A stretch of DNA of 64,000 nt from Chloroflexota bacterium (lineage in GTDB: Bacteria; Chloroflexota; Dehalococcoidia; Lucifugimonadales; Lucifugimonadaceae): positions 100,022 to 164,021 of the forward strand of contig VXSB01000060.1 in assembly GCA_009838175.1 (NCBI GenBank), in the 5' to 3' direction. Position numbers and translations under genes: made by a program. The notes beneath the pieces were generated by a model. The model saw only the letters and a list, made by a program, of their open reading frames with translations, made no database searches and was not told the DNA's origin. This document shows positions 1 through 64,000 of the stretch, one piece after another; within the stretch, counting starts at the first letter, position 1, and every line of letters begins with the position of its first letter.

Positions 1-3000
1 GTCGGAGAGTTCGGCTAGCTGGTTTGTGATGCGTACGGTTTCGACGCTTACGGTGCAGACGCGTTTGAGGAGATCGATGACGTGTTCCTTGTGGTCGGCG
101 AAGCGGTAGGTGTTGAAGCGTTCGCTGATGGTCGGGTCTCTGGGTTTGTGTTCTTTGTATTGGTAGAGAACCCATTCGAGTGCGGAGCGGATTCCGAGTT
201 GGTATTGCCAAGCAGAGTCGGGGATGTCGGTCAGGGTGGTCTGGTCGTCGAGGGTTATGATGTTGCGATTCTTGTCAGCACGGAGTCGAGGTTTGCCGTC
301 TGGTTTTTCATGCTCAACGCGGTTCAGGTTCCAAGGACTGACAGATTCGAAACCGATGTGGAGGTCTAATAGTTCCTGTCCTAACAGCGCCCATTCGTGG
401 AAGTTGGGATGGAGGGGTAGGCGAGGGAATTCTTGCAGTAGATCGATAGCGTAGATCTCGCGGTATTTGGGGTCGTGAAGCGCCGCGTAGGTGTATGCGA
501 AGATATCCTCGGCGCTGATCCTATCGTCGCCATAATGCTCGCAGATTTGCCTTAGGCCCCATTCGGTGATATTGCCGTCTTGATTGCCGTCGGAGTTGTA
601 ACGGTAGAGGGGTAGGCATTGAGTGTCGCCAGTTAGGTGAAAATCGGACAAGCGATCAGTGGCGAGGACGTAAAATGTCTTGCCATTAACACAGAAATTG
701 ATGACATTATTGGACTCCACTAGATTTTTACCGAACATTTGTTCATGATTTTTAGTAAGTACATCATTCATTATTGAGTCTGCGAAATGTTGCTTCACAA
801 TGAAGGGACGATACAGCGACTGAACGCGATTAGCCTCGCTGTAAATAATGCGCCTTCCGCGCCGGTACTCGTTACGCAGGTCACGACTCCACTTGATTAC
901 CGGAGAATATGAATCGTCGCTATTTTCCAAAAATCCGTTATAGACATCAGCAAAAAACAGTGCCTTGTTTCTCAAGTTGCCGACATCAAAATCGAACACC
1001 CAATCGTCACGGTTGGATTTCACCGCATTGGTGAAAAGACCGAATACCGCCTGCTCTTCATCAGAGGTCTTGGCGAACTTAGTCTCTCGGTTGGCGAGAG
1101 ACATCAAGCGTGCGAAATCAGTGTCGGACTGGTTGAGCCAATTGCTCCTTTGATCTGGGACGATGGTCTGAAAATCGATGTCGTCCAGCATGGTCTCGCT
1201 CAAATATGCCAGTTTGTCCACTGCTAGCTCCGCGTCTTCCCGGCGAGCGTAATGAATGCTGCATTTTTCGCGTTTGGCATTGACCCTCACAAAGAAACCA
1301 ATTGCTACGCCAGTTTGTATACCGAATACGTTGTGAGTCGTGCCCGCAATCTTGGGATTCCGACGAACATCCGACCCAAGGTCTAATACATACAGATCGC
1401 TAAATTCTTCCGCAGCAAGCTGGCGGAAACCGTCATCTTGTCTGGTATCGAGATATGCCCGATTCGTTATAAACGCGATGATGCCGTCGTCGTCGAGGCG
1501 ATCCGACGCCCAACGGAGGAATCGTTTGTACATATCGTACTGATGCGTCTTTTGGGCTCCACTTTGCTTTACGTACGTTTCACTGATACGCCGATCTATC
1601 TCGACGTACTCGCGGTTCGGGTTGAATTCATTCCAGTTAGTCTGACTGTCGTTGTAGGGAGGATTGCCGATGATGACACTGATAGGCTTTTCGTTCTGTT
1701 CTTGGATGCGTATCCAGTTGTCGACTGAGAGGCCGCCGAGGTTGAAAGTGCTCTGCCGAGTCACCGCTCCGCTGGTGCTGCCCGACTGCTGCCAATCCAT
1801 GTTGTCCAGCGTGTCTACGAAACAGAGATTAGGGAATTCTAGGTATTGGCCGGTCTTTTCCCTGTAGCTGTACTCGATGTTCAGGTTGGCGATGTAGTAG
1901 GGAAGGATGGCAACCTCGTTGGCGTGGATTTCGTTTAGGTATTTGTATTCGAGTTGGTCGGTTGGCAGGTAGTCGATGAGGCTAGTGATGAAGGTGCCGG
2001 TCCCTGTGGCGGGATCGAGGATCTGGACGTTTTCGTCGGCTAGAGTGCGTCTGAAGTGCTTTTGCAGCAGGTAGTCAGTGCCTCGGATGATGAAGTCAAC
2101 GATCTCGTTGGGGGTATAGACGATGCCCAGGGTATCGGCGGCGGCGGGGTTGTAGGTCTTGTAAAAGTCTTCATAGATGGCTTTGAGGAATTGCTGTTTC
2201 TCGGAGTAGTCTGCTATCTCGTCGGCGGCTCTTCCGATGACTCCGTAATAGGCGCGCAAGCGGTCAATGGCCTGGCGTCGGACATCGCCGGTAAAGAAGG
2301 TTTCCTCGAGGGTTGTGAGTTCGCGAGCGATGTTGTTTTCGCGGTGGAACTGGTCTTCGGCGAACACTCGGAGAAAGATGTCTTGGGTGAGGATGTGTTG
2401 CAGGAGCATCTCGCGGACGTCGTCTTCGGTGACGGCGGGGCTGATGCTCTGTTGGCAGAGTGCGAGAAATTCAGCGGCGCGTTGCTGGTATTCGGCGTTG
2501 TTGGCCTCGGCTTCTTCGACTGATTGGCGGAGGTTTTCGAGGACGGTGGGGAGGTCTGTTTTGAACTGTTGCTGCGCGGCGCGGAACTCCTCGATTTGGG
2601 GGAGTTCGTAGTTGAGGAATCGGAGGATAAGACGGTCGAGCTGTGCGGCGTCAGTCATGTCGACGCGCATGGTTTCTTCGCGATCTTGAATTAGAACTGC
2701 GGTCTGAGAGTCTTCGAAGAGAATGTTGTCGCGTGGGTATCCTTGGTTGAGTTTGGCTTGGATCTCGGCGTCTAAATCGTCGTGGGTGTCTTTGGCTTCC
2801 CAGTAGCCGCGGGCCATGCGGAGGGTGTCTTTGACGGTGCCGTCGGGGACGCCTCCCTGGCTCGCCAACTCGGGGATGAGTACGAGTTTCTCGCGGTGGT
2901 CAGAGCAGTACTGGGAGAGGCAGTTTTGGAATGCCGGACGGATGTTGAGTTCGTTGTCGGAACCGCCGAATTGGATGATGTCTTCGAGTTCGGTGTAGTA

Positions 3001-3027
3001 GCGGTCTATGTGGGGGTAGGTTGGCAT
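1..3027 (-). CDS. Type IIG / type ISP-like restriction-modification protein (N-terminal PD-(D/E)XK-like region plus N6-adenine DNA methylase), C-terminus beyond the window
   Basis: Frame read by reverse complement from ATG at 3027: MPTYPHIDRYYTELEDIIQFGGSDNELNIRPAF...; PDGTVKDTLRMARGYWEAKD (nuclease-like), ILDPATGTGTFI (SAM motif I), ISVIIGNPPYND (NPPY motif IV). Frame still open at base 1, so the ORF track omits it. Confidence 0.85.
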   Translation of the reverse strand, partial: MPTYPHIDRYYTELEDIIQFGGSDNELNIRPAFQNCLSQYCSDHREKLVLIPELASQGGVPDGTVKDTLRMARGYWEAKDTHDDLDAEIQAKLNQGYPRDNILFEDSQTAVLIQDREETMRVDMTDAAQLDRLILRFLNYELPQIEEFRAAQQQFKTDLPTVLENLRQSVEEAEANNAEYQQRAAEFLALCQQSISPAVTEDDVREMLLQHILTQDIFLRVFAEDQFHRENNIARELTTLEETFFTGDVRRQAIDRLRAYYGVIGRAADEIADYSEKQQFLKAIYEDFYKTYNPAAADTLGIVYTPNEIVDFIIRGTDYLLQKHFRRTLADENVQILDPATGTGTFITSLIDYLPTDQLEYKYLNEIHANEVAILPYYIANLNIEYSYREKTGQYLEFPNLCFVDTLDNMDWQQSGSTSGAVTRQSTFNLGGLSVDNWIRIQEQNEKPISVIIGNPPYNDSQTNWNEFNPNREYVEIDRRISETYVKQSGAQKTHQYDMYKRFLRWASDRLDDDGIIAFITNRAYLDTRQDDGFRQLAAEEFSDLYVLDLGSDVRRNPKIAGTTHNVFGIQTGVAIGFFVRVNAKREKCSIHYARREDAELAVDKLAYLSETMLDDIDFQTIVPDQRSNWLNQSDTDFARLMSLANRETKFAKTSDEEQAVFGLFTNAVKSNRDDWVFDFDVGNLRNKALFFADVYNGFLENSDDSYSPVIKWSRDLRNEYRRGRRIIYSEANRVQSLYRPFIVKQHFADSIMNDVLTKNHEQMFGKNLVESNNVINFCVNGKTFYVLATDRLSDFHLTGDTQCLPLYRYNSDGNQDGNITEWGLRQICEHYGDDRISAEDIFAYTYAALHDPKYREIYAIDLLQEFPRLPLHPNFHEWALLGQELLDLHIGFESVSPWNLNRVEHEKPDGKPRLRADKNRNIITLDDQTTLTDIPDSAWQYQLGIRSALEWVLYQYKEHKPRDPTISERFNTYRFADHKEHVIDLLKRVCTVSVETVRITNQLAELSD

Positions 3028-3051
3028 GGGGAGATTCTAATCTTTTAGGGT

Positions 3052-3076
3052 GGGCAGGTTTGAAACCTGCCCCTAC
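3052..3076. repeat. Palindromic repeat family B copy 1 (GGGCAGGTTTGAAACCTGCCC + CCTAC)
   Basis: Perfect inverted repeat followed by CCTAC; same architecture as 3339-3363 and 4513-4537. Confidence 0.75.
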
Positions 3077-3151
3077 AGTTGGGCGGGACTGGATGGACGT
3101 TCCGTCCGCTGAAGCGCCCGCCTTCGCGGGAATGATGGGAGCCTCCGTCAC

Positions 3152-3205
3152 GGGCATCCCCTGCGTTCGCTTCGCTCCGCGTCCCCTTACGCTTCGCGAA
3201 GGGGA
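3152..3205. repeat. Palindromic repeat family A copy 1 (gggcatcccc-[stem 1]-ccccttacgcttcgcgaagggg)
   Basis: Shared core CCCCTTACGCTTCGCGAAGGGG and leader GGGCATCCCC. Confidence 0.8.
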
Positions 3206-3234
3206 GGGAAATGGCGTGCTTTGCTTTTCTCTGG

Positions 3235-3253
3235 ATTCCGGCTTTCGCCGGAA
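3235..3253. repeat. Short palindrome ATTCCGGCtttcGCCGGAAT
   Basis: Direct inverted repeat; related palindrome near 3116-3134 (cccgccttcgcggg-aatga). Confidence 0.6.
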
Positions 3254-3277
3254 TGACGGTGTAGAGCCGTCTAAGGT

Positions 3278-3336
3278 GGGCATCCCCTGCGAGCGTCGCT
3301 GCGCTTGCTCGCGTCCCCTTACGCTTCGCGAAGGGG
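3278..3336. repeat. Palindromic repeat family A copy 2
   Basis: gggcatcccctGCGAGCgtcgctgcgcttGCTCGCgtccccttacgcttcgcgaagggg. Confidence 0.8.
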
Positions 3337-3338
3337 AC

Positions 3339-3363
3339 GGGCGACCACGAGGGTCGCCCCTAC
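3339..3363. repeat. Palindromic repeat family B copy 2 (GGGCGACCacgaGGGTCGCCCCTAC)
   Basis: Inverted repeat with terminal CCCCTAC, abutting family A copy 2. Confidence 0.7.
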
Positions 3364-3518
3364 GGCTGTATGAAACTCCTGTGTCTCGCTTCGCTAACCC
3401 CCTCTTAATCTCCCCCTGAGAGGGGGAGGGGAAGGGATTTTGCTGACGCAAATAGGGGAGGTTTTCGACTTGCGACGTCCTCCCCCTAGCCCTCTCCTGA
3501 AGGAGGGGGAATGTAGGG

Positions 3519-4361
3519 GTGTTTTATGATACTAATGTTGTGGTTAATCTGAATCAGCCGAGCGGGTTTGTGGCGTACATCGACGAGTCTGGCGATGAGG
3601 GTTTTGTTTTCAATCCGGATGGTTCGGGGAGTTCGCGCTGGTTTGTTTTGTCGGCGGTGGTTACGCGTCGGGTCAACGACTTGCAGATGGTCGAGTGTCT
3701 GAGGGATGCGCGCGATGTCTTGGGCAAGTCTCCGAAGACGCCGTTGCACTTCGCTGATTTGAAGCACGAGCAGCGAGTTCCGTACATCAGACGGGTGGGG
3801 AATTTGGATGTCCGCACAATCAACGTTGCCGTTTACAAGCCGTCGATCCGGGAAGTAGGAAAGTTCAAGGGTGAGAGGCACCTTCTCTACCGGTACCTAA
3901 CGCGGTTCTTGGTGGAGAGATTGTGTTTGTTGGTTAATCGTTCGAGGCAGGCACGTCTCGGTAGGAACAAGTCAACCGAGATAATTTTCTCGGACAGATC
4001 GAACATGTCCTACGAAGAGGTGCGGTCCTATCTACGTCGATTGATCGACATAACCGCTAACAATTCGGATGATGTCCGGGTTGATGGTTCAGTGATCGAC
4101 CCTACAAAAGTAAGGTCGGTGCAGCATTCCCAATTAGCGGGATTGCAGGTTGCGGATGCGGTGGCGACGGGAGTGCATTTTGCTCTGAGGTTGAATCGAT
4201 ACGGGGAGACCGAGGATGCTTACTTTTCGCATATCACGAAGACGCTCTACCGGCACAACGGCAAGGTTTTGGGGTACGGGATGAAGTTTTGGCCGGATAA
4301 TTACGATGCTCTGAAAAGCAAAATCCCCCAAATCGTGGATTTGGAGGATTTTTTACATTAA
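3519..4361 (+). CDS. DUF3800 domain protein
   Basis: 280 aa; VAYIDESGDEGF ... RWFVLSAVVTRR ... LHFADLKHEQRVPYI typical of DUF3800. Exact start uncertain. Confidence 0.75.
   Translation: MFYDTNVVVNLNQPSGFVAYIDESGDEGFVFNPDGSGSSRWFVLSAVVTRRVNDLQMVECLRDARDVLGKSPKTPLHFADLKHEQRVPYIRRVGNLDVRTINVAVYKPSIREVGKFKGERHLLYRYLTRFLVERLCLLVNRSRQARLGRNKSTEIIFSDRSNMSYEEVRSYLRRLIDITANNSDDVRVDGSVIDPTKVRSVQHSQLAGLQVADAVATGVHFALRLNRYGETEDAYFSHITKTLYRHNGKVLGYGMKFWPDNYDALKSKIPQIVDLEDFLH
4320..4354. terminator. Bidirectional intrinsic terminator overlapping the last codons of the DUF3800 gene
   Basis: AAAATCCCCCAAATC-GTG-GATTTGGAGGATTTTTT: 15-bp stem, 3-nt loop, T-run on + strand; weaker T-tract (GCTTTTC) on - strand. 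Confidence 0.8.
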
Positions 4362-4446
4362 GGCCCCAGGTTCCGAGGATCCCACCCGATGCTGCTCGGG
4401 CTGCCGCTCTTCACGAGCGACCTCTACATCTCCTGCGCTTGCCTTG
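4320..4446 (-). ncRNA. Candidate small structured RNA of unknown family
   Basis: Near-consensus promoter at 4453-4482 (-), GC-rich foldable body (AAGGC/GCCUU, CAGG/CCUG, GAGG/CCUC rod plus CGCUC/GAGCG and CCCGA/UCGGG hairpins), terminator hairpin 4352-4320. No matching ORF. Confidence 0.5.
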
Positions 4447-4452
4447 GTTAAT

Positions 4453-4482
4453 AGTATATTGGAACATTGGTTGTGATGTCAA
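4453..4482 (-). promoter_or_regulatory. Sigma70-type promoter TTGACA-18-TATACT driving the candidate RNA
   Basis: Complement of AGTATA (4453-4458) and TGTCAA (4477-4482). Confidence 0.65.
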
Positions 4483-4512
4483 GGGGAGGGGCCTCCGAGC
4501 TCCACGCTGCCC

Positions 4513-4537
4513 GGGCGGGTCACAGACCCGCCCCTAC
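4513..4537. repeat. Palindromic repeat family B copy 3 (GGGCGGGTCacaGACCCGCCCCTAC)
   Basis: Perfect 9-bp stem plus CTAC tail. Confidence 0.75.
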
Positions 4538-4553
4538 CGTGGCATGAAAGGGG

Positions 4554-6005
4554 CTAAACGCCGAGATGGGCTCGAAAATCGTTCAGGATTGCGTCGCGTA
4601 GTTCAACGCTTGATGTCTCGGCGTAGATGCGGAGGAGGGGTTCGGTGCCGGAGAGTCGGACTACTGCCCAGGCGTTGTTTTGGAGGTCGAGACGAACGCC
4701 GTCGCGGCGGTCTTCGGCGACAACTTCGATGCCGCCTAAAGTTGTTGGGGCTTTGCCGTTGACGGCGGTTGTGATGCGTTCGCGTTGGTCGGGTGTGAAT
4801 TCGATGTCGATGCGGCGGAAGGTGTGTGGGCCGGTGATTTCGTGGATTTCGGCTAGGAGTTCGGTGGGGGATTTACCGGACATGGCCATGCTCTCGAGGA
4901 AGAAGAGCGCGCTTAAGGGGCCGTCGCGTTCGGGGACGTGTCCGGCGAAGGCGTAGCCGCCACTCTCTTCGCCGCCGAGGACGCAGGCGTTATCAATCAT
5001 CGCGGGTCCGACGAACTTGAAGCCTACTGGTGTCCGTTGTAGTTCTACGTCGTGATGCTCGGTCAGGCGGTCCATCATGCTGCTCATCGTGATGGTGCAT
5101 GCGGCACCGCCGGACAGCTTTCGACGCGATTTCAAGTGATGGAACAGCATCGAAAAGACTTCGAGGGTGGTGACGTATACGCCGTTCTCTGCGACGACGC
5201 CTAATCGGTCAGCGTCGCCGTCGGTGGCGATGCCGACGTCGAAAGCGCCACTCTTGATCGCGGAGATCAGAGGAGCCAAATTGTCTTCAACTGGCTCTGG
5301 TTGCTTCATGCCGGGAAAGGCGGGATTGATCTCGCTCCGAATCTCAGTGACTTCGGTAGCGCCGCCTTCGAGAAGTGCGGCGACTATTCCGGCTCCGGAG
5401 CCGTGCATGGAGTCGACGGCGACGCGGATGCCCGCGGATTTGATGCGGTCGATGTCGACTAGATGCCCAAGTTGGTCTAGGTAGGGGGAGACCATGTTGG
5501 TGGTTTGGATGGGGGCCTCCGCCCGTCCTCCCCGGGCATCCCCCGCGAAAGTCGCTTCGCTCTTTCGCGCCCCCTTACGCTTCGCGAAGGGGGCGAGGAG
5601 GGATTCGATGCGTTCTACTTGATCTGGTGGGGCGCTGCCGCCGGCTTCGGATTTGACTTTGAAGCCGTTGTATTCGGGTGGGTTGTGGCTGGCGGTGATC
5701 ATGATGCCGGCGGCGGCGTTCATGGTTGTTACGGCGTAGCTGAGGGCGGGCGTTGGTAGTGGGCGGTCGGAGATTTGGACAGGGATGCCGTGGTTGGCGA
5801 TGACTTCGGCAGCGGCGCGGGCGAAGTTTTCAGATTGGAAGCGGGTATCGTAGCCAACCGCGACGCCGCGGTGTCCTTGATTGATAGCGGTTAAGTCTCT
5901 GGCAACCGCAGCAGCACAAGCGCGTACATTGGCAAAGGTGTAGTCATCGCCGATGATGGCGCGCCAACCGTCGGTTCCGAAACGAATGTCAGGTTGAGGG
6001 GGCAT
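4554..6005 (-). CDS. Phosphoglucomutase/phosphomannomutase family protein
   Basis: RFGTDGWRAIIGDDYTFANV, ITASHNPPEYNGFKVK, ATDGDADRLGVV, GGEESGGYAF, RLSGTEPLLRIYAE. Confidence 0.93.
   Translation of the reverse strand: MPPQPDIRFGTDGWRAIIGDDYTFANVRACAAAVARDLTAINQGHRGVAVGYDTRFQSENFARAAAEVIANHGIPVQISDRPLPTPALSYAVTTMNAAAGIMITASHNPPEYNGFKVKSEAGGSAPPDQVERIESLLAPFAKRKGARKSEATFAGDARGGRAEAPIQTTNMVSPYLDQLGHLVDIDRIKSAGIRVAVDSMHGSGAGIVAALLEGGATEVTEIRSEINPAFPGMKQPEPVEDNLAPLISAIKSGAFDVGIATDGDADRLGVVAENGVYVTTLEVFSMLFHHLKSRRKLSGGAACTITMSSMMDRLTEHHDVELQRTPVGFKFVGPAMIDNACVLGGEESGGYAFAGHVPERDGPLSALFFLESMAMSGKSPTELLAEIHEITGPHTFRRIDIEFTPDQRERITTAVNGKAPTTLGGIEVVAEDRRDGVRLDLQNNAWAVVRLSGTEPLLRIYAETSSVELRDAILNDFRAHLGV
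5513..5594. repeat. Palindromic repeat family A copy 3, inside the phosphohexomutase CDS
   Basis: gggcatcccccGCGAAAGtcgcttcgctCTTTCGCgcccccttacgcttcgcgaaggggg; upstream flank gggggcctccg also shared with copy 1 (gggagcctccg). Confidence 0.8.
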
Positions 6006-6061
6006 GGGGGTGTCTGAAGCGCTGATTACGCTGATTTTAGTGATGGGTTTTTGATGGTATG

Positions 6062-6135
6062 AACCCCCTGCGAGTTCCGCTACGCTTCACTCGCGTCCCC
6101 CTTTTGCTCCGCTTCGCTACGCAAAAAGGGGAGGT
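6062..6135. repeat. Palindromic repeat family A-like copy 4
   Basis: ccccctGCGAGTtccgctacgcttcACTCGCgtcccccttttgctccgcttcgctacgcaaaaagggg, directly 3' of metK. Confidence 0.65.
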
Positions 6136-7334
6136 TAAATTCCCGCGGCGGAGCGTAGAGCATCAGCTTTGTCGGTTTGTTCCCAGGGGAGGTCTAGGTC
6201 TTGGCGGCCGAAGTGGCCGAATGCGGCTACGGGTCGGTAGATGGGGCGTCGGAGGTTTAGGGATTGGATGATGCCGCTAGGGCGGAGGTCGAAGGTTTCG
6301 CCGACGAGCGTTGCAATGGCAGTATTCGGCAGTTTGCCAGTGCCTCGGGTCTCCACCATCAAAGACACGGGTTCTGCCTTGCCGATGGCGTAGGCGATCT
6401 GAACTTCGGCGCGTTTTGCCAGCCCAGACGCGACGATGTTCTTGGCGACGTATCGAGCCGCGTATGCGCCGGAGCGGTCAACTTTGGAGGGGTCTTTACC
6501 TGAAAACGCGCCGCCGCCGTGCCGAGCGCTGCCGCCGTAGGTGTCGACGATTATCTTGCGTCCGGTGAGCCCCGCGTCGCCATGCGGGCCACCCGTAACA
6601 AACCTGCCGGATGGGTTGATGAGGTACTTCGTTTCGCCATCGCGCATGTCGCTCGGAACTAGCGGGTCGATTACCTGCTCAATGAGGTCCCGCTCGATCT
6701 GTGATTGCTCAACGTCCGGCGCGTGCCAGGTGGATAAGACGATCGTGTCGATGCGCTGTGGTTCGTGATCTTCGTTGTACTCGACCGTTACTTGGCTCTT
6801 GGCGTCGGGACGCAGGTAGGGGATTCCGCCGTCGCGTCGGGCATCGCTCATGCTTTTTGTCAGACGGTGGGCCAACGAAATCGGGAGCGGCATTAATTCC
6901 GGCGTTTCGTCCACCGCGTAGCCGATCATCATGCCTTGATCGCCCGCGCCCTGCTGTGCATCGTCGGATTCCGAACTGCCGCGGTCTTCCAATGCCGTAC
7001 TTACCGCCGCGTCAATGTCGGGCGATTGGGAGTGAAGATAGACACCTATCTCACAAGTCTCGTGGTCGAATTGATACTCGGGATCGTCGTAGCCGATGCC
7101 ACGAATTGTTTCCCTCGCAACGGCTTCGAAATCTATTTTCGAGCTGGTAGTGATCTCACCGAACATCCACAACCGGTTAGTGGTGCAGGAGGTTTCGCAT
7201 GCTACTCGAGAGTTTGGGTCGCCCGCAAGCGCGGCATCGAGAACGGCATCGGACACCTGATCGCAGATCTTGTCAGGATGCCCGTCGGAAACCGACTCTG
7301 ATGTGAGCAGAAAGTTCGAACTGGATTGTGTCAT
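6135..7334 (-). CDS. metK: S-adenosylmethionine synthetase
   Basis: [82 protein letters not shown]. Confidence 0.97.
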
Positions 7335-7434
7335 CTGATTTGTCCTACGTGTGAGACCAATCTGTGCCCCCTTTGTCCTTCGGACATTTCCCCTTGGTTT
7401 TCGGTCTCTTGGGCGGGGGAAACCTGGGGGTGTT

Positions 7435-8688
7435 TTAGGTGCCAGATTCCCATGAGTTGAGGTATTTTTCCTGCTCTGGGGTAAGGGTGTCGAAACTCAT
7501 TCCCATCGACTGCAATTTTAGCGACGCGATCTCAGTGTCGATCTCGCCTGGGAGAACGTGTACACCCGGTTCTAGGGACGCGTGGTTGGCAGCGATGTAT
7601 TCGCTTGCCAGCGCTTGGTTGGCGAAGCTCATGTCCATCACGCTTGGCGGGTGACCCTCGGCTGCCGCCAGATTGACCAGCCTACCTTCAGCAAGCAAGT
7701 TGATCCGACGACCATCCTCAAGCGTGTGCTCCTCGACGAACGGGCGGATGTAGCGCCGGGTTTCGGACATGTCCCGCAGTGCGTCCACGTTTATTTCGAC
7801 GTTGAAGTGACCAGAGTTGGCTACGACAGCGCCGGACTTCATATTCTCGAAATGATGTTTATCGATCGCATGTAGGCCGCCGGTAACCGTTAAGAAGATG
7901 TCGCCTATCTTCGAGGCTTCGTCTAACGACATGACCCGATGACCGTCCATCACGCCTTCGAGCGCACGAACTGGGTCAACTTCGCAGACGATGGTGTGAG
8001 CGCCCAGTCCACGAGCACGATCCGCGAAGCCGCGTCCGCACCAGCCGTAGCCGATGATTACGACGCTCTTGCCGGTGATGAGCATGTTCGTCGCACGGAT
8101 TATCCCGTCCAGCGTGCTTTGACCAGTGCCGTAACGGTTGTCGAACATGTGCTTGGTCATTGCATCGTTCACGGCGATGATCGGATACGCGAGCTTGCCC
8201 TCGGCGTGCAACGCCTTCAAACGGATGACGCCAGTTGTGGTCTCTTCCATTCCGCCGAGGGTGCTGTCAAGCAGCTCGCGGCGTTCGGAGTGGAGCATCG
8301 CTACCAGATCGGCACCATCGTCGATGGTCAGATGGGGTTTGGTGTCCACCGCGTCTGAAATGTGCTGGTAGTAGGTGTCGGAATCTTCGCCATTCCGGGC
8401 GAATACGGATATGCCCTCGTCGACGAGGTGCGCGGCGATGTCGTCTTGCGTTGACAGGGGATTGGACGCGCACAATGCGAGTTCAGCGCCACCTGCGACC
8501 AGTGTTTTCGCGAGATTAGAAGTTTCCGAAGTCACGTGCAGACAAGCGGCGATTCGAAGGCCTTCCAAGGGTCGAGTCTCCGCGAAACGCTGTCGGATGC
8601 CTTGAAGAACTGGCATCTGCTGATCTGCCCATTCCGATTTCAATGCGCCTTCGCGGGCGAGATTTATATCGGTGATGTCGTAATTCAT
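7435..8688 (-). CDS. ahcY: Adenosylhomocysteinase
   Basis: [76 protein letters not shown]. Confidence 0.96.
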
Positions 8689-8722
8689 TGATGCTCCGAT
8701 TTGGGCTCCGATTTGATGGTGG

Positions 8723-9706
8723 TTAATCCGCTGTTTCGCGTAGGGGAAGCCGAATTGCGGTGTCGAAAGTGGTTAGGTCTTCAAATTCGAAGAATCTATC
8801 GGTGATTTCTTCGTTGGTGAGATTTGCCAGACGATCAAGGCCGAATCCTTCGACGGTGAATGAGGCGATTACTGATCCTGCAATGACGGCTTGGCGGTAG
8901 GACTCAGGATCGTGCTTGGCGGTTGCGGCGATGTAGCCCATGAAGCCGCCGGCGAAGGAGTCGCCGGCACCGGTTGGGTCGACGATGTTTTGGATGGGAT
9001 ATGCGGGAACAATGAAGCGCTGGTTTTCGTTGTAAAGAACAGCGCCGTATTCGCCTCGTTTGATGATGACGTTTTCAGGGCCTTCGTCGAGGAGGCCTTC
9101 TGCAACGTCGACGAGGTTGGATTTTTCGGTGTACATGCGGGCTTCGGCCTCGTTGATGACGGAGAAGTCGAGTTGAGTCATCAAGCGATCTAGTGCCGCG
9201 CGTTTTTCGACGATCCAGTGGTTCATAGTGTCGCCGGCGACGAGTTGGAGGGCGTCGGTCATTTGGTTGAGGACCGACTGCTGAGTCTCGGGGTCGCAGT
9301 TGGCGAGGAAGAGGTAGGGTATTGAGCGGTGCGCTTGGGGGACAGTCGGGTTGAAGTTGGCGAAGACGTTGAGGTCGGTAGCGACGGTTTCGGCGTCGTT
9401 GAGGTCTTTGATATAGGAACCGGACCAGCGGAAGGTTTGGCCGTCGGCGATTTCGATGCCGGAGGTGTCGATGCCGCGGTTGATCAGGATATCGCGATGT
9501 TCGGGTTGGAAGTCTTGGCCTACGATTCCGATGATCGCGACGTCGGTGAAGTAGCTTGCGGCGACGGAGAAGTAAGTGACGGATCCGCCGAGTTGGTTTG
9601 TTCTAGTACCTGCGGGCGTCTCGACGTCGTCGTACGCCATGGATCCGACGACAAGGAGATTCACGTTGAGCTTCCCGTGAAGTTTGTGGGGGCTACTCCG
9701 AGGCAT
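8723..9706 (-). CDS. PfkB/ribokinase-family carbohydrate or nucleoside kinase
   Basis: [16 protein letters not shown]-terminus and C-terminal [16 protein letters not shown] signature. Confidence 0.88.
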
Positions 9707-9761
9707 CGCTGATCGTACGCGACCTCGGAGCTATGCATGTTGCCGATCGTCAACTTACGAA

Positions 9762-10109
9762 TTACGCGCCGGTGGCGTGAGGCAAACCCTGGGCGATCCA
9801 AGCCGGGGTACCGTCTTCGATGTTGTAGAGCCGTGAAGTGTCGGCACCCATGGCGGCCGCGTACTCGGCGGCGAGCCCGCTTCGAGCTCCGACTTCGCAG
9901 ATGAAGAGCAGATTGCCGTCACCCGGCAACTCGTCGAAACGCGGAATGATGTCATCGACCGGGACCCATAGGGCGCCTTCGACGTGACCGGCTTCCCATT
10001 CGTCAGGGTTGCGCACATCGACGACGGTGGAGTCGCCATTTTGCACCATTTCGTACGCCTCTTGGGAAGTGATTCGGGCGTACGGCTCTCCGGGAACTTG
10101 CCTTGCCAT
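9762..10109 (-). CDS. Rhodanese-like domain protein
   Basis: ITSQEAYEMVQNGDSTVVDVRNPDEWEAGHVEGALWVP; CEVGARS active-site loop. Start placed at MARQVPGEP. Confidence 0.85.
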   Translation of the reverse strand: MARQVPGEPYARITSQEAYEMVQNGDSTVVDVRNPDEWEAGHVEGALWVPVDDIIPRFDELPGDGNLLFICEVGARSGLAAEYAAAMGADTSRLYNIEDGTPAWIAQGLPHATGA

Positions 10110-10206
10110 TTGATACCTGATTCTGATATCTGATTCTTTGGGCTGAAACCAGATTTCGATTGTACTTGATTGGAGACTTGCCCTACGTTTCGCGATGATC
10201 GCAGAT

Positions 10207-11037
10207 TTACAGTTTCTCACCGGTCAGGAAGGACGTGAAGTCCGTAACCAGCGAGAATGGTCCGCCTGCCAGCAGAACGAGTGGGATGAGGGCGATGACT
10301 GCGGCGACTACGTAGTACGTGATGGAAGCTGAGATCGTGCGAGACGAGGATTCCCCGAACACAGATCGCAAGGAGGCAACGTAAGTTCCGATTGCGATGA
10401 TGAGGAACAACACGGCGCCTGTTACGCCAGCGCTGAGGATTTTGACCATAAAGATGTAGCCGTCCAGGAATGACCCTAGCAAGGTTTCCACGAAGGCTGA
10501 TATCCAAAGACCTGGCCGTAGCCCCTCGAAGAAGTCCACGGAAATCAGAATCGTCAATGGGAGGAGGAATCCGATCAGGAGCGGTGTTCCGAGTGCGTAT
10601 ACGATCCCGGCAATTATCCACCGGATCGGGCTACTGGCTTCGGAGCGAGTAGTGAAGAGAACGTAAGACAATCCGCCACCAACAGCACCGCCGCCAAGTA
10701 TGTACGCCGTGATGATGCGCAGAAACCCTTCGACGAAACTCGGTCGGTAGAACTGGAAGCCGAATTCGCCGACGCCGTTGTCAACGATGGTGATAAGGGT
10801 GCCTAGATATCCGACCGTTAATCCGACGGTGGCACCGACGACGATGCCCAGCCACATTAATCGCTTACGGACCCCTCTTTCAACATCCAGACGCTCGTTC
10901 TCGGCTTCGCGTATGCGCGCTAGAGCAGCGGAACGGGTTTCGGGTTGGGTCTGCGCTTGAGAAGAATCTTCGTTAAATGATGAGTTTTCAGAATTTGACA
11001 TATCTTCAATTGTGCATACCGAAGCGCAACTTAGCAT
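10207..11037 (-). CDS. Multi-spanning membrane protein of unknown function
   Basis: Several hydrophobic helices after a charged N-terminus; no recognised family. Start uncertain. Confidence 0.6.
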   Translation of the reverse strand: MLSCASVCTIEDMSNSENSSFNEDSSQAQTQPETRSAALARIREAENERLDVERGVRKRLMWLGIVVGATVGLTVGYLGTLITIVDNGVGEFGFQFYRPSFVEGFLRIITAYILGGGAVGGGLSYVLFTTRSEASSPIRWIIAGIVYALGTPLLIGFLLPLTILISVDFFEGLRPGLWISAFVETLLGSFLDGYIFMVKILSAGVTGAVLFLIIAIGTYVASLRSVFGESSSRTISASITYYVVAAVIALIPLVLLAGGPFSLVTDFTSFLTGEKL

Positions 11038-11140
11038 CGACCTGAGACCAAAGGTTCGATGTGTGGTTCTGGATCGCCTGCAAATCTCGCACGTTTAACG
11101 TGCTGATTTAGCTCAGCATCGTAAGCACGCCGCGCTGAAA

Positions 11141-11169
11141 TTGACGAATTTAATTGTCCGTGCTACAGT
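11141..11169 (+). promoter_or_regulatory. Sigma70-type promoter TTGACG-17-TACAGT upstream of binding protein 1
   Basis: Direct match with 17-nt spacer; places translation start at 11234, not 11141. Confidence 0.6.
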
Positions 11170-11233
11170 TCGCACAGACTCGCCGCTAATCGCGGTAGAC
11201 AAAGTTGGACTCGACTCAAAATGGAGGCTTCAG

Positions 11234-13315
11234 ATGAAACGAATTAGTTTGGCAGTTGTGATCTCCGCCGTGTTGGCGTTTGCCATTGCGTGCGGCGGGA
11301 CGGAGACCGTCGTGGAGACCGTCGTCGTCGAACGCGTGATCACTCAGGCACCTGAACGCATCGTTGAGACCGTCGAGGTTGAAAAGGTTGTGGAGCGCGA
11401 GGTCGTCCAGACTGTCGAGGTCGAGCGTGAGGTCGTCGTCGAGGTGGAGAAGGAAGTCGTTCAGACCGTCGAAGTCGAGGTGGAAAAGGTCGTCGAGGTC
11501 GAGAAACAGGTCGTGGAAGTCGTCGAAGTCGAAAAGGTAGTCGAAGTCGAAAAGGTAGTTGAGGTGGAGAAAGTGGTTGAGGTAGAGGTGACGGCCATGG
11601 TTGAGGACGATGCGATGATGATGGACGACGGCGTGATCCCGCGAGAACGCCAGTTCATCATGCTCTGGGGTGGTTCTGGTGGTGTCGGATCTGCAGGTCA
11701 GTACACCAACCACGACATCTGGAACGTCTATTCGGGCGTGAGTCACCAAGATGGCCCGCAGCTGATTTTCGAACCCCTCGCGTTCTACTCGGCCTTCAAC
11801 GACACTGAGTATCCTTGGCTCGCCGAGTCGTGGTCGTACAGCGACGACTTCACCGAGTTGACGATCAACACTCGCCAAGGTGTCAACTGGAGCGACGGCG
11901 AACCGTTCGGCGCGCATGACGTCGCATACACGCTCGAACACCTTCGCACCACGCCGGGTCTACCGCACTCGGGTCAGATCCAAGCGGATGTCGAATCGGT
12001 TGAACAGATCGACGATCACACGGTATTGGTGAAGTTCAAGGGTCCGCGACCGAAGTTCCTTTACTTCATGACCTACAAGTTCGACATCGGTGTGTACATC
12101 GTTCCCAAGCACATATACGAGCAGCACGACTGGTTCGAATTCACGAACTACGATCAGGCCAAGGGCTGGCCTGTGACGACCGGACCGTGGGAAGTAGTGC
12201 AGACCTCTACGCAGTCGAAGATTCTTAACCGTCGGGACTCCTGGTGGGCCGTCGAACAAGGCTTAGTGGACAAGATGCCGGAAGTGTTGCAGATCGTCTA
12301 CATCCCGAACCCGGGTGAAACCCAGATGGCTCAGGAGATGATCGCTAACCGTGCCGACGCTTCTTTGTCGCTGCAGACAGGCACGATGCGTGAAGTATTG
12401 TCTCGCAACAGCGCCATCATTACGCACTCAGGGTTCAACCCGCCGTACGGTTATGTTGACTGGTGGCCGATCGGTCTGCTCTTCAACGCCAGCAAGCCGC
12501 CGTATGACGATAAACGTGTGCGCTGGGCGGTTTCTAACTACCTCAACCGCGAGCAGTTGATCGAGATCGGTTTCGGTGGTGCAGGCACATTATCGTATCT
12601 GCCGATACCTACATACGCGCCGTTGCAGCGGTACTTCGATGTGGTCGAGGACAAGCTGACGACGACACACGACACGACCAAGTACGATCCGGCGCGAGGC
12701 GATGAGTTGATGATGGAGGCTGGTTACTCGAAGAACGCCGACGGATACTGGGAGAGGGACGGCAATGTCGTCGTCTGCGACATCCTCAGTTTCGGCATCT
12801 TCAACCACTACGGCCCGATCGTGGCGCGGCAGTTGGATAACCACGGCATCAAGTCGTCGTACAGCACACCGCCAGATGCATGGTCAAGGCAGTCGGCTGG
12901 TGAGGCTTCGTGTGGTTTACGAGGGCACGGCGGTTCTGTGCGTGACCCGTACTTCACACTCAGGCTCTACACCGGCGGTGACCCCAAGACCTATGACCCT
13001 GACGCAGCGCCAGGACCGGACAACCAACCGCCGAACGCGTATCACTGGTACAACGAAGAGTTCAACCGAATAACTAACGAGGTCTTCGCCACCGCCATCG
13101 ACGACATCGCGAGGCTCGAAGAGCTTTGGGATGAGGCGATGGAGATCTGGTTGGAAGAGTTGCCTGACGTTCAGGTTCTCGAGTTCTACCACCGGATTCC
13201 GATGAACACGACTTACTGGACTAACTGGCCTACTCACGACAATCCGTACGTCAACGGAGCGTTCTGGCACCTGACATTCCAGTTGGTGCTCAACGAACTT
13301 GAGCCGGTGCAGTAG
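11234..13315 (+). CDS. Peptide-type ABC transporter substrate-binding lipoprotein (SBP_bac_5) with VEVEK-repeat stalk, SBP1
   Basis: MKRISLAVVISAVLAFAIACGG lipobox; VEVEKVVEVEKVVEVEKV stalk; WLAESWSYSDDFTELTINTRQGVNWSDGEPFGAHDVAYTLEHL. Confidence 0.92.
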   Translation: MKRISLAVVISAVLAFAIACGGTETVVETVVVERVITQAPERIVETVEVEKVVEREVVQTVEVEREVVVEVEKEVVQTVEVEVEKVVEVEKQVVEVVEVEKVVEVEKVVEVEKVVEVEVTAMVEDDAMMMDDGVIPRERQFIMLWGGSGGVGSAGQYTNHDIWNVYSGVSHQDGPQLIFEPLAFYSAFNDTEYPWLAESWSYSDDFTELTINTRQGVNWSDGEPFGAHDVAYTLEHLRTTPGLPHSGQIQADVESVEQIDDHTVLVKFKGPRPKFLYFMTYKFDIGVYIVPKHIYEQHDWFEFTNYDQAKGWPVTTGPWEVVQTSTQSKILNRRDSWWAVEQGLVDKMPEVLQIVYIPNPGETQMAQEMIANRADASLSLQTGTMREVLSRNSAIITHSGFNPPYGYVDWWPIGLLFNASKPPYDDKRVRWAVSNYLNREQLIEIGFGGAGTLSYLPIPTYAPLQRYFDVVEDKLTTTHDTTKYDPARGDELMMEAGYSKNADGYWERDGNVVVCDILSFGIFNHYGPIVARQLDNHGIKSSYSTPPDAWSRQSAGEASCGLRGHGGSVRDPYFTLRLYTGGDPKTYDPDAAPGPDNQPPNAYHWYNEEFNRITNEVFATAIDDIARLEELWDEAMEIWLEELPDVQVLEFYHRIPMNTTYWTNWPTHDNPYVNGAFWHLTFQLVLNELEPVQ

Positions 13316-13356
13316 CACTTGGTGTTAATGATCGACGTCGAACCTCGATGTCGAAA

Positions 13357-13394
13357 GAGTGGGTTTCGTCAACAATAGTTGGCGAGGCCCACTC
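13357..13394 (+). other. Intercistronic stem-loop between SBP1 and permease gene
   Basis: GAGTGGG ... CCCACTC with additional inner pairing. Confidence 0.6.
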
Positions 13395-13447
13395 AAGCGA
13401 TTCTCCGGCTGATGTAGACCGAGAAGGAATAAGGTTCTCAACGCCGA

Positions 13448-14461
13448 ATGCCTTGGCGATACATATCGGGCAGACTACTGATGTTCGTAATCACGATTTG
13501 GGTTGCGAGCACGATTGTCTTTTTTCTACCGCGTGTATCAGGTCAGAACCCCTTAGCAGAAAAGATCTACCAGGACGCGCAGCGTGGCGGTTATCAAGAC
13601 CCCGCGGTACAAGAACGCGTTCGGGTTTTTGAGCAGAAATACGGTTTCGACAAGCCGCTTTGGCAACAATACGTCAAGTTTGTTTACGACGTGGTTAAAT
13701 TCGATCTGGGTCGATCGATCTACTTATGGCCCAAATCGGTCAACGAGATCCTTGCCGAGGGGATCATTTGGACCCTCTCGTTGGGTCTGCTAACGTTGCT
13801 ACTCGCGTTCTTGGTCGGTTCTACAATGGGCGCATTGCTCGAATGGAAGCGGAACAACTGGGGACTGATGGTCGCGATGGCACCGATCTTGGCGCTTTCA
13901 GCCATACCGTTCTTCATATTTGGACTGGTGTTGCAGTTGCTCGTGTTCAATATCGACCGCGAGTATCCATTAGTTTATGGATACCAGCAAGGCGTCTTAG
14001 GATGGCCTGACTGGTCGGATTGGAGCTTCATCCTTAGCGTCTTGAAACATGGATTGCTGCCTGCGCTGTCGATCACCATGGTTTCTCTCGGCGGATGGGC
14101 AATGGGCATGCGCGGCATGATGGTGACGACCAAAGGCGAGGACTACATGGTTCAAGCCGAAGCGAAAGGCTTGCCTGAACGAATAATGCTTACGAAATAT
14201 GCGGTAAGGAACTCGTTGCTCCCTCAGGTGACCGGTCTCACGCTGGCGCTGGGCCTCATCGTCTCAGGTGTGGTGCTTGTCGAGATCGTATTCGGTTATC
14301 CGGGAGTGGGAGGTCAGTTGGTGCAAGCCGTAAGCCGGAGCGACTACCCTACTATTCAAGGGATCGTATTCCTGCTGGCATTCGGCACCGCAGCCGCGAC
14401 TTTGGTGTTGGACCTAACCTACCCGTTATTGGATCCGCGCATCAAATCACTCTCGAACTGA
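13448..14461 (+). CDS. ABC peptide transporter permease (DppB-type)
   Basis: RYISGRLLMFVITIWVASTIVFFLPRVSGQNP; EAKGLPERIMLTKYAVRNSLLPQVTGL. Confidence 0.92.
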   Translation: MPWRYISGRLLMFVITIWVASTIVFFLPRVSGQNPLAEKIYQDAQRGGYQDPAVQERVRVFEQKYGFDKPLWQQYVKFVYDVVKFDLGRSIYLWPKSVNEILAEGIIWTLSLGLLTLLLAFLVGSTMGALLEWKRNNWGLMVAMAPILALSAIPFFIFGLVLQLLVFNIDREYPLVYGYQQGVLGWPDWSDWSFILSVLKHGLLPALSITMVSLGGWAMGMRGMMVTTKGEDYMVQAEAKGLPERIMLTKYAVRNSLLPQVTGLTLALGLIVSGVVLVEIVFGYPGVGGQLVQAVSRSDYPTIQGIVFLLAFGTAAATLVLDLTYPLLDPRIKSLSN

Positions 14462-14471
14462 CGAAATATTT

Positions 14472-15452
14472 ATGGAGCAGGTACAGACAGATACGCCCAC
14501 AATGTCGTGGTGGAATTCTCTCGCTACACGGTCAGAGTTCACGCGCGATCGAGTAGTCCCGATCCTGCGTTACATGCGTCGGAACCGATTGATCGTGTTC
14601 GGGTTGGGCGCATTCGTGGCGTTGACGTTATTCGTTACGATGTCCTATCTCTTTTACGAGCAAGAGGACTTGCTGCAGGAGAGGCACGGTGTAAACGGCC
14701 TCGTCAAGGCTGCCTCAGTACAAGCCAACCAGAAGCCTTCGTGGAATCCATGGAGCGGTTACCCGTTGGGCACCGATGTCCAAGGGCGAGACATCTATGC
14801 TGCCGTGGTCGTCGGAATACCGCTGTCGTTGAGGATCGGTCTCATTGCAGCAGCGATCGGCGTCGGCGTCGGTATGGTTTTGGCCTTCGTAGCCGCCTAT
14901 GTCGGAGGAGTTGTAGACGCGGTTATTCGCACCATCGTTGACAGCCTCATCCCAATACCGGGACTGCTCGTTCTGGTCTTGGTCGCTACATCCCTTAATC
15001 CGGGTCAGGGCTTGACAGTAGATCAATTAGCCTTCGTTATAGCTGTATTAGCATGGCCCGGCCCGGCACGAGTGATTCGTTCACAGGTATTGGTGATAAG
15101 AGAACGCGGATACGTTGAGATGGCGAGGATGTCGGGGACTAGCGCCCTCGGAATCATATTCAAGGAGATGATGCCGAACCTCGCCCCGTACGCATTGGCG
15201 AGCTTCGTGGCGGCGGTTTCCGGATCCATACTCGCATCCATTGGCCTCGAATCTTTAGGCCTAGGTCCACTCGACTCGCCCACTCTGGGCAGCATGATCT
15301 ACTGGAACATTTTCACCAGCTCGGTGCTACTCGGATTGTGGTACTGGCTGCTGCCGCCGATTATCGTCCTAGTCGTCCTTTTCGTCGGTCTGTTCATGAT
15401 CTCAGCAGGCCTAGACGAAGTGGCAAACCCTAGGTTGCGACGCCGGGTTTGA
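14472..15452 (+). CDS. ABC peptide transporter permease (DppC-type)
   Basis: YPLGTDVQGRDIYAAVVVGIPLSLRIGL; ARMSGTSALGIIFKEMMPNLAPY. Confidence 0.92.
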   Translation: MEQVQTDTPTMSWWNSLATRSEFTRDRVVPILRYMRRNRLIVFGLGAFVALTLFVTMSYLFYEQEDLLQERHGVNGLVKAASVQANQKPSWNPWSGYPLGTDVQGRDIYAAVVVGIPLSLRIGLIAAAIGVGVGMVLAFVAAYVGGVVDAVIRTIVDSLIPIPGLLVLVLVATSLNPGQGLTVDQLAFVIAVLAWPGPARVIRSQVLVIRERGYVEMARMSGTSALGIIFKEMMPNLAPYALASFVAAVSGSILASIGLESLGLGPLDSPTLGSMIYWNIFTSSVLLGLWYWLLPPIIVLVVLFVGLFMISAGLDEVANPRLRRRV

Positions 15453-15660
15453 ACGCTACTCGGGACTCTTGTCCTGATTCTGGAAATGGGCGGCGTCTTT
15501 CGGGTATGTCAAATGCCGCATCGCGGAGCGTGATCCATTGTGCGTTCGAACTCAGGCCCGTTGATTGGCGTAATCGAATCACCATTCTCTGACGGTATCG
15601 ATCCAAGAACGCGCAGTTCGTCTTTGGTAGGCTTCATAGCTCCGGATAGATGGCAAAAGA

Positions 15661-15693
15661 AAAGGGCTCGGACAGCAACTGTCCGAGCCCTTT
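15661..15693. terminator. Bidirectional intrinsic terminator
   Basis: AAAGGGCTCGGACAG-caa-CTGTCCGAGCCCTTT, perfect 15-bp stem between convergent permease and SBP2. Confidence 0.85.
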
Positions 15694-15713
15694 ATCGCGT
15701 CGAGTGAACTCGA

Positions 15714-17789
15714 TTACGAGGTTGACCTGAGGTTGTTCAGGATCAACTGGAACGTAAGGTGCCAGAACGCGCCGTTGGTGTACGGGTTGTCGTGGGTCGG
15801 CCAGTTCGTCCAATAAGTCGTGTTCATCGGGATGCGGTGGTACCACTCGAGAACCTGCACGTCGGGCAGTTCGTCGAGCCAGATTTCCATCGCTTCGGAC
15901 CAAAGCTCTTCCAACTTGGCAACGTCGTTGATGCCCGTGGCAGACACTTCGTCAGTCAATTCGTTGAACCGCGGGTCTGACCAGAAGTACGCGTTGGTCT
16001 GGTGACCTTCACCAGCTTCTTCAGCATCCGTGCCGTAGTACAGGTTCATGGTGAAGTACGGGTCACGAACCGAACCACCGTGGCCTCGGAGTCCGCAAGA
16101 CGCTTCACCAGCGCTCTGCTGAGCCCAAGCATCAGGCGGGTTGTTGTACGAGGACTTGATACCGTGGTTGTCCAACTGTCGGGCCAAGATCGGACCGAAG
16201 TCGTTGAAGATACCGAAACCAAGGATGTCACAGATAACTTCGTTGCCATCCTTCTCCCAGTATCCGTTGCTGTTCTTAGCGTAACCGGCATCCATCATCA
16301 ACCCATCTGCCTTCGCCGGGTTGTACTCGATGGTGTTGTGCGTTGTAGCAAGTTTGTCTTCGACTGCGTCGTAGTAGCGTTGGAGCGGTGCGTACGACGG
16401 GATAGGCAGTTGCGATGGGGTTCCCGCGCCGTCGTATGCAACCTCGATCAGCTGATCTCTGTTGATGTAGTACGACATCGCCCAGCGAACGCGCTTGTCG
16501 TCGTAAGGCGGCTTGCTTGCGTTGAAGAGCAGTCCGATAGGCCACCAGTCGACGTAGCCATAGGGCTTCTCAAAACCGGAGTGGGTGACCACTGCGGGGT
16601 TTCGAGCAAGAACTTCGGCCATCGTGGTCGGGCGCAGGTCAAGAGTGGCGTCAGCGCGGTTGGCGATGACGGCTTGCGCCATCTGGGTCTCACCCGGGTT
16701 CGGTACGTAGACTATCTGCAGGACGTCAGGCAACTGCTCGACTAGACCTTGATCAACTGCCCACCAAGAGTCTCGGCGGTTAATGATCTTCTGTTCGGGC
16801 GAAGTCTGGATGACGTGCCACGGTCCAGTGGTGACCGGCCAGCCCTTATCAATGTCAAAGTGGGTGAACTCGAGCCAGTCGTTGCCATCGAAGACATGCT
16901 TCGGAACGATGTAAAGTCCGATGTCGAACTTGTACATCATGAAGTACATGAACTTCGGCCGCGGTCCTTGGAACGTCACCTTGACTGTCAAATCGTCGAC
17001 TTGTTCTACCGATTCAATGTCGCGCTGTACCTGCGCGCTTCGGCGTACGCCGGAGTTGTTGAGGAGGTAGTCCAATGTGTAAGCTACATCGTCCGCACCG
17101 AATGCGACGCCGTCACTCCAAGTGATGCCGTCACGCAAGTTGATGGTCAACTCCGTGAAGTCTGCGTTATATTCCCAAGACTCGGCCAACCACGGGTAGA
17201 CCGTGTCGTTGAACGCGGAGTAGAAAGCCAGAGGCTCGTAAAGAAGACCAGGGCCGTTCTGGTGGCTGGTGCCACCGTTGTAGATATTCCAGATGTCGTG
17301 GTCGGTGTACCGTCCAGCGGCACCAACTCCTCCGGAACCGCCCCAGAGCAAGATCAATTGCCGTTCGCGCGGGATCGCCTCTTCCACCATCATCATCGAG
17401 TCGTCAGCCATTGCAGTGACCTCGACCTCGACGACCTTTTCTACTTCGACGACCTTCTCTACTTCGACGACCTTCTCTACCTCGACGGTCTGAACGACCT
17501 GCTTTTCGACCTCGACGACCTTCTCGACCTCGACCTCAACGGTCTGGACGACTTCCTTCTGGACCTCGACGACGACTTCACGTTCGACTTCGACGGTCTG
17601 AACCACTTCTCGTTCGACGACCTTTTCGACCTCGACGGTCTCTACGACACGTTCTGGAGCCTGCGTGATTACACGCTCCACAACAACGGTTTCGACAACG
17701 GTCTCAGTGCCACCGCAAGCGATAACACCAACTGCGAGAGCCGCTGCCAATACCAGAGATGCTGTCAAAGTCGCTACATATTTGCGCAT
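15714..17789 (-). CDS. Peptide-type ABC substrate-binding lipoprotein with VEVEK stalk, SBP2 (paralog of SBP1)
   Basis: MRKYVATLTASLVLAAALAVGVIACGG lipobox, near-identical stalk and body to SBP1; SD AGGAGG upstream. Confidence 0.92.
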   Translation of the reverse strand: MRKYVATLTASLVLAAALAVGVIACGGTETVVETVVVERVITQAPERVVETVEVEKVVEREVVQTVEVEREVVVEVQKEVVQTVEVEVEKVVEVEKQVVQTVEVEKVVEVEKVVEVEKVVEVEVTAMADDSMMMVEEAIPRERQLILLWGGSGGVGAAGRYTDHDIWNIYNGGTSHQNGPGLLYEPLAFYSAFNDTVYPWLAESWEYNADFTELTINLRDGITWSDGVAFGADDVAYTLDYLLNNSGVRRSAQVQRDIESVEQVDDLTVKVTFQGPRPKFMYFMMYKFDIGLYIVPKHVFDGNDWLEFTHFDIDKGWPVTTGPWHVIQTSPEQKIINRRDSWWAVDQGLVEQLPDVLQIVYVPNPGETQMAQAVIANRADATLDLRPTTMAEVLARNPAVVTHSGFEKPYGYVDWWPIGLLFNASKPPYDDKRVRWAMSYYINRDQLIEVAYDGAGTPSQLPIPSYAPLQRYYDAVEDKLATTHNTIEYNPAKADGLMMDAGYAKNSNGYWEKDGNEVICDILGFGIFNDFGPILARQLDNHGIKSSYNNPPDAWAQQSAGEASCGLRGHGGSVRDPYFTMNLYYGTDAEEAGEGHQTNAYFWSDPRFNELTDEVSATGINDVAKLEELWSEAMEIWLDELPDVQVLEWYHRIPMNTTYWTNWPTHDNPYTNGAFWHLTFQLILNNLRSTS

Positions 17790-17896
17790 TGACTTCCTCC
17801 TGTTTTCTGGATTAGCAGTAGTTGTGCCCAAATAAGACACGTAAACAAACGTCGAATTTTACTTGCTTTGTCAATCGGAGTCAATTGCGTCGGCAA

Positions 17897-17925
17897 TTGA
17901 CAAACTTAATCGCACACACTACAAT
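17897..17925 (+). promoter_or_regulatory. Sigma70-type promoter TTGACA-17-TACAAT
   Basis: ttgacaaacttaatcgcacacactacaat; resembles the SBP1 leader (ttgacgaatttaattgtccgtgctacagt). Confidence 0.65.
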
Positions 17926-18022
17926 CGGTTCGATTCGCCTGGTACGCGCACTGTATCCAAAATCCACGTAGCGTCGCGAGCGATAACGGGATGACGGGGT
18001 CTACACAAAAACCGAAGCCAAC

Positions 18023-19033
18023 ATGGTTCTAAAGTACATAGTCAGCCGCTTGGCGATGTTCTTCATCTCTATATTCGTGGCTAGTACCGTCATTTTCTTC
18101 CTTCCGCGTCTGACTGGGCAGAATCCGCTGGAGGAGAAGTTCTACCAAGAAGCCCAGCGGGGCGGCTACCTTGAGGACGTGGATGAGATCGTCGCGGCAT
18201 TTGAGGAGCAGTACGGGTTCGACAAACCGCTCTATCAACAGTATTTCACGTTTATGGTGAATTTGACACGATTTGATCTGGGTAGATCGATCTTCAGCTG
18301 GCCTAAAACCGTGAACCAATTGTTGGGCGAGACGATCATATGGACGTTGGCGTTGTCTTTGCTGACGGGGGTCATCGCGTTCGTGATCGGAACGATCATG
18401 GGAGCTTTGATGGAATGGAAAAGGAACAACTCGCTACTCATGGTGTCGTTCTTTCCGTTCATGATTTGGGCGGCCGTGCCGTACTTCATCTTCGGCTTGG
18501 TCTTGCTGACGGTCTTTTCTTTCGCGTGGCCGGTTTTGCCCGGTTACGGAGGTTATCAAACCGGAGTGGTCGGTTGGCCTAACTGGTCCGAATTAGACTT
18601 CTTGGTCAGCGTAGTCAAGCACGGTACATTGCCTGCGCTATCAATCATCCTTGTATCTCTCGCCGGTTGGGCGATGGGCATGAGAGGCATGATGGTCACT
18701 ACGAAAGGTGAGGACTATATGCTACTGGCGGAAGCAAAAGGCTTGCCCGGGCGGGTCCAGTTCTACCGCTACGCAGTCCGAAATTCAACTTTGCCGCAGT
18801 TGACCGGATTGGCCTTGCAGTTAGGTTTGATCGTTTCCGGTCTGTTGCTCGTGGAAGTTGTATTTGCCTACCCCGGAGTGGGCGGTATGCTGTACTCTGC
18901 GATACGGATCAGCGACCATGCGATTATCCAAGGGACAGTGTTTGTTCTCGCGTTCGGCACCGCGCTCGCAACATTGATTTTGGACATGATCTACCCTTTG
19001 ATCGACCCGCGAATCAAGTACGGTGCAACGTAA
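18023..19033 (+). CDS. ABC peptide transporter permease (DppB-type)
   Basis: KYIVSRLAMFFISIFVASTVIFFLPRLTGQNP; EAKGLPGRVQFYRYAVRNSTLPQLTGL. Confidence 0.92.
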   Translation: MVLKYIVSRLAMFFISIFVASTVIFFLPRLTGQNPLEEKFYQEAQRGGYLEDVDEIVAAFEEQYGFDKPLYQQYFTFMVNLTRFDLGRSIFSWPKTVNQLLGETIIWTLALSLLTGVIAFVIGTIMGALMEWKRNNSLLMVSFFPFMIWAAVPYFIFGLVLLTVFSFAWPVLPGYGGYQTGVVGWPNWSELDFLVSVVKHGTLPALSIILVSLAGWAMGMRGMMVTTKGEDYMLLAEAKGLPGRVQFYRYAVRNSTLPQLTGLALQLGLIVSGLLLVEVVFAYPGVGGMLYSAIRISDHAIIQGTVFVLAFGTALATLILDMIYPLIDPRIKYGAT

Positions 19034-19037
19034 AAGA

Positions 19038-20033
19038 ATGGATTCTGCAATTCAACCAGACCCTTCGGCAACACCGACAACCGACGCTACCGAAGTCGGT
19101 GCCCCTCAAACTTCATCAATCTATCAGGAACGGATCCTTCCGACTCTCAGATATCTGCGCCGAAACAGATTGATGGTGCTGGGGCTGACGATCCTAGGTG
19201 CATTGGCTTTGATGATCATTCTGTCTTACTTGTTCTACAGACAGACAGATCTTTACGGTGAAGAACAAGGTGTCGATGGACTGTCCACAGCGTTATCCGT
19301 TCCGGCTCGAATCAAACCGTCGTGGAATCCTTGGGGCGAGTTCCCACTTGGTACCGACGAACAAGGGCGCGACATCTTAGCGCACTTAACAGTCGGCACT
19401 CCGCTGACGTTGCGTATCGGACTGTTGGCTGCGGCCATTGGAATTGGTGCGGGAATGATACTCGCGTTCATCTCAGCGTACGCAGGTGGGTGGATCGACG
19501 CAATCATCAGAGTTTTAGTCGACAGCTTGATACCTATTCCTGGACTGGTAATTCTGATTATCATTGCGACCGCATTAACGCCTGGAAAGGGACTTAATGT
19601 TGACCAGTTGGCACTTGCAATAGCCGTGTTAGCTTGGCCTGGCCCTGCCAGAGTCATAAGATCGCAGGTCCTAGTAATGAGGGAACGTGGATACGTCCAA
19701 ATGGCCAGGATGTCTGGTACCGGAAGTTTGGGGATCATATTTAAAGAAATGATGCCTAATCTGGCCCCATATATTCTTGCGAGCTATGTTGCAGCGGTAA
19801 CTGGCGCAATCCTCGCCACTATCGGAATTGAGACGCTGGGACTGGGCGATATCGATGCTCCTACACTAGGTGCCATGCTGTACTGGATCATCGAACTTGG
19901 AGCACTGCTTAAAGGGCAATGGTGGTGGTTGCTGTCTCCAATCTTCGTCATCGTGCTCTTATTCGTCGGCCTATTCATGATCTCCGCCGGCCTTGACGAA
20001 GTCGCAAACCCGAGGCTCCGAAGACGCGTATAG
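19038..20033 (+). CDS. ABC peptide transporter permease (DppC-type)
   Basis: FPLGTDEQGRDILAHLTVGTPLTLRIGL; ARMSGTGSLGIIFKEMMPNLAPY. Confidence 0.92.
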   Translation: MDSAIQPDPSATPTTDATEVGAPQTSSIYQERILPTLRYLRRNRLMVLGLTILGALALMIILSYLFYRQTDLYGEEQGVDGLSTALSVPARIKPSWNPWGEFPLGTDEQGRDILAHLTVGTPLTLRIGLLAAAIGIGAGMILAFISAYAGGWIDAIIRVLVDSLIPIPGLVILIIIATALTPGKGLNVDQLALAIAVLAWPGPARVIRSQVLVMRERGYVQMARMSGTGSLGIIFKEMMPNLAPYILASYVAAVTGAILATIGIETLGLGDIDAPTLGAMLYWIIELGALLKGQWWWLLSPIFVIVLLFVGLFMISAGLDEVANPRLRRRV

Positions 20034-20085
20034 CCAACAAAACGTCGCCGCAATCCCAATCGAACTATCGACCACAGGTAATCAA

Positions 20086-21162
20086 ATGACAACCGCCGAG
20101 GCAACAACCGCTGCAGTTAACGTAGACATTCACTCGGAGAATGTCTTGGAGGTCGAGAACCTCAAGGTCTACTACGACACTGATGCCGGTCAGGTCAAAG
20201 CGGTCGACGACGTTTCATTCACCCTGAAAAGGGGCGAGCGAATGGGATTGGTCGGCGAATCGGGTTCAGGGAAGACCACCATGGCGATGGCGCTGATGCG
20301 CCTCCACAAGCCACCCGCGATCATCGCTGGCGGAACCGTGCGACTCGACGGACTGAGTCTGCTTGACCTGAACGAAGAGGAGATGCGGCAAACTAGGCTC
20401 AGAGACATCGCCCTCGTTCCCCAAGGCGCGATGAACTCGCTCAATCCGGTCTACCGCGTCCGCGACCAGATCGTTGACGGTATCAAGCACCACACTTCAG
20501 GCGATGAGATGCCGAACAAACCAGTGTTGAGCGAACGCGTGGTTGAGCTGCTCAACAGCGTCGGATTGGATGGCAATGTCGCCGACATGTACCCGCACGA
20601 GTTGAGCGGTGGCATGAAGCAGCGCGTCGCTTTGGCGATCGCCACATCTTTGCGACCCAAGATGATTCTCGCTGACGAGCCCACCAGCGCATTAGACGTG
20701 GTAGTGCAACGTCAGATCATGCTCACCCTCGAACAGCTCCAGCAAGAGATGCAGGCATCTGTTCTCCTAGTCGGACACGATATGGGATTGATGGCCCAGT
20801 TCGCCGACGTTCTCGGTGTGATGTACGCTGGACACCTCGTGGAATTTGCCCCCATCCAAGAAATCTTCGAAGATCCCAAGCATCCCTACACCAAGAAGCT
20901 CATCAGCAGCCTTCCAGACATTGAAGTCAAGGGCCAATTCACCGGGATCGAAGGCCTGCCTCCAACCCTTGTCGTGCCCCCGCCCGGGTGCAGATTCCAT
21001 CCTAGGTGCCCTATCTACAACGACGACGAGGATTTCCGGGGCGAGTTCACAGACATCAGGGGCCAGCTGGACACCAGCCTATGTACAACCGTCGATCCGC
21101 ACCTCAACGAGATCGAACCGCGCCGATGGGTGGCTTGCCACATGTACGAAAGGAGCGCGTAG
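20086..21162 (+). CDS. ABC peptide transporter ATPase (DppD/OppD-type)
   Basis: GESGSGKTT Walker A, ELSGGMKQRVALA signature, C-terminal PGCRFHPRCPIY. Confidence 0.94.
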   Translation: MTTAEATTAAVNVDIHSENVLEVENLKVYYDTDAGQVKAVDDVSFTLKRGERMGLVGESGSGKTTMAMALMRLHKPPAIIAGGTVRLDGLSLLDLNEEEMRQTRLRDIALVPQGAMNSLNPVYRVRDQIVDGIKHHTSGDEMPNKPVLSERVVELLNSVGLDGNVADMYPHELSGGMKQRVALAIATSLRPKMILADEPTSALDVVVQRQIMLTLEQLQQEMQASVLLVGHDMGLMAQFADVLGVMYAGHLVEFAPIQEIFEDPKHPYTKKLISSLPDIEVKGQFTGIEGLPPTLVVPPPGCRFHPRCPIYNDDEDFRGEFTDIRGQLDTSLCTTVDPHLNEIEPRRWVACHMYERSA

Positions 21163-22227
21163 TTGGCTACTCAAATCGCTGAAACTTCGACTCCAGCATC
21201 GACAAACGGCACCGACAACGTCCTCGAACTCGAAAACGTCACTAAAGTGTTCGGTGGCGGTTTGCTTCGGCGCAATATCACCATCGCGGTCGATGGCGTC
21301 AGTTTGGGCATCCCCCGGGAGAACCCCGGCATCATCGCCGTCGCCGGCGAGAGCGGGAGCGGGAAGACAACACTCGCACGCTTGATGCTAGGCATCATCC
21401 CGCCCACCGAAGGCGCAATCTACTTCAACGGTAGCGACATATCTACGCTCAACCGAACCGATCGGCGTGAGTTCCGCCGCGAAGTCCAACCAATCATGCA
21501 AGACCCGTTCGAGGTCTACAACCCGTTTTACAAAGTCGACCACGTCCTAATGTCGCCAGTCCAGAATTTCGGTTTGGCACGCTCGAAGAGCGAGGCACGT
21601 GACTTGGTTATCGAATCTCTAGAAACCGTCGGCTTGCGCCACCAAGAGACGCTTGGCCGCTTCCCACACCAGTTGAGCGGCGGTCAGCGGCAGCGCATCA
21701 TGGTCGCTAGAGCGCTGTTGTTGAAACCGCGCATCATCGTCGCAGACGAGCCAGTGTCCATGGTCGACGCGTCCTTAAGAGCCACCATCCTCGGCAGTAT
21801 CGACCTGCTCAACAAAGAACTCGGCATCGCGGTGATCTACATCACGCACGACTTGACGACCGCGTTCCAAATCAGCGACAACATCATCGTCATGTACCAG
21901 GGCTCGGTAGTCGAGACCGGACGCGTTGAGGACGTGATCCAGAACCCGCAGCATCCTTACACCCAGCTGCTAGTCGAGTCGATCCCGCGTCCAAACCCGA
22001 GCGAACGTTGGGGCCGAGACATGGCGTCGCAAGAAACTGGTGGCGACATGACCAATACCGGCTGTAGGTTCGCGCCCAGGTGCCCATACGCGATGGCGGA
22101 ATGCACCGCTGAAATGCCTCCCCTATACCGCGTCGGAGACACGCAGGCCGCGCTGTGCTACCTGCACCGCGACAACTCGCTGGGCAACGTGCAAAGCATC
22201 TCGGACGTATTCAAGTCCGGTAGCTAA
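21163..22227 (+). CDS. ABC peptide transporter ATPase (DppF/OppF-type), TTG start
   Basis: GESGSGKTTLARLMLG, QLSGGQRQRIMVARALL, GCRFAPRCPYA. Confidence 0.93.
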   Translation: MATQIAETSTPASTNGTDNVLELENVTKVFGGGLLRRNITIAVDGVSLGIPRENPGIIAVAGESGSGKTTLARLMLGIIPPTEGAIYFNGSDISTLNRTDRREFRREVQPIMQDPFEVYNPFYKVDHVLMSPVQNFGLARSKSEARDLVIESLETVGLRHQETLGRFPHQLSGGQRQRIMVARALLLKPRIIVADEPVSMVDASLRATILGSIDLLNKELGIAVIYITHDLTTAFQISDNIIVMYQGSVVETGRVEDVIQNPQHPYTQLLVESIPRPNPSERWGRDMASQETGGDMTNTGCRFAPRCPYAMAECTAEMPPLYRVGDTQAALCYLHRDNSLGNVQSISDVFKSGS

Positions 22228-22239
22228 CGACCGTTGTCG

Positions 22240-22878
22240 CTATCGGACAAGATCGCGTAGAAATTCAGTCGGCCCCGTTAAGGCGAACACCATTATTGGT
22301 ATACCTAGCCCCACGGCGACTATCCAAGGGCCCCACATCGAAACTGATTCCGACTTCATCGCGTTCAAACGGTCCATTAAGAACCCGATGATTGCGAAAA
22401 ATCCGCCTGATAAGAGTCCCGCATAGACGTTCGGAGCGCCTTGGATGAACATGTCGTACGGGAAGATAATGACTGCGTCCAGCAATAGCGACGGCAGCGA
22501 ACCCACGCCGTAAACGCCCTCGGCAAGCCCGGCGAACACGCCTGAGATTCGGGTTAGTCCACCTGTCAATATCGGGGTGGCGACTCCAAATGCGAATCCC
22601 ATGAACAGCCAAGTGATCGGTTTTGCAGGTATTTGGGCCATGTCCCGGACGTGAAAAACCGCTATCGGTACCACGATCAATGCTGAGACGGCCGCGCCTA
22701 CCGAAAAGAAAACGGCGCCCCAACCTTCTATCCGGACGGCGTCCTCGAAATACTCAAACCTGCCTAGCACCGCGACGTGAAACGCCGCGATCGATAGCAG
22801 GACGCCGAGCAGAGAGATTGCTGCGGTTAAACGTCGCCGTCGCGTCGCATCGGGCTGCAGAGTCTCAAGCCTCGACAA
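22240..22878 (-). CDS. Multi-spanning membrane protein of unknown function
   Basis: Several hydrophobic segments; topology and some motifs resemble the 10207-11037 product. Confidence 0.55.
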   Translation of the reverse strand: MSRLETLQPDATRRRRLTAAISLLGVLLSIAAFHVAVLGRFEYFEDAVRIEGWGAVFFSVGAAVSALIVVPIAVFHVRDMAQIPAKPITWLFMGFAFGVATPILTGGLTRISGVFAGLAEGVYGVGSLPSLLLDAVIIFPYDMFIQGAPNVYAGLLSGGFFAIIGFLMDRLNAMKSESVSMWGPWIVAVGLGIPIMVFALTGPTEFLRDLVR

Positions 22879-22970
22879 ACGACTAATGTCGATGGTTCCT
22901 ATGGCGTAAAAAATCCGAATTTACTCTCACCTTGTATTAAGGGGAGAATCGAAGAGGCGGTCAGTGTAAA

Positions 22971-24005
22971 TCAGTTGGCCGTCAGTTCGATCTCATCTGC
23001 ACGATGGCAACTGACGTAACGACCATCCTTCGATTTTACCAACGGCGGCACCTCAACCTTGCATTGATCCGTCGCAAAAGGACAACGCGGATGAAAATAG
23101 CATCCAGTCGGCGGATTGGCGGGGTTCGCAACCTCACCTTCGAGAACATATCGCTTGGTACGTTGGCTAGGATGCGGCTTCGGCACCGAACTCATCAATG
23201 CTGCGGTGTAGGGGTGCTTAGGCGAATCGAAGAGTTCCTGCGGCGTGCCGATCTCGGCGATTCGACCGACATACATCACAACGACCCGGTTAGATATCTG
23301 TTTGACCACACTTAGGTCGTGAGATACGAACAGATAGGTCAAACCGAGCGAGTCTTGTAAATCCATCATCAAGTTGATGACCTGTGCCTGAACCGAAACG
23401 TCAAGACCAGATACCGGCTCGTCGGCAAGAATGAGTCGAGGGTTAAGAGCGAGTGCACGGGCGATACCGATGCGTTGACGTTGGCCGCCGCTGAAGGCAT
23501 GAGGATATCGACGCATGTATTCGGGACGAAGACGGACCACGCGCAGCAATTCGGCTACGCGGTCTTCACGCTCGCTGCTTGACCCAATGCCGTGGACCAA
23601 CAGGGGCTCGCTGATGATCTCGTAGATATTCATCCGAGGATTAAGAGATGAGAACGGATCTTGGAAGATCATCTGCAACTGACGTCGAATCGGGCGCATC
23701 TCAACCAACGACAGCTGCGCCAAATCGATTGCTTCACCATCTTCGGTCTTGAACAGTATTTCGCCGGCGGTCGGTTCATACGCACGAATAATGGATCGCG
23801 CCGTCGTGCTCTTTCCACAGCCACTTTCCCCCACCAAACTCAGCGTCTCACCTTCTCGGATGTCGAAGCTGATGTCGTCAACCGCTTTGACGGTGCCTAC
23901 TGTCCTGCGGAAGAAACCGCGTTTGATCGGGAAATACTTGACCAAGCCCCGAACGTCTAGGAGCGTTGAGGGTCCATTGCCGTTTTCTGTTGTTTCTACC
24001 GCCAT
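22971..24005 (-). CDS. ABC peptide transporter ATPase (OppF-type)
   Basis: GESGCGKSTTARSI, AFSGGQRQRIGIARALALNP, GCYFHPRCPFA. Confidence 0.94.
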   Translation of the reverse strand: MAVETTENGNGPSTLLDVRGLVKYFPIKRGFFRRTVGTVKAVDDISFDIREGETLSLVGESGCGKSTTARSIIRAYEPTAGEILFKTEDGEAIDLAQLSLVEMRPIRRQLQMIFQDPFSSLNPRMNIYEIISEPLLVHGIGSSSEREDRVAELLRVVRLRPEYMRRYPHAFSGGQRQRIGIARALALNPRLILADEPVSGLDVSVQAQVINLMMDLQDSLGLTYLFVSHDLSVVKQISNRVVVMYVGRIAEIGTPQELFDSPKHPYTAALMSSVPKPHPSQRTKRYVLEGEVANPANPPTGCYFHPRCPFATDQCKVEVPPLVKSKDGRYVSCHRADEIELTAN

Positions 24006-25082
24006 CTACCGTTCCTCGTACAGGAAACAGCTTACTTCCTGTTCCTCATTCACACTGACCAGTTCAGGCTCGCCTACGTCGCACGTGCCCTCCATAAACG
24101 ACTGACATCTTGGGTGAAACGCACAACCCGAAGGGCGATTCTGGGGATGCGGTATCGAACCTGAGATTGATGGGAGACGTTCACGAGATGAAGTAAACAT
24201 ACTCGGTATCGAAGTTTGCAACGCCCGCGAGTAGGGATGCTTCGGCTCGTCGAAGAAACTGAAAACCGGTCCTGATTCAACTACCTTGCCCAGATACATT
24301 ACCGTGACTTCATCGGCGATCTCAGAGATGACTCCGAGGTCGTGCGTGATGAACAAGATCGCCATGTCGTTCTCTTCCTGCATCCGTTGCAGCAAGTCGA
24401 GAATCTGAGCTTGGGTCGTAACGTCCAACGCAGTAGTGGGTTCATCCGCGATCAAAACTCGCGGATTGGTGCACATCGCCATCGCGATCATCGCCCGTTG
24501 CAACTGCCCACCGCTGAACCGGAACGGATATTCGTGCATCCTCTGAACAGGGTTTGGAATGCCTACACGCGCCAGCCAATCGACGGCGAGGTCGAAACGC
24601 TCTTGTTTCGCGAGATTGGTGTGCAGACGCAACGCCTCATCGATCTGATTGCCAAACGTGTGCAGACCGCTGAACGACGTCATCGGTTCTTGGAAGATCA
24701 TCGAGATATCACCGCCGCGGATGGCGCGCATGTTTCCGCTACCGGATTCGTAGTTGAGTAGGTTGACCGTTTCGCCTGAACCGCGCCTGTAGTTGATCTC
24801 TCCGTTGACGATGCGACCCGGGGCCTCCACTATTTGAAGTATCGACTTGGCGGTGATGCTCTTGCCGCACCCGCTTTCTCCAACGATCCCCATGGTCGTT
24901 CCCGGATGGACATCGAAGTTGACGCCGTCGACGGCACGGACAATACCTTCATCCGTGAAGAAGTGCGTCTCAAGATCGCGCACGGAGATCACCGGTTCAG
25001 CGTCGAGACCGGCAGGTTTCTCGCTCATCGAGGTGGGAGATGTCGCAGTTTCTGTCGTCATAGGTTTTGGATCTCGGATCAA
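24006..25082 (-). CDS. ABC peptide transporter ATPase (OppD-type)
   Basis: GESGCGKSITAKSIL, RFSGGQLQRAMIAMAM, GCAFHPRCQSF. Confidence 0.93.
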   Translation of the reverse strand: MIRDPKPMTTETATSPTSMSEKPAGLDAEPVISVRDLETHFFTDEGIVRAVDGVNFDVHPGTTMGIVGESGCGKSITAKSILQIVEAPGRIVNGEINYRRGSGETVNLLNYESGSGNMRAIRGGDISMIFQEPMTSFSGLHTFGNQIDEALRLHTNLAKQERFDLAVDWLARVGIPNPVQRMHEYPFRFSGGQLQRAMIAMAMCTNPRVLIADEPTTALDVTTQAQILDLLQRMQEENDMAILFITHDLGVISEIADEVTVMYLGKVVESGPVFSFFDEPKHPYSRALQTSIPSMFTSSRERLPSISGSIPHPQNRPSGCAFHPRCQSFMEGTCDVGEPELVSVNEEQEVSCFLYEER

Positions 25083-26239
25083 CTCCCGTACGGATCTGCC
25101 GCGTCCCGTATTCCGTCACCCATGAAGTTGAGCGATAGTACCAAGACCACGACGAAAATACCAGGGATCAGCAACCAAGGAGCAAGAGCGACCGTCTGAA
25201 TGTTTTGGGCGGTAAACAGAAGTGTGCCGTATGATATCGCAGGCGGAAGGAGACCTAGACCCAGGAAGCTCAGAGTCGTCTCGCTGATCACCATGAATGC
25301 CAAGTTGAGCGTGCTCGCGGCGATGATGTGGCTGTAGAACGAAGGCAACATGTGACGGAAGATGATACGCCGCTGGCTCGCTCCTGCCGTGATTGCCGCA
25401 GTGACGAAGTCCTCCTGCCGCATGGCCAAGTAGCGCCCACGCACGACACGCGCCAACTCTGTCCATGCGAATAGCGAAACGACGATCGTTATGGCGAAGA
25501 ATCTGCGCTCGACCGACCAATCGGCTGGGAAGGCGGCGGCAAGGCCTAAGTAGAGCGGAACCGTCGGAATGGATCGGATAATCTCAATGCTCCGTTGGAT
25601 CAAATTGTCGACGAAGCCCCCGTAGAAGCCCGATACCGCACCCAACGACGTTCCCACTACTAACGAGATGAAGATGCCGGTCAGACCAATAAGCAACGAC
25701 AACCGAGTTCCGCGCATCAAGCGCGAATACAGGTCTCTCCCTTGGACGTCAGTGCCCAGGATGAAAATGGCATCTTCAGCCGTGACTTCTGGATCATTGA
25801 CACCGAACAGGTGTCGGTCAAGCTTTAGCCCGAATAATGAGTACTCATAGCCTTTGGCGAATATCTGGACGTCGACCTTTTGGTCGCAATCCGCTTCGTA
25901 GACCTTGCGCAAGAACTCGTCGCGCTTGCCGACCAGCTTGCAGACGTGCAAATCAGGTTTCCATCCGTCGAACAGGCGTAGCCACTGCGGAGGTGTGTAC
26001 TGGCGGGCTGCTTCGATGTCTTCCGGATCATTGGTCGCCAAGAAGTCAGAGAAGATGACGATCAAGTAAAAAAGAGCCACGACTACGGTCGCGGCCATCG
26101 CAAGGCGGTGTCTTCTGAAGCGACGCCAGATGAGCTGGCGTTGCGACATTACCTCGATTTCGCCCTCGGCTTCGATGTCCTCAACCAAAGCGCCCGGAGT
26201 GTCGGCTTGCGGTCCAGTTTGCGATCCGGCAACCATCTG
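25079..26239 (-). CDS. ABC peptide transporter permease (DppC-type)
   Basis: FILGTDVQGRDLYSRLMRGTRLSLLIGL; ITAGASQRRIIFRHMLPSFYSHI. Confidence 0.9.
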   Translation of the reverse strand, partial: QMVAGSQTGPQADTPGALVEDIEAEGEIEVMSQRQLIWRRFRRHRLAMAATVVVALFYLIVIFSDFLATNDPEDIEAARQYTPPQWLRLFDGWKPDLHVCKLVGKRDEFLRKVYEADCDQKVDVQIFAKGYEYSLFGLKLDRHLFGVNDPEVTAEDAIFILGTDVQGRDLYSRLMRGTRLSLLIGLTGIFISLVVGTSLGAVSGFYGGFVDNLIQRSIEIIRSIPTVPLYLGLAAAFPADWSVERRFFAITIVVSLFAWTELARVVRGRYLAMRQEDFVTAAITAGASQRRIIFRHMLPSFYSHIIAASTLNLAFMVISETTLSFLGLGLLPPAISYGTLLFTAQNIQTVALAPWLLIPGIFVVVLVLSLNFMGDGIRDAADPYGS

Positions 26240-26240
26240 G

Positions 26241-27230
26241 CTAGTCTTCCTCCAAGCGGATACGCGGATCCACCCATGCGAGGAGCAGATCGGATCCAAA
26301 AGTGCCGATAATCGTCAACCAACCGGAGAATAAGATGACGGCTCCCGAGAGATAGATATCTTGTGCTGTCAGAGCGCGTAGAAAGTCCCTACCGATAGTC
26401 GGTAGATCGAGGACGTAGGACAATACGACGCTACCAGAGATGATGAAGGGCAGGATATAGGCCGTGAGCGAGATCACAGGGTTCAAAGCGTAACGCACGG
26501 GATACTTCATGATGATCTGCCACTCAGTCAGTCCCTTGGCGCGCGCCGTAGTGACATAAGGCTTCTTCAACTCGTCGAGCAGATTGGCGCGCGTAATCCT
26601 GACTAACGTGGCCGTTCCCGCTGTCCCTAGGATGACTACGGGCAAAACCAAATGTTTAGCGAGATCCCAGATCTTCGCAAGTGACCAAGGTGCCGTTCTG
26701 TATCCGGCCGAGTACAAATCGGTGGCAAGAAAGCCAGTCGTATCAAATATGACCCACGCCATGACAAGCGCTATCAGGAAGTCCGGAATCCCAAGGCCCA
26801 AAAACCCGAAAAACGTCGCGATGTAGTCGCCCGGCGAATACTGCTTGACGGCAGAATATATGCCGATAGGTATTGCCACAGTCCATATGAACAAGACTGC
26901 ACCCGCTCCAAGCAGCACCGTGTTCAATAAGTTCATTCCAAGCACCGTTCTGACCGGAGCCTCGAACTCAAACGAGAATCCCAGTTGACCTTGGAGGATG
27001 CGCGTCATCCATTTTGCGTACTGGACGTAGACCGGGTCATTCAACCCGTAGAACTCGCGCAAGCTCTCAGCTTCGTCTTCTAAAATGAGGTTTCCAGTGG
27101 CAAGCTGCGTCGCTATGTACGTTGTGACGAAATCACCGGCAGGAAGGTTGATGATGACGAACGAAATGACCGACACCGCCCACATCGCGATGATCGCGTA
27201 GATGACTCTTCTTACAAAGAAGGCAAGCAT
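26241..27230 (-). CDS. ABC peptide transporter permease (DppB-type)
   Basis: MLAFFVRRVIYAIIAMWAVSVISFVIINLPAGD; TARAKGLTEWQIIMKYPVRYALNPVI. Confidence 0.9.
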   Translation of the reverse strand: MLAFFVRRVIYAIIAMWAVSVISFVIINLPAGDFVTTYIATQLATGNLILEDEAESLREFYGLNDPVYVQYAKWMTRILQGQLGFSFEFEAPVRTVLGMNLLNTVLLGAGAVLFIWTVAIPIGIYSAVKQYSPGDYIATFFGFLGLGIPDFLIALVMAWVIFDTTGFLATDLYSAGYRTAPWSLAKIWDLAKHLVLPVVILGTAGTATLVRITRANLLDELKKPYVTTARAKGLTEWQIIMKYPVRYALNPVISLTAYILPFIISGSVVLSYVLDLPTIGRDFLRALTAQDIYLSGAVILFSGWLTIIGTFGSDLLLAWVDPRIRLEED

Positions 27231-27287
27231 ATTCGTTCGTCAGGCGTTAGTCTGGTCCCAGTGATTGGGACTCTATAGAAGTAGCAC

Positions 27288-27318
27288 CATCCGCCCCCGA
27301 TCAAGTCGGGGGCGGATG
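27288..27318 (-). other. Intercistronic stem-loop between SBP3 and permease gene
   Basis: CATCCGCCCCCGA-tcaag-TCGGGGGCGGATG perfect 13-bp stem; no adjacent T-run on the coding strand. Confidence 0.75.
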
Positions 27319-27366
27319 TCTTAGTTGCGTCAAACCTGGATTCCAGGTTCAGTGGACAGTAGCGAA

Positions 27367-29562
27367 CTACTTGCCCATCATCGCGTTCTCATCGTCGATC
27401 CACCACTGCTCAGGATGTCCGTTTCCGGATGTCTGGTTGTGGTATGAGAACGGCAACGGGTTCGGGATGTTACGAACGTTGTTCTTGATGATCGCGACGT
27501 ATGTCGGTTTGTTCATCACAGTCGTGATCGGGTTGACGTTCAAGCAGTTGAGCGTAACGACGCGCTGAAGAATCTCCGCGGCGCGATCCGCAGTAGCGGT
27601 GGATTGCGACTCGTCGAACAGTTCCATCTGCTCCCGGAGGTACGGGTTCGTCGGTTCAATACCTCGTTCTCCACCCGACATGTGCCAGTCGCCGTAAAGC
27701 CGACCGGTGTTACCACCGCCGCCAACGGGCAACAGGTGCTGCGGTGTGATCAGCGTGGTCGATCGCGGTGAAGACTCCCAGTTGAAGAGCATCAGCTCAT
27801 TCAACGCACGTCGGTCCGCTTCCAAGCTACGCTCGAGTGACTGAACTTCGGCATGGACACCGATGTTGACTGCCCACTGGCGGGCGATCATCTCGTTGAT
27901 GCCAGGGTAGTCTTCGAACGCTGCCACAACAGCCGGCATCTGAACCGTCAAGCGCTCGCCGCTAGGCATCAGACGGAAACCGTCTCCGTCTTTCGAGCTA
28001 AGCCCTATCTCGTCCAAGATCGCGTTCGCCGCATCTGGATTGAACTGGACATCGTCCTCGCCAACATACTTACCGGGGTTGTCGGGATCAGGATAACCCT
28101 GGCACAAACCCGAGGTCTGGCCGACGCCGAGGAAGAACACCTCGTTGATCTGGTCCCGTTCGATACCCATGGAGAGCGCTCGGCGGAACTCAACGTTCTG
28201 GAGGTAGCTCTGAATCTCGGCGTTACCGTCCCAAGTCTCGTTGATGTAAAGGTTGGCGATACCCGACTGCGGCTGGCGCCAGAACTGGATCCGGTAGCCA
28301 ACTGACTCGGCGTTCTCGAGGAACAGCGGCAGCTTAGCGAGGTTGATGTGACGGCCCATGACCGTGTAGTTACCCGCCAGCGCGCTGAGGTTCAATACCT
28401 CATTGTTCTGCGCAAGCGTAAGAACCACGTGGTCGATGTATGGGAGTTGGTTACCCTCGGTGTCAACCGCGAAGTAGTACGGATTGCGCGTGAACGACCA
28501 CTCATTGGTGGTGATACTGCCAGTAAGCCGCCATGCGGTCAGCATCGGCGCATCGACGTTCTGGTTCGTGTTGTTCCGCTGCAAGAAGTACGTATTCCAG
28601 TTCTCGTGACCGGCTTCCGCGGCGATTGCATTCGCCTCTTCTACACCACCCTCCAAGAATTCCGGATGGAACTGCGACAGGTAGTGCTTCGGTGCAATCA
28701 ACCCACCTCCGCGTTCACCACTAGTCGCTTGACCGTTGACGATGACCGAGGCCATAAGAGTAACGAAGAAGCCGTACGGTTCTTCGGAAGTCACCTTGAA
28801 AGTCTGGTCGTCAACCTTCTCAAATAGCAGCAGCTTGCCGCCCGGTCGTGTCCAAGCCGGCTTGTTTGGCACCAACTCTTCGTTCTTAAGTATGTGCTCG
28901 TACCAGAACATGATGTCGTCGGTGGTGAACGGTGCGCCATCAGACCACTTGTGTCCCTTGCGCAGGGTGAACGTGAACTCGGTCGAGTCTTCGTTCACTG
29001 TCCAAGACTCGGCTACGTTCGGCTGTACGGTTGCCCCGGAGACGTCGTAGAACAGGAAATGGTCGTGGAGCGGACGCTCCATGTTTTGCCCGTCGGCCGG
29101 GCCCGTGAAACCGCGGTACCAGGTTCCGCCGTACTTGCCGATGCTCTCTGTGGGCTTCAGAACCAGCGGGTTCTCAGGCAAACGCTCTCCAACCGGAGGC
29201 AGTTCGCCAGCGGCCACGCGGGCTGCGAGCAACGGTGCCTCTTGGAATGAATCAGGTTTCGGGAACAGGTTGCCGTTCGCATCGTAGATGGTCGGCCAGA
29301 CGTTTTCTGCCGGGTCAGCCGTGATGTGAGGCGAGTCAACTCGAACCGGCTCAGGTGTCGGGATAACGACTACCTCAACTTCGACTTCTTTGACCACCTC
29401 TTTTTCGACCTCGACGATCTTCTCGACCTCAACGGTCTGGATAACCGTTGTTTCACCGCCCCCACAGGCGATAGCGGTTGTAAGAGCGGCAGCCGCAACG
29501 GTCAGCATGAAGGCGAGAAGCGATCGCTTGGCAAGCAATGCTCCATATTTCGTGCTTCGCAT
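27367..29562 (-). CDS. Peptide-type ABC substrate-binding lipoprotein, SBP3
   Basis: TTAIACGGGETTVIQTVEVEKIVEVEKEV; VAESWTVNEDSTEFTFTLRKGHKWSDGAPFTTDDIMFWYEHI. Confidence 0.92.
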   Translation of the reverse strand: MRSTKYGALLAKRSLLAFMLTVAAAALTTAIACGGGETTVIQTVEVEKIVEVEKEVVKEVEVEVVVIPTPEPVRVDSPHITADPAENVWPTIYDANGNLFPKPDSFQEAPLLAARVAAGELPPVGERLPENPLVLKPTESIGKYGGTWYRGFTGPADGQNMERPLHDHFLFYDVSGATVQPNVAESWTVNEDSTEFTFTLRKGHKWSDGAPFTTDDIMFWYEHILKNEELVPNKPAWTRPGGKLLLFEKVDDQTFKVTSEEPYGFFVTLMASVIVNGQATSGERGGGLIAPKHYLSQFHPEFLEGGVEEANAIAAEAGHENWNTYFLQRNNTNQNVDAPMLTAWRLTGSITTNEWSFTRNPYYFAVDTEGNQLPYIDHVVLTLAQNNEVLNLSALAGNYTVMGRHINLAKLPLFLENAESVGYRIQFWRQPQSGIANLYINETWDGNAEIQSYLQNVEFRRALSMGIERDQINEVFFLGVGQTSGLCQGYPDPDNPGKYVGEDDVQFNPDAANAILDEIGLSSKDGDGFRLMPSGERLTVQMPAVVAAFEDYPGINEMIARQWAVNIGVHAEVQSLERSLEADRRALNELMLFNWESSPRSTTLITPQHLLPVGGGGNTGRLYGDWHMSGGERGIEPTNPYLREQMELFDESQSTATADRAAEILQRVVTLNCLNVNPITTVMNKPTYVAIIKNNVRNIPNPLPFSYHNQTSGNGHPEQWWIDDENAMMGK

Positions 29563-29865
29563 CTCAACACCTTTCGTGTTTCAATTGCCAGACTAGCGAG
29601 CCGACAAATTGTGCGACTCGTTGTACATCGCCAACGCGAACCACAGAATTCCCATTGCCAGTTTGTGGCAACAGCAGTTTCCTGTAAATGTCGCGATGAC
29701 GCAACTAGCAAGTTAATTTATGGGAAAGCAAAAGTCAAACCGCCGATACTGAATCGAGCACTGATAAATCAACTAATTCCGACGCGTCCTTGACGCGAAA
29801 TCGATTTTTCTTTTCGGCCGATGCATCAGTCTCACGACACAATCACAGCCTCAGCTTCCTCAGAC

Positions 29866-29893
29866 TTGACATCCAACCGGCCCACGCTAAGTT
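29866..29893 (+). promoter_or_regulatory. Putative promoter TTGACA-16-TAAGTT upstream of sulfatase
   Basis: ttgacatccaaccggcccacgctaagtt. Confidence 0.4.
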
Positions 29894-29936
29894 GGGGCAA
29901 CATCCTCACATTTGCACAACAACACCCGAAACAACC

Positions 29937-31619
29937 ATGACCTCAAACGCACTCCCCAACGTCATCTTCATCGTCGCCGACCAACTCAAAGCGACTGCCC
30001 TCCAGATGTACTCCGAGATCGGTGTCCCGACACCGTCCCTCGAGAGAATGGCTAATGAAGGTGTCATGTACCGCCACGCCGTCACACCCCATGCCCTCTG
30101 CGTCCCAGCCCGCGTCTCAATGATGACCGGCCGCTACGCCCACTCCACAGGTGCCCGACGCAACGAAACCCTCATGCCATCTGGACAACTCCACGCATTC
30201 CGCATCTGGAAAGAACTCGGCTACACAACCGGCCTGATCGGCAAAAACCACTGCTTCATCGAGCAAGACGACGTCGACCTCCTAGACGTCCGTTGCGAAA
30301 TGTCCCACGGCGGTCTGCCCCGAAGCAACTACAAAGGCGAGATCCCTGGAATCAAAGGCATGGAATGGGTCGTCCCAAGAGAGGTCATCAACGAAGCACA
30401 CTCCACGCGCAACAACATGCCTGAACAGAGCCGAAGCTTCGGATACGCCGTCACCGATCACCCCATCGAAGGCTACTCCACTGCTGCACTGACAATCCAA
30501 ACCAAAGCATTCATTGACCGCTTCGGCAGTCCAAACGACGATCCAGACCGCAAACCATTCGCTCTGCTGCTCTCCTACCCTGATCCGCACCATCCGCTAG
30601 AGGCCCCTCGCAAGTACGCCGACATGATTCCGCCCGAAAGCATAGTTACGCCACCCCAACGATCGGACGAATACACCGACGGCACAATACCCACCCGCAA
30701 CCGCCAGCTCCACGACATGCTCGGCGTCAGCGTTGACGACCCCAAACACGTCCGAAACGCAATGGCCGTCTACATGGCGATGACCCGTTTCGTCGACGAC
30801 GCAGTCGGAGAAGTCCTCGACCATCTCGATGAAACCGGACTTCGCGAAAACACCATCGTCGTCTTCACTGCCGACCACGGCGACTTCAACGGCGAACACG
30901 ACATGCTCGGCAAAGGCGGCGTCTTCTACGACGCATTGACCCGCGTCCCAATGCTCGTCTCATGGCCCGCCGGTGGCGTCCCATGCGGCAGAGTAGACGA
31001 CTCGATGGCCAACACCATCGACCTCCTGCCAACCATCCTCCAACTTTCCCGCGTCGCAGACTTCAGCGCATCACCCGACGGGGAAGATATCGACGAGTTA
31101 CTGCGCCCCGGACCCCGCGTACTCCACGACAACGACTCCTCAGTCATCAACTCCGAATCCCTCCGCCGCATCCAAGGCCGACCGCTACCAACTGCGACAG
31201 ACTCACCGCCACGTTCCGCCGCATTCAGCGAATACGGTACCGGCGGAACAGCGCTGACCGATGAAGCCATGCACGAACTGATGGACCAAGGCCACCAAGG
31301 CCGCGACCTCCTAATGGAGACTCTCTGGATTCGCGAGGCCGAGGGTCGTCGCAGAATGGTCCGCACCAAAGACTGGAAATTCGTAACCGACCCCGGCAGC
31401 GACGACCTTGACGAACTCTACGACTTAAACACCGATCCGTGGGAACTCACCAACGTCGCCAACGATCCGGCAAACATCCCCGTCATATCCAAGATGCGGG
31501 CCCTCCTCATGGAGTGGGCCACCGCCACCGAGGATTACGACCCCGTCCCACTTCCAACAACCCTAGGACGCCTCGTCTACATCGAATCCGAAGGCCGATG
31601 GGGAACCGCACGTGGCTGA
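29937..31619 (+). CDS. Type I sulfatase / alkaline phosphatase superfamily hydrolase
   Basis: PNVIFIVADQLKATALQ, CVPARVSMMTGRYAHSTG (CxPxR formylglycine motif), VVFTADHGDFNGEHDMLGKGGVFYD. Confidence 0.92.
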   Translation: MTSNALPNVIFIVADQLKATALQMYSEIGVPTPSLERMANEGVMYRHAVTPHALCVPARVSMMTGRYAHSTGARRNETLMPSGQLHAFRIWKELGYTTGLIGKNHCFIEQDDVDLLDVRCEMSHGGLPRSNYKGEIPGIKGMEWVVPREVINEAHSTRNNMPEQSRSFGYAVTDHPIEGYSTAALTIQTKAFIDRFGSPNDDPDRKPFALLLSYPDPHHPLEAPRKYADMIPPESIVTPPQRSDEYTDGTIPTRNRQLHDMLGVSVDDPKHVRNAMAVYMAMTRFVDDAVGEVLDHLDETGLRENTIVVFTADHGDFNGEHDMLGKGGVFYDALTRVPMLVSWPAGGVPCGRVDDSMANTIDLLPTILQLSRVADFSASPDGEDIDELLRPGPRVLHDNDSSVINSESLRRIQGRPLPTATDSPPRSAAFSEYGTGGTALTDEAMHELMDQGHQGRDLLMETLWIREAEGRRRMVRTKDWKFVTDPGSDDLDELYDLNTDPWELTNVANDPANIPVISKMRALLMEWATATEDYDPVPLPTTLGRLVYIESEGRWGTARG

Positions 31620-31650
31620 GCAAACATGCCCCTACTCGAAGTCGAAAACC

Positions 31651-32550
31651 CTACCCCAACTGCCGCAACCGCGGATCCAACCTATCCCTCAACCAATCCC
31701 CAAAAAAGTTCAACGACGTCACCGTCAAAAAAAGCGCCGTCCCAGGAATCACCGAAGTCCACCAAGCCGTCTGTAAATAGTCACGTCCCTCAGCGACCAT
31801 GTTCCCCCAAGACGGAGTAGGCGCCGGAATGCCCGCACCCAAGAAACTCAACGTGGCCTCGTACAAAATAAGATTCCCGACGCTCAACGAACTGATCACT
31901 GTTATCGTCCCAATAGTGCCCGGCATTATGTGCCGCGCCAAGATGCGAGCCGTCGATGCTCCTGAAATCCTCGCCAAAGCCACATAACCGCTCTCCTTGA
32001 GCACCAAAACGTCAGCTCTAACATTGCGAGGGAACGAGACCCAAGCCACCAAGATCATCAAAACCATAATGGTGCTGTAGCTCGCCCCGAAAATGATCGC
32101 CGCAACCAGCGCCAACAATAAGAAGGGAAAACCCATCCATATATCTACGATTCGCATAATGATCTCGTCCACGATACCCCCCGCATAACCCGCTAGCAGT
32201 CCTAACCCGCAGCCAATCAACATCCCGGCAGACAGCGCAACCGCCATAACCGACAGCGAAACCCTCGCACCGTGTATGACCCGACTAAGCACATCCCGGC
32301 CAACATGGTCGCCACCGAAAAGATACGGGCTGTCGTCTTGGTACAACGGACTGGCATTACGATCAGGCAGCGATTGATCGATCGGATCGTTAGGCGCGAT
32401 CCAGTCCGCACCTAGACCCATCGTCACCAAAATCGCGATCAAAACCACCGGTAGGATCGGCCATCGACGCAGGATGTACCACAACGTCAACCGTTGCTGC
32501 GGCGTTGGTGCAACTTGCGCCGCCGCGCCAGCCGTTTGTTCCACGGTCAT
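31651..32550 (-). CDS. ABC peptide transporter permease (DppC-type)
   Basis: YLFGGDHVGRDVLSRVIHGARVSLSVM; ARISGASTARILARHIMPGTIGT. Confidence 0.92.
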   Translation of the reverse strand: MTVEQTAGAAAQVAPTPQQRLTLWYILRRWPILPVVLIAILVTMGLGADWIAPNDPIDQSLPDRNASPLYQDDSPYLFGGDHVGRDVLSRVIHGARVSLSVMAVALSAGMLIGCGLGLLAGYAGGIVDEIIMRIVDIWMGFPFLLLALVAAIIFGASYSTIMVLMILVAWVSFPRNVRADVLVLKESGYVALARISGASTARILARHIMPGTIGTITVISSLSVGNLILYEATLSFLGAGIPAPTPSWGNMVAEGRDYLQTAWWTSVIPGTALFLTVTSLNFFGDWLRDRLDPRLRQLG

Positions 32551-33507
32551 CTAGTCGTACCTGATCACCGGGTTCAAAATCCCATACGCAATGTCAGCCA
32601 AGAAATTCATCGCAACGAAAATCGCCGTGAACACCAGAACCGTGCTCGTCAACGTAGGAAAATCATTGTTCCAAACCGCGTCAGTCATCAACTGCCCAAC
32701 ACCCGGCCACGCAAATATCCGCTCTACAACCACAGCGCCAGTCACGAAACTCGCCAAAATGATCGCCGAAGTGGTCAACGGCTGGAGAATAGCGTTGCGG
32801 AACGCGTGTTTCCACACCACAACTCGATACGCAGTCCCCTTCGCCCTCGCAAGCGTCACATACTCCGAATCCAACACCTCAAGCATCGACGACCGCGTCA
32901 ATCGCAACAAAGCCGCCGCCGGACCCCAGCCAAGCGCAAAAGCCGGCATTATCAAATACTTGAACTTCGCCCACGTCCAGAACGACACGTCATCCGGACC
33001 AGCAGTCCCTACCGGCAACCAGTCCAGCGTCACCGCAAACAGCAAGATCGCCATTATGCAGACCCAGAATATCGGCGCCGCCTGACCAATCAGCGCGATA
33101 GTGCGACTGACGTAATCCGACAACGATCCCCGTTTAACCGCTGAGACTACCCCCAACGGGACCCCCATCAAAATCGCCAGAATGAACGAAGCCACCGCCA
33201 GCTGCATAGTCGGCGCCACGCGCTCCCAAATCAATTTACGGACCGAAGTCTCCGATACAATCGTCTCTCCAAAATCACCCGTCAAAACTCGTCCCAACCA
33301 CACGAGATACTGCACCACGAGCGGTTTATCTAGCCCTAGTTTCTGGCTCAGTTGCTCGACACGCTCCGGGGACATCCCGTAGCCACCCGGCTTCGCGAAC
33401 AACAGCAACGGATCACCCGCCATCCGCGAAAGACCGAACACGAACATCGTCGCCGCGAGCAAAGTAATAATCGCGAAGATGAGTTTCCTGATCAGGTAGC
33501 GACGCAT
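32551..33507 (-). CDS. ABC peptide transporter permease (DppB-type)
   Basis: RRYLIRKLIFAIITLLAATMFVFGLSRMAGDPL; LARAKGTAYRVVVWKHAFRNAILQPL. Confidence 0.92.
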   Translation of the reverse strand: MRRYLIRKLIFAIITLLAATMFVFGLSRMAGDPLLLFAKPGGYGMSPERVEQLSQKLGLDKPLVVQYLVWLGRVLTGDFGETIVSETSVRKLIWERVAPTMQLAVASFILAILMGVPLGVVSAVKRGSLSDYVSRTIALIGQAAPIFWVCIMAILLFAVTLDWLPVGTAGPDDVSFWTWAKFKYLIMPAFALGWGPAAALLRLTRSSMLEVLDSEYVTLARAKGTAYRVVVWKHAFRNAILQPLTTSAIILASFVTGAVVVERIFAWPGVGQLMTDAVWNNDFPTLTSTVLVFTAIFVAMNFLADIAYGILNPVIRYD

Positions 33508-33558
33508 GCTGAACCCATTATCGTCTCAAATAGACGATCACGTAGCAAAAATCTGATT

Positions 33559-33589
33559 CCCTGCGGGTCGGCGAACCCGACCCGCAGGG
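33559..33589 (-). other. Intercistronic stem-loop between SBP4 and permease gene
   Basis: CCCTGCGGGTCG ... CGACCCGCAGGG perfect 12-bp stem. Confidence 0.75.
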
Positions 33590-33603
33590 ACAACACCGTT
33601 CCC

Positions 33604-35745
33604 TTACTTCAGGACGATGTTCTCTGGCGAGTTGTAGCTGCCGCCAATGTGCATTGGCCACTCAGCGATGTAGTTCGGATTCGCGTAGTAGGCTTGCGGT
33701 ACCGTTACGTAACCCGGGAACAACGCCCAGTTGTGCATGTACGCAAGGTACTCCTTGTTGATCTTGATGCGCTCCTCGCGGTCCGGCTCATTCCTAGCAG
33801 CGTTGTACCACTCCAAGATGTCAGGCGATTCGAAACCGCAACTGAAACCACCACGTGTCAAAGTCGTCTGCACAAGCCCCTTAGGCCAGTCGAACGGGTA
33901 CGCTTCTTGTCCGTCGTCACACGATGTCAGCATCGGAACCACGGTAGACCTGCTAACCAGCCCTGGACGGAACACACCGTACGCGTACTTGAGCACCTTT
34001 ACGTTGATACCAACGTCTGTCCAGAAACCAGCGATCGCATCTCCGATCTCGCCAGCGGGGCCTTCACCACCGCCAAGCTCCGGTCCCACGAACAACGGCA
34101 TCTCAAATCGAACACCATTGTCGCCTGCTGGATAACCCGCATCGTCGAGCATCTTGTTCGCCGCATCAACGTCGTACGGATACTCGTATTGGGAGTCCCA
34201 GTTCGGGTTGAACGTGCTGAAGTAAGTCACGTGCACCGGATTGCCAACGCCGCCGAGAACGTGCTCGACAATCGCCGCTCGATCAACCGAACGGGCCAAT
34301 GCCTGCCGGACCAATCGAGCCTGCTCCATGTCATCAATCCCCGGAGGGTTGTCTCCATCTTCAGGCTGGTGCGGGTTACCGACCCACTGGATCGGCCGCA
34401 CGAAAACGCCGTGCGACGGGAAGTCGATCGCCTCACCCGTGATCGCGTTCGTGGTCTCCCACAAGTTGCCCGGGAACATCACACCCTCTTGGATACCGGC
34501 ACCAGCGCCAACCTCCAAGAACCCGGCTTTCTTCATCCGAGCCAAGTCCTTCGGGTCGATGAACGAAACGTCAGACTCACCGTTCTGCAACAGAGCCACA
34601 CGAGTGAACTCTTCCGGAACCGCCAACACTTTGAACGAGTCAATTCCGGCGTTCTTGCGCCAGTGGTCGTAGTCAACCTTCTCTAGCGTGACACTCGTAC
34701 CAGACTTGAAGTCGGTTACGCTGAACGGACCCGTGCCGATGAAGTTGTCTTTGAGCCAGTCTCTGCCATTCTCGTCAAAAGCTCGTTTCGACGTAGCCAT
34801 GCTGGTCAATCCACCCGATGCCTCTTGGTTCAAGAAGTTGCTAGCCCAACGCACGTCGAAGTTGTTGAACTGTGCCGAGATCGTGTAGTCGTCAATCGCT
34901 TCAACTGGCACGTCGCCGAACAGCGCCGTAAAGTTCGCGGCACTAGCAGCGATCGACTCTGGGTTGATAGCCGGGTTCGTCCGGTTAATCACCCAAGCGA
35001 TATCTTCGGCCTTCAACTCACCCCAGCCATTGTGGAACTGGACCCCTTGACGGATATTGATCGTCACAGAACTCAGATCTTCCGCCAACGTCCAAGTATC
35101 TGCCAGCATCGGTTCGTCCCAGTCGGCTGCGCCAGGAGTGAACAGGTGTTCGCCCGCTCCCCAGCGATCCCCCTGAAGTGGAGCATCCGGAAGGCTTCCA
35201 CCATTGCCGCTGATGCTGCCCAACGCGGAACCAACATCCGCGAAGATGACGTGACCGGGCGTGCTCTTGGAATCGGGTATATCGATCGCCTCCATCATCG
35301 CTTCTTCCATCATCCCCTCAGGAGTCGCTGTCACCACAACCTCGACCTCCTTCTCCACCTCCTTGACAACCTCGACTTCCTCGACTACCACGACCTCAAC
35401 CGGTACTTCCTTCTCAACAACTACCGTCTGCACGACGGTCTGGCCGGCAACTTCGACTTCCCTTTCGACGACGACAGTCTGGATCACGGTCTCACCGGCG
35501 ACCTGTACTTCCTTCTCGACCACAACAGTCTGGACCACAGTCTCACCAGCGACCTGAACCTCCTTCTCGACCACGACGGTTTGGATCACCGTTTCACCAG
35601 GAACTTGCTCTTTAACCACGACGGTCTGGATTACTGTCTCGGTCCCGCCACACGCAACAGCAAATACTGCCACGACAGCCAAGATAGAGAGTAGCCCAGC
35701 GCTTAAAGTCTTGCGTTTGAACTTATCGGTCAGAATTTTCATCAC
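33604..35745 (-). CDS. Peptide-type ABC substrate-binding lipoprotein with 17-aa GETVVQTVVVEKEVQVA repeats, SBP4
   Basis: VFAVACGGTETVIQTVVVKEQVPGETVIQTVVVEKEVQVAGETVVQTVVVEKEVQVA...; DTWTLAEDLSSVTINIRQGVQFHNGWGELKAEDIAWVIN. Confidence 0.92.
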   Translation of the reverse strand: MMKILTDKFKRKTLSAGLLSILAVVAVFAVACGGTETVIQTVVVKEQVPGETVIQTVVVEKEVQVAGETVVQTVVVEKEVQVAGETVIQTVVVEREVEVAGQTVVQTVVVEKEVPVEVVVVEEVEVVKEVEKEVEVVVTATPEGMMEEAMMEAIDIPDSKSTPGHVIFADVGSALGSISGNGGSLPDAPLQGDRWGAGEHLFTPGAADWDEPMLADTWTLAEDLSSVTINIRQGVQFHNGWGELKAEDIAWVINRTNPAINPESIAASAANFTALFGDVPVEAIDDYTISAQFNNFDVRWASNFLNQEASGGLTSMATSKRAFDENGRDWLKDNFIGTGPFSVTDFKSGTSVTLEKVDYDHWRKNAGIDSFKVLAVPEEFTRVALLQNGESDVSFIDPKDLARMKKAGFLEVGAGAGIQEGVMFPGNLWETTNAITGEAIDFPSHGVFVRPIQWVGNPHQPEDGDNPPGIDDMEQARLVRQALARSVDRAAIVEHVLGGVGNPVHVTYFSTFNPNWDSQYEYPYDVDAANKMLDDAGYPAGDNGVRFEMPLFVGPELGGGEGPAGEIGDAIAGFWTDVGINVKVLKYAYGVFRPGLVSRSTVVPMLTSCDDGQEAYPFDWPKGLVQTTLTRGGFSCGFESPDILEWYNAARNEPDREERIKINKEYLAYMHNWALFPGYVTVPQAYYANPNYIAEWPMHIGGSYNSPENIVLK

Positions 35746-35968
35746 CTACACTCCTGTGTGCTGAGGTTCTCTTTTCACCGATTAATCGCCACTCGACCTT
35801 CAGAACTAGCGCGCGTGCGACTACGAACCGCGGGACGACAAGGCGTGAAGCAACCTTACACCAGATAAGAGACTGACGCGTGCGTGATCTGCGAGTTTCG
35901 TAAAGAAACAAATTCGCAACGTCGAAACCCAGATCCCACCTCTACGCAACCCACAACGCGAACTGAGA

Positions 35969-36880
35969 TTACAGCTGTCGCAAAGTCGGATCGACCCGGT
36001 CGCGGAACCAGTCGCCGAGGAAGTTGCCAGACATCACGACCATCGCAATGACCAAGCCCGGGAACAACGAAGTCCACCAAGCAGCGTCGATGTATTGACG
36101 CTCCTCGCTAATCATCCGCCCCCAAGAAGGCTCCGGCGGTGGAATACCAGCGCCGAGGTAGCTCAGAGACGCTTCGAGAAGGATGATGTTCCCAGTACCC
36201 AGCGTCGCCGTCACGATCACGATGTTCACGACACCAGGGAGTATGTGCCGGATCATGATCCGCGTATTCGAAGCACCCGCGACACGCGCAAGTGCAACAT
36301 ATTCACGGTTTTTAAGCGACAGAGTCTCTGCTCTCACCAACCGGACAGCGCCCGGCCACGAAACAATCGCTAAAACAATGATCAGAGTCTCAAGACTCTG
36401 TTCTAAAACCAAGACGATGACCAAGATGATGAGCAACCCGGGAAGGATGTTCCAAGCGTCGACGAAACGCATAACAATGTCATCGATGAGTCCGCCGAAA
36501 TAACCCGCGACCAAGCCGATAGTCGTGCCTACGATTACGCCTGTTCCCACCGCCGCGACGACCACTAACACGGTAATGCGCGCACCAGCAATGATCTTGC
36601 TTAAGATGTCGCGCCCTAGCGCGTCGGTTCCCAGGAAGTAAGAAATGGAAGCATTTTCATCTTCCATCCAAAACGGAGGGGTATGCCGAACCCTAAGATC
36701 CGCTCTTTCGGGATTGTGCGGGAGAATCCACGCCTCCGCAACCGCAGTGAAGAGCAAAAGCGCGATGATGAATGCCGGTATGACCGGATAGCGACGCAGA
36801 AACTCGAGCGGCGATAGACGTCGCCTTTGGACGGTTACTGCGCCAGAAACCTGGCTGTCAGTCCCGCTATCTGTTACCGC
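35969..36880 (-). CDS. ABC peptide transporter permease (DppC-type); 5' end uncertain
   Basis: YFLGTDALGRDILSKIIAGARITVLVV; frame continues upstream of the ORF-track TTG start (RRRLSPLEFLRRYPVIPAFIIALLLFTAVAE). Confidence 0.88.
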   Translation of the reverse strand, partial: AVTDSGTDSQVSGAVTVQRRRLSPLEFLRRYPVIPAFIIALLLFTAVAEAWILPHNPERADLRVRHTPPFWMEDENASISYFLGTDALGRDILSKIIAGARITVLVVVAAVGTGVIVGTTIGLVAGYFGGLIDDIVMRFVDAWNILPGLLIILVIVLVLEQSLETLIIVLAIVSWPGAVRLVRAETLSLKNREYVALARVAGASNTRIMIRHILPGVVNIVIVTATLGTGNIILLEASLSYLGAGIPPPEPSWGRMISEERQYIDAAWWTSLFPGLVIAMVVMSGNFLGDWFRDRVDPTLRQL

Positions 36881-36899
36881 AGTAGTGATACAGGTTCTC

Positions 36900-37835
36900 C
36901 TAGTTGTACTTGATTCGTGGGTCCAACAAAGCGTAGACGATGTCCAGCGACAAGATCATGACCACAAACGCTGCGCCGTAGATGATCGCCAACCCGGCAA
37001 GCAACGGGTAATCCGTTGCCCACAGCGCATCGATCGCGAGCCGACCTAGCCCTGGCCACGCAAACACCGTCTCGATGATGATGGTGCCATTCAACAATCC
37101 GAACAACACGAAGACCGACAGGGTCAACGGGGGGATGATCGCGTTGCGGAAGGCATGTTTCCAACGCACCGGAACCTGTGCGACTCCTTTGGCGCGCGCA
37201 AATTTGACGAACTCCGAATCCAGTATCTCCAGCATCGCGGTACGAGTGATCCGGAGATAAGATGCCGCCGGGAACCACGCCAGCGCCACGGCAGGCATCA
37301 CGAAATTCCTTATCGCGAGACCCTCTCCCTTGGTTCCGCTAGGTAACCATCCGAGATTCACCGCGAATACGAAGATCATCACCAACGCTAACCAGAATAT
37401 CGGTACCGACTGCCCGAATAGGGCGAAACCGCGTAACACGTAGTCTAGAAAATTCCCGCGATTTGTCGCAGAAAACACCCCGAGCGGCACGCCCACCAAA
37501 GTTCCCAGAAGCCACGCGATGATTCCCAGTTGAATCGTGTTCGGTGCCTTCTCTCTGATAATCTCCAAAACCCCACGTTGCGTCGTCACGCTGTCGCCGA
37601 AATCGCCCGTCAATATATCCCCCATCCAGAGCGCGAACTGAATCGGCACAGGCTTGTCGAGATTCAATCTCCGTCCCCACTCTTCCCAGACCGCAGGATC
37701 TATGCCCAATGAGTCTTCACCTATGAAGAAATACCTCGGGTCGCCCTTCACCCGCGACAGTGAAAACACGATCAACATCGCGAGCATCAGAGCGATGATC
37801 CCTAGGAGCACACGTCTGGCGATAAATTGTCCCAT
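36900..37835 (-). CDS. ABC peptide transporter permease (DppB-type)
   Basis: MGQFIARRVLLGIIALMLAMLIVFSLSRVKGDPR; ARAKGVAQVPVRWKHAFRNAIIPPLTL. Confidence 0.92.
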   Translation of the reverse strand: MGQFIARRVLLGIIALMLAMLIVFSLSRVKGDPRYFFIGEDSLGIDPAVWEEWGRRLNLDKPVPIQFALWMGDILTGDFGDSVTTQRGVLEIIREKAPNTIQLGIIAWLLGTLVGVPLGVFSATNRGNFLDYVLRGFALFGQSVPIFWLALVMIFVFAVNLGWLPSGTKGEGLAIRNFVMPAVALAWFPAASYLRITRTAMLEILDSEFVKFARAKGVAQVPVRWKHAFRNAIIPPLTLSVFVLFGLLNGTIIIETVFAWPGLGRLAIDALWATDYPLLAGLAIIYGAAFVVMILSLDIVYALLDPRIKYN

Positions 37836-37881
37836 GGTTCGGTAAGCCGTCCGCCGTTTGCTATCTCGACGTTCACCACGA

Positions 37882-37917
37882 AAGAGCCTAACCTGCTTGG
37901 CAACAAGCTAGGCTCTT
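37882..37917 (-). other. Intercistronic stem-loop between SBP5 and permease gene
   Basis: AAGAGCCTA-acct-GCTTG-gcaa-CAAGC-TAGGCTCTT. Confidence 0.7.
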
Positions 37918-37938
37918 CCGTTATTGGGGCTTTTAACC

Positions 37939-39876
37939 CTACTTGATGATTATGTCCTCAAGTGGGTAGATCATGTTGACCGGCGCAGTGTGCATCGCGG
38001 CCTTCTTGGGATCCCAACTTATGAGGTCACCGTTGTAGATCGTGTAGACGGGGAATTCGACCGTTGACGGGTCCCAGTGCCAGAACGCTTCGTGGTTGCC
38101 GAATTGGACCGCCATCTCGTTGCGCTTCTGGATGTCCTCTTCCCCGAGCATGTCGCCGTAGATCCGCTGGTAGAACGGAATACCTCCGCTCCACATGATG
38201 CCACCCGCGAACCACGCTTGGGCTTCACGACCTTTGGCGAAGTGAGCAGGCATTCCACCCTGCTCTCCGTCGTGCACCAGGTGGATGAACGAACGGTCGA
38301 CGAACGTCGGGTGCCAAGTCGTGAACGGGCCGAGGTGGAATTCGACATCGACGTTCAACGTGTCTTTCCACATCGAAGCTATCGCCTGGTGAGCCTCGCT
38401 TGGTTCGTTGCCAGCCCACCATCCGATCGTGAATCCGTCGACACCGGCCTCTGACATTAGAGCCGCCGCTCCTTCCGGATCGTATGGCACACACCATGCA
38501 TCGTCATGGAGTTGGTCGTTGGCTGAGATCGCCCAGTTGCAGCCTGGCCACGCGAGGCCGTCGTAGATGCTGTCTGCCAACGCCTGCTTGTCGATCGCTT
38601 TCGCCATCGCAAGGCGGACTTTACGCCCGTTCTCCATCTCAGGACAGATCGAACCCGGGTCTGAGGGAACTTCCTCTAGAAGCACATTCCAGTCACAATC
38701 CGAACCAGGGAGGTCGTAGAAGCTGACCCAAGGGAACGCCTCCGGGTTCTTCTTCGCTTCATCGTAGCCCGGGTTGCCGAGCGGCTCACCAGTCTTCGGG
38801 TTGGTCAGCTCCAAGAAGTTCGGGTTCATTCCAACGTGCAGGATTACTGTCTGGAGCAACCGCCTTACGCCGCCGGCCGCTTCCAGTCTAGGTGTGTTCG
38901 GCAGCGTCACGTGGGTTATCATCGCTTCGCCGCTCTCAAACATCGCGATCCTAGAAGCCTCTTCAGGTACCTCGATTATCCGGGCCGACGCGATGTGTGC
39001 GGCCTGGTTGTAGTGCTCGGGCAGAGCATCAAGGAGGATTTTGTCGTTGTCCAGCCACTCTCGGATCTCAAACGGGCCGGTGCCGACGAAGATGTCGCGC
39101 ATGCCTTCGGGACCGAACTCGTCGTAGATGGTTTTACTGGCGATGCTGTAAGCGTCTCGGAGGTTCGAGAACAGCCAACCTGGAAGCCGGCTGTCGTACT
39201 TGATGATCTCCATCTCCGCGGTGTACTTGTCAACCGCAACCGTCTCCCCGTAGCAGCAGGTCAAGTCTCCTCCGACGTCGTGCAAGGTCTCTGGGTTCAC
39301 GTTTGGGTTGACTGTGTTGGTGCTCCATGCGAAGTCTTCAGCGGTTACCTCGCCCCACCCTTTGTGGAACTGGATGCCGGGGCGCACATGCCAAGTGAAG
39401 CTCGTGTAGTCCGGAGCAAGCTCCCACCGCTCGGCGACGGCCGGGATAACCCTGCCATCCGCAGACCATTGAACTGGGGTATCCCAGACGCTGTAGTAGT
39501 ACTGTTCGTTCGAACACGTAGGCACGCAAAGCTCTGGTGTGCCGACAGGCAAACCGACGGTCTGCAAAGCCGCTACAAATTCGCCAGACTGTTCAGACGG
39601 CATCATCATCGTGTCAGATGGTGCACTCGTAGCCGTTACGACGACTTCGACTTCCTTCTCGACGACCTTCTCGACCTCAACCTCAACTTCCTTCTCGACC
39701 TCAACCACCTTCTCAACTTCGACAATCACCGTTTCTTTCACGACCCTCGTGACTTCTACGGTTTCCGTCCCCCCACACGCGATCGCGAATACCGCAATCG
39801 CAGCGCCGACAGTCATCAGCAATGCTGCGACCGACTTGCGCTTGGTTATTAATGGAACGAATTTCATTTGCGACAC
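37939..39876 (-). CDS. Peptide-type ABC substrate-binding lipoprotein, SBP5
   Basis: AVFAIACGGTETVEVTRVVKETVIVEVEKVVEVEKEVEVEVEK; AERWELAPDYTSFTWHVRPGIQFHKGWGEVTAEDFAWS. Confidence 0.92.
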   Translation of the reverse strand: MSQMKFVPLITKRKSVAALLMTVGAAIAVFAIACGGTETVEVTRVVKETVIVEVEKVVEVEKEVEVEVEKVVEKEVEVVVTATSAPSDTMMMPSEQSGEFVAALQTVGLPVGTPELCVPTCSNEQYYYSVWDTPVQWSADGRVIPAVAERWELAPDYTSFTWHVRPGIQFHKGWGEVTAEDFAWSTNTVNPNVNPETLHDVGGDLTCCYGETVAVDKYTAEMEIIKYDSRLPGWLFSNLRDAYSIASKTIYDEFGPEGMRDIFVGTGPFEIREWLDNDKILLDALPEHYNQAAHIASARIIEVPEEASRIAMFESGEAMITHVTLPNTPRLEAAGGVRRLLQTVILHVGMNPNFLELTNPKTGEPLGNPGYDEAKKNPEAFPWVSFYDLPGSDCDWNVLLEEVPSDPGSICPEMENGRKVRLAMAKAIDKQALADSIYDGLAWPGCNWAISANDQLHDDAWCVPYDPEGAAALMSEAGVDGFTIGWWAGNEPSEAHQAIASMWKDTLNVDVEFHLGPFTTWHPTFVDRSFIHLVHDGEQGGMPAHFAKGREAQAWFAGGIMWSGGIPFYQRIYGDMLGEEDIQKRNEMAVQFGNHEAFWHWDPSTVEFPVYTIYNGDLISWDPKKAAMHTAPVNMIYPLEDIIIK

Positions 39877-40206
39877 TCCCGTATTCTTGTTTTCCGATAC
39901 GTTGTCGTACCCTGATCATCACATTGGGCGGATTCCCGTGCGCGGGAACGACCTCCCAGAAACAGGGCGTGCAAGTACCATACACCGAATCTCCAAGCGT
40001 GCGCGACCTCTTTGCGCGATTCGTGAAAACTTAAAGCGTTCGTGTCGAATACGCTTTACATACACTGCCGGAGGTGTCCCAAGTCATCGATTGTTAGAGA
40101 CATCGCCAAGCGTCCAGATAGCGGATTGACTACGGATGCAATCAAGCCGCCGAAACGGTTACCATTGCCTTCGTATCCAGTGCTCGATTGAGACGAGAGG
40201 AGCATC

Positions 40207-41457
40207 ATGTCCAAACTCCGCTTCGGCGCCTTCCTAGCGCCCCACCATCCCATCGGCGAAAACCCGCTCCTTCAGTTCCGGAGCAATCTTGAGTTCGTCC
40301 AACTTCTAGACCGCCTCGGCTATGACGAGTTCTGGTGCGGGGAACACCATTCGACTGGATGGGAGATGATCGCCTCCCCCGAACTTTTCCTCGCCGCCGT
40401 CGCCGAACGCACCAACCGAATAATGCTCGGCACTGGCGTCGTATCCCTCCCATACCACCACCCCTTCATGGTCGCACAGCGGATCGTACAGCTTGACTGG
40501 CAATCCCACGGCCGCGTCATCTTCGGATCTGGCCCCGGTGCCCTCCCGTCCGATGCGCATGTGCTCGGCATGGACCCAATGGTGCAAAGAGACCGCCAAG
40601 ATGAGGCATTGGGTGTCATTCGGCAACTCTTCCGAGGGGACGAACGGATCACATACGAGTCCGACTGGTTCACGCTTCGCGACGCCAAACTCCAACTCCG
40701 ACCGCTCCAAGAAGATATGGAGTTCGCTGTCGCGTCGATGGTTAGCCCCTCCGGCATGACTCTCGCCGGAAAGCACCGCACCGGAGTCCTATCCATCGGA
40801 TCGATGACTAAAGCGGGGATGCGTTCATTGCCGATGCAGTGGAGCTTCGCAGAGGAATCGGCCGACAAACACGGAAACAAAGTCGATCGCAAGAATTGGC
40901 GAATCGTCATGAGTTGGCACATCGCAGAGACCAGGGAAGAAGCCAAAGAACAAGCCAAACTCGGACTTTTCCGTCACAACAACCTCTACACAGTAGGAAC
41001 CTTGGCCGCTGGCGAAGGAACTATTTACAAAACCCCCGAGGAGGCCGTGGACGACGTCGCGTTCTCTGAAACCAGCACTGCTGTGATCGGAACACCTGAC
41101 GACCTCGTTGCCAGAATCCGCGAGATGCTGGCACTCACAGGCGGATTCGGATGCGTCATCGGATTCGTTCACGACTGGGCAAACCGCGAAAACACCTTGC
41201 GTAGCTGGGACATGGTCGCCAGATATGTCGTCCCCGAAGTCAATAACCTGCTCCAGGACTACCGCGAATCCTACAGATGGGTCAACGAAAGTCGCGAAAC
41301 ATGGAACCGCGCGCAAGATGCAGTTCAAAGCAAGATCGAACAACACGAACGCGCCGCCGAAGTGATGCGCACCCAAGGTTTAGCAGGCGAAAAACAAGGC
41401 GACGAGGTCGCTCCCGAACCGATAGCCCCGCTAACCAAGGAAACCAATCCAGATTAG
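40207..41457 (+). CDS. Luciferase-like (F420/FMN-dependent) monooxygenase
   Basis: RFGAFLAPHHPIGENP, DRLGYDEFWCGEHHSTGWEMIASPELFLAAVAERTNRIMLGTGVVSLPYHHPF, GRVIFGSGPGALPSDA. Confidence 0.9.
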   Translation: MSKLRFGAFLAPHHPIGENPLLQFRSNLEFVQLLDRLGYDEFWCGEHHSTGWEMIASPELFLAAVAERTNRIMLGTGVVSLPYHHPFMVAQRIVQLDWQSHGRVIFGSGPGALPSDAHVLGMDPMVQRDRQDEALGVIRQLFRGDERITYESDWFTLRDAKLQLRPLQEDMEFAVASMVSPSGMTLAGKHRTGVLSIGSMTKAGMRSLPMQWSFAEESADKHGNKVDRKNWRIVMSWHIAETREEAKEQAKLGLFRHNNLYTVGTLAAGEGTIYKTPEEAVDDVAFSETSTAVIGTPDDLVARIREMLALTGGFGCVIGFVHDWANRENTLRSWDMVARYVVPEVNNLLQDYRESYRWVNESRETWNRAQDAVQSKIEQHERAAEVMRTQGLAGEKQGDEVAPEPIAPLTKETNPD

Positions 41458-42200
41458 CGCACCGCGTCCGAGTACCAACCTCCCCAAACCGATTTCCAGC
41501 GACGAAACATCGCGATGAATAGGGGATTGGTCCAGATCAGCGTTTTCCACAATGGCCACTTGTCGAAACGACGAGTAGACGGCACCACGCGCGGCTCCCT
41601 TATAACGCGCGCAAATCCGCCTTTGCGCCTTGCATGCTTCTTTAGTGCCCAATAGAAATCTACATCTTCGCCTATCCAGGCTTTCTCGTCGTACCCGCCA
41701 ACTGCATCAAACACCTCTCTGCGGCAAAACTGCGTCGAACCCTGAACCATATCCGTCAGGCGACCCAACACCCGCCATAGACCCAAGTAGATGCGCATCG
41801 AACGGCGTTCCGGCCGGTATTCCACATCAGCGCCTCCGCCAACACACTCAGCATCGCTCATCACCGAATTGATCTTCGCAAGCAAATCCTGAGGAATCAA
41901 AACGTCCGCATCGACGAACACGAGGACTTCTCCATTTGCGTGACTGGCCCCAGTATTACGAGCTCGCGAAATCCCTTGAACGCCCTCGTCGACCACCTTC
42001 ACTCCTTTACTTCGAGCTATCTCAGCCGTACCGTCGACGCTGTTGTTGTCAACAACGATCGTTTCAACGCCCACGTCGGATTCTTCGACGAGTTTCCTAG
42101 TTGCCAACTGGATAGCATCGATCGTCGCGAAAAGATAGTCCTTTTCGTTGTATGCGGGGATGATGATCGAGAAGTCCACGATGCACGCAACCTTATCCAA
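41454..42200 (-). CDS. Family 2 glycosyltransferase
   Basis: DFSIIIPAYNEKDYL, VDNNSVDGTAEIARSKGVKVVDEGVQGISRARNTGA, VLVFVDADVLIP. Confidence 0.9.
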   Translation of the reverse strand: MDKVACIVDFSIIIPAYNEKDYLFATIDAIQLATRKLVEESDVGVETIVVDNNSVDGTAEIARSKGVKVVDEGVQGISRARNTGASHANGEVLVFVDADVLIPQDLLAKINSVMSDAECVGGGADVEYRPERRSMRIYLGLWRVLGRLTDMVQGSTQFCRREVFDAVGGYDEKAWIGEDVDFYWALKKHARRKGGFARVIREPRVVPSTRRFDKWPLWKTLIWTNPLFIAMFRRWKSVWGGWYSDAVR

Positions 42201-42244
42201 TTAACCTATTCAATCAGACATCACGCAACCAGTTGACGGACGCC

Positions 42245-43456
42245 ATGAAAATCACCCAAATCGAAACCATCCGCATCGCAGAACAGCACCACAACCTCTG
42301 GGTGCAGATCCACACCGATGAGGGTATCGTCGGCTTGGGTGAAACCTTCTACGCCGCGCCCGTAGTCGAGGCCGCAGTCCACGACCACTTCGGCCCATTG
42401 CTAATTGGCCGCGATCCGTTCCCGATCGAGCGCCATTGGGAGGCGATGTTCCGACTCTCCGACCACGCCGGCTACGGCGGTGCCGAGATGCGCGCCATCT
42501 CCGCACTAGACATCGCACTCTGGGACATCAAAGGACAAGCATTAGGAGTGCCAGTCTACGAACTCCTCGGCGGGGCAGTGCGTACCAAGATCCGTGTCTA
42601 CGCCACATCATTGCGATTCCACGGTGCCGGTGAACAAGCTAAAGGCCTCCTTGACGAAGGCATCACCGCCATGAAGGGCGGGCCCACCATCGGACTCGCC
42701 CAAGCCTCCGACGGACAATTCCTTTCGCCCAAAGAACTAGACATGGCTCTAAAACCCATCCGCGACATACGCGATGCCGTCGGCATGGATATGCAGATAG
42801 CTAACGACGGACACGGCAAATGGACTCTCCCCGTAGCCATCCGCATCGCACAAGCGATGGAGCCGTACGAGATGATGTGGCAGGAAGACCTCATGCCACT
42901 CCTAAATCCGGAAGCCCTCGCACGTTTACAGGCAGCAACAAAAACTCCGGTGTGCATCTCGGAACGACTACTGAGCCGGTGGCAACTCCGACAATTCATC
43001 GAGAACGGATCTGCTCGCATTGTCATGCCAGACCTCATCTGGACCGGCGGCGTTTCTGAGACACACAAAGTCGCCATCCTCGCCTCCGCACACCAAGTCC
43101 CCTTCGCGCCGCATGACGCCACAGGCCCAGTCAACATCTTCGCCTGCTCCCAAATCTGCATGAGCTCCCCCAACGCCATGCTCCAAGAGCACGTTCCGGC
43201 GTACTTCAAGGGCTGGTACAACGACATCGTTGACCCGAACCTCGACATCCGTGACGGCTACCTCCACGCCCCCCAACGCCCCGGCATCGGCACTCGCCTG
43301 AAAGCCGGTGTCCGCGAACGCTCCGACGCCACCACCCGCGTCAGCAACGAACCCCGAAAAAGCCTAATCGACGAGTGGGGATCCCACCCAGCCCGCACAC
43401 CCGAAAGCCAAGCACGCGTAGACGAACTCGAGATTGAACGCGGTCCTCAAATGTAG
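42245..43456 (+). CDS. Mandelate racemase/muconate lactonizing (enolase) superfamily protein
   Basis: MKITQIETIRI, DEGIVGLGETFYAAPVVEA, ALDIALWDIKGQALGVPVYELLGG, WQEDLMP, PHDATGPVN. Confidence 0.92.
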   Translation: MKITQIETIRIAEQHHNLWVQIHTDEGIVGLGETFYAAPVVEAAVHDHFGPLLIGRDPFPIERHWEAMFRLSDHAGYGGAEMRAISALDIALWDIKGQALGVPVYELLGGAVRTKIRVYATSLRFHGAGEQAKGLLDEGITAMKGGPTIGLAQASDGQFLSPKELDMALKPIRDIRDAVGMDMQIANDGHGKWTLPVAIRIAQAMEPYEMMWQEDLMPLLNPEALARLQAATKTPVCISERLLSRWQLRQFIENGSARIVMPDLIWTGGVSETHKVAILASAHQVPFAPHDATGPVNIFACSQICMSSPNAMLQEHVPAYFKGWYNDIVDPNLDIRDGYLHAPQRPGIGTRLKAGVRERSDATTRVSNEPRKSLIDEWGSHPARTPESQARVDELEIERGPQM

Positions 43457-43471
43457 ATAAGAAGTGTTCTC

Positions 43472-44617
43472 CTACGCGTCGGTCGGCACCACAAACCATC
43501 CATCACCCCTGCGCACGGCATCCACCGCCTCTTGGAATATCCAGCCGTCTCGGAACGTTTGATATCCGCAGTAACCGTCGCCGCGAATATCACTGACCAA
43601 CTCGCTCATCAAAACAGTCCAATTCCGCTGCGTATCATCCTCGATATCCGGCAGACTGTCCGTGATGCTCGACGGCACCTCGATGCGTTCCCAATCTGAG
43701 TCACGCTTCTTGACGTGCAACGGCCCCTGCGCGTACGCGCCGCCGATGTGGACTGAGCCCTCATCGCCATAAAACGCGACGTAGTCGTCTTCGAAACGAG
43801 GCTGCATCCCTCCGTGTCGGAAAATCGATGACACTGGTTGCCTCGTCGCGATCGCCGGATTCACGTGCGCCATCACCGAGTAAGCCCACTCCGAATCCAC
43901 ATCTCGCCACTCAATACTATCCAGATCATCCGCACTCGGAGCAAAATCTCCCCGCTCCCGGAAATCATGTACACCCTCTACAACCGGCGCCCGATGCATA
44001 TCATTCCGAGCCTCACCATTGATATCAATCAAAGTCGCATCCAACGCATGAAGCACGATCGACAGCTTGTGCGTGAAGTTGTTGCTCAACCGACCGCCGC
44101 CTAGATCGATGCGGTGCGACCATCCCCAAGGGATCAATGGATTCAATTCGTAGTGGGAGATGCACTCCGTCTCAAACGGCTCGCCAATCACACCCTCAGC
44201 GATCAACTTCTTCGCCAACAACGCATGCGGTTGGTATCGAAAAGATGCCGCATAAGCTGTCTTAACGCCTTTGTCCCGCGCCGCAACATACAACTCCCTT
44301 GATGTCGCCGCGCTAGTCGTCAAGGGCTTGTCGCAGAAGACGTGACACCCGCGATCGATCGCCGCCAATATCTGTTCGTAATGCGCTCCGCCGGGCGTAC
44401 CGATCGCAACTAAATCCGGCTCCAGCGCGTTGAGCGCGTCAACCCAATCCGTTGACGAATAAGGTATCCCCATCTCCGCGGCAACTTCGTCAACCACCTC
44501 CGCGGTGCGACTAACCATGCCGACGACCTCGATGCCACAAGATCGCATCGCCTCGGCGTGACCCTGTCCAGCGAATCCTGAGCCTAAGACAAGGCCTTTC
44601 AACTGCCCACTCATCAC
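43472..44617 (-). CDS. Gfo/Idh/MocA family oxidoreductase
   Basis: KGLVLGSGFAGQGHAEAMRSCGIEVVGMVSRT; DRGCHVFCDKPLTTSAATSREL. Confidence 0.92.
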   Translation of the reverse strand: MMSGQLKGLVLGSGFAGQGHAEAMRSCGIEVVGMVSRTAEVVDEVAAEMGIPYSSTDWVDALNALEPDLVAIGTPGGAHYEQILAAIDRGCHVFCDKPLTTSAATSRELYVAARDKGVKTAYAASFRYQPHALLAKKLIAEGVIGEPFETECISHYELNPLIPWGWSHRIDLGGGRLSNNFTHKLSIVLHALDATLIDINGEARNDMHRAPVVEGVHDFRERGDFAPSADDLDSIEWRDVDSEWAYSVMAHVNPAIATRQPVSSIFRHGGMQPRFEDDYVAFYGDEGSVHIGGAYAQGPLHVKKRDSDWERIEVPSSITDSLPDIEDDTQRNWTVLMSELVSDIRGDGYCGYQTFRDGWIFQEAVDAVRRGDGWFVVPTDA

Positions 44618-44637
44618 CCACTCCTTTTGGTTGATAG

Positions 44638-45777
44638 CTACGCCGCTAGAAAGCCGACCTTTTCGTAGTCGCGATCCAGAACCTCGCGCGAGTCCACCTC
44701 GAGCCAGTCGTCCATGATCTCTGTGTAGAGAGATCGGAAGTCCAAGTTAAACGCCAGATCACCCTCCACCAAATCTTTCGCGTCCATCGACGGATAATCG
44801 CCGTACTGTCCGCCTTGCACGCCATCACCGATCAGGAACGCCACACCGCCGGAGCCATGATCTGTGCCGTTACCGTTATCCTTTACGCGCCGACCAAACT
44901 CCGAAAACGCCAATATCAGGATGTCTTCGCTCTGGTCGTGCGACTTCATGTCGGTGTAGAAGTCGTGTATCCCGCCGGAAACGTCACGCAACAACCTCTC
45001 TTGCAACTTGATGCCATCGGTGTGAGCATCAAAACTCCCATGTTGCGTGTAGCAGATCCGCGTCCCGATATCGGCTTGCAGGACCTGCGCGGCACTCTTC
45101 ATCGACTTGGAGAAGGCGTTCGGATCGTACTCAATTTCCGAGTCATACGTCAGAGTGCACTGGCTCAAGATATCCGCGCCGCGCAACGCGTCCAAACCCG
45201 TCTGGCTCATCAAATCCATCGTCGGGCCGCTGCCGAGACCCATCGAGTAGATGTACTTGAACATCTCGAGAACCTCGGACCGCTCCGTTTCAGCACTCAG
45301 ATGGCTCATCAATCCATAGGTCTCAAGATCCGTCACGGAGGCCACAGGGGCGCCCTTGGCTATCAACGCACGAGGCAACCCGCCGCCGAAGTTAACCGCG
45401 CCAACGACGTTGTCACCCTCAGGATGCATCTGTCTTACTGCGTTACCTAGCCAACCTTCATTAGCGACGTGCCTAGGCTCAGCCGTGTGCCAGATGTCCA
45501 TCGAACGGAAGTGCGAGCGGTTCGGCTCCGGATATCCCACGCCGTGGATCACCGCGACCTTGCCTTGGTCGAACAGCTCCTTGATCGGCTGCATACCGGG
45601 ATTGAGCCCGTACTTGCCGTCCATCGGCAAAACCCTGTCTTCAGTTATTCGTACATTGGGTCGGTTGTCGACGTATCGCGGGTCATCGTAAGGGACAACG
45701 CAGTTAAGGTAATCGTTGCCTCCTGACATCTGAACAACAACCAGCTTGCGCTCCTTATTGCCATTCTGAGCACTCAT
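44638..45777 (-). CDS. DUF1501 domain protein
   Basis: LVVVQMSGGNDYLNCVVPYDDPRY, GYPEPNRSHFRSMDIWHTA, FSEFGRRVKDNGNGTDHGSGGVAFLIG. Confidence 0.9.
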   Translation of the reverse strand: MSAQNGNKERKLVVVQMSGGNDYLNCVVPYDDPRYVDNRPNVRITEDRVLPMDGKYGLNPGMQPIKELFDQGKVAVIHGVGYPEPNRSHFRSMDIWHTAEPRHVANEGWLGNAVRQMHPEGDNVVGAVNFGGGLPRALIAKGAPVASVTDLETYGLMSHLSAETERSEVLEMFKYIYSMGLGSGPTMDLMSQTGLDALRGADILSQCTLTYDSEIEYDPNAFSKSMKSAAQVLQADIGTRICYTQHGSFDAHTDGIKLQERLLRDVSGGIHDFYTDMKSHDQSEDILILAFSEFGRRVKDNGNGTDHGSGGVAFLIGDGVQGGQYGDYPSMDAKDLVEGDLAFNLDFRSLYTEIMDDWLEVDSREVLDRDYEKVGFLAA

Positions 45778-45810
45778 TGACTCTCTCCTAACGCAATCTG
45801 CGTTTACGGG

Positions 45811-46830
45811 TCACGCAACCCTTTCGTAGATTTGGAATCGGTGCCGGCCAGTCTCCAGCACGTAAGATCTGTCTTCTTTGTCCACGACGACGGATACAGG
45901 GTCCCAGAAATAAGGCTCGATGCGGGCAGCGATTTCATGCTTGTCTTCGGTATCCACCTCGAAGACCTCTTGGAAGGTCGAGCGCGCCCGAAACTCGTCT
46001 TGTTGAGCGTCGAGATACTCCACCGCCCATTTCGACAGTGTCGCCTGGCCCTGAAGTTTGGTTAGGAATTCACCATCAGCGTTCAGGATCTGCACCCGCT
46101 GGTTGCCCCAATCTGCGACGTAGATGTTGCCGCCGGAGTCGACTGCGACCCTGCTCGGGCGGTGAAACTCGCCGTCACCGTCGCCGCTGCTACCATAGCT
46201 GGCGAGGAACTCGCCGTCGGGAGTGAAGCGCTGGATCCGGTCGTTGCGCCAGTCGGCCACCAAGACATTCCCGTCGCCATCAAGGGCGATGCCCCAGGGC
46301 AGGTTGAATTCGCCTTCGCCTTCGCCGAACGAGCCCCACTTGTCAATGAAATCGCCCTCTTTTGTCAGTTTCTGGATGCGATGGTTTTTATGGTCGACTA
46401 GGAGCATGTTGTCGTCGGCGTCGAAGACCATGTCGGACGGACCGTCAAACTCGCCGTCATCATCACCGACCGTGCCCCACATCGACCTCGGGTCGCCGTC
46501 CGCGTTGTAAACCGTGATCCGTTGCAAGACCTCGTCCGCCAAATACAGGTTGTCCTCCGCATCCAACGCAAGGGCAGTGGGACCTATCATGTCCCCCATT
46601 TCACGCCCATAGCCGCCGATCTTGCCCAGATATTCGTGGTCGAGTTTTGCTCTCTGGATCCCGATGATGTTCAATGCAACGGAATTGCTCCGGCTGACAA
46701 CGAATATGACACCGTCATCGCGGATAACCATGTCCGTAGGCAGATGAAATCCTCGACCGCCGGAGTCACCATTGAACCCGATCGTGTCTCGGTACCGTAT
46801 CTGGAAATCCGTTGCGGTAACCATCACCAC
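45811..46830 (-). CDS. NHL-repeat beta-propeller protein
   Basis: Repeated GEFxxPWGIALDGDGNVLVADWRNDRIQRFTPDGEFL units. Confidence 0.92.
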   Translation of the reverse strand: MVMVTATDFQIRYRDTIGFNGDSGGRGFHLPTDMVIRDDGVIFVVSRSNSVALNIIGIQRAKLDHEYLGKIGGYGREMGDMIGPTALALDAEDNLYLADEVLQRITVYNADGDPRSMWGTVGDDDGEFDGPSDMVFDADDNMLLVDHKNHRIQKLTKEGDFIDKWGSFGEGEGEFNLPWGIALDGDGNVLVADWRNDRIQRFTPDGEFLASYGSSGDGDGEFHRPSRVAVDSGGNIYVADWGNQRVQILNADGEFLTKLQGQATLSKWAVEYLDAQQDEFRARSTFQEVFEVDTEDKHEIAARIEPYFWDPVSVVVDKEDRSYVLETGRHRFQIYERVA

Positions 46831-46832
46831 CC

Positions 46833-48293
46833 CTAAACCATCTGGTATTCCTGCGTAGCAACGATGATCTGGATCACCGCAACTATCGCCTTCTCCGCAT
46901 TTTCTTCCGCGTCGTCATCGCCAAACCCAACATCACCAAACTTCGACGCGTAGTTGATCAAACCTTGACGAGTCGCATCCGTTGTTTCAATAGGTCCGAG
47001 TATCTGAAGACACTGGTCCACCAGATCCTCAGGCGTCAATTCACCGTCACCGGCCGAAGTCTTAACCCGGTCGATTATCGCTCGGATGCCGGGCTTGTTC
47101 GGGTCGTCCAACGCCTCACTCGCAAAGTTGACGCGTTGCACATAAGCTCCAGTGTTGATCCACTCCTCGCCGCCTTGCCATCCCTCAACGCTCGGCGGAC
47201 TCAAAAGGGCTTGGCCCATGTTGGCACAAGTTGCGGCTGCGGTATATGCATCGTACGACGGAACCTCCAAGCCACCAGCAAGTCTCAAGGTTCCGACAAC
47301 CATCTCCGCCGGACTCTTGATCCGAGCGTAACGGGCCGATTCGTCCTTGAAGAAATCCGAACTGAAGAGCGTCCTAAGCATCGCCGTGATGCTGTAACCG
47401 GAGTCGAAATAGGCGTCGACCATCGCTTGGATCGCATCCGGATCACGCGGTTCGACGTGCGGCCACTGCGGAACACCGGGTTCGTCGGCCACGAAGAAGT
47501 GATAGAGATGACGGGCGATAAAGCGTGGCGTCGCTTCGTTTCGGCATATTATGTCTACCGCATCTTCTCCGTTCCAATCACCCGTCTGACCGAGCAACGT
47601 CTTATCGCTGTGGTCGTGGTCCTCATCGTCGTATTCGAACTGCCACGATATGTATCCATACGGACGCGCCGTGTTGTTCCGCATCTTGATCGACATGTAG
47701 TCCGGGTTAACGACGCGCCAGCCGGTGAAGGCGCGGGCGCATTCCTTGATGTCCTCCTCCGTGTAGTTCCCGACGCCCATCGCGAACAACTCAAGGATCT
47801 CCCTGCCATAGTTCTCATTGATCGAGTCAGCATGGTTGTCCTGGTTGTCCAGCCACATCAACATCGCAGGGTCTTTCGAAAGCTGCAACAACAACTCGTC
47901 GAACCTACCCATCCCGTATTTGCGGAACATGTCGATCTGATTCAGCACCACCCGGCCTTGGATCAATTTGTGCGCCCCAGTGGCAAAGACGCGGTGCCAG
48001 AACAGACATATCTTCTCTCGCAGCGGAGCTTTGGTGTGTACCAACTGGTACATCCAATATGCCGCACAAGCAGGTTGAACTCGCAGGTCGGATTGATCGA
48101 CAAAATACCGACGTATCAGATCCAACGGCAGCTCAACATCGCCATCGCCCACCGGATCTAACAACCCCTCCAGCGTCGCGTCGTAACCCATCTCAACCGC
48201 GGCATCCAACTCATCCGGTGTCGCACCAAAACCCGCACGCCGCATCAGATGCGCAATCAGAGCCACATCCTGCTTAGATTTCGTAAGCATCAT
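46833..48293 (-). CDS. DUF1800 domain protein
   Basis: AHLMRRAGFGATPDELDAAVEMGYDATLEGLLDP; ENYGREILELFAMGVGNYTEEDIKECARAFTGW. Confidence 0.92.
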   Translation of the reverse strand: MMLTKSKQDVALIAHLMRRAGFGATPDELDAAVEMGYDATLEGLLDPVGDGDVELPLDLIRRYFVDQSDLRVQPACAAYWMYQLVHTKAPLREKICLFWHRVFATGAHKLIQGRVVLNQIDMFRKYGMGRFDELLLQLSKDPAMLMWLDNQDNHADSINENYGREILELFAMGVGNYTEEDIKECARAFTGWRVVNPDYMSIKMRNNTARPYGYISWQFEYDDEDHDHSDKTLLGQTGDWNGEDAVDIICRNEATPRFIARHLYHFFVADEPGVPQWPHVEPRDPDAIQAMVDAYFDSGYSITAMLRTLFSSDFFKDESARYARIKSPAEMVVGTLRLAGGLEVPSYDAYTAAATCANMGQALLSPPSVEGWQGGEEWINTGAYVQRVNFASEALDDPNKPGIRAIIDRVKTSAGDGELTPEDLVDQCLQILGPIETTDATRQGLINYASKFGDVGFGDDDAEENAEKAIVAVIQIIVATQEYQMV

Positions 48294-48386
48294 GATCTCA
48301 GCCTCTCCTATGCATCACGAGACCATCCAAACTTAGGCATAAAGTGTAACCGCACGGAACTGCGGGTGCAGGAATACGTAAATCGA

Positions 48387-49316
48387 TTAATCTCCCAGCT
48401 GCCGCAACCGAGGATCTGTGAAATCCCGTATCCAATCACCCATGAAATTCAACGACATCACCACCAAGAAGATCGCCAAACCCGGGAAGAACGACGACCA
48501 CCAAGCCGTAGTCAAATACTCCCGACCTTCCGACACCATCAACCCCCAAGAAGGCGTCGGCGCAGGTATCCCCGCTCCCAAGAAACTCAAAGTCGCCTCC
48601 GTCAATATCAACCCGCCAACCGCCAACGTCGCGATCACCATAATCGTCGGCACAACACCCGGCAGTATGTGCCGCACGATCACCCTTGCGGGCGAGGCTC
48701 CGCAAACTCGCGCCATCAACACATACTCCCGCTCCCGTAGCGTCAAAACATCTGCCCGAACGTTCCTCACGAATCCGGCCCAAGAAACCATAGCCAAAAC
48801 CCCCATCAAAACCGTCAAACTCCCTCCAAACAACGTTACGACCACGATCGCCACCAACAAAAAGGGCAGAGCATGCCATATGTCCACCGCGCGAGCGATC
48901 ACTTCATCGATGACACCCCCATACCAAGCCGCAACCAACCCCAACGTCACGCCTACAAGCAGACCACTCACCAGCGCAACTCCAGCGACTGCAAGCGAAA
49001 TTCGCGCCCCGTATATGATCCGACTCAATACATCGCGCCCGACCTGATCTGCACCCAACAAATAGCTCTGCGTCCATTTCCCCTCCTCGTCTGCCAACCA
49101 AATCGGCGGCGCATTGCGATCCCGGAGCGCCTGAACATTCGGCGCCTGCGGCGCAATCCACGGCGCGAAAATCGCCGACAATACCAACGCAGCCAACACA
49201 ATGCCCGGCAGTATCGGCCACCGGCGCAAAAACGCATAGCCTGTACCGAAAATCGAACGTGGACGAAACGCCGATTCCGCTTCACCCGACACGTAAGTAG
49301 TTGAAATCTCAGACAT
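48387..49316 (-). CDS. ABC peptide transporter permease (DppC-type)
   Basis: YLLGADQVGRDVLSRIIYGARISLAVAG; ARVCGASPARVIVRHILPGVVPT. Confidence 0.92.
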   Translation of the reverse strand: MSEISTTYVSGEAESAFRPRSIFGTGYAFLRRWPILPGIVLAALVLSAIFAPWIAPQAPNVQALRDRNAPPIWLADEEGKWTQSYLLGADQVGRDVLSRIIYGARISLAVAGVALVSGLLVGVTLGLVAAWYGGVIDEVIARAVDIWHALPFLLVAIVVVTLFGGSLTVLMGVLAMVSWAGFVRNVRADVLTLREREYVLMARVCGASPARVIVRHILPGVVPTIMVIATLAVGGLILTEATLSFLGAGIPAPTPSWGLMVSEGREYLTTAWWSSFFPGLAIFLVVMSLNFMGDWIRDFTDPRLRQLGD

Positions 49317-49325
49317 CCACTACTC

Positions 49326-50261
49326 CTAGGTGTACCTAATCCGCGGATCGATAACTATGTAGAGCAGATCAGCGATCAAGCTGAACACCACATAGATGAT
49401 CACAAACACCAACACACCACCCGTCAAAACAGGAAAGTCGTTATTATTCACCGCCTCCAGCATCGTCCTACCCAACCCCGGCCAAGCAAAAACTGCCTCT
49501 GCAACCAAAGTCCCGTTCAACAACCCGGCCAACAACAACGTCGATAGCGTGATCGGCTGGATCAGCGAATTCCTCAACGCATGCTTCCAAATCACCGCTG
49601 TTGGACTCGCCCCTTTGCCTCGCGCCAACCTAATGAACTCCGAATCCAGTATCTCCAGCATCGAAGACCGCGTGATCCTCAAATATCCCGCCATCGAACT
49701 CGTCCCGACCACTATCGCAGGCATGATGAAGTGCTTGATGTCGAAACCCTCGCCACGCAATCCGCTCGGCAACCACTCCTGCCAGACCGAAAACAACAAT
49801 ACCATCACGATACCCAACCAGAAGTTCGGTATCGCCTGCCCAAACAACGCCACAAACCGCCCGACATAGTCCAACATCGTCCCCCGATAAACCGCCGAAA
49901 TAATTCCAATCGGCACCCCCACAAACGTCGCTAAAGCCCAGCCCGCTATCGCCAGTTGCGTCGTCGCCCCCACCTTCTCCAAAATCACCTTCGATACCCG
50001 ACGTTCACCCGCCAACGACTGACCCAAATCCCCCTGCAACATGTGCCCGACCCAGACCAAGTACTGCACGATGAACGGCTTGTCCAGCCCGAGATGCTTC
50101 TCCAGCGCCCGTATCTGCTCCGGGGTCCGACCATAACCCTCAGGCTGCGCGTACAACAGCAACGGATCACCCGCAACTCGAGATAGCGCGAACACCACGA
50201 ACGTGGCCCCGATTATCGTCACCACCGAGGCCAGAAGACGGCGTATCAGATACCTTCTCAT
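49326..50261 (-). CDS. ABC peptide transporter permease (DppB-type)
   Basis: RRYLIRRLLASVVTIIGATFVVFALSRVAGDPL; ARGKGASPTAVIWKHALRNSLIQPITL. Confidence 0.92.
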   Translation of the reverse strand: MRRYLIRRLLASVVTIIGATFVVFALSRVAGDPLLLYAQPEGYGRTPEQIRALEKHLGLDKPFIVQYLVWVGHMLQGDLGQSLAGERRVSKVILEKVGATTQLAIAGWALATFVGVPIGIISAVYRGTMLDYVGRFVALFGQAIPNFWLGIVMVLLFSVWQEWLPSGLRGEGFDIKHFIMPAIVVGTSSMAGYLRITRSSMLEILDSEFIRLARGKGASPTAVIWKHALRNSLIQPITLSTLLLAGLLNGTLVAEAVFAWPGLGRTMLEAVNNNDFPVLTGGVLVFVIIYVVFSLIADLLYIVIDPRIRYT

Positions 50262-50318
50262 CGGGTAATCACTTCAGCGCAAGACCAAGGCTAAACACTC
50301 AAGTTAAACGCGATATGG

Positions 50319-50358
50319 CCTGCTCCCACGTTTCCGATCAACGGATACGTGGGAGCAG
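50319..50358 (-). other. Intercistronic stem-loop between SBP6 and permease gene
   Basis: CTGCTCCCACGT ... ACGTGGGAGCAG perfect 12-bp stem. Confidence 0.75.
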
Positions 50359-50385
50359 ACCTTAACGACAACTTTGTGAGAACCC

Positions 50386-52506
50386 TTACTGGGCAGGCTT
50401 GATCAGGTCCAAGGACACGATGTGCGTGCCTGCCGCATTCGCCCTCATCTCCCATGACTCAATCGAGTTCGGGTTCCAAACCAACGGCTCAGGTATCGCT
50501 GCGATTCCCGAGTTCAACCGCCAGTGACGGTAGTACTCGAGCAACTCGGTGTTGTTCGCAATCCGTTGCGCCTTGTCCAATTCGCCGGCCGTCCTAAGGT
50601 AGTTCTCAAGTACGTATGGAATCTCCATCGCACAACTGAAACCGCCGCGAGACAGTGTCGTGAATACAACGCCCTTCGGGAAGTCCCAAGGAACCGAGTC
50701 ACGAGCGTCGGTGCCTCCACAAGCACTTAAGAACGGCTGGTTCTGCGATCGGTCCACAACTGTCGGTCGCCACACAGGATATCCGTGTCTCACCAAGCTC
50801 GTGCGGATACCTAAGCTGTCCCACATCGCACCTACTGCCGCCTGAATCTCGCCGGCAGTACCCGTGGCTCCACCAACGTGAGGGGTCACGTACATGTCGA
50901 CTTGGAAGCGAATCCCGCGCGACGCAACTGGATAGCCAGCTTCGTCAAGCATCTGAGCAGCCGCTGCGGGATCGTACTCGATGTTCCACTTGTCGTCCCA
51001 TTCCGGCGACCTGATCGAGAAGGCGTTCACGTGAACTAGCCATCCTAGACCGTCGACGATCACATCGTTGATCGTCTCTTTGTCAATCGCAATCGACATC
51101 GCGGTTCGCACCATACGGGCGCGTTCCATGCTTTCGTCATTGCCGTACTCGCCGATCCAGGGGAACTGCTCAGTTGGTTGATAACCGGCACGTTCGACCT
51201 CTACCTGTTGCGGTTCGCCGACTGTGATGTCCGGACAAGAAACTGAACTAGCGCCTTGTGAGCAGTTGTAGTCATACTGCTCCCAGTAGTTTCCTGCGAA
51301 GAAGATGCCTTCTTGGGCGGCCTTACCGCTGTCCGACATCTTGAATCCTTCTTCTAGCAATCCACGAATCGCCTTCAACGAAACGTCGGCTATATCCGCC
51401 TGACCGTTCCGTAACATCGCAATCCGAGTCGACTCTTCCGGAACCTCGTTGACGTTCAAGAACGGCATGTACGCAGGCTGGATGTGGTGTTCAGGGTTCG
51501 ACTCCAACCGAACGATGTTTTGAGGAATGAACTCCTTCAACATGTACGGACCGGTGCCAATAATGTTTTCGTTCGCCCACTCGCGACCGTTCTCATCGAA
51601 CGCCGCCTTGCTGAACGTCCCGTTCGTGCCTGCGAAAGTGTTGAAGTAAGCCTGGTTCCACACGACTGTGAACTGTTTGACCGGTATCTCAACGGTGTAG
51701 TCGTCGACCTTCACCATCGGTTCAACAATCGCCGCATAGTCTCCGGACTGGTTGTGCACACTCTCCGGAGCAATCAGGTCGTTGAAACTCCATACCAAGT
51801 CATCCGCCGTCAACTCACCCCAACCGCGGTGGAACTGAACGCCTTCCTTGACCTTCACCGTGATCTTGCTCAGGTCTTCTGCGACGTCCCAAGTCTCCGC
51901 CAAAACGGGGTCAACAATGTTTGACCCCACTGGTCCGCCGGGTTGGAAGAAGCCTTCGGCAATACTCCACGGCCCGTCCGGTGCACCAGTGCTGTTCAAG
52001 CCCGTCATCGTCAGACCGACACGGTTCTGGACGGCCATCTCCGCAGTGTCTGCCGAGCTCTGTGGCGCGGGCGCTTCCATCATCGCCATCGCGATCGGCG
52101 TCGCCGTCGCAACTACGATCTTCTCGACCTCTTTCTCAACTTCCTTCACTACTTCTTTCTCGACAACCACTTCTTTCTCAACCACAACGGTCTGCACCAC
52201 AGTTTCGCCAGCGACTTGAACTTCCTTTTCGACGACGACGGTCTGAACCACGGTTTCACCGGCGACTTGCACCTCTTTCTCCACCACGACGGTCTGGACC
52301 ACGGTCTGACCCTCAACCACGACCTCCTTCTCCACCACCACGGTTTGGATCACCGTCTCGCCGGGCACGTCGCGTTCCACGACTACGGTATGAACAACCG
52401 TCTCGGTACCGCCACAAGCGATAACCGCAACCATCGCCATCGCGGCCATCGCGCCCAAAACGGCGATCACCGCCCGGTTCCTAATAAACCTAGCTTTGGG
52501 ATTCAT
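50386..52506 (-). CDS. Peptide-type ABC substrate-binding lipoprotein with 17-aa repeats, SBP6
   Basis: MVAVIACGGTETVVHTVVVERDVPGETVIQTVVVEKEVVVEGQTVVQTVVVEKEVQVAGETVVQTVVVEKEVQVA; LAETWDVAEDLSKITVKVKEGVQFHRGWGELTADDLVWSFN. Confidence 0.92.
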   Translation of the reverse strand: MNPKARFIRNRAVIAVLGAMAAMAMVAVIACGGTETVVHTVVVERDVPGETVIQTVVVEKEVVVEGQTVVQTVVVEKEVQVAGETVVQTVVVEKEVQVAGETVVQTVVVEKEVVVEKEVVKEVEKEVEKIVVATATPIAMAMMEAPAPQSSADTAEMAVQNRVGLTMTGLNSTGAPDGPWSIAEGFFQPGGPVGSNIVDPVLAETWDVAEDLSKITVKVKEGVQFHRGWGELTADDLVWSFNDLIAPESVHNQSGDYAAIVEPMVKVDDYTVEIPVKQFTVVWNQAYFNTFAGTNGTFSKAAFDENGREWANENIIGTGPYMLKEFIPQNIVRLESNPEHHIQPAYMPFLNVNEVPEESTRIAMLRNGQADIADVSLKAIRGLLEEGFKMSDSGKAAQEGIFFAGNYWEQYDYNCSQGASSVSCPDITVGEPQQVEVERAGYQPTEQFPWIGEYGNDESMERARMVRTAMSIAIDKETINDVIVDGLGWLVHVNAFSIRSPEWDDKWNIEYDPAAAAQMLDEAGYPVASRGIRFQVDMYVTPHVGGATGTAGEIQAAVGAMWDSLGIRTSLVRHGYPVWRPTVVDRSQNQPFLSACGGTDARDSVPWDFPKGVVFTTLSRGGFSCAMEIPYVLENYLRTAGELDKAQRIANNTELLEYYRHWRLNSGIAAIPEPLVWNPNSIESWEMRANAAGTHIVSLDLIKPAQ

Positions 52507-52883
52507 TTCGCAACCTCCTCGGTCAAAGTCTGCCGGCCAATGGCGTCACTAAGGCCGCCATCCATACATCTGAAGCATTAACGACAGCGCCGATCCAACC
52601 GAGCAGACAATAATCTTTGAGCACAATCGCCCATTCGTCCCTAGCAGTCTACATCCGTTTCGTAATCTACGCGCCCAAACGGTACGAGAATCGTCGTTAC
52701 CTGAGAAATAATCGTTTAATCTAGGCCGCTTAACCTAGGCGATACAAGTTCAAAATGTGTGAAAATCCTCCATCCAGCAATCGCGTTACCCATCGCCGCC
52801 GCAGATCGATCAGCGCAACGGTCTTTGAACCCCTAATCAGAGCCATGTACTCCCAATCTGATGGCATCGAATCCCGAAAGTGT

Positions 52884-52912
52884 TGCACCAGCCTAAGACA
52901 TGCCTTACAATA
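52884..52912 (+). promoter_or_regulatory. Putative rrn promoter TTGCAC-17-TACAAT
   Basis: ttgcaccagcctaagacatgccttacaat about 70 nt upstream of the processing stem. Confidence 0.6.
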
Positions 52913-52978
52913 AGCGGTTACCGAGAAACGGAATCTCACCCGGAGACGGGCTTCAGAGAGCCGATTTTCGGCAAGCAT

Positions 52979-53011
52979 CTTGACAACTGAAGAGCGGAAA
53001 GAACAGACGTC
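52979..53011 (+). other. 5' arm of 16S precursor processing stem
   Basis: cttgacaactgaagagcggaaagaacagacgtc; pairs with 54793-54825 (30 of 33 positions complementary). Confidence 0.85.
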
Positions 53012-53012
53012 A

Positions 53013-54522
<1,510 letters not shown>

Positions 54523-54792
54523 AGTGCTAGCCCACTTTCTATACGACTGGAAAGTGGCAACAGTACTACCCAAATTAACCGCACAACCGCATCCGAACCC
54601 AAGTTCCGGTTCGAGCGAGATTCCCAATCCCGAATCGCAGCATCCGACTCCGGTCCGATCCTGACAAAACGATACGGGGGAGTGGCAAGGGGCTCATCGG
54701 AAACGGTGACGATGCCTAGAAAAGGTTGCGCGTTCCAAAAGGCCTTTACGGATCAGGCCTCAAAAACAATCCGTAACCAAACCAAGGACCAA

Positions 54793-54825
54793 GACGTCTG
54801 TTCGATCCGCTCTTCAGCTGTCAAG
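54793..54825 (+). other. 3' arm of 16S precursor processing stem
   Basis: gacgtctgttcgatccgctcttcagctgtcaag, reverse-complementary to 52979-53011. Confidence 0.85.
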
Positions 54826-54835
54826 AAACTGACAG

Positions 54836-54861
54836 CGTGAGCCAACCGGCTCACGTTTTTT
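54836..54861 (+). terminator. Intrinsic terminator of the 16S unit
   Basis: CGTGAGCC-aacc-GGCTCACG-TTTTTT. Confidence 0.9.
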
Positions 54862-54956
54862 CGTTTGACGGGCCCCAGTTCTATGGGCGCGGTTTCGATA
54901 TATGGACACATTCCATGTCTAGACGCTTACAATGACCACTACAGGAGGTTCCAAGC

Positions 54957-55208
54957 ATGAAGACAATCGGAGCGGCCAAATTCAAGGAGCAGTGCTTGGC
55001 CCTGATGGATCAACTCGACCATGAAGGCCTGGTGATCACTAAACGCGGAAAACCTGTCGCGCGACTGATCCGCTACGAAAACAATTGCGGACATCTCATC
55101 GGCAGCATGAAAGACGAAATTGAGATCTTAGGCGATATATTCAGTACCGGCATTCGGTGGGAAGCCGAGGGCGATGATTGGGGCGCTAACGACGATGATC
55201 AATCTTGA
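54957..55208 (+). CDS. Phd/YefM-type antitoxin
   Basis: MKTIGAAKFKEQCLALMDQLDHEGLVITKRGKPVARLI; overlaps the downstream PIN gene. Confidence 0.85.
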   Translation: MKTIGAAKFKEQCLALMDQLDHEGLVITKRGKPVARLIRYENNCGHLIGSMKDEIEILGDIFSTGIRWEAEGDDWGANDDDQS

Positions 55209-55557
55209 CACACACGTCGTCATCTTCGCGCTTGAAGACAACCTGAACTTGGCCGAACGAGAAGCGATGCAAACCGAGGATTGGGCCATTTCACCTATCG
55301 TTTTGTGGGAGATCGCGAAGCTGGTCGAGAGACGACGCCTCAACTTGAACCTCGATGGGCATCGCTTCAATCAGTTTTTGAACAGCGTCGATGTGATCCC
55401 GATAGACATCAACATCGCACGTACCTGCGCAAGACTCGATTTCCGTAGCGATCCAGCAGATCAATTAATCGCCGCTACCAGCATCGTCTACGGCATACCG
55501 CTCGTAACGCGAGACAGAGTTATCCGGCAATCAAAGCTAGTGCATTTTGCAACATGA
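55195..55557 (+). CDS. VapC-type PIN domain toxin
   Basis: MINLDTHVVIFALEDN ... ISPIVLWEIAKLVERRRL ... SDPADQLIAATSIVYGIPLVTRD. Confidence 0.88.
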   Translation: MINLDTHVVIFALEDNLNLAEREAMQTEDWAISPIVLWEIAKLVERRRLNLNLDGHRFNQFLNSVDVIPIDINIARTCARLDFRSDPADQLIAATSIVYGIPLVTRDRVIRQSKLVHFAT

Positions 55558-55997
55558 AGACTTTCCGTCGCGCTCTTTTCATACGATCGACCGCAATCGT
55601 GTTGACATGTGCATCAGTTAGCTTGATCATCGTCAGCGGTTGTACGACCGATGATGAACCAGCCGAACTCGACAATGTGCCGCCGCCGACCGCGAGGAGC
55701 GGAGTCAAACCCTACTCTGGCGAAGAATCATTTCAAAACCGATGCGCCGTCTGTCACGGACAACAAGCCGACGGCACCGCAACCGGGCCGCCCCTAGTCA
55801 ACCGCCTCTACGAAATTGGCCATCATCCCAACTTCTCCTTCCACAACGCCGTTAACAAAGGCGTGATCGCGCACCACTGGAACTTCGGCGACATGCCGCC
55901 GATCCCCAACGTCAAGCCCGCCGAGATCAACGCCATCATCTGCCACGTCCGCGACCTCCAACGCGCCGAAGGGATAGCCGCTGGCGAGCCTTGCTGA
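55554..55997 (+). CDS. Cytochrome c family lipoprotein (single CXXCH heme site)
   Basis: LIIVSGCTTDDEPAE lipobox; CAVCHGQQADGTATGPPLVN; distal Met in GDMPPIPN. Confidence 0.88.
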   Translation: MKTFRRALFIRSTAIVLTCASVSLIIVSGCTTDDEPAELDNVPPPTARSGVKPYSGEESFQNRCAVCHGQQADGTATGPPLVNRLYEIGHHPNFSFHNAVNKGVIAHHWNFGDMPPIPNVKPAEINAIICHVRDLQRAEGIAAGEPC

Positions 55998-56037
55998 AAT
56001 CGCTAATCTAACCTTGACGATTAGATCAGAAAATCGT

Positions 56038-56577
56038 ATGAACGGAAATCGACAACAGAGACCGCACGTCAAACCCACCACGCAGACCTATCCGAGACGG
56101 GTTACCAACATCCGCGAGGCTTCGGGACGGCATGCTGCGGAGGTCAGCCAGACGACTGGTGGTGGCTACCTCACCGACATGCAAGGTTTCGCGTTGCCTT
56201 TGATTTTCGTGATGATCGTGTTGATGGTGACGGTATTCAAGATCTTCTTACCAGATCCCTTCCCAACTCCATTGGCGGTGATCGGCCTGTTGGCGGCAAT
56301 CGGTGCTCTTGGTAGCGGCGTGTTTCTGTCTTACCTTGGTCTACGCAGCGCCCAAACGGTCGACTACATCGACGTGTCAAGACTGAAACGAACTTCGATG
56401 TTCCTTCACATCGTTGAAGCAGTGTTGATCGTTGTTTGGCTGAACTGGTTAATCGAGACCATAGCGGTGACGGGGGCGATTTCGGGTCCGATATTCTTGA
56501 TCGCCCTGATCATGATCATCGCACTCAGGATTCGCCGTGGCCGACTAACGCGTCGGCGACAGCTTTGGGAACGTTGA
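56038..56577 (+). CDS. Small membrane protein of unknown function
   Basis: Four hydrophobic segments after a polar N-terminus; start uncertain. Confidence 0.55.
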   Translation: MNGNRQQRPHVKPTTQTYPRRVTNIREASGRHAAEVSQTTGGGYLTDMQGFALPLIFVMIVLMVTVFKIFLPDPFPTPLAVIGLLAAIGALGSGVFLSYLGLRSAQTVDYIDVSRLKRTSMFLHIVEAVLIVVWLNWLIETIAVTGAISGPIFLIALIMIIALRIRRGRLTRRRQLWER

Positions 56578-56616
56578 ATCCCTACGATTCACGCGGCCTG
56601 GCTCAAGAAACGAAAG

Positions 56617-57897
56617 TCAATCAAACATCCCCCGCCACTCGGCGTCGTCATGCTGATGTTTGCTGGGGTAGTCGAAGAAGTAGTACTGCTGGCGGGATGG
56701 GACGGTTGGGTCAGGGGCGAAGCGGTGGCGCCATTTGGGGAGTTCGTTGGCGTAGCGCTCTTCGGCGCGGGAGATGGCATCTTCGTCGATCTCTACGCCT
56801 AGGCCGGGTCCCTCAGGTGGGGTTAGTGCGCCGTCTTCGTAGGTGAATGGTTCGGTGATTATGTCTTCCGACGGTGGGAGGAGTTTGGTGTAGGCGGAAT
56901 CGACTGGCCAGATGAAGTTCGGCGTGGCAGTTACGAGGTGGAGTTGCGCGGCGGTGGCGATGCCGGTCTCGCCGGGTGAGGAGTGGCAAGAGACTTTGAG
57001 CCCGCCAGCTTCAGCGATGGCGGCGCAGCGTTGGGTCTCCAAAAATCCCCCGTTTATGACGACATCTAGGTGGATAGCATCGCAGGCGCGGTGCATGACG
57101 AGTTCGAGGATCTGCTCTTTGGTTGTGCGGGCAGGGCCGTCGCAGAGGATCGGTATGTCGGTATGTCGGCTTACCTCGGCGAGGGCGCGGACGCTGGTGG
57201 AATCGACCGGTTCTTCGACGTGTGACGGATCGTACGGCTCCATTTTTCGGAGCATGCGTATGGCTTCCAGCTGCGAATAGGAGCCGTTGCAGTCGTAGCC
57301 AAGTTCTATGCGTGGTCCGGCTGCTTCTCGGGCGGCTGCGACGCATTCGATATCGAACTCGGGGTTGAGTCCGATCTTGATCTTGAATGACTTGAATCCG
57401 GCGGCAACCGCACGTTTGACCTCATCTGCGCACTTGTCCGGCGATTTCGCGCCCATCCAGTAGCGCGCTTCGACGCGGTCGCGGTATTTGCCGCCGATGA
57501 GGTTGTAGATCGGTTGGTTGGCTGCCTTTCCTATGATGTCCCAAAGGGCTTGGTCGATGGATCCGGTGATGTTGAGCGCGGAGGATGCGCTGGTGTCGAG
57601 TAGGTGTCCGATTTTGGTAGTGACTTGGCCGGTAAGGTTCATGCCACGCTCGATCGAGTTGATGTCGTGTGGGTCGCGGCCGATTAGTCGGGATTTGATC
57701 TGCTCGAATAGGCGTTGGTCGCCTCCGGCGCCGATGCTGGTTTCGCCAAGTCCAGTGATGCCCTCGTCGGTGTCGATGAAGATGATGGTTTTGATGGCGG
57801 CGAAGCGGGAGCCGTACCACATGGTTACCGGCTCGTGTTTGCCCAGCGTTGATAGCGGGATGCAGATGTTGCGGGTGCGGATGTCGGTGATCTTCAT
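56617..57897 (-). CDS. Mandelate racemase/muconate lactonizing (enolase) superfamily protein
   Basis: MKITDIRTRNICIPL, DEGITGLGETSIGAGG, SIDQALWDIIGKAANQPIYNLIGGKYRDRV, SFKIKIGLNPEFD, HVEEPVDST. Confidence 0.92.
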   Translation of the reverse strand: MKITDIRTRNICIPLSTLGKHEPVTMWYGSRFAAIKTIIFIDTDEGITGLGETSIGAGGDQRLFEQIKSRLIGRDPHDINSIERGMNLTGQVTTKIGHLLDTSASSALNITGSIDQALWDIIGKAANQPIYNLIGGKYRDRVEARYWMGAKSPDKCADEVKRAVAAGFKSFKIKIGLNPEFDIECVAAAREAAGPRIELGYDCNGSYSQLEAIRMLRKMEPYDPSHVEEPVDSTSVRALAEVSRHTDIPILCDGPARTTKEQILELVMHRACDAIHLDVVINGGFLETQRCAAIAEAGGLKVSCHSSPGETGIATAAQLHLVTATPNFIWPVDSAYTKLLPPSEDIITEPFTYEDGALTPPEGPGLGVEIDEDAISRAEERYANELPKWRHRFAPDPTVPSRQQYYFFDYPSKHQHDDAEWRGMFD

Positions 57898-57903
57898 GGA
57901 TGA

Positions 57904-59076
57904 TCACCCACCGTTATTGAAATGTGGCATGACGTCTTCTGCGAAGCGGTGCATCTGCTCTAGGGTCGCGGATTCGGGCATACCCATACCGGTGATGCCG
58001 ATGTTTACTTCTTCGAGGCCGGGGTAGCGCTCTTGGACTTCGAGGAGTTTTTCGGTTACGAGGTCGGCGGGGCCGGCGAAGAAGCCGCCGGATTTGACGT
58101 CTTCGTCGATTGTGGGTAGGTCGGCGGTTAGGAGTTGGGCGGGATCGTTGGAGTTGATGGCGTCTACTTGGGCATCGGAGAGGCCGCGGACGAAGCCGAG
58201 AGGACCGAACATTTTGACGCGTTCTTCGGCCCAGAGGCGGGATTCTTCGATAGCTTGTTCGGGAGTATCGGCGATGTACACGGAGAAGGAGATGATGAGG
58301 TCGCCGCCGAGTTCGCGTTCGCGGCCGTGTTCGGCTTGGACTTCTTGCCATTTGTGGACGACGACGTCGGATGCTCCTCCGGGTGCCGCGCCGCCGCCGA
58401 TCATTCCTTTGATGCCGTATTTGGCCATGAAATTGAGGCCGCGTTCGGATGCTGACACGACAGGCTGCCACCATTCGACGGGGTATTTCGGTCGTGGCAC
58501 GAGGGTGATTTCTTCGAGTTCGTAGCCGCGGTAGGGGACTCGTGGCGGGATTTCGTAATGCTTGCCGTGGTGCGAAAAGGCAGGTTCGTTGAATGCTTTC
58601 CACATGACATCGACCTGTTCTTCGAAGAGTTCGCGGTTGGCGTCTTGGTCGATGATGGGGTTGCCGAAAACTTCGACTTCGCGGGAGTGGTAGCCGCGGC
58701 CGATGCCGAAGCGGACGCGGCCGTCGGTGAGGATGTCGGCGGTGGCGTAGTCTTCGGCGAGGCGGAGGGGGTGCCACATGGGGTTGATGTTGAATCCGCA
58801 ACCGAATCGGAGGTCTTTCGTGAGGTGTGCGAGGTGGACGAAGAGCATCAAAAGGTTTGGAATGCACTCGTATCCTTCGCGCTGGAAGTGGTGTTCAGCG
58901 CCCCAGAAGGTATCAAAACCTAGTTTGTCCATGGTTTTGGCGAACGATTCTGACTTTTTGAAGACGGTCGCGAGTTGTTCGTCGGGCAGCCATCGTTCGT
59001 TTGCGGGCGTGCCGGCGTAGCCGATGTCGTCCATGTCGACACAGCCGGCGTAGAGGACTCCGAATTTGTTGATCAT
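57904..59076 (-). CDS. Luciferase-like (F420/FMN-dependent) monooxygenase
   Basis: DKLGFDTFWGAEHHFQREGYECIPNLLMLFVHLAHLTKDLRFGCGFNINPMWHPLRLAEDYATADILTDGRVRFGIGRGY. Confidence 0.92.
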   Translation of the reverse strand: MINKFGVLYAGCVDMDDIGYAGTPANERWLPDEQLATVFKKSESFAKTMDKLGFDTFWGAEHHFQREGYECIPNLLMLFVHLAHLTKDLRFGCGFNINPMWHPLRLAEDYATADILTDGRVRFGIGRGYHSREVEVFGNPIIDQDANRELFEEQVDVMWKAFNEPAFSHHGKHYEIPPRVPYRGYELEEITLVPRPKYPVEWWQPVVSASERGLNFMAKYGIKGMIGGGAAPGGASDVVVHKWQEVQAEHGRERELGGDLIISFSVYIADTPEQAIEESRLWAEERVKMFGPLGFVRGLSDAQVDAINSNDPAQLLTADLPTIDEDVKSGGFFAGPADLVTEKLLEVQERYPGLEEVNIGITGMGMPESATLEQMHRFAEDVMPHFNNGG

Positions 59077-59123
59077 GATGGTGGGATTATCGCATAGTGG
59101 TGGGTGAAATTGTTGGATGTCGC

Positions 59124-59227
59124 GTTGCCGCCATTGCCGCTAGATTGCCGCCGATTCCGGCAATTTTCGGCAATCAGCGGCAATTTAAGGGGGATCTTGC
59201 CGCTGCTAACGGCAATTTGGCGGCAAG
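59124..59227. repeat. Cluster of short direct and inverted TTGCCGC / GCGGCAA repeats
   Basis: ttgccgcc, attgccgc, attgccgcc, ggcaat, ggcaat, gcggcaat, cttgccgc, ggcaat, ggcggcaag within about 100 bp. Confidence 0.7.
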
Positions 59228-59347
59228 ATTAGTTTCTGAACAAGTTCAAAAAGTTGTCTGAGCAGAGATTTGATGGATTCTAGGGATGGAAGGATTTTGG
59301 GTGTGACACTGTCTGGGTGGCGGGTGTGTTGAGGCGGTACACTGGAT

Positions 59348-59659
59348 ATGATGACGACGAAATCGAAATTGAGTCGGGAGGATGTCTTGGAGCTTCTTCG
59401 GCGCCACAAGGAAGTTCTGAGGGAGCGTTTCGGTGTGACTGAGATTTCGTTGTTCGGGTCGTTTGCGCGTGATGAGGCGACGGAGGATAGTGACGTTGAC
59501 GTGGTGGTGGAATTCGATGAAACTCCGAGTTGGCATGTTTTCTTCGGTGCTCAGCGTTACATCGAGAACATCTCGGGACGGTCGGTGGATCTGGTGCGTT
59601 CGGGCAATATCCGAAAGGAGCTTCGACCGTACGTCGAGATAGATTTGACCAAGGTTTGA
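59348..59659 (+). CDS. MNT-type minimal nucleotidyltransferase (MntA-like)
   Basis: VTEISLFGSFARDEATEDSDVDVVVEFDETPS (GSF-x(n)-DxD). Confidence 0.85.
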   Translation: MMTTKSKLSREDVLELLRRHKEVLRERFGVTEISLFGSFARDEATEDSDVDVVVEFDETPSWHVFFGAQRYIENISGRSVDLVRSGNIRKELRPYVEIDLTKV

Positions 59660-59788
59660 GGTGGATGTTTTGAACTATGATGGCGATGATTTTGATGTTG
59701 GCGATTGGAAGCAGTGGTGTGGGTTCATGTGCGAGTGTATGATCGGGGGTTGGCGGAGCGAATGTTGGTTCAGTGCTGGAGGTAACGC

Positions 59789-59935
59789 ATGTCTGATCGC
59801 CGGGAAGTGAATGTGGAACGGCCGGAGCATAGCTGGATACCGTTTTATCGGAAGTTGGCGGAGATGTCCTTTTTTGATGTGACATCGTTTAGCGGAATTG
59901 CGCGCGGGAGAGACCACAACTGCGACAGAACTTGA
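59789..59935 (+). pseudogene. Probable remnant of an McrB-like N-terminal region
   Basis: MSDRREVNVERPEHSWIPFYRKLAEM... resembles MPEDSWVPFHLEVGRKL inside the downstream McrB-like protein, also at nucleotide level (ccggag-atagctgg-taccgttt-atc). Confidence 0.45.
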
Positions 59936-59979
59936 AATATCCTCATTGCTGATCGGATGTGTAGTTCAAGGAGTGATCG

Positions 59980-62670
59980 ATGAGCGAAGGAATGAAAGAT
60001 GAATTGCCGTTTTCGGATGCCCGAATCTGGATGTTGCGGCCATGGCGAATCGAAGAGTTTATTCAAGAGGGTAGGTGTGGTGTGGATTTTGGTTTGGATG
60101 ACGTTGACTTGACAACTGTCCAAACCCGAGATGCGCTCAAAGCAATATATGCCAGTCATCGATCGGAATATGGCAATTCGACCGTACGGGATTATCTTTC
60201 TCAAGTAAACAGATTCCTTTTCAGTATGCAAATAGATGATTATGTGTTGCTACCGAACTCCGATTACCAAAAACTTCGTTTGGGGCAGGTGAAAACAGAC
60301 CCATATTACGATGCTAAACTAAATCCAAAGAATAATCGAACTATACATTGGTTTCATGATGAAATTGAACGAAATGAATTAACATCGACTGTTAATAACA
60401 ACAAAAGAATCATGGAGATATCCCACGATCTGCGCGACGAGTTCATTGAATTGTTGCAAAGTCGTGATGAAGGATCAAATCGTTCTCCAAATTTGTGGAT
60501 CGTGCGCGGTGGGGCGGATGCTCATGCCGTATCTGCGTTCTTTGAACAGGGGTATGCAGGGATTGGTTTTGGTTTGCAGGACGATGATTTGTCATTGCTT
60601 AATAGTGCTGATGAAATCAGGACTCTGTACCTTGAAAGAAATCCTGGCGGCTCATCATCTAATCAGGTCATCCAATTTTGCTTGGGGATGAAGCCGGGCG
60701 ATTACGTCGTAATGCCTGGGCCCGGTTCGAGGATCAATCATTACGGTCGGTTCACATCGGATGTGTTCAACGATGGATTAGATCCGTATAAGAATAAGAG
60801 AAATGTGGAGTGGTCGAACAGAACTATTACTCGCGAGGAGCTTGATCTTTCAGGTTACAGGACCACGGTGACACATCTGAAAGGAGAGGTCCGGGATCGA
60901 TTTTTGGGTGTTATTGCCAACAGAGATGGAGGAAGCGCGACCCAGTTCAAGATGCCGGAGGATAGCTGGGTACCGTTTCATCTGGAAGTTGGGCGTAAGT
61001 TGATTGAGGGTGAGTGGTGGTTGCCGGAGAGGCGGCAAGAATTCGAGGACATGATTGATGCGATCAGATGGGCTGATTCTGAGGACGTTGGCGAAGACTA
61101 TGAATATGAGCGTTGGGCTGGAGATCCGTTCTCGTTTTATCTGTCGTTCAACATGAGGACGACAGGCGGGATGCGTGTGCCAGCGTATCGGAAGATTAAG
61201 GAGTTGATGCAGGTCAAAGCAGAAGTTCCAGAGGATGGCCATGAGGCGTACGGATTGGGAGTTGGTTGGGGATGGGATCCACCGTTAACTGATGAGGAAA
61301 TATCTTTCCTTTGGGATTTCTTCAGGTTAGCGACTGAATTCGAACCGACGATCAACTCGACAGATTATGAAGATCAGTTCATCAACTTTTATGACCGCGC
61401 TGCTTCCGCGTCTTTTCTGTCCGGCATGCGTGCCCGGACTCTCTCATACTTGCTGTATTGGATTGATCCGACAAAGTACGTGCTAACTAGGAGATTACGC
61501 AGTCAGGAGTTGGGCCTGTTAGACGATTTGAGAGAGTTGAACTTGACTGTTTCACAAGAGCTTACTCGGGGCGCTGAATACATGAAAGCGGTGGGAGCAC
61601 TGCTGGGAATAGGAAGAGCTAACGAATTTACGATACTTGATGTTAATCGGAAGTCGACAACGCGGGAGATGCTTGGGTTGCCGATATTCGAGAGAAATGG
61701 GGCACGGGTTACTGGGGATGATTTAGTAGACAAGTTGCTCCATGGCGTCTTTTTCGACCGCGCCGAGTTCGTCCGCATCCGCGACCTTTGGCGGTCCAAG
61801 ATGAACTTGGTTCTTCAAGGAGCGCCAGGGGTCGGAAAGACGTTCATGACTCGGAAACTCGCGTACGCGTTGCTGGATGACGATACGACGGTTGCAGATG
61901 GCAGGATCGTGAATGTGCAGTTTCATCAGTCTTATTCGTACGAGGATTTCGTGATCGGTTACCGACCCAGCGTGAATGACCAGCAAGCCTTGATATTCGT
62001 GCCGCAGCCGGGTTCTTTCCTGGAACTATGCGAGAAGGCTAGGCGTGATGCAGATCGCGACTACGTGATCATCATTGACGAGGTCAATAGGGGCAACCTG
62101 AGCCGCGTGTTTGGAGAGCTACTGTCGATGATCGAAGCCGATAAACGAGGGACGCGGGATGGGGTGCGACTACCAGTGGGGATGGATATTCCGGAGTTGC
62201 GTCAGACGTGCGTCAACTTCTCGGTTCCTAAGAATGTTTACATCTTGGGGACGATGAATTTGGCGGATCGGTCGTTGGCGGGAATGGACTATGCTATGCG
62301 GCGTCGGTTTGCGTTTGTGACGTTGGAGCCGCAGTTTAGAGAGCCAGAGTCTGCGGAGTCGGTGTTTGCGGATTGGTTGAGTGGAAGAGATGTACCGGAA
62401 GATATGATCACTCGGATCAACGATCGGATGTCAGCATTGAATCGATTGATCAGTACGGACGACAGGTCTTTGGGGCCGAATTTCGCAGTCGGGCACTCCT
62501 ACTTCTGCGATGTATCAGATGCCGCTGCAGAATGGAATAACGACGATTGGGATCGCTGGTACAACGAAATTGTTGACACCGAGATACGACCTCTGTTGGA
62601 GGAGTACTGGTTCGATGATCCAACGAAGGCCAGTAAGGAAGTCAAGAAATTACGTGGTGAAGACGTGTGA
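59980..62670 (+). CDS. mcrB: McrB-like AAA+ restriction NTPase with two tandem N-terminal EVE-like domains
   Basis: GAPGVGKTFMTRKLAYALLDD (Walker A), VQFHQSYSYEDFVIGYRP, IIIDEVNRGNLSRVFGELLSMIE, ILGTMNLADRSLAGMDYAMRRRF. Confidence 0.92.
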   Translation: MSEGMKDELPFSDARIWMLRPWRIEEFIQEGRCGVDFGLDDVDLTTVQTRDALKAIYASHRSEYGNSTVRDYLSQVNRFLFSMQIDDYVLLPNSDYQKLRLGQVKTDPYYDAKLNPKNNRTIHWFHDEIERNELTSTVNNNKRIMEISHDLRDEFIELLQSRDEGSNRSPNLWIVRGGADAHAVSAFFEQGYAGIGFGLQDDDLSLLNSADEIRTLYLERNPGGSSSNQVIQFCLGMKPGDYVVMPGPGSRINHYGRFTSDVFNDGLDPYKNKRNVEWSNRTITREELDLSGYRTTVTHLKGEVRDRFLGVIANRDGGSATQFKMPEDSWVPFHLEVGRKLIEGEWWLPERRQEFEDMIDAIRWADSEDVGEDYEYERWAGDPFSFYLSFNMRTTGGMRVPAYRKIKELMQVKAEVPEDGHEAYGLGVGWGWDPPLTDEEISFLWDFFRLATEFEPTINSTDYEDQFINFYDRAASASFLSGMRARTLSYLLYWIDPTKYVLTRRLRSQELGLLDDLRELNLTVSQELTRGAEYMKAVGALLGIGRANEFTILDVNRKSTTREMLGLPIFERNGARVTGDDLVDKLLHGVFFDRAEFVRIRDLWRSKMNLVLQGAPGVGKTFMTRKLAYALLDDDTTVADGRIVNVQFHQSYSYEDFVIGYRPSVNDQQALIFVPQPGSFLELCEKARRDADRDYVIIIDEVNRGNLSRVFGELLSMIEADKRGTRDGVRLPVGMDIPELRQTCVNFSVPKNVYILGTMNLADRSLAGMDYAMRRRFAFVTLEPQFREPESAESVFADWLSGRDVPEDMITRINDRMSALNRLISTDDRSLGPNFAVGHSYFCDVSDAAAEWNNDDWDRWYNEIVDTEIRPLLEEYWFDDPTKASKEVKKLRGEDV

Positions 62671-63833
62671 CGATGGTATCTGCCGAACTTGCTAGTGGCG
62701 CTCTCGAAAATACCGGGCGCGAAAGTGAAGATGTGCAGGAGATCCGCCGAGACAAAATCCCGGTTCGGAATTGGTGGCATATGTTGCTGTATGCGTGGGA
62801 TTTAGTGGATTTCAGCGATCGGTTCAAAACGGAGACTGAGGATGCACCGGATCTTAGAGCATTGCTGACGTCGATTTTGGTGTTTCTGGTGAAGCATCAG
62901 ATACGGCGTGGGTTGCGTGGTGATTATGTCGAGAGGTCGGATGAGTTGCGCGGGGTGCGCGGACGGATAGATTTTGGTCGGACTTTGCGGGGGATGTCGA
63001 TGTATCGGAGTCGGTTGCATTGCGAGTATGAGGAGTTCACGCTCAATGTGCCTCGGAACCAGATCATTCGGTCGACTTTGAACGACTCGTTGAATCGGGG
63101 TTTCACGGAGATCGAAGAGGATCGGCCGAAGTATGGGAGGCTGGTTTCAGATGTTGAGGCGTTGCTGCGGATGTTGTACGAGATTGACCGGGTGCGGGTC
63201 ACGAGTCGGTTGATCGCGTCGGAGTTGCGGTTGTTGGGTCGGAATGAGCGGGAATACAAGTTGATGTTGAAGATCTGCGAGATGTTGCAGGACCCGTCGA
63301 TGCCGCAGTCGGATTCAGTTTCGGATTTGGAGATTGTGGACTGGTTGCGAAAGCAGGAGCATGAGATATTTGAGCGGTTCGTGGCGAATTTTTACAAATT
63401 ACGGTTGTTTGGTTGGGATGTATCTGCTCAACATAGGTTGAGATGGAACTCGGATGTGGACGCTGGGGAAGATCAGGTACGGTTGCCGACGATGCAGCCT
63501 GATATCGTGCTGACGCACCGGGATACGGGGAAGATCGTAGTCATTGATACAAAGTGGTACAGGCGGGTGGCATTGGAGCATTACGGGAATCTGACGGTAC
63601 ATTCGTCGAATCTTTACCAGATGTATGCGTACCTGGCGTCGCAGGACTATCGAGGCGAATCGCATCAGGTGGCAACAGGGATTTTGCTGTATGGACAGAC
63701 GAGAGAAGGTGAGAGGAGGTTGCGGACTCGGATCGATGAGCATCCGTTTTGGGTTGAGACGTTGGATTTGATGAAGGGTTGGGAGGAGATTGAAGGGAGT
63801 TTGTTGGAGTTGATTGAGGGGGCGGTGGGCTGA
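62667..63833 (+). CDS. mcrC: McrC-like PD-(D/E)XK nuclease subunit
   Basis: NWWHMLLYAWDLVDF, DELRGVRGRIDFGRTLR, PDIVLTHRDTGKIVVIDTKWYR; 4-bp overlap with mcrB. Confidence 0.9.
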   Translation: MTMVSAELASGALENTGRESEDVQEIRRDKIPVRNWWHMLLYAWDLVDFSDRFKTETEDAPDLRALLTSILVFLVKHQIRRGLRGDYVERSDELRGVRGRIDFGRTLRGMSMYRSRLHCEYEEFTLNVPRNQIIRSTLNDSLNRGFTEIEEDRPKYGRLVSDVEALLRMLYEIDRVRVTSRLIASELRLLGRNEREYKLMLKICEMLQDPSMPQSDSVSDLEIVDWLRKQEHEIFERFVANFYKLRLFGWDVSAQHRLRWNSDVDAGEDQVRLPTMQPDIVLTHRDTGKIVVIDTKWYRRVALEHYGNLTVHSSNLYQMYAYLASQDYRGESHQVATGILLYGQTREGERRLRTRIDEHPFWVETLDLMKGWEEIEGSLLELIEGAVG

Positions 63834-63871
63834 TGGTTAATCGAATAGGGTGTGAACCGCCCATCCGCTCC

Positions 63872-63930
63872 GGGCATACCCCGCTCGCATCGCTCCGCTC
63901 GCTCGCGCCCCTTTCGCAGAGCGAAAGGGG
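63872..63930. repeat. Palindromic repeat family A-like copy 5
   Basis: gggcataccccgctcgcatcgctccgctcgctcgcgcccctttcgcagagcgaaagggg. Confidence 0.6.
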
Positions 63931-63982
63931 GGGGCCGGCCTCTGCACCCCGTGGGGCCGCACCCGGGGCCGGTGGCCCGGGC

Positions 63983-64000
63983 GGGGGGGGGGGGGGGGGG
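63983..64000. other. Poly-G run, probable sequencing/assembly artefact
   Basis: 18 consecutive G after an extreme-GC low-complexity stretch. Confidence 0.8.

Follow-up and report, generated by a model that had tools for sequence, protein, structure and literature searches.

In the 64,000-nt stretch of DNA analysed here (the window), the coding sequence of a phosphoglucomutase/phosphomannomutase (PGM) contains a copy of element A, a dispersed palindromic repeat present in many copies. Element A is very probably a non-autonomous, genus-restricted repeat of about 62 nt, of which in-frame copies in linkers are translated and tolerated, while those disrupting a frame or a domain are lost. Judged from sequence, the inserts appear to be translated; mobility would be the origin of the copies and selection the filter acting on them, and the retained inserts would be nearly neutral.

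The window belongs to a 2.64-Mb MAG in 66 contigs, labelled G000. All genomes compared are MAGs; the named congeners are Dehalococcoidia/SAR202 MAGs, the genus sample comprises seven members, and G004 consists of one single contig of 2.6 Mb. In the genus tree, the sisters G003 and G004, which are about 95% alike in core proteins, form the first branch, and G005 is the sister of G006. The window also holds a complete bacterial 16S rRNA gene (53015-54516, +), which can serve for placing the genome. Copy counts derive from searches and sampled loci, and numbers obtained with model R1 are lower bounds (150 candidates scored per genome). The letters B-F used for further repeat families are labels coined in the present analysis.

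Structure and distribution of element A

The copy in the PGM gene has the layout GGGCATCCCC-C-GCGAAAG-tcgcttcgct-CTTTCGC-G-CCCCC-TTACGCTTCGCGAA-GGGGG-CG (Table 1), and the 62-nt consensus of 41 aligned copies reads GGGCATCCCC-Y-GCGnnn-tCGCTTCGCT-nnnCGCG-Y-CCCCTTACGCTTCGCGAAGGGG-R-CG. Element A is composed of two successive hairpins and occurs in three subtypes, namely T-type, C-type and GGGCATACCCC...CCCTTTCGC...GCGAAAGGGGC. Hairpin 2 is preserved by compensatory changes between the subtypes (e.g. C-G to T-A), and its half of the element codes, on the antisense strand, for PFAKRKGA. The first-pass annotation had proposed that related copies keep the stem of hairpin 1 while changing its sequence. 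This applies to many copies, with a pairing of 0.78 versus 0.565 ± 0.025 with shuffled partners (2000 shuffles, maximum 0.648), but not to the frequent subtype GCTCGC...GCTCGC, in which stem 1 is not formed. The RNA fold of element A is strong (-50.9 kcal/mol over 88 nt, z -3.5). Most copies are open in about five of the six frames, and the antisense frames are more hydrophilic than the sense frames (mean Kyte-Doolittle values of -1.0 to -1.3 versus -0.6 to 0.0).

Table 1 Features of the window that relate to element A and its host gene
Feature	Position	Strand	Remarks
Element A core, C-type	5534..5595	+	62 nt; antisense to host gene
Hairpin 1 (GCGAAAG - loop - CTTTCGC)	5545..5568	+	Arms differ among copies, matching changes in many
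Hairpin 2 (GCCCCCTT-A-CGC-TTC-GCG-AAGGGGGC)	5569..5594	+	
Short T-type element A copy	3152-3206	+	Within repeat island without supported gene
T-type element A copy	3278-3338	+	Same repeat island as 3152-3206 copy
Degenerate element A variant	6064-6130	+	21 bits; between PGM start (6005) and MetK-like ORF 6135-7334
Third-subtype element A copy (GGGCATACCCC...CCCTTTCGC...GCGAAAGGGG)	63872-63930	+	
PGM gene	4554..6005	-	483 aa, uninterrupted ORF, PGM_PMM Pfam domains I-IV
Element-encoded codons 139-158 (PFAKRKGARKSEATFAGDAR)	5532..5591	-	PGM residues

The recurrence of the element near positions 3152, 3278, 6062 and 63872, reported previously, was confirmed, all copies lying on the plus strand, and as anticipated the repeat recurs genome-wide with further copies within coding genes. 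At least 77 copies are present in the G000 genome; BLAST found 41 at E<=2e-11, and model R1 gave at least 139 matches (150 candidates scored); such repetition is far beyond chance. The island at window 3050-3510 combines at least five palindromic families in 460 nt (GGTTTGAAACC type, element A twice, ATTCCGGC type, GGCGACC..GGTCGCC type and CTCCTGAAGGAGG type). Between this island and the PGM gene, ORF 3519-4361 (+) is accompanied at its 3' end, on the opposite strand, by a DUF3800-VII RNA (Rfam RF02967, 64.4 bits, 4353-4447, -), of which it is probably the DUF3800 partner. A repeat class unrelated to element A is formed by Glu/Val-rich low-complexity repeats (VEVEKVVEVEKEVV type) at window 11390-11551, 17400-17660, 29368-29449, 35320-35655, 39629-39762 and 52106-52431, which are common to several stretches resembling paralogous genes. 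Elsewhere in the genome, five element A copies are clustered within 7 kb (L005, G000:C44:43491-50135), where a terminase large subunit gene contains one sense-orientation in-frame copy as well as FRRNDGE and GAGLKPAP repeat peptides.

Each of the seven genus members sampled contains element A (from at least 29 to at least 139 matches each with model R1). The same model did not find it in 24 other genomes of the family or order, save for two marginal matches in one of them, and none of 196 other Dehalococcoidia genomes was matched at E<=1e-4 with stricter filters. A phage origin was considered and rejected, as the exact core hairpin was not found among 2.9 million viral contigs, though one copy sits in the terminase gene. 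Mobilisation by Y1/RAYT was likewise rejected: a search for Y1_Tnp (PF01797), which recovered matches in positive control genomes, found no such gene in 13 genomes, i.e. G000 and 12 relatives, all seven genus members included. A scan of 129 element A copies detected no target-site duplication (2-9 nt) whose offset was consistent, and the ends of the element share only an imperfect 7-bp match (CATCCCC / CGTCCCC). At Rfam gathering cut-offs, no known RNA family, ribozyme or intron matching element A was found within the window.

Copies within coding genes

The first-pass annotation placed the copy at 5534 in frame within the PGM gene. The ORF is indeed uninterrupted; the stop-free reading alone is a weak argument for an element open in most frames, and the case therefore rests on orthologs and on the number of in-frame versus frameshifted copies. 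The insert is located between domain I (residues 8-137) and domain II (174-275). In an AlphaFold2 model based on 31 sequences (mean pLDDT 90.2), which superposes on Thermus phosphomannomutase 1tuo with a TM-score of 0.84, pLDDT falls below 50 at residues 143-152 and 154-160, so that the expected surface loop is modelled as a disordered linker in an otherwise intact enzyme.

In the orthologous PGM linkers, element A occurs in G000 and G006 in the same frame, G003 contains a CGTC-type palindrome translated as VIPAQAGIQ, G002 contains another palindrome (TTTCCCCCACAAGTGGGGGAAA plus TGTCCGAAGGACA), and G004 and G005 contain no recognised repeat. The peptide is thus absent, as predicted, from G002-G005 and from distant family members; the net gain in length over repeat-free congeners is, however, about 11 residues rather than the predicted 25 or so, because the linker varies in length and sequence on its own. 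It is hypervariable and does not provide a clean empty site, and the presence of element A in G000 and G006 but not in G005 conflicts with the tree, which requires repeated insertion or loss.

Other genes offer clearer comparisons. In-frame presence in a conserved gene together with absence from the orthologs of relatives was found at HemL (a class-III aminotransferase), RACo site 1 and NAD synthase (NadE). The cleanest case is HemL, in which a 40-codon insert of G000 consists of two adjacent element A copies, one full and one degenerate; the site is empty in eight orthologs, and GGC-GTAGACAGC in G006 corresponds to the G000 insert. Element A fills RACo site 1 in G000, G005 and G006, whereas the site is empty in G003 and G004; as the latter two branch first, a single insertion accounts for this distribution. 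In NadE, element A is located between the amidase and synthase parts in G005 and G006 only, and not in G000, G003 and G004. At RACo site 2, its presence in G003 and G005 but not in their sisters G004 and G006 conflicts with the tree and again implies repeated insertion or loss. The mobility ascribed to the element by the first-pass annotation is thus supported by its presence or absence at HemL, NadE and RACo in related species rather than by any movement that was observed.

To count frames, 141 distinct element A copies with flanks were scored by codon usage, trained on the long ORFs of the window. In 15 of them, coding flanks on both sides share one open frame, and none is frameshifted. The hosts are PGM, HemL, a class I tRNA synthetase that its sequence suggests to be ValS, an S15/PepX hydrolase, RACo site 1, the VLRF1 release factor and the terminase in G000; PGM, NadE, an S15/PepX hydrolase and a RACo-type activator (site 1) in G006; and RACo elsewhere (site 1 in G005, site 2 in G003 and G005). 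Thirteen of the 15 are firm and lie in Pfam-identified genes. For the VLRF1 copy (C15:10920), the left flank scores weakly and in-frame status is likely, and the copy at C23:2009 is counted as unproven although it passed the codon-usage test, because it shows no Pfam domain and has repeat-rich flanks. With C23:2009 excluded, 13 of 14 gene-supported copies are antisense to their host gene. The spanning ORFs L003, L012, L141, L144, L145 and L147 failed the codon-usage test and were set aside as apparent wrong-frame artefacts. Several intragenic copies are orthologous or lie in one gene, which leaves about 10 independent sites; the chance that all of these would be in frame, at one third each, is about 2e-5. 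For families B-F in G004, the same test gave 10 in-frame copies and no frameshifts (189 copies in sampled loci).

Some linkers hold several unrelated families. Following its anticodon-binding domain, ValS has a linker (78 to 135 residues within the part compared) that contains B+A in G000, C+E in G003, F+C'+B+E in G004 and B in G005. At RACo site 2 there are four repeats in G003, while G004 has F plus D, G005 has A and G006 a B-like repeat. In G004, ValS is an open frame of 1059 aa in which two linkers contain repeats, the second of these linkers holding two further E copies. At L169 and L172 (RACo site 2) and L255 (ValS), the linkers consist almost wholly of in-frame repeats of up to four families. 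Family C, of the form CGTCATTCC.GC-loop-GC.GGAATCCA, has 114 copies in G004, compared with none for a reversed-pattern control. We put forward tentatively, with rather less than even confidence, that inter-domain linkers of core enzymes in this genus are shared landing sites which unrelated palindromes repeatedly colonise, stack in and leave, always in frame and without an HUH/Y1 transposase. If so, linkers would evolve to a large part through palindrome turnover, even between species as close as G003 and G004.

Origin and retention of the intragenic copies

In the explanation that we favour, element A would insert at many places through some mobilising process. Since it contains hardly any stops, has hydrophilic antisense frames and can add a net length divisible by three, a copy in the right phase in a linker or surface loop would be read as 20-40 flexible residues and tolerated, and purifying selection would remove copies that disrupt a frame or a folded domain. 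Long ORFs cover about 84% of the window, yet no more than about a tenth of the copies sampled lie in genes, which means that the majority of insertions into genes must be eliminated. The linkers marked in this way, i.e. those between PGM domains I and II, between the NadE amidase and synthase parts and after the ValS anticodon-binding domain as well as the two RACo linkers, would also gain unrelated palindromes and shed old ones.

Alternatively, the inserts could be adaptive, selection recruiting repeats to build charged flexible linkers, which we regard as unlikely. The concentration of insertions at inter-domain linkers and the prevalence of the antisense orientation, with its more hydrophilic frames, are in line with this proposal, as is the NadE insert, which is better conserved between G005 and G006 (L243/L242; nucleotide identity 0.965) than the flanking linker (0.81) or the remaining gene (0.885); this conservation could reflect gene conversion between copies or constraint. 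The PGM inserts, and the RACo inserts between G005 and G006, however, have changed faster in protein sequence than the remainder of their genes, and sister species fill the same linkers with unrelated sequence or no recognised repeat, so that no particular sequence or length is required. Adaptation may contribute but is not needed, as purifying selection alone yields an identical bias in linker and frame.

A second proposal, that the repeat is spliced from the message or bypassed by the ribosome and the protein lacks the extra residues, is very improbable. Translational bypassing is exemplified by T4 gene 60 and by the mitochondrial byp elements, and both the RNA fold of element A and its residence in conserved enzyme genes could be taken in its favour; skipped elements, however, need neither frame nor stop avoidance, and the intragenic copies keep both (15/15; 10/10 in G004), at a number of independent sites hardly reached by chance, nor did Rfam provide a ribozyme or intron match in the window. 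A peptide spanning FAKRKGARKSEATFAGDAR, if detected in the native host, would speak for translation of the insert.

It is equally improbable that repeats were misjoined into genes during assembly or binning of short-read MAGs. Repeats do seem to break contigs, the PGM contig of G001 terminating at the linker and the RACo contig of G000 stopping near a repeat copy, but identical junctions recur across assemblies made independently, in three species for RACo site 1 and in two for NadE, the single-contig G004 bears in-frame repeats in ValS and RACo, and the frame would not survive misjoins. That the phosphohexomutase has long possessed the peptide as a conserved segment with a secondary likeness to the repeat, as its occurrence in the two congeners G000 and G006 might suggest, can practically be dismissed, since it is absent from G005, the sister of G006, and from family-level homologs and the same DNA is found in HemL, NadE and non-coding islands.

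Relation to known palindromic repeats and significance

The behaviour of element A resembles that of the palindromic elements of Rickettsia (RPEs; Ogata et al. 2000, 2002; reviewed in PMC10969869 and PMC2229807), which have counterparts in Wolbachia. Common to both are small palindromes, several families per genome and a location in frame in conserved metabolic genes as well as in intergenic regions. RPEs, however, comprise about 105-150 nt with terminal inverted repeats of 12 bp (PMC2229807), whereas element A has about 62 nt and two hairpins, lacks long terminal inverted repeats and occurs in a Dehalococcoidia genus with most copies outside genes (15 of 141 examined being genic). By length and terminal repeats it does not match the RPE families of Rickettsia; the likeness to RPEs noted in the first-pass annotation is supported as a way of working, for which homology is neither shown nor needed.

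CGTC REPs are defined by a CGTC tag, a stem of 8-9 bp starting A-T, a loop of 4-5 nt and a CCA tail; they are found inside genes, have no known transposase and are listed for five phyla, Chloroflexi not among them (Di Nocera et al. 2013, PMC3733652). The companion family C, which is the one present in the PGM linker of G003, conforms to this definition: it carries the tag, the CCA tail and a stem that has the defined length and starts A-T, whereas element A is longer, lacks the AT-start stem and the CCA tail and has CGTC in the T-type only, inside the stem. GTAG REPs, which are associated with RAYTs, are also dispersed hairpin repeats that occur in part within genes (uvrA, recB, tRNA synthetases), and in two Xanthomonas species recB carries different REPs at about the same position (PMC3733652); the consensus and flank profile of element A lack a GTAG end, and no Y1_Tnp gene was found in the 13 genomes. 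MITEs such as Correia/NEMIS and ERIC are at times fused in frame to genes (PMC2229807) and are, like element A, non-autonomous and palindromic, but element A differs in its imperfect end match and in the absence of a detected target duplication. As it agrees with none of these sequence definitions, element A represents a new family working like an RPE. The claim that such behaviour is not described for this lineage agrees with our search of an open-access literature library, but intragenic REPs are known in many other bacteria (PMC3733652).

The phenomenon is therefore known in kind; new are the lineage, the repeat family and the way in which several unrelated families converge on shared linkers, and this crowding is the most interesting part. 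According to a 2024 review, in-frame fusion is unusually frequent with RPEs, and the same is conceivable in other prokaryotes (PMC10969869). Element A is such a case in another phylum and in core enzymes (ValS, NadE, HemL, PGM), and its in-frame inserts will confuse annotation and domain alignment in the group to which the genus belongs. Among the congeners, a given site may be occupied, occupied by another repeat or empty, a natural series that makes it testable how such repeats move without a RAYT and whether they alter the enzymes.
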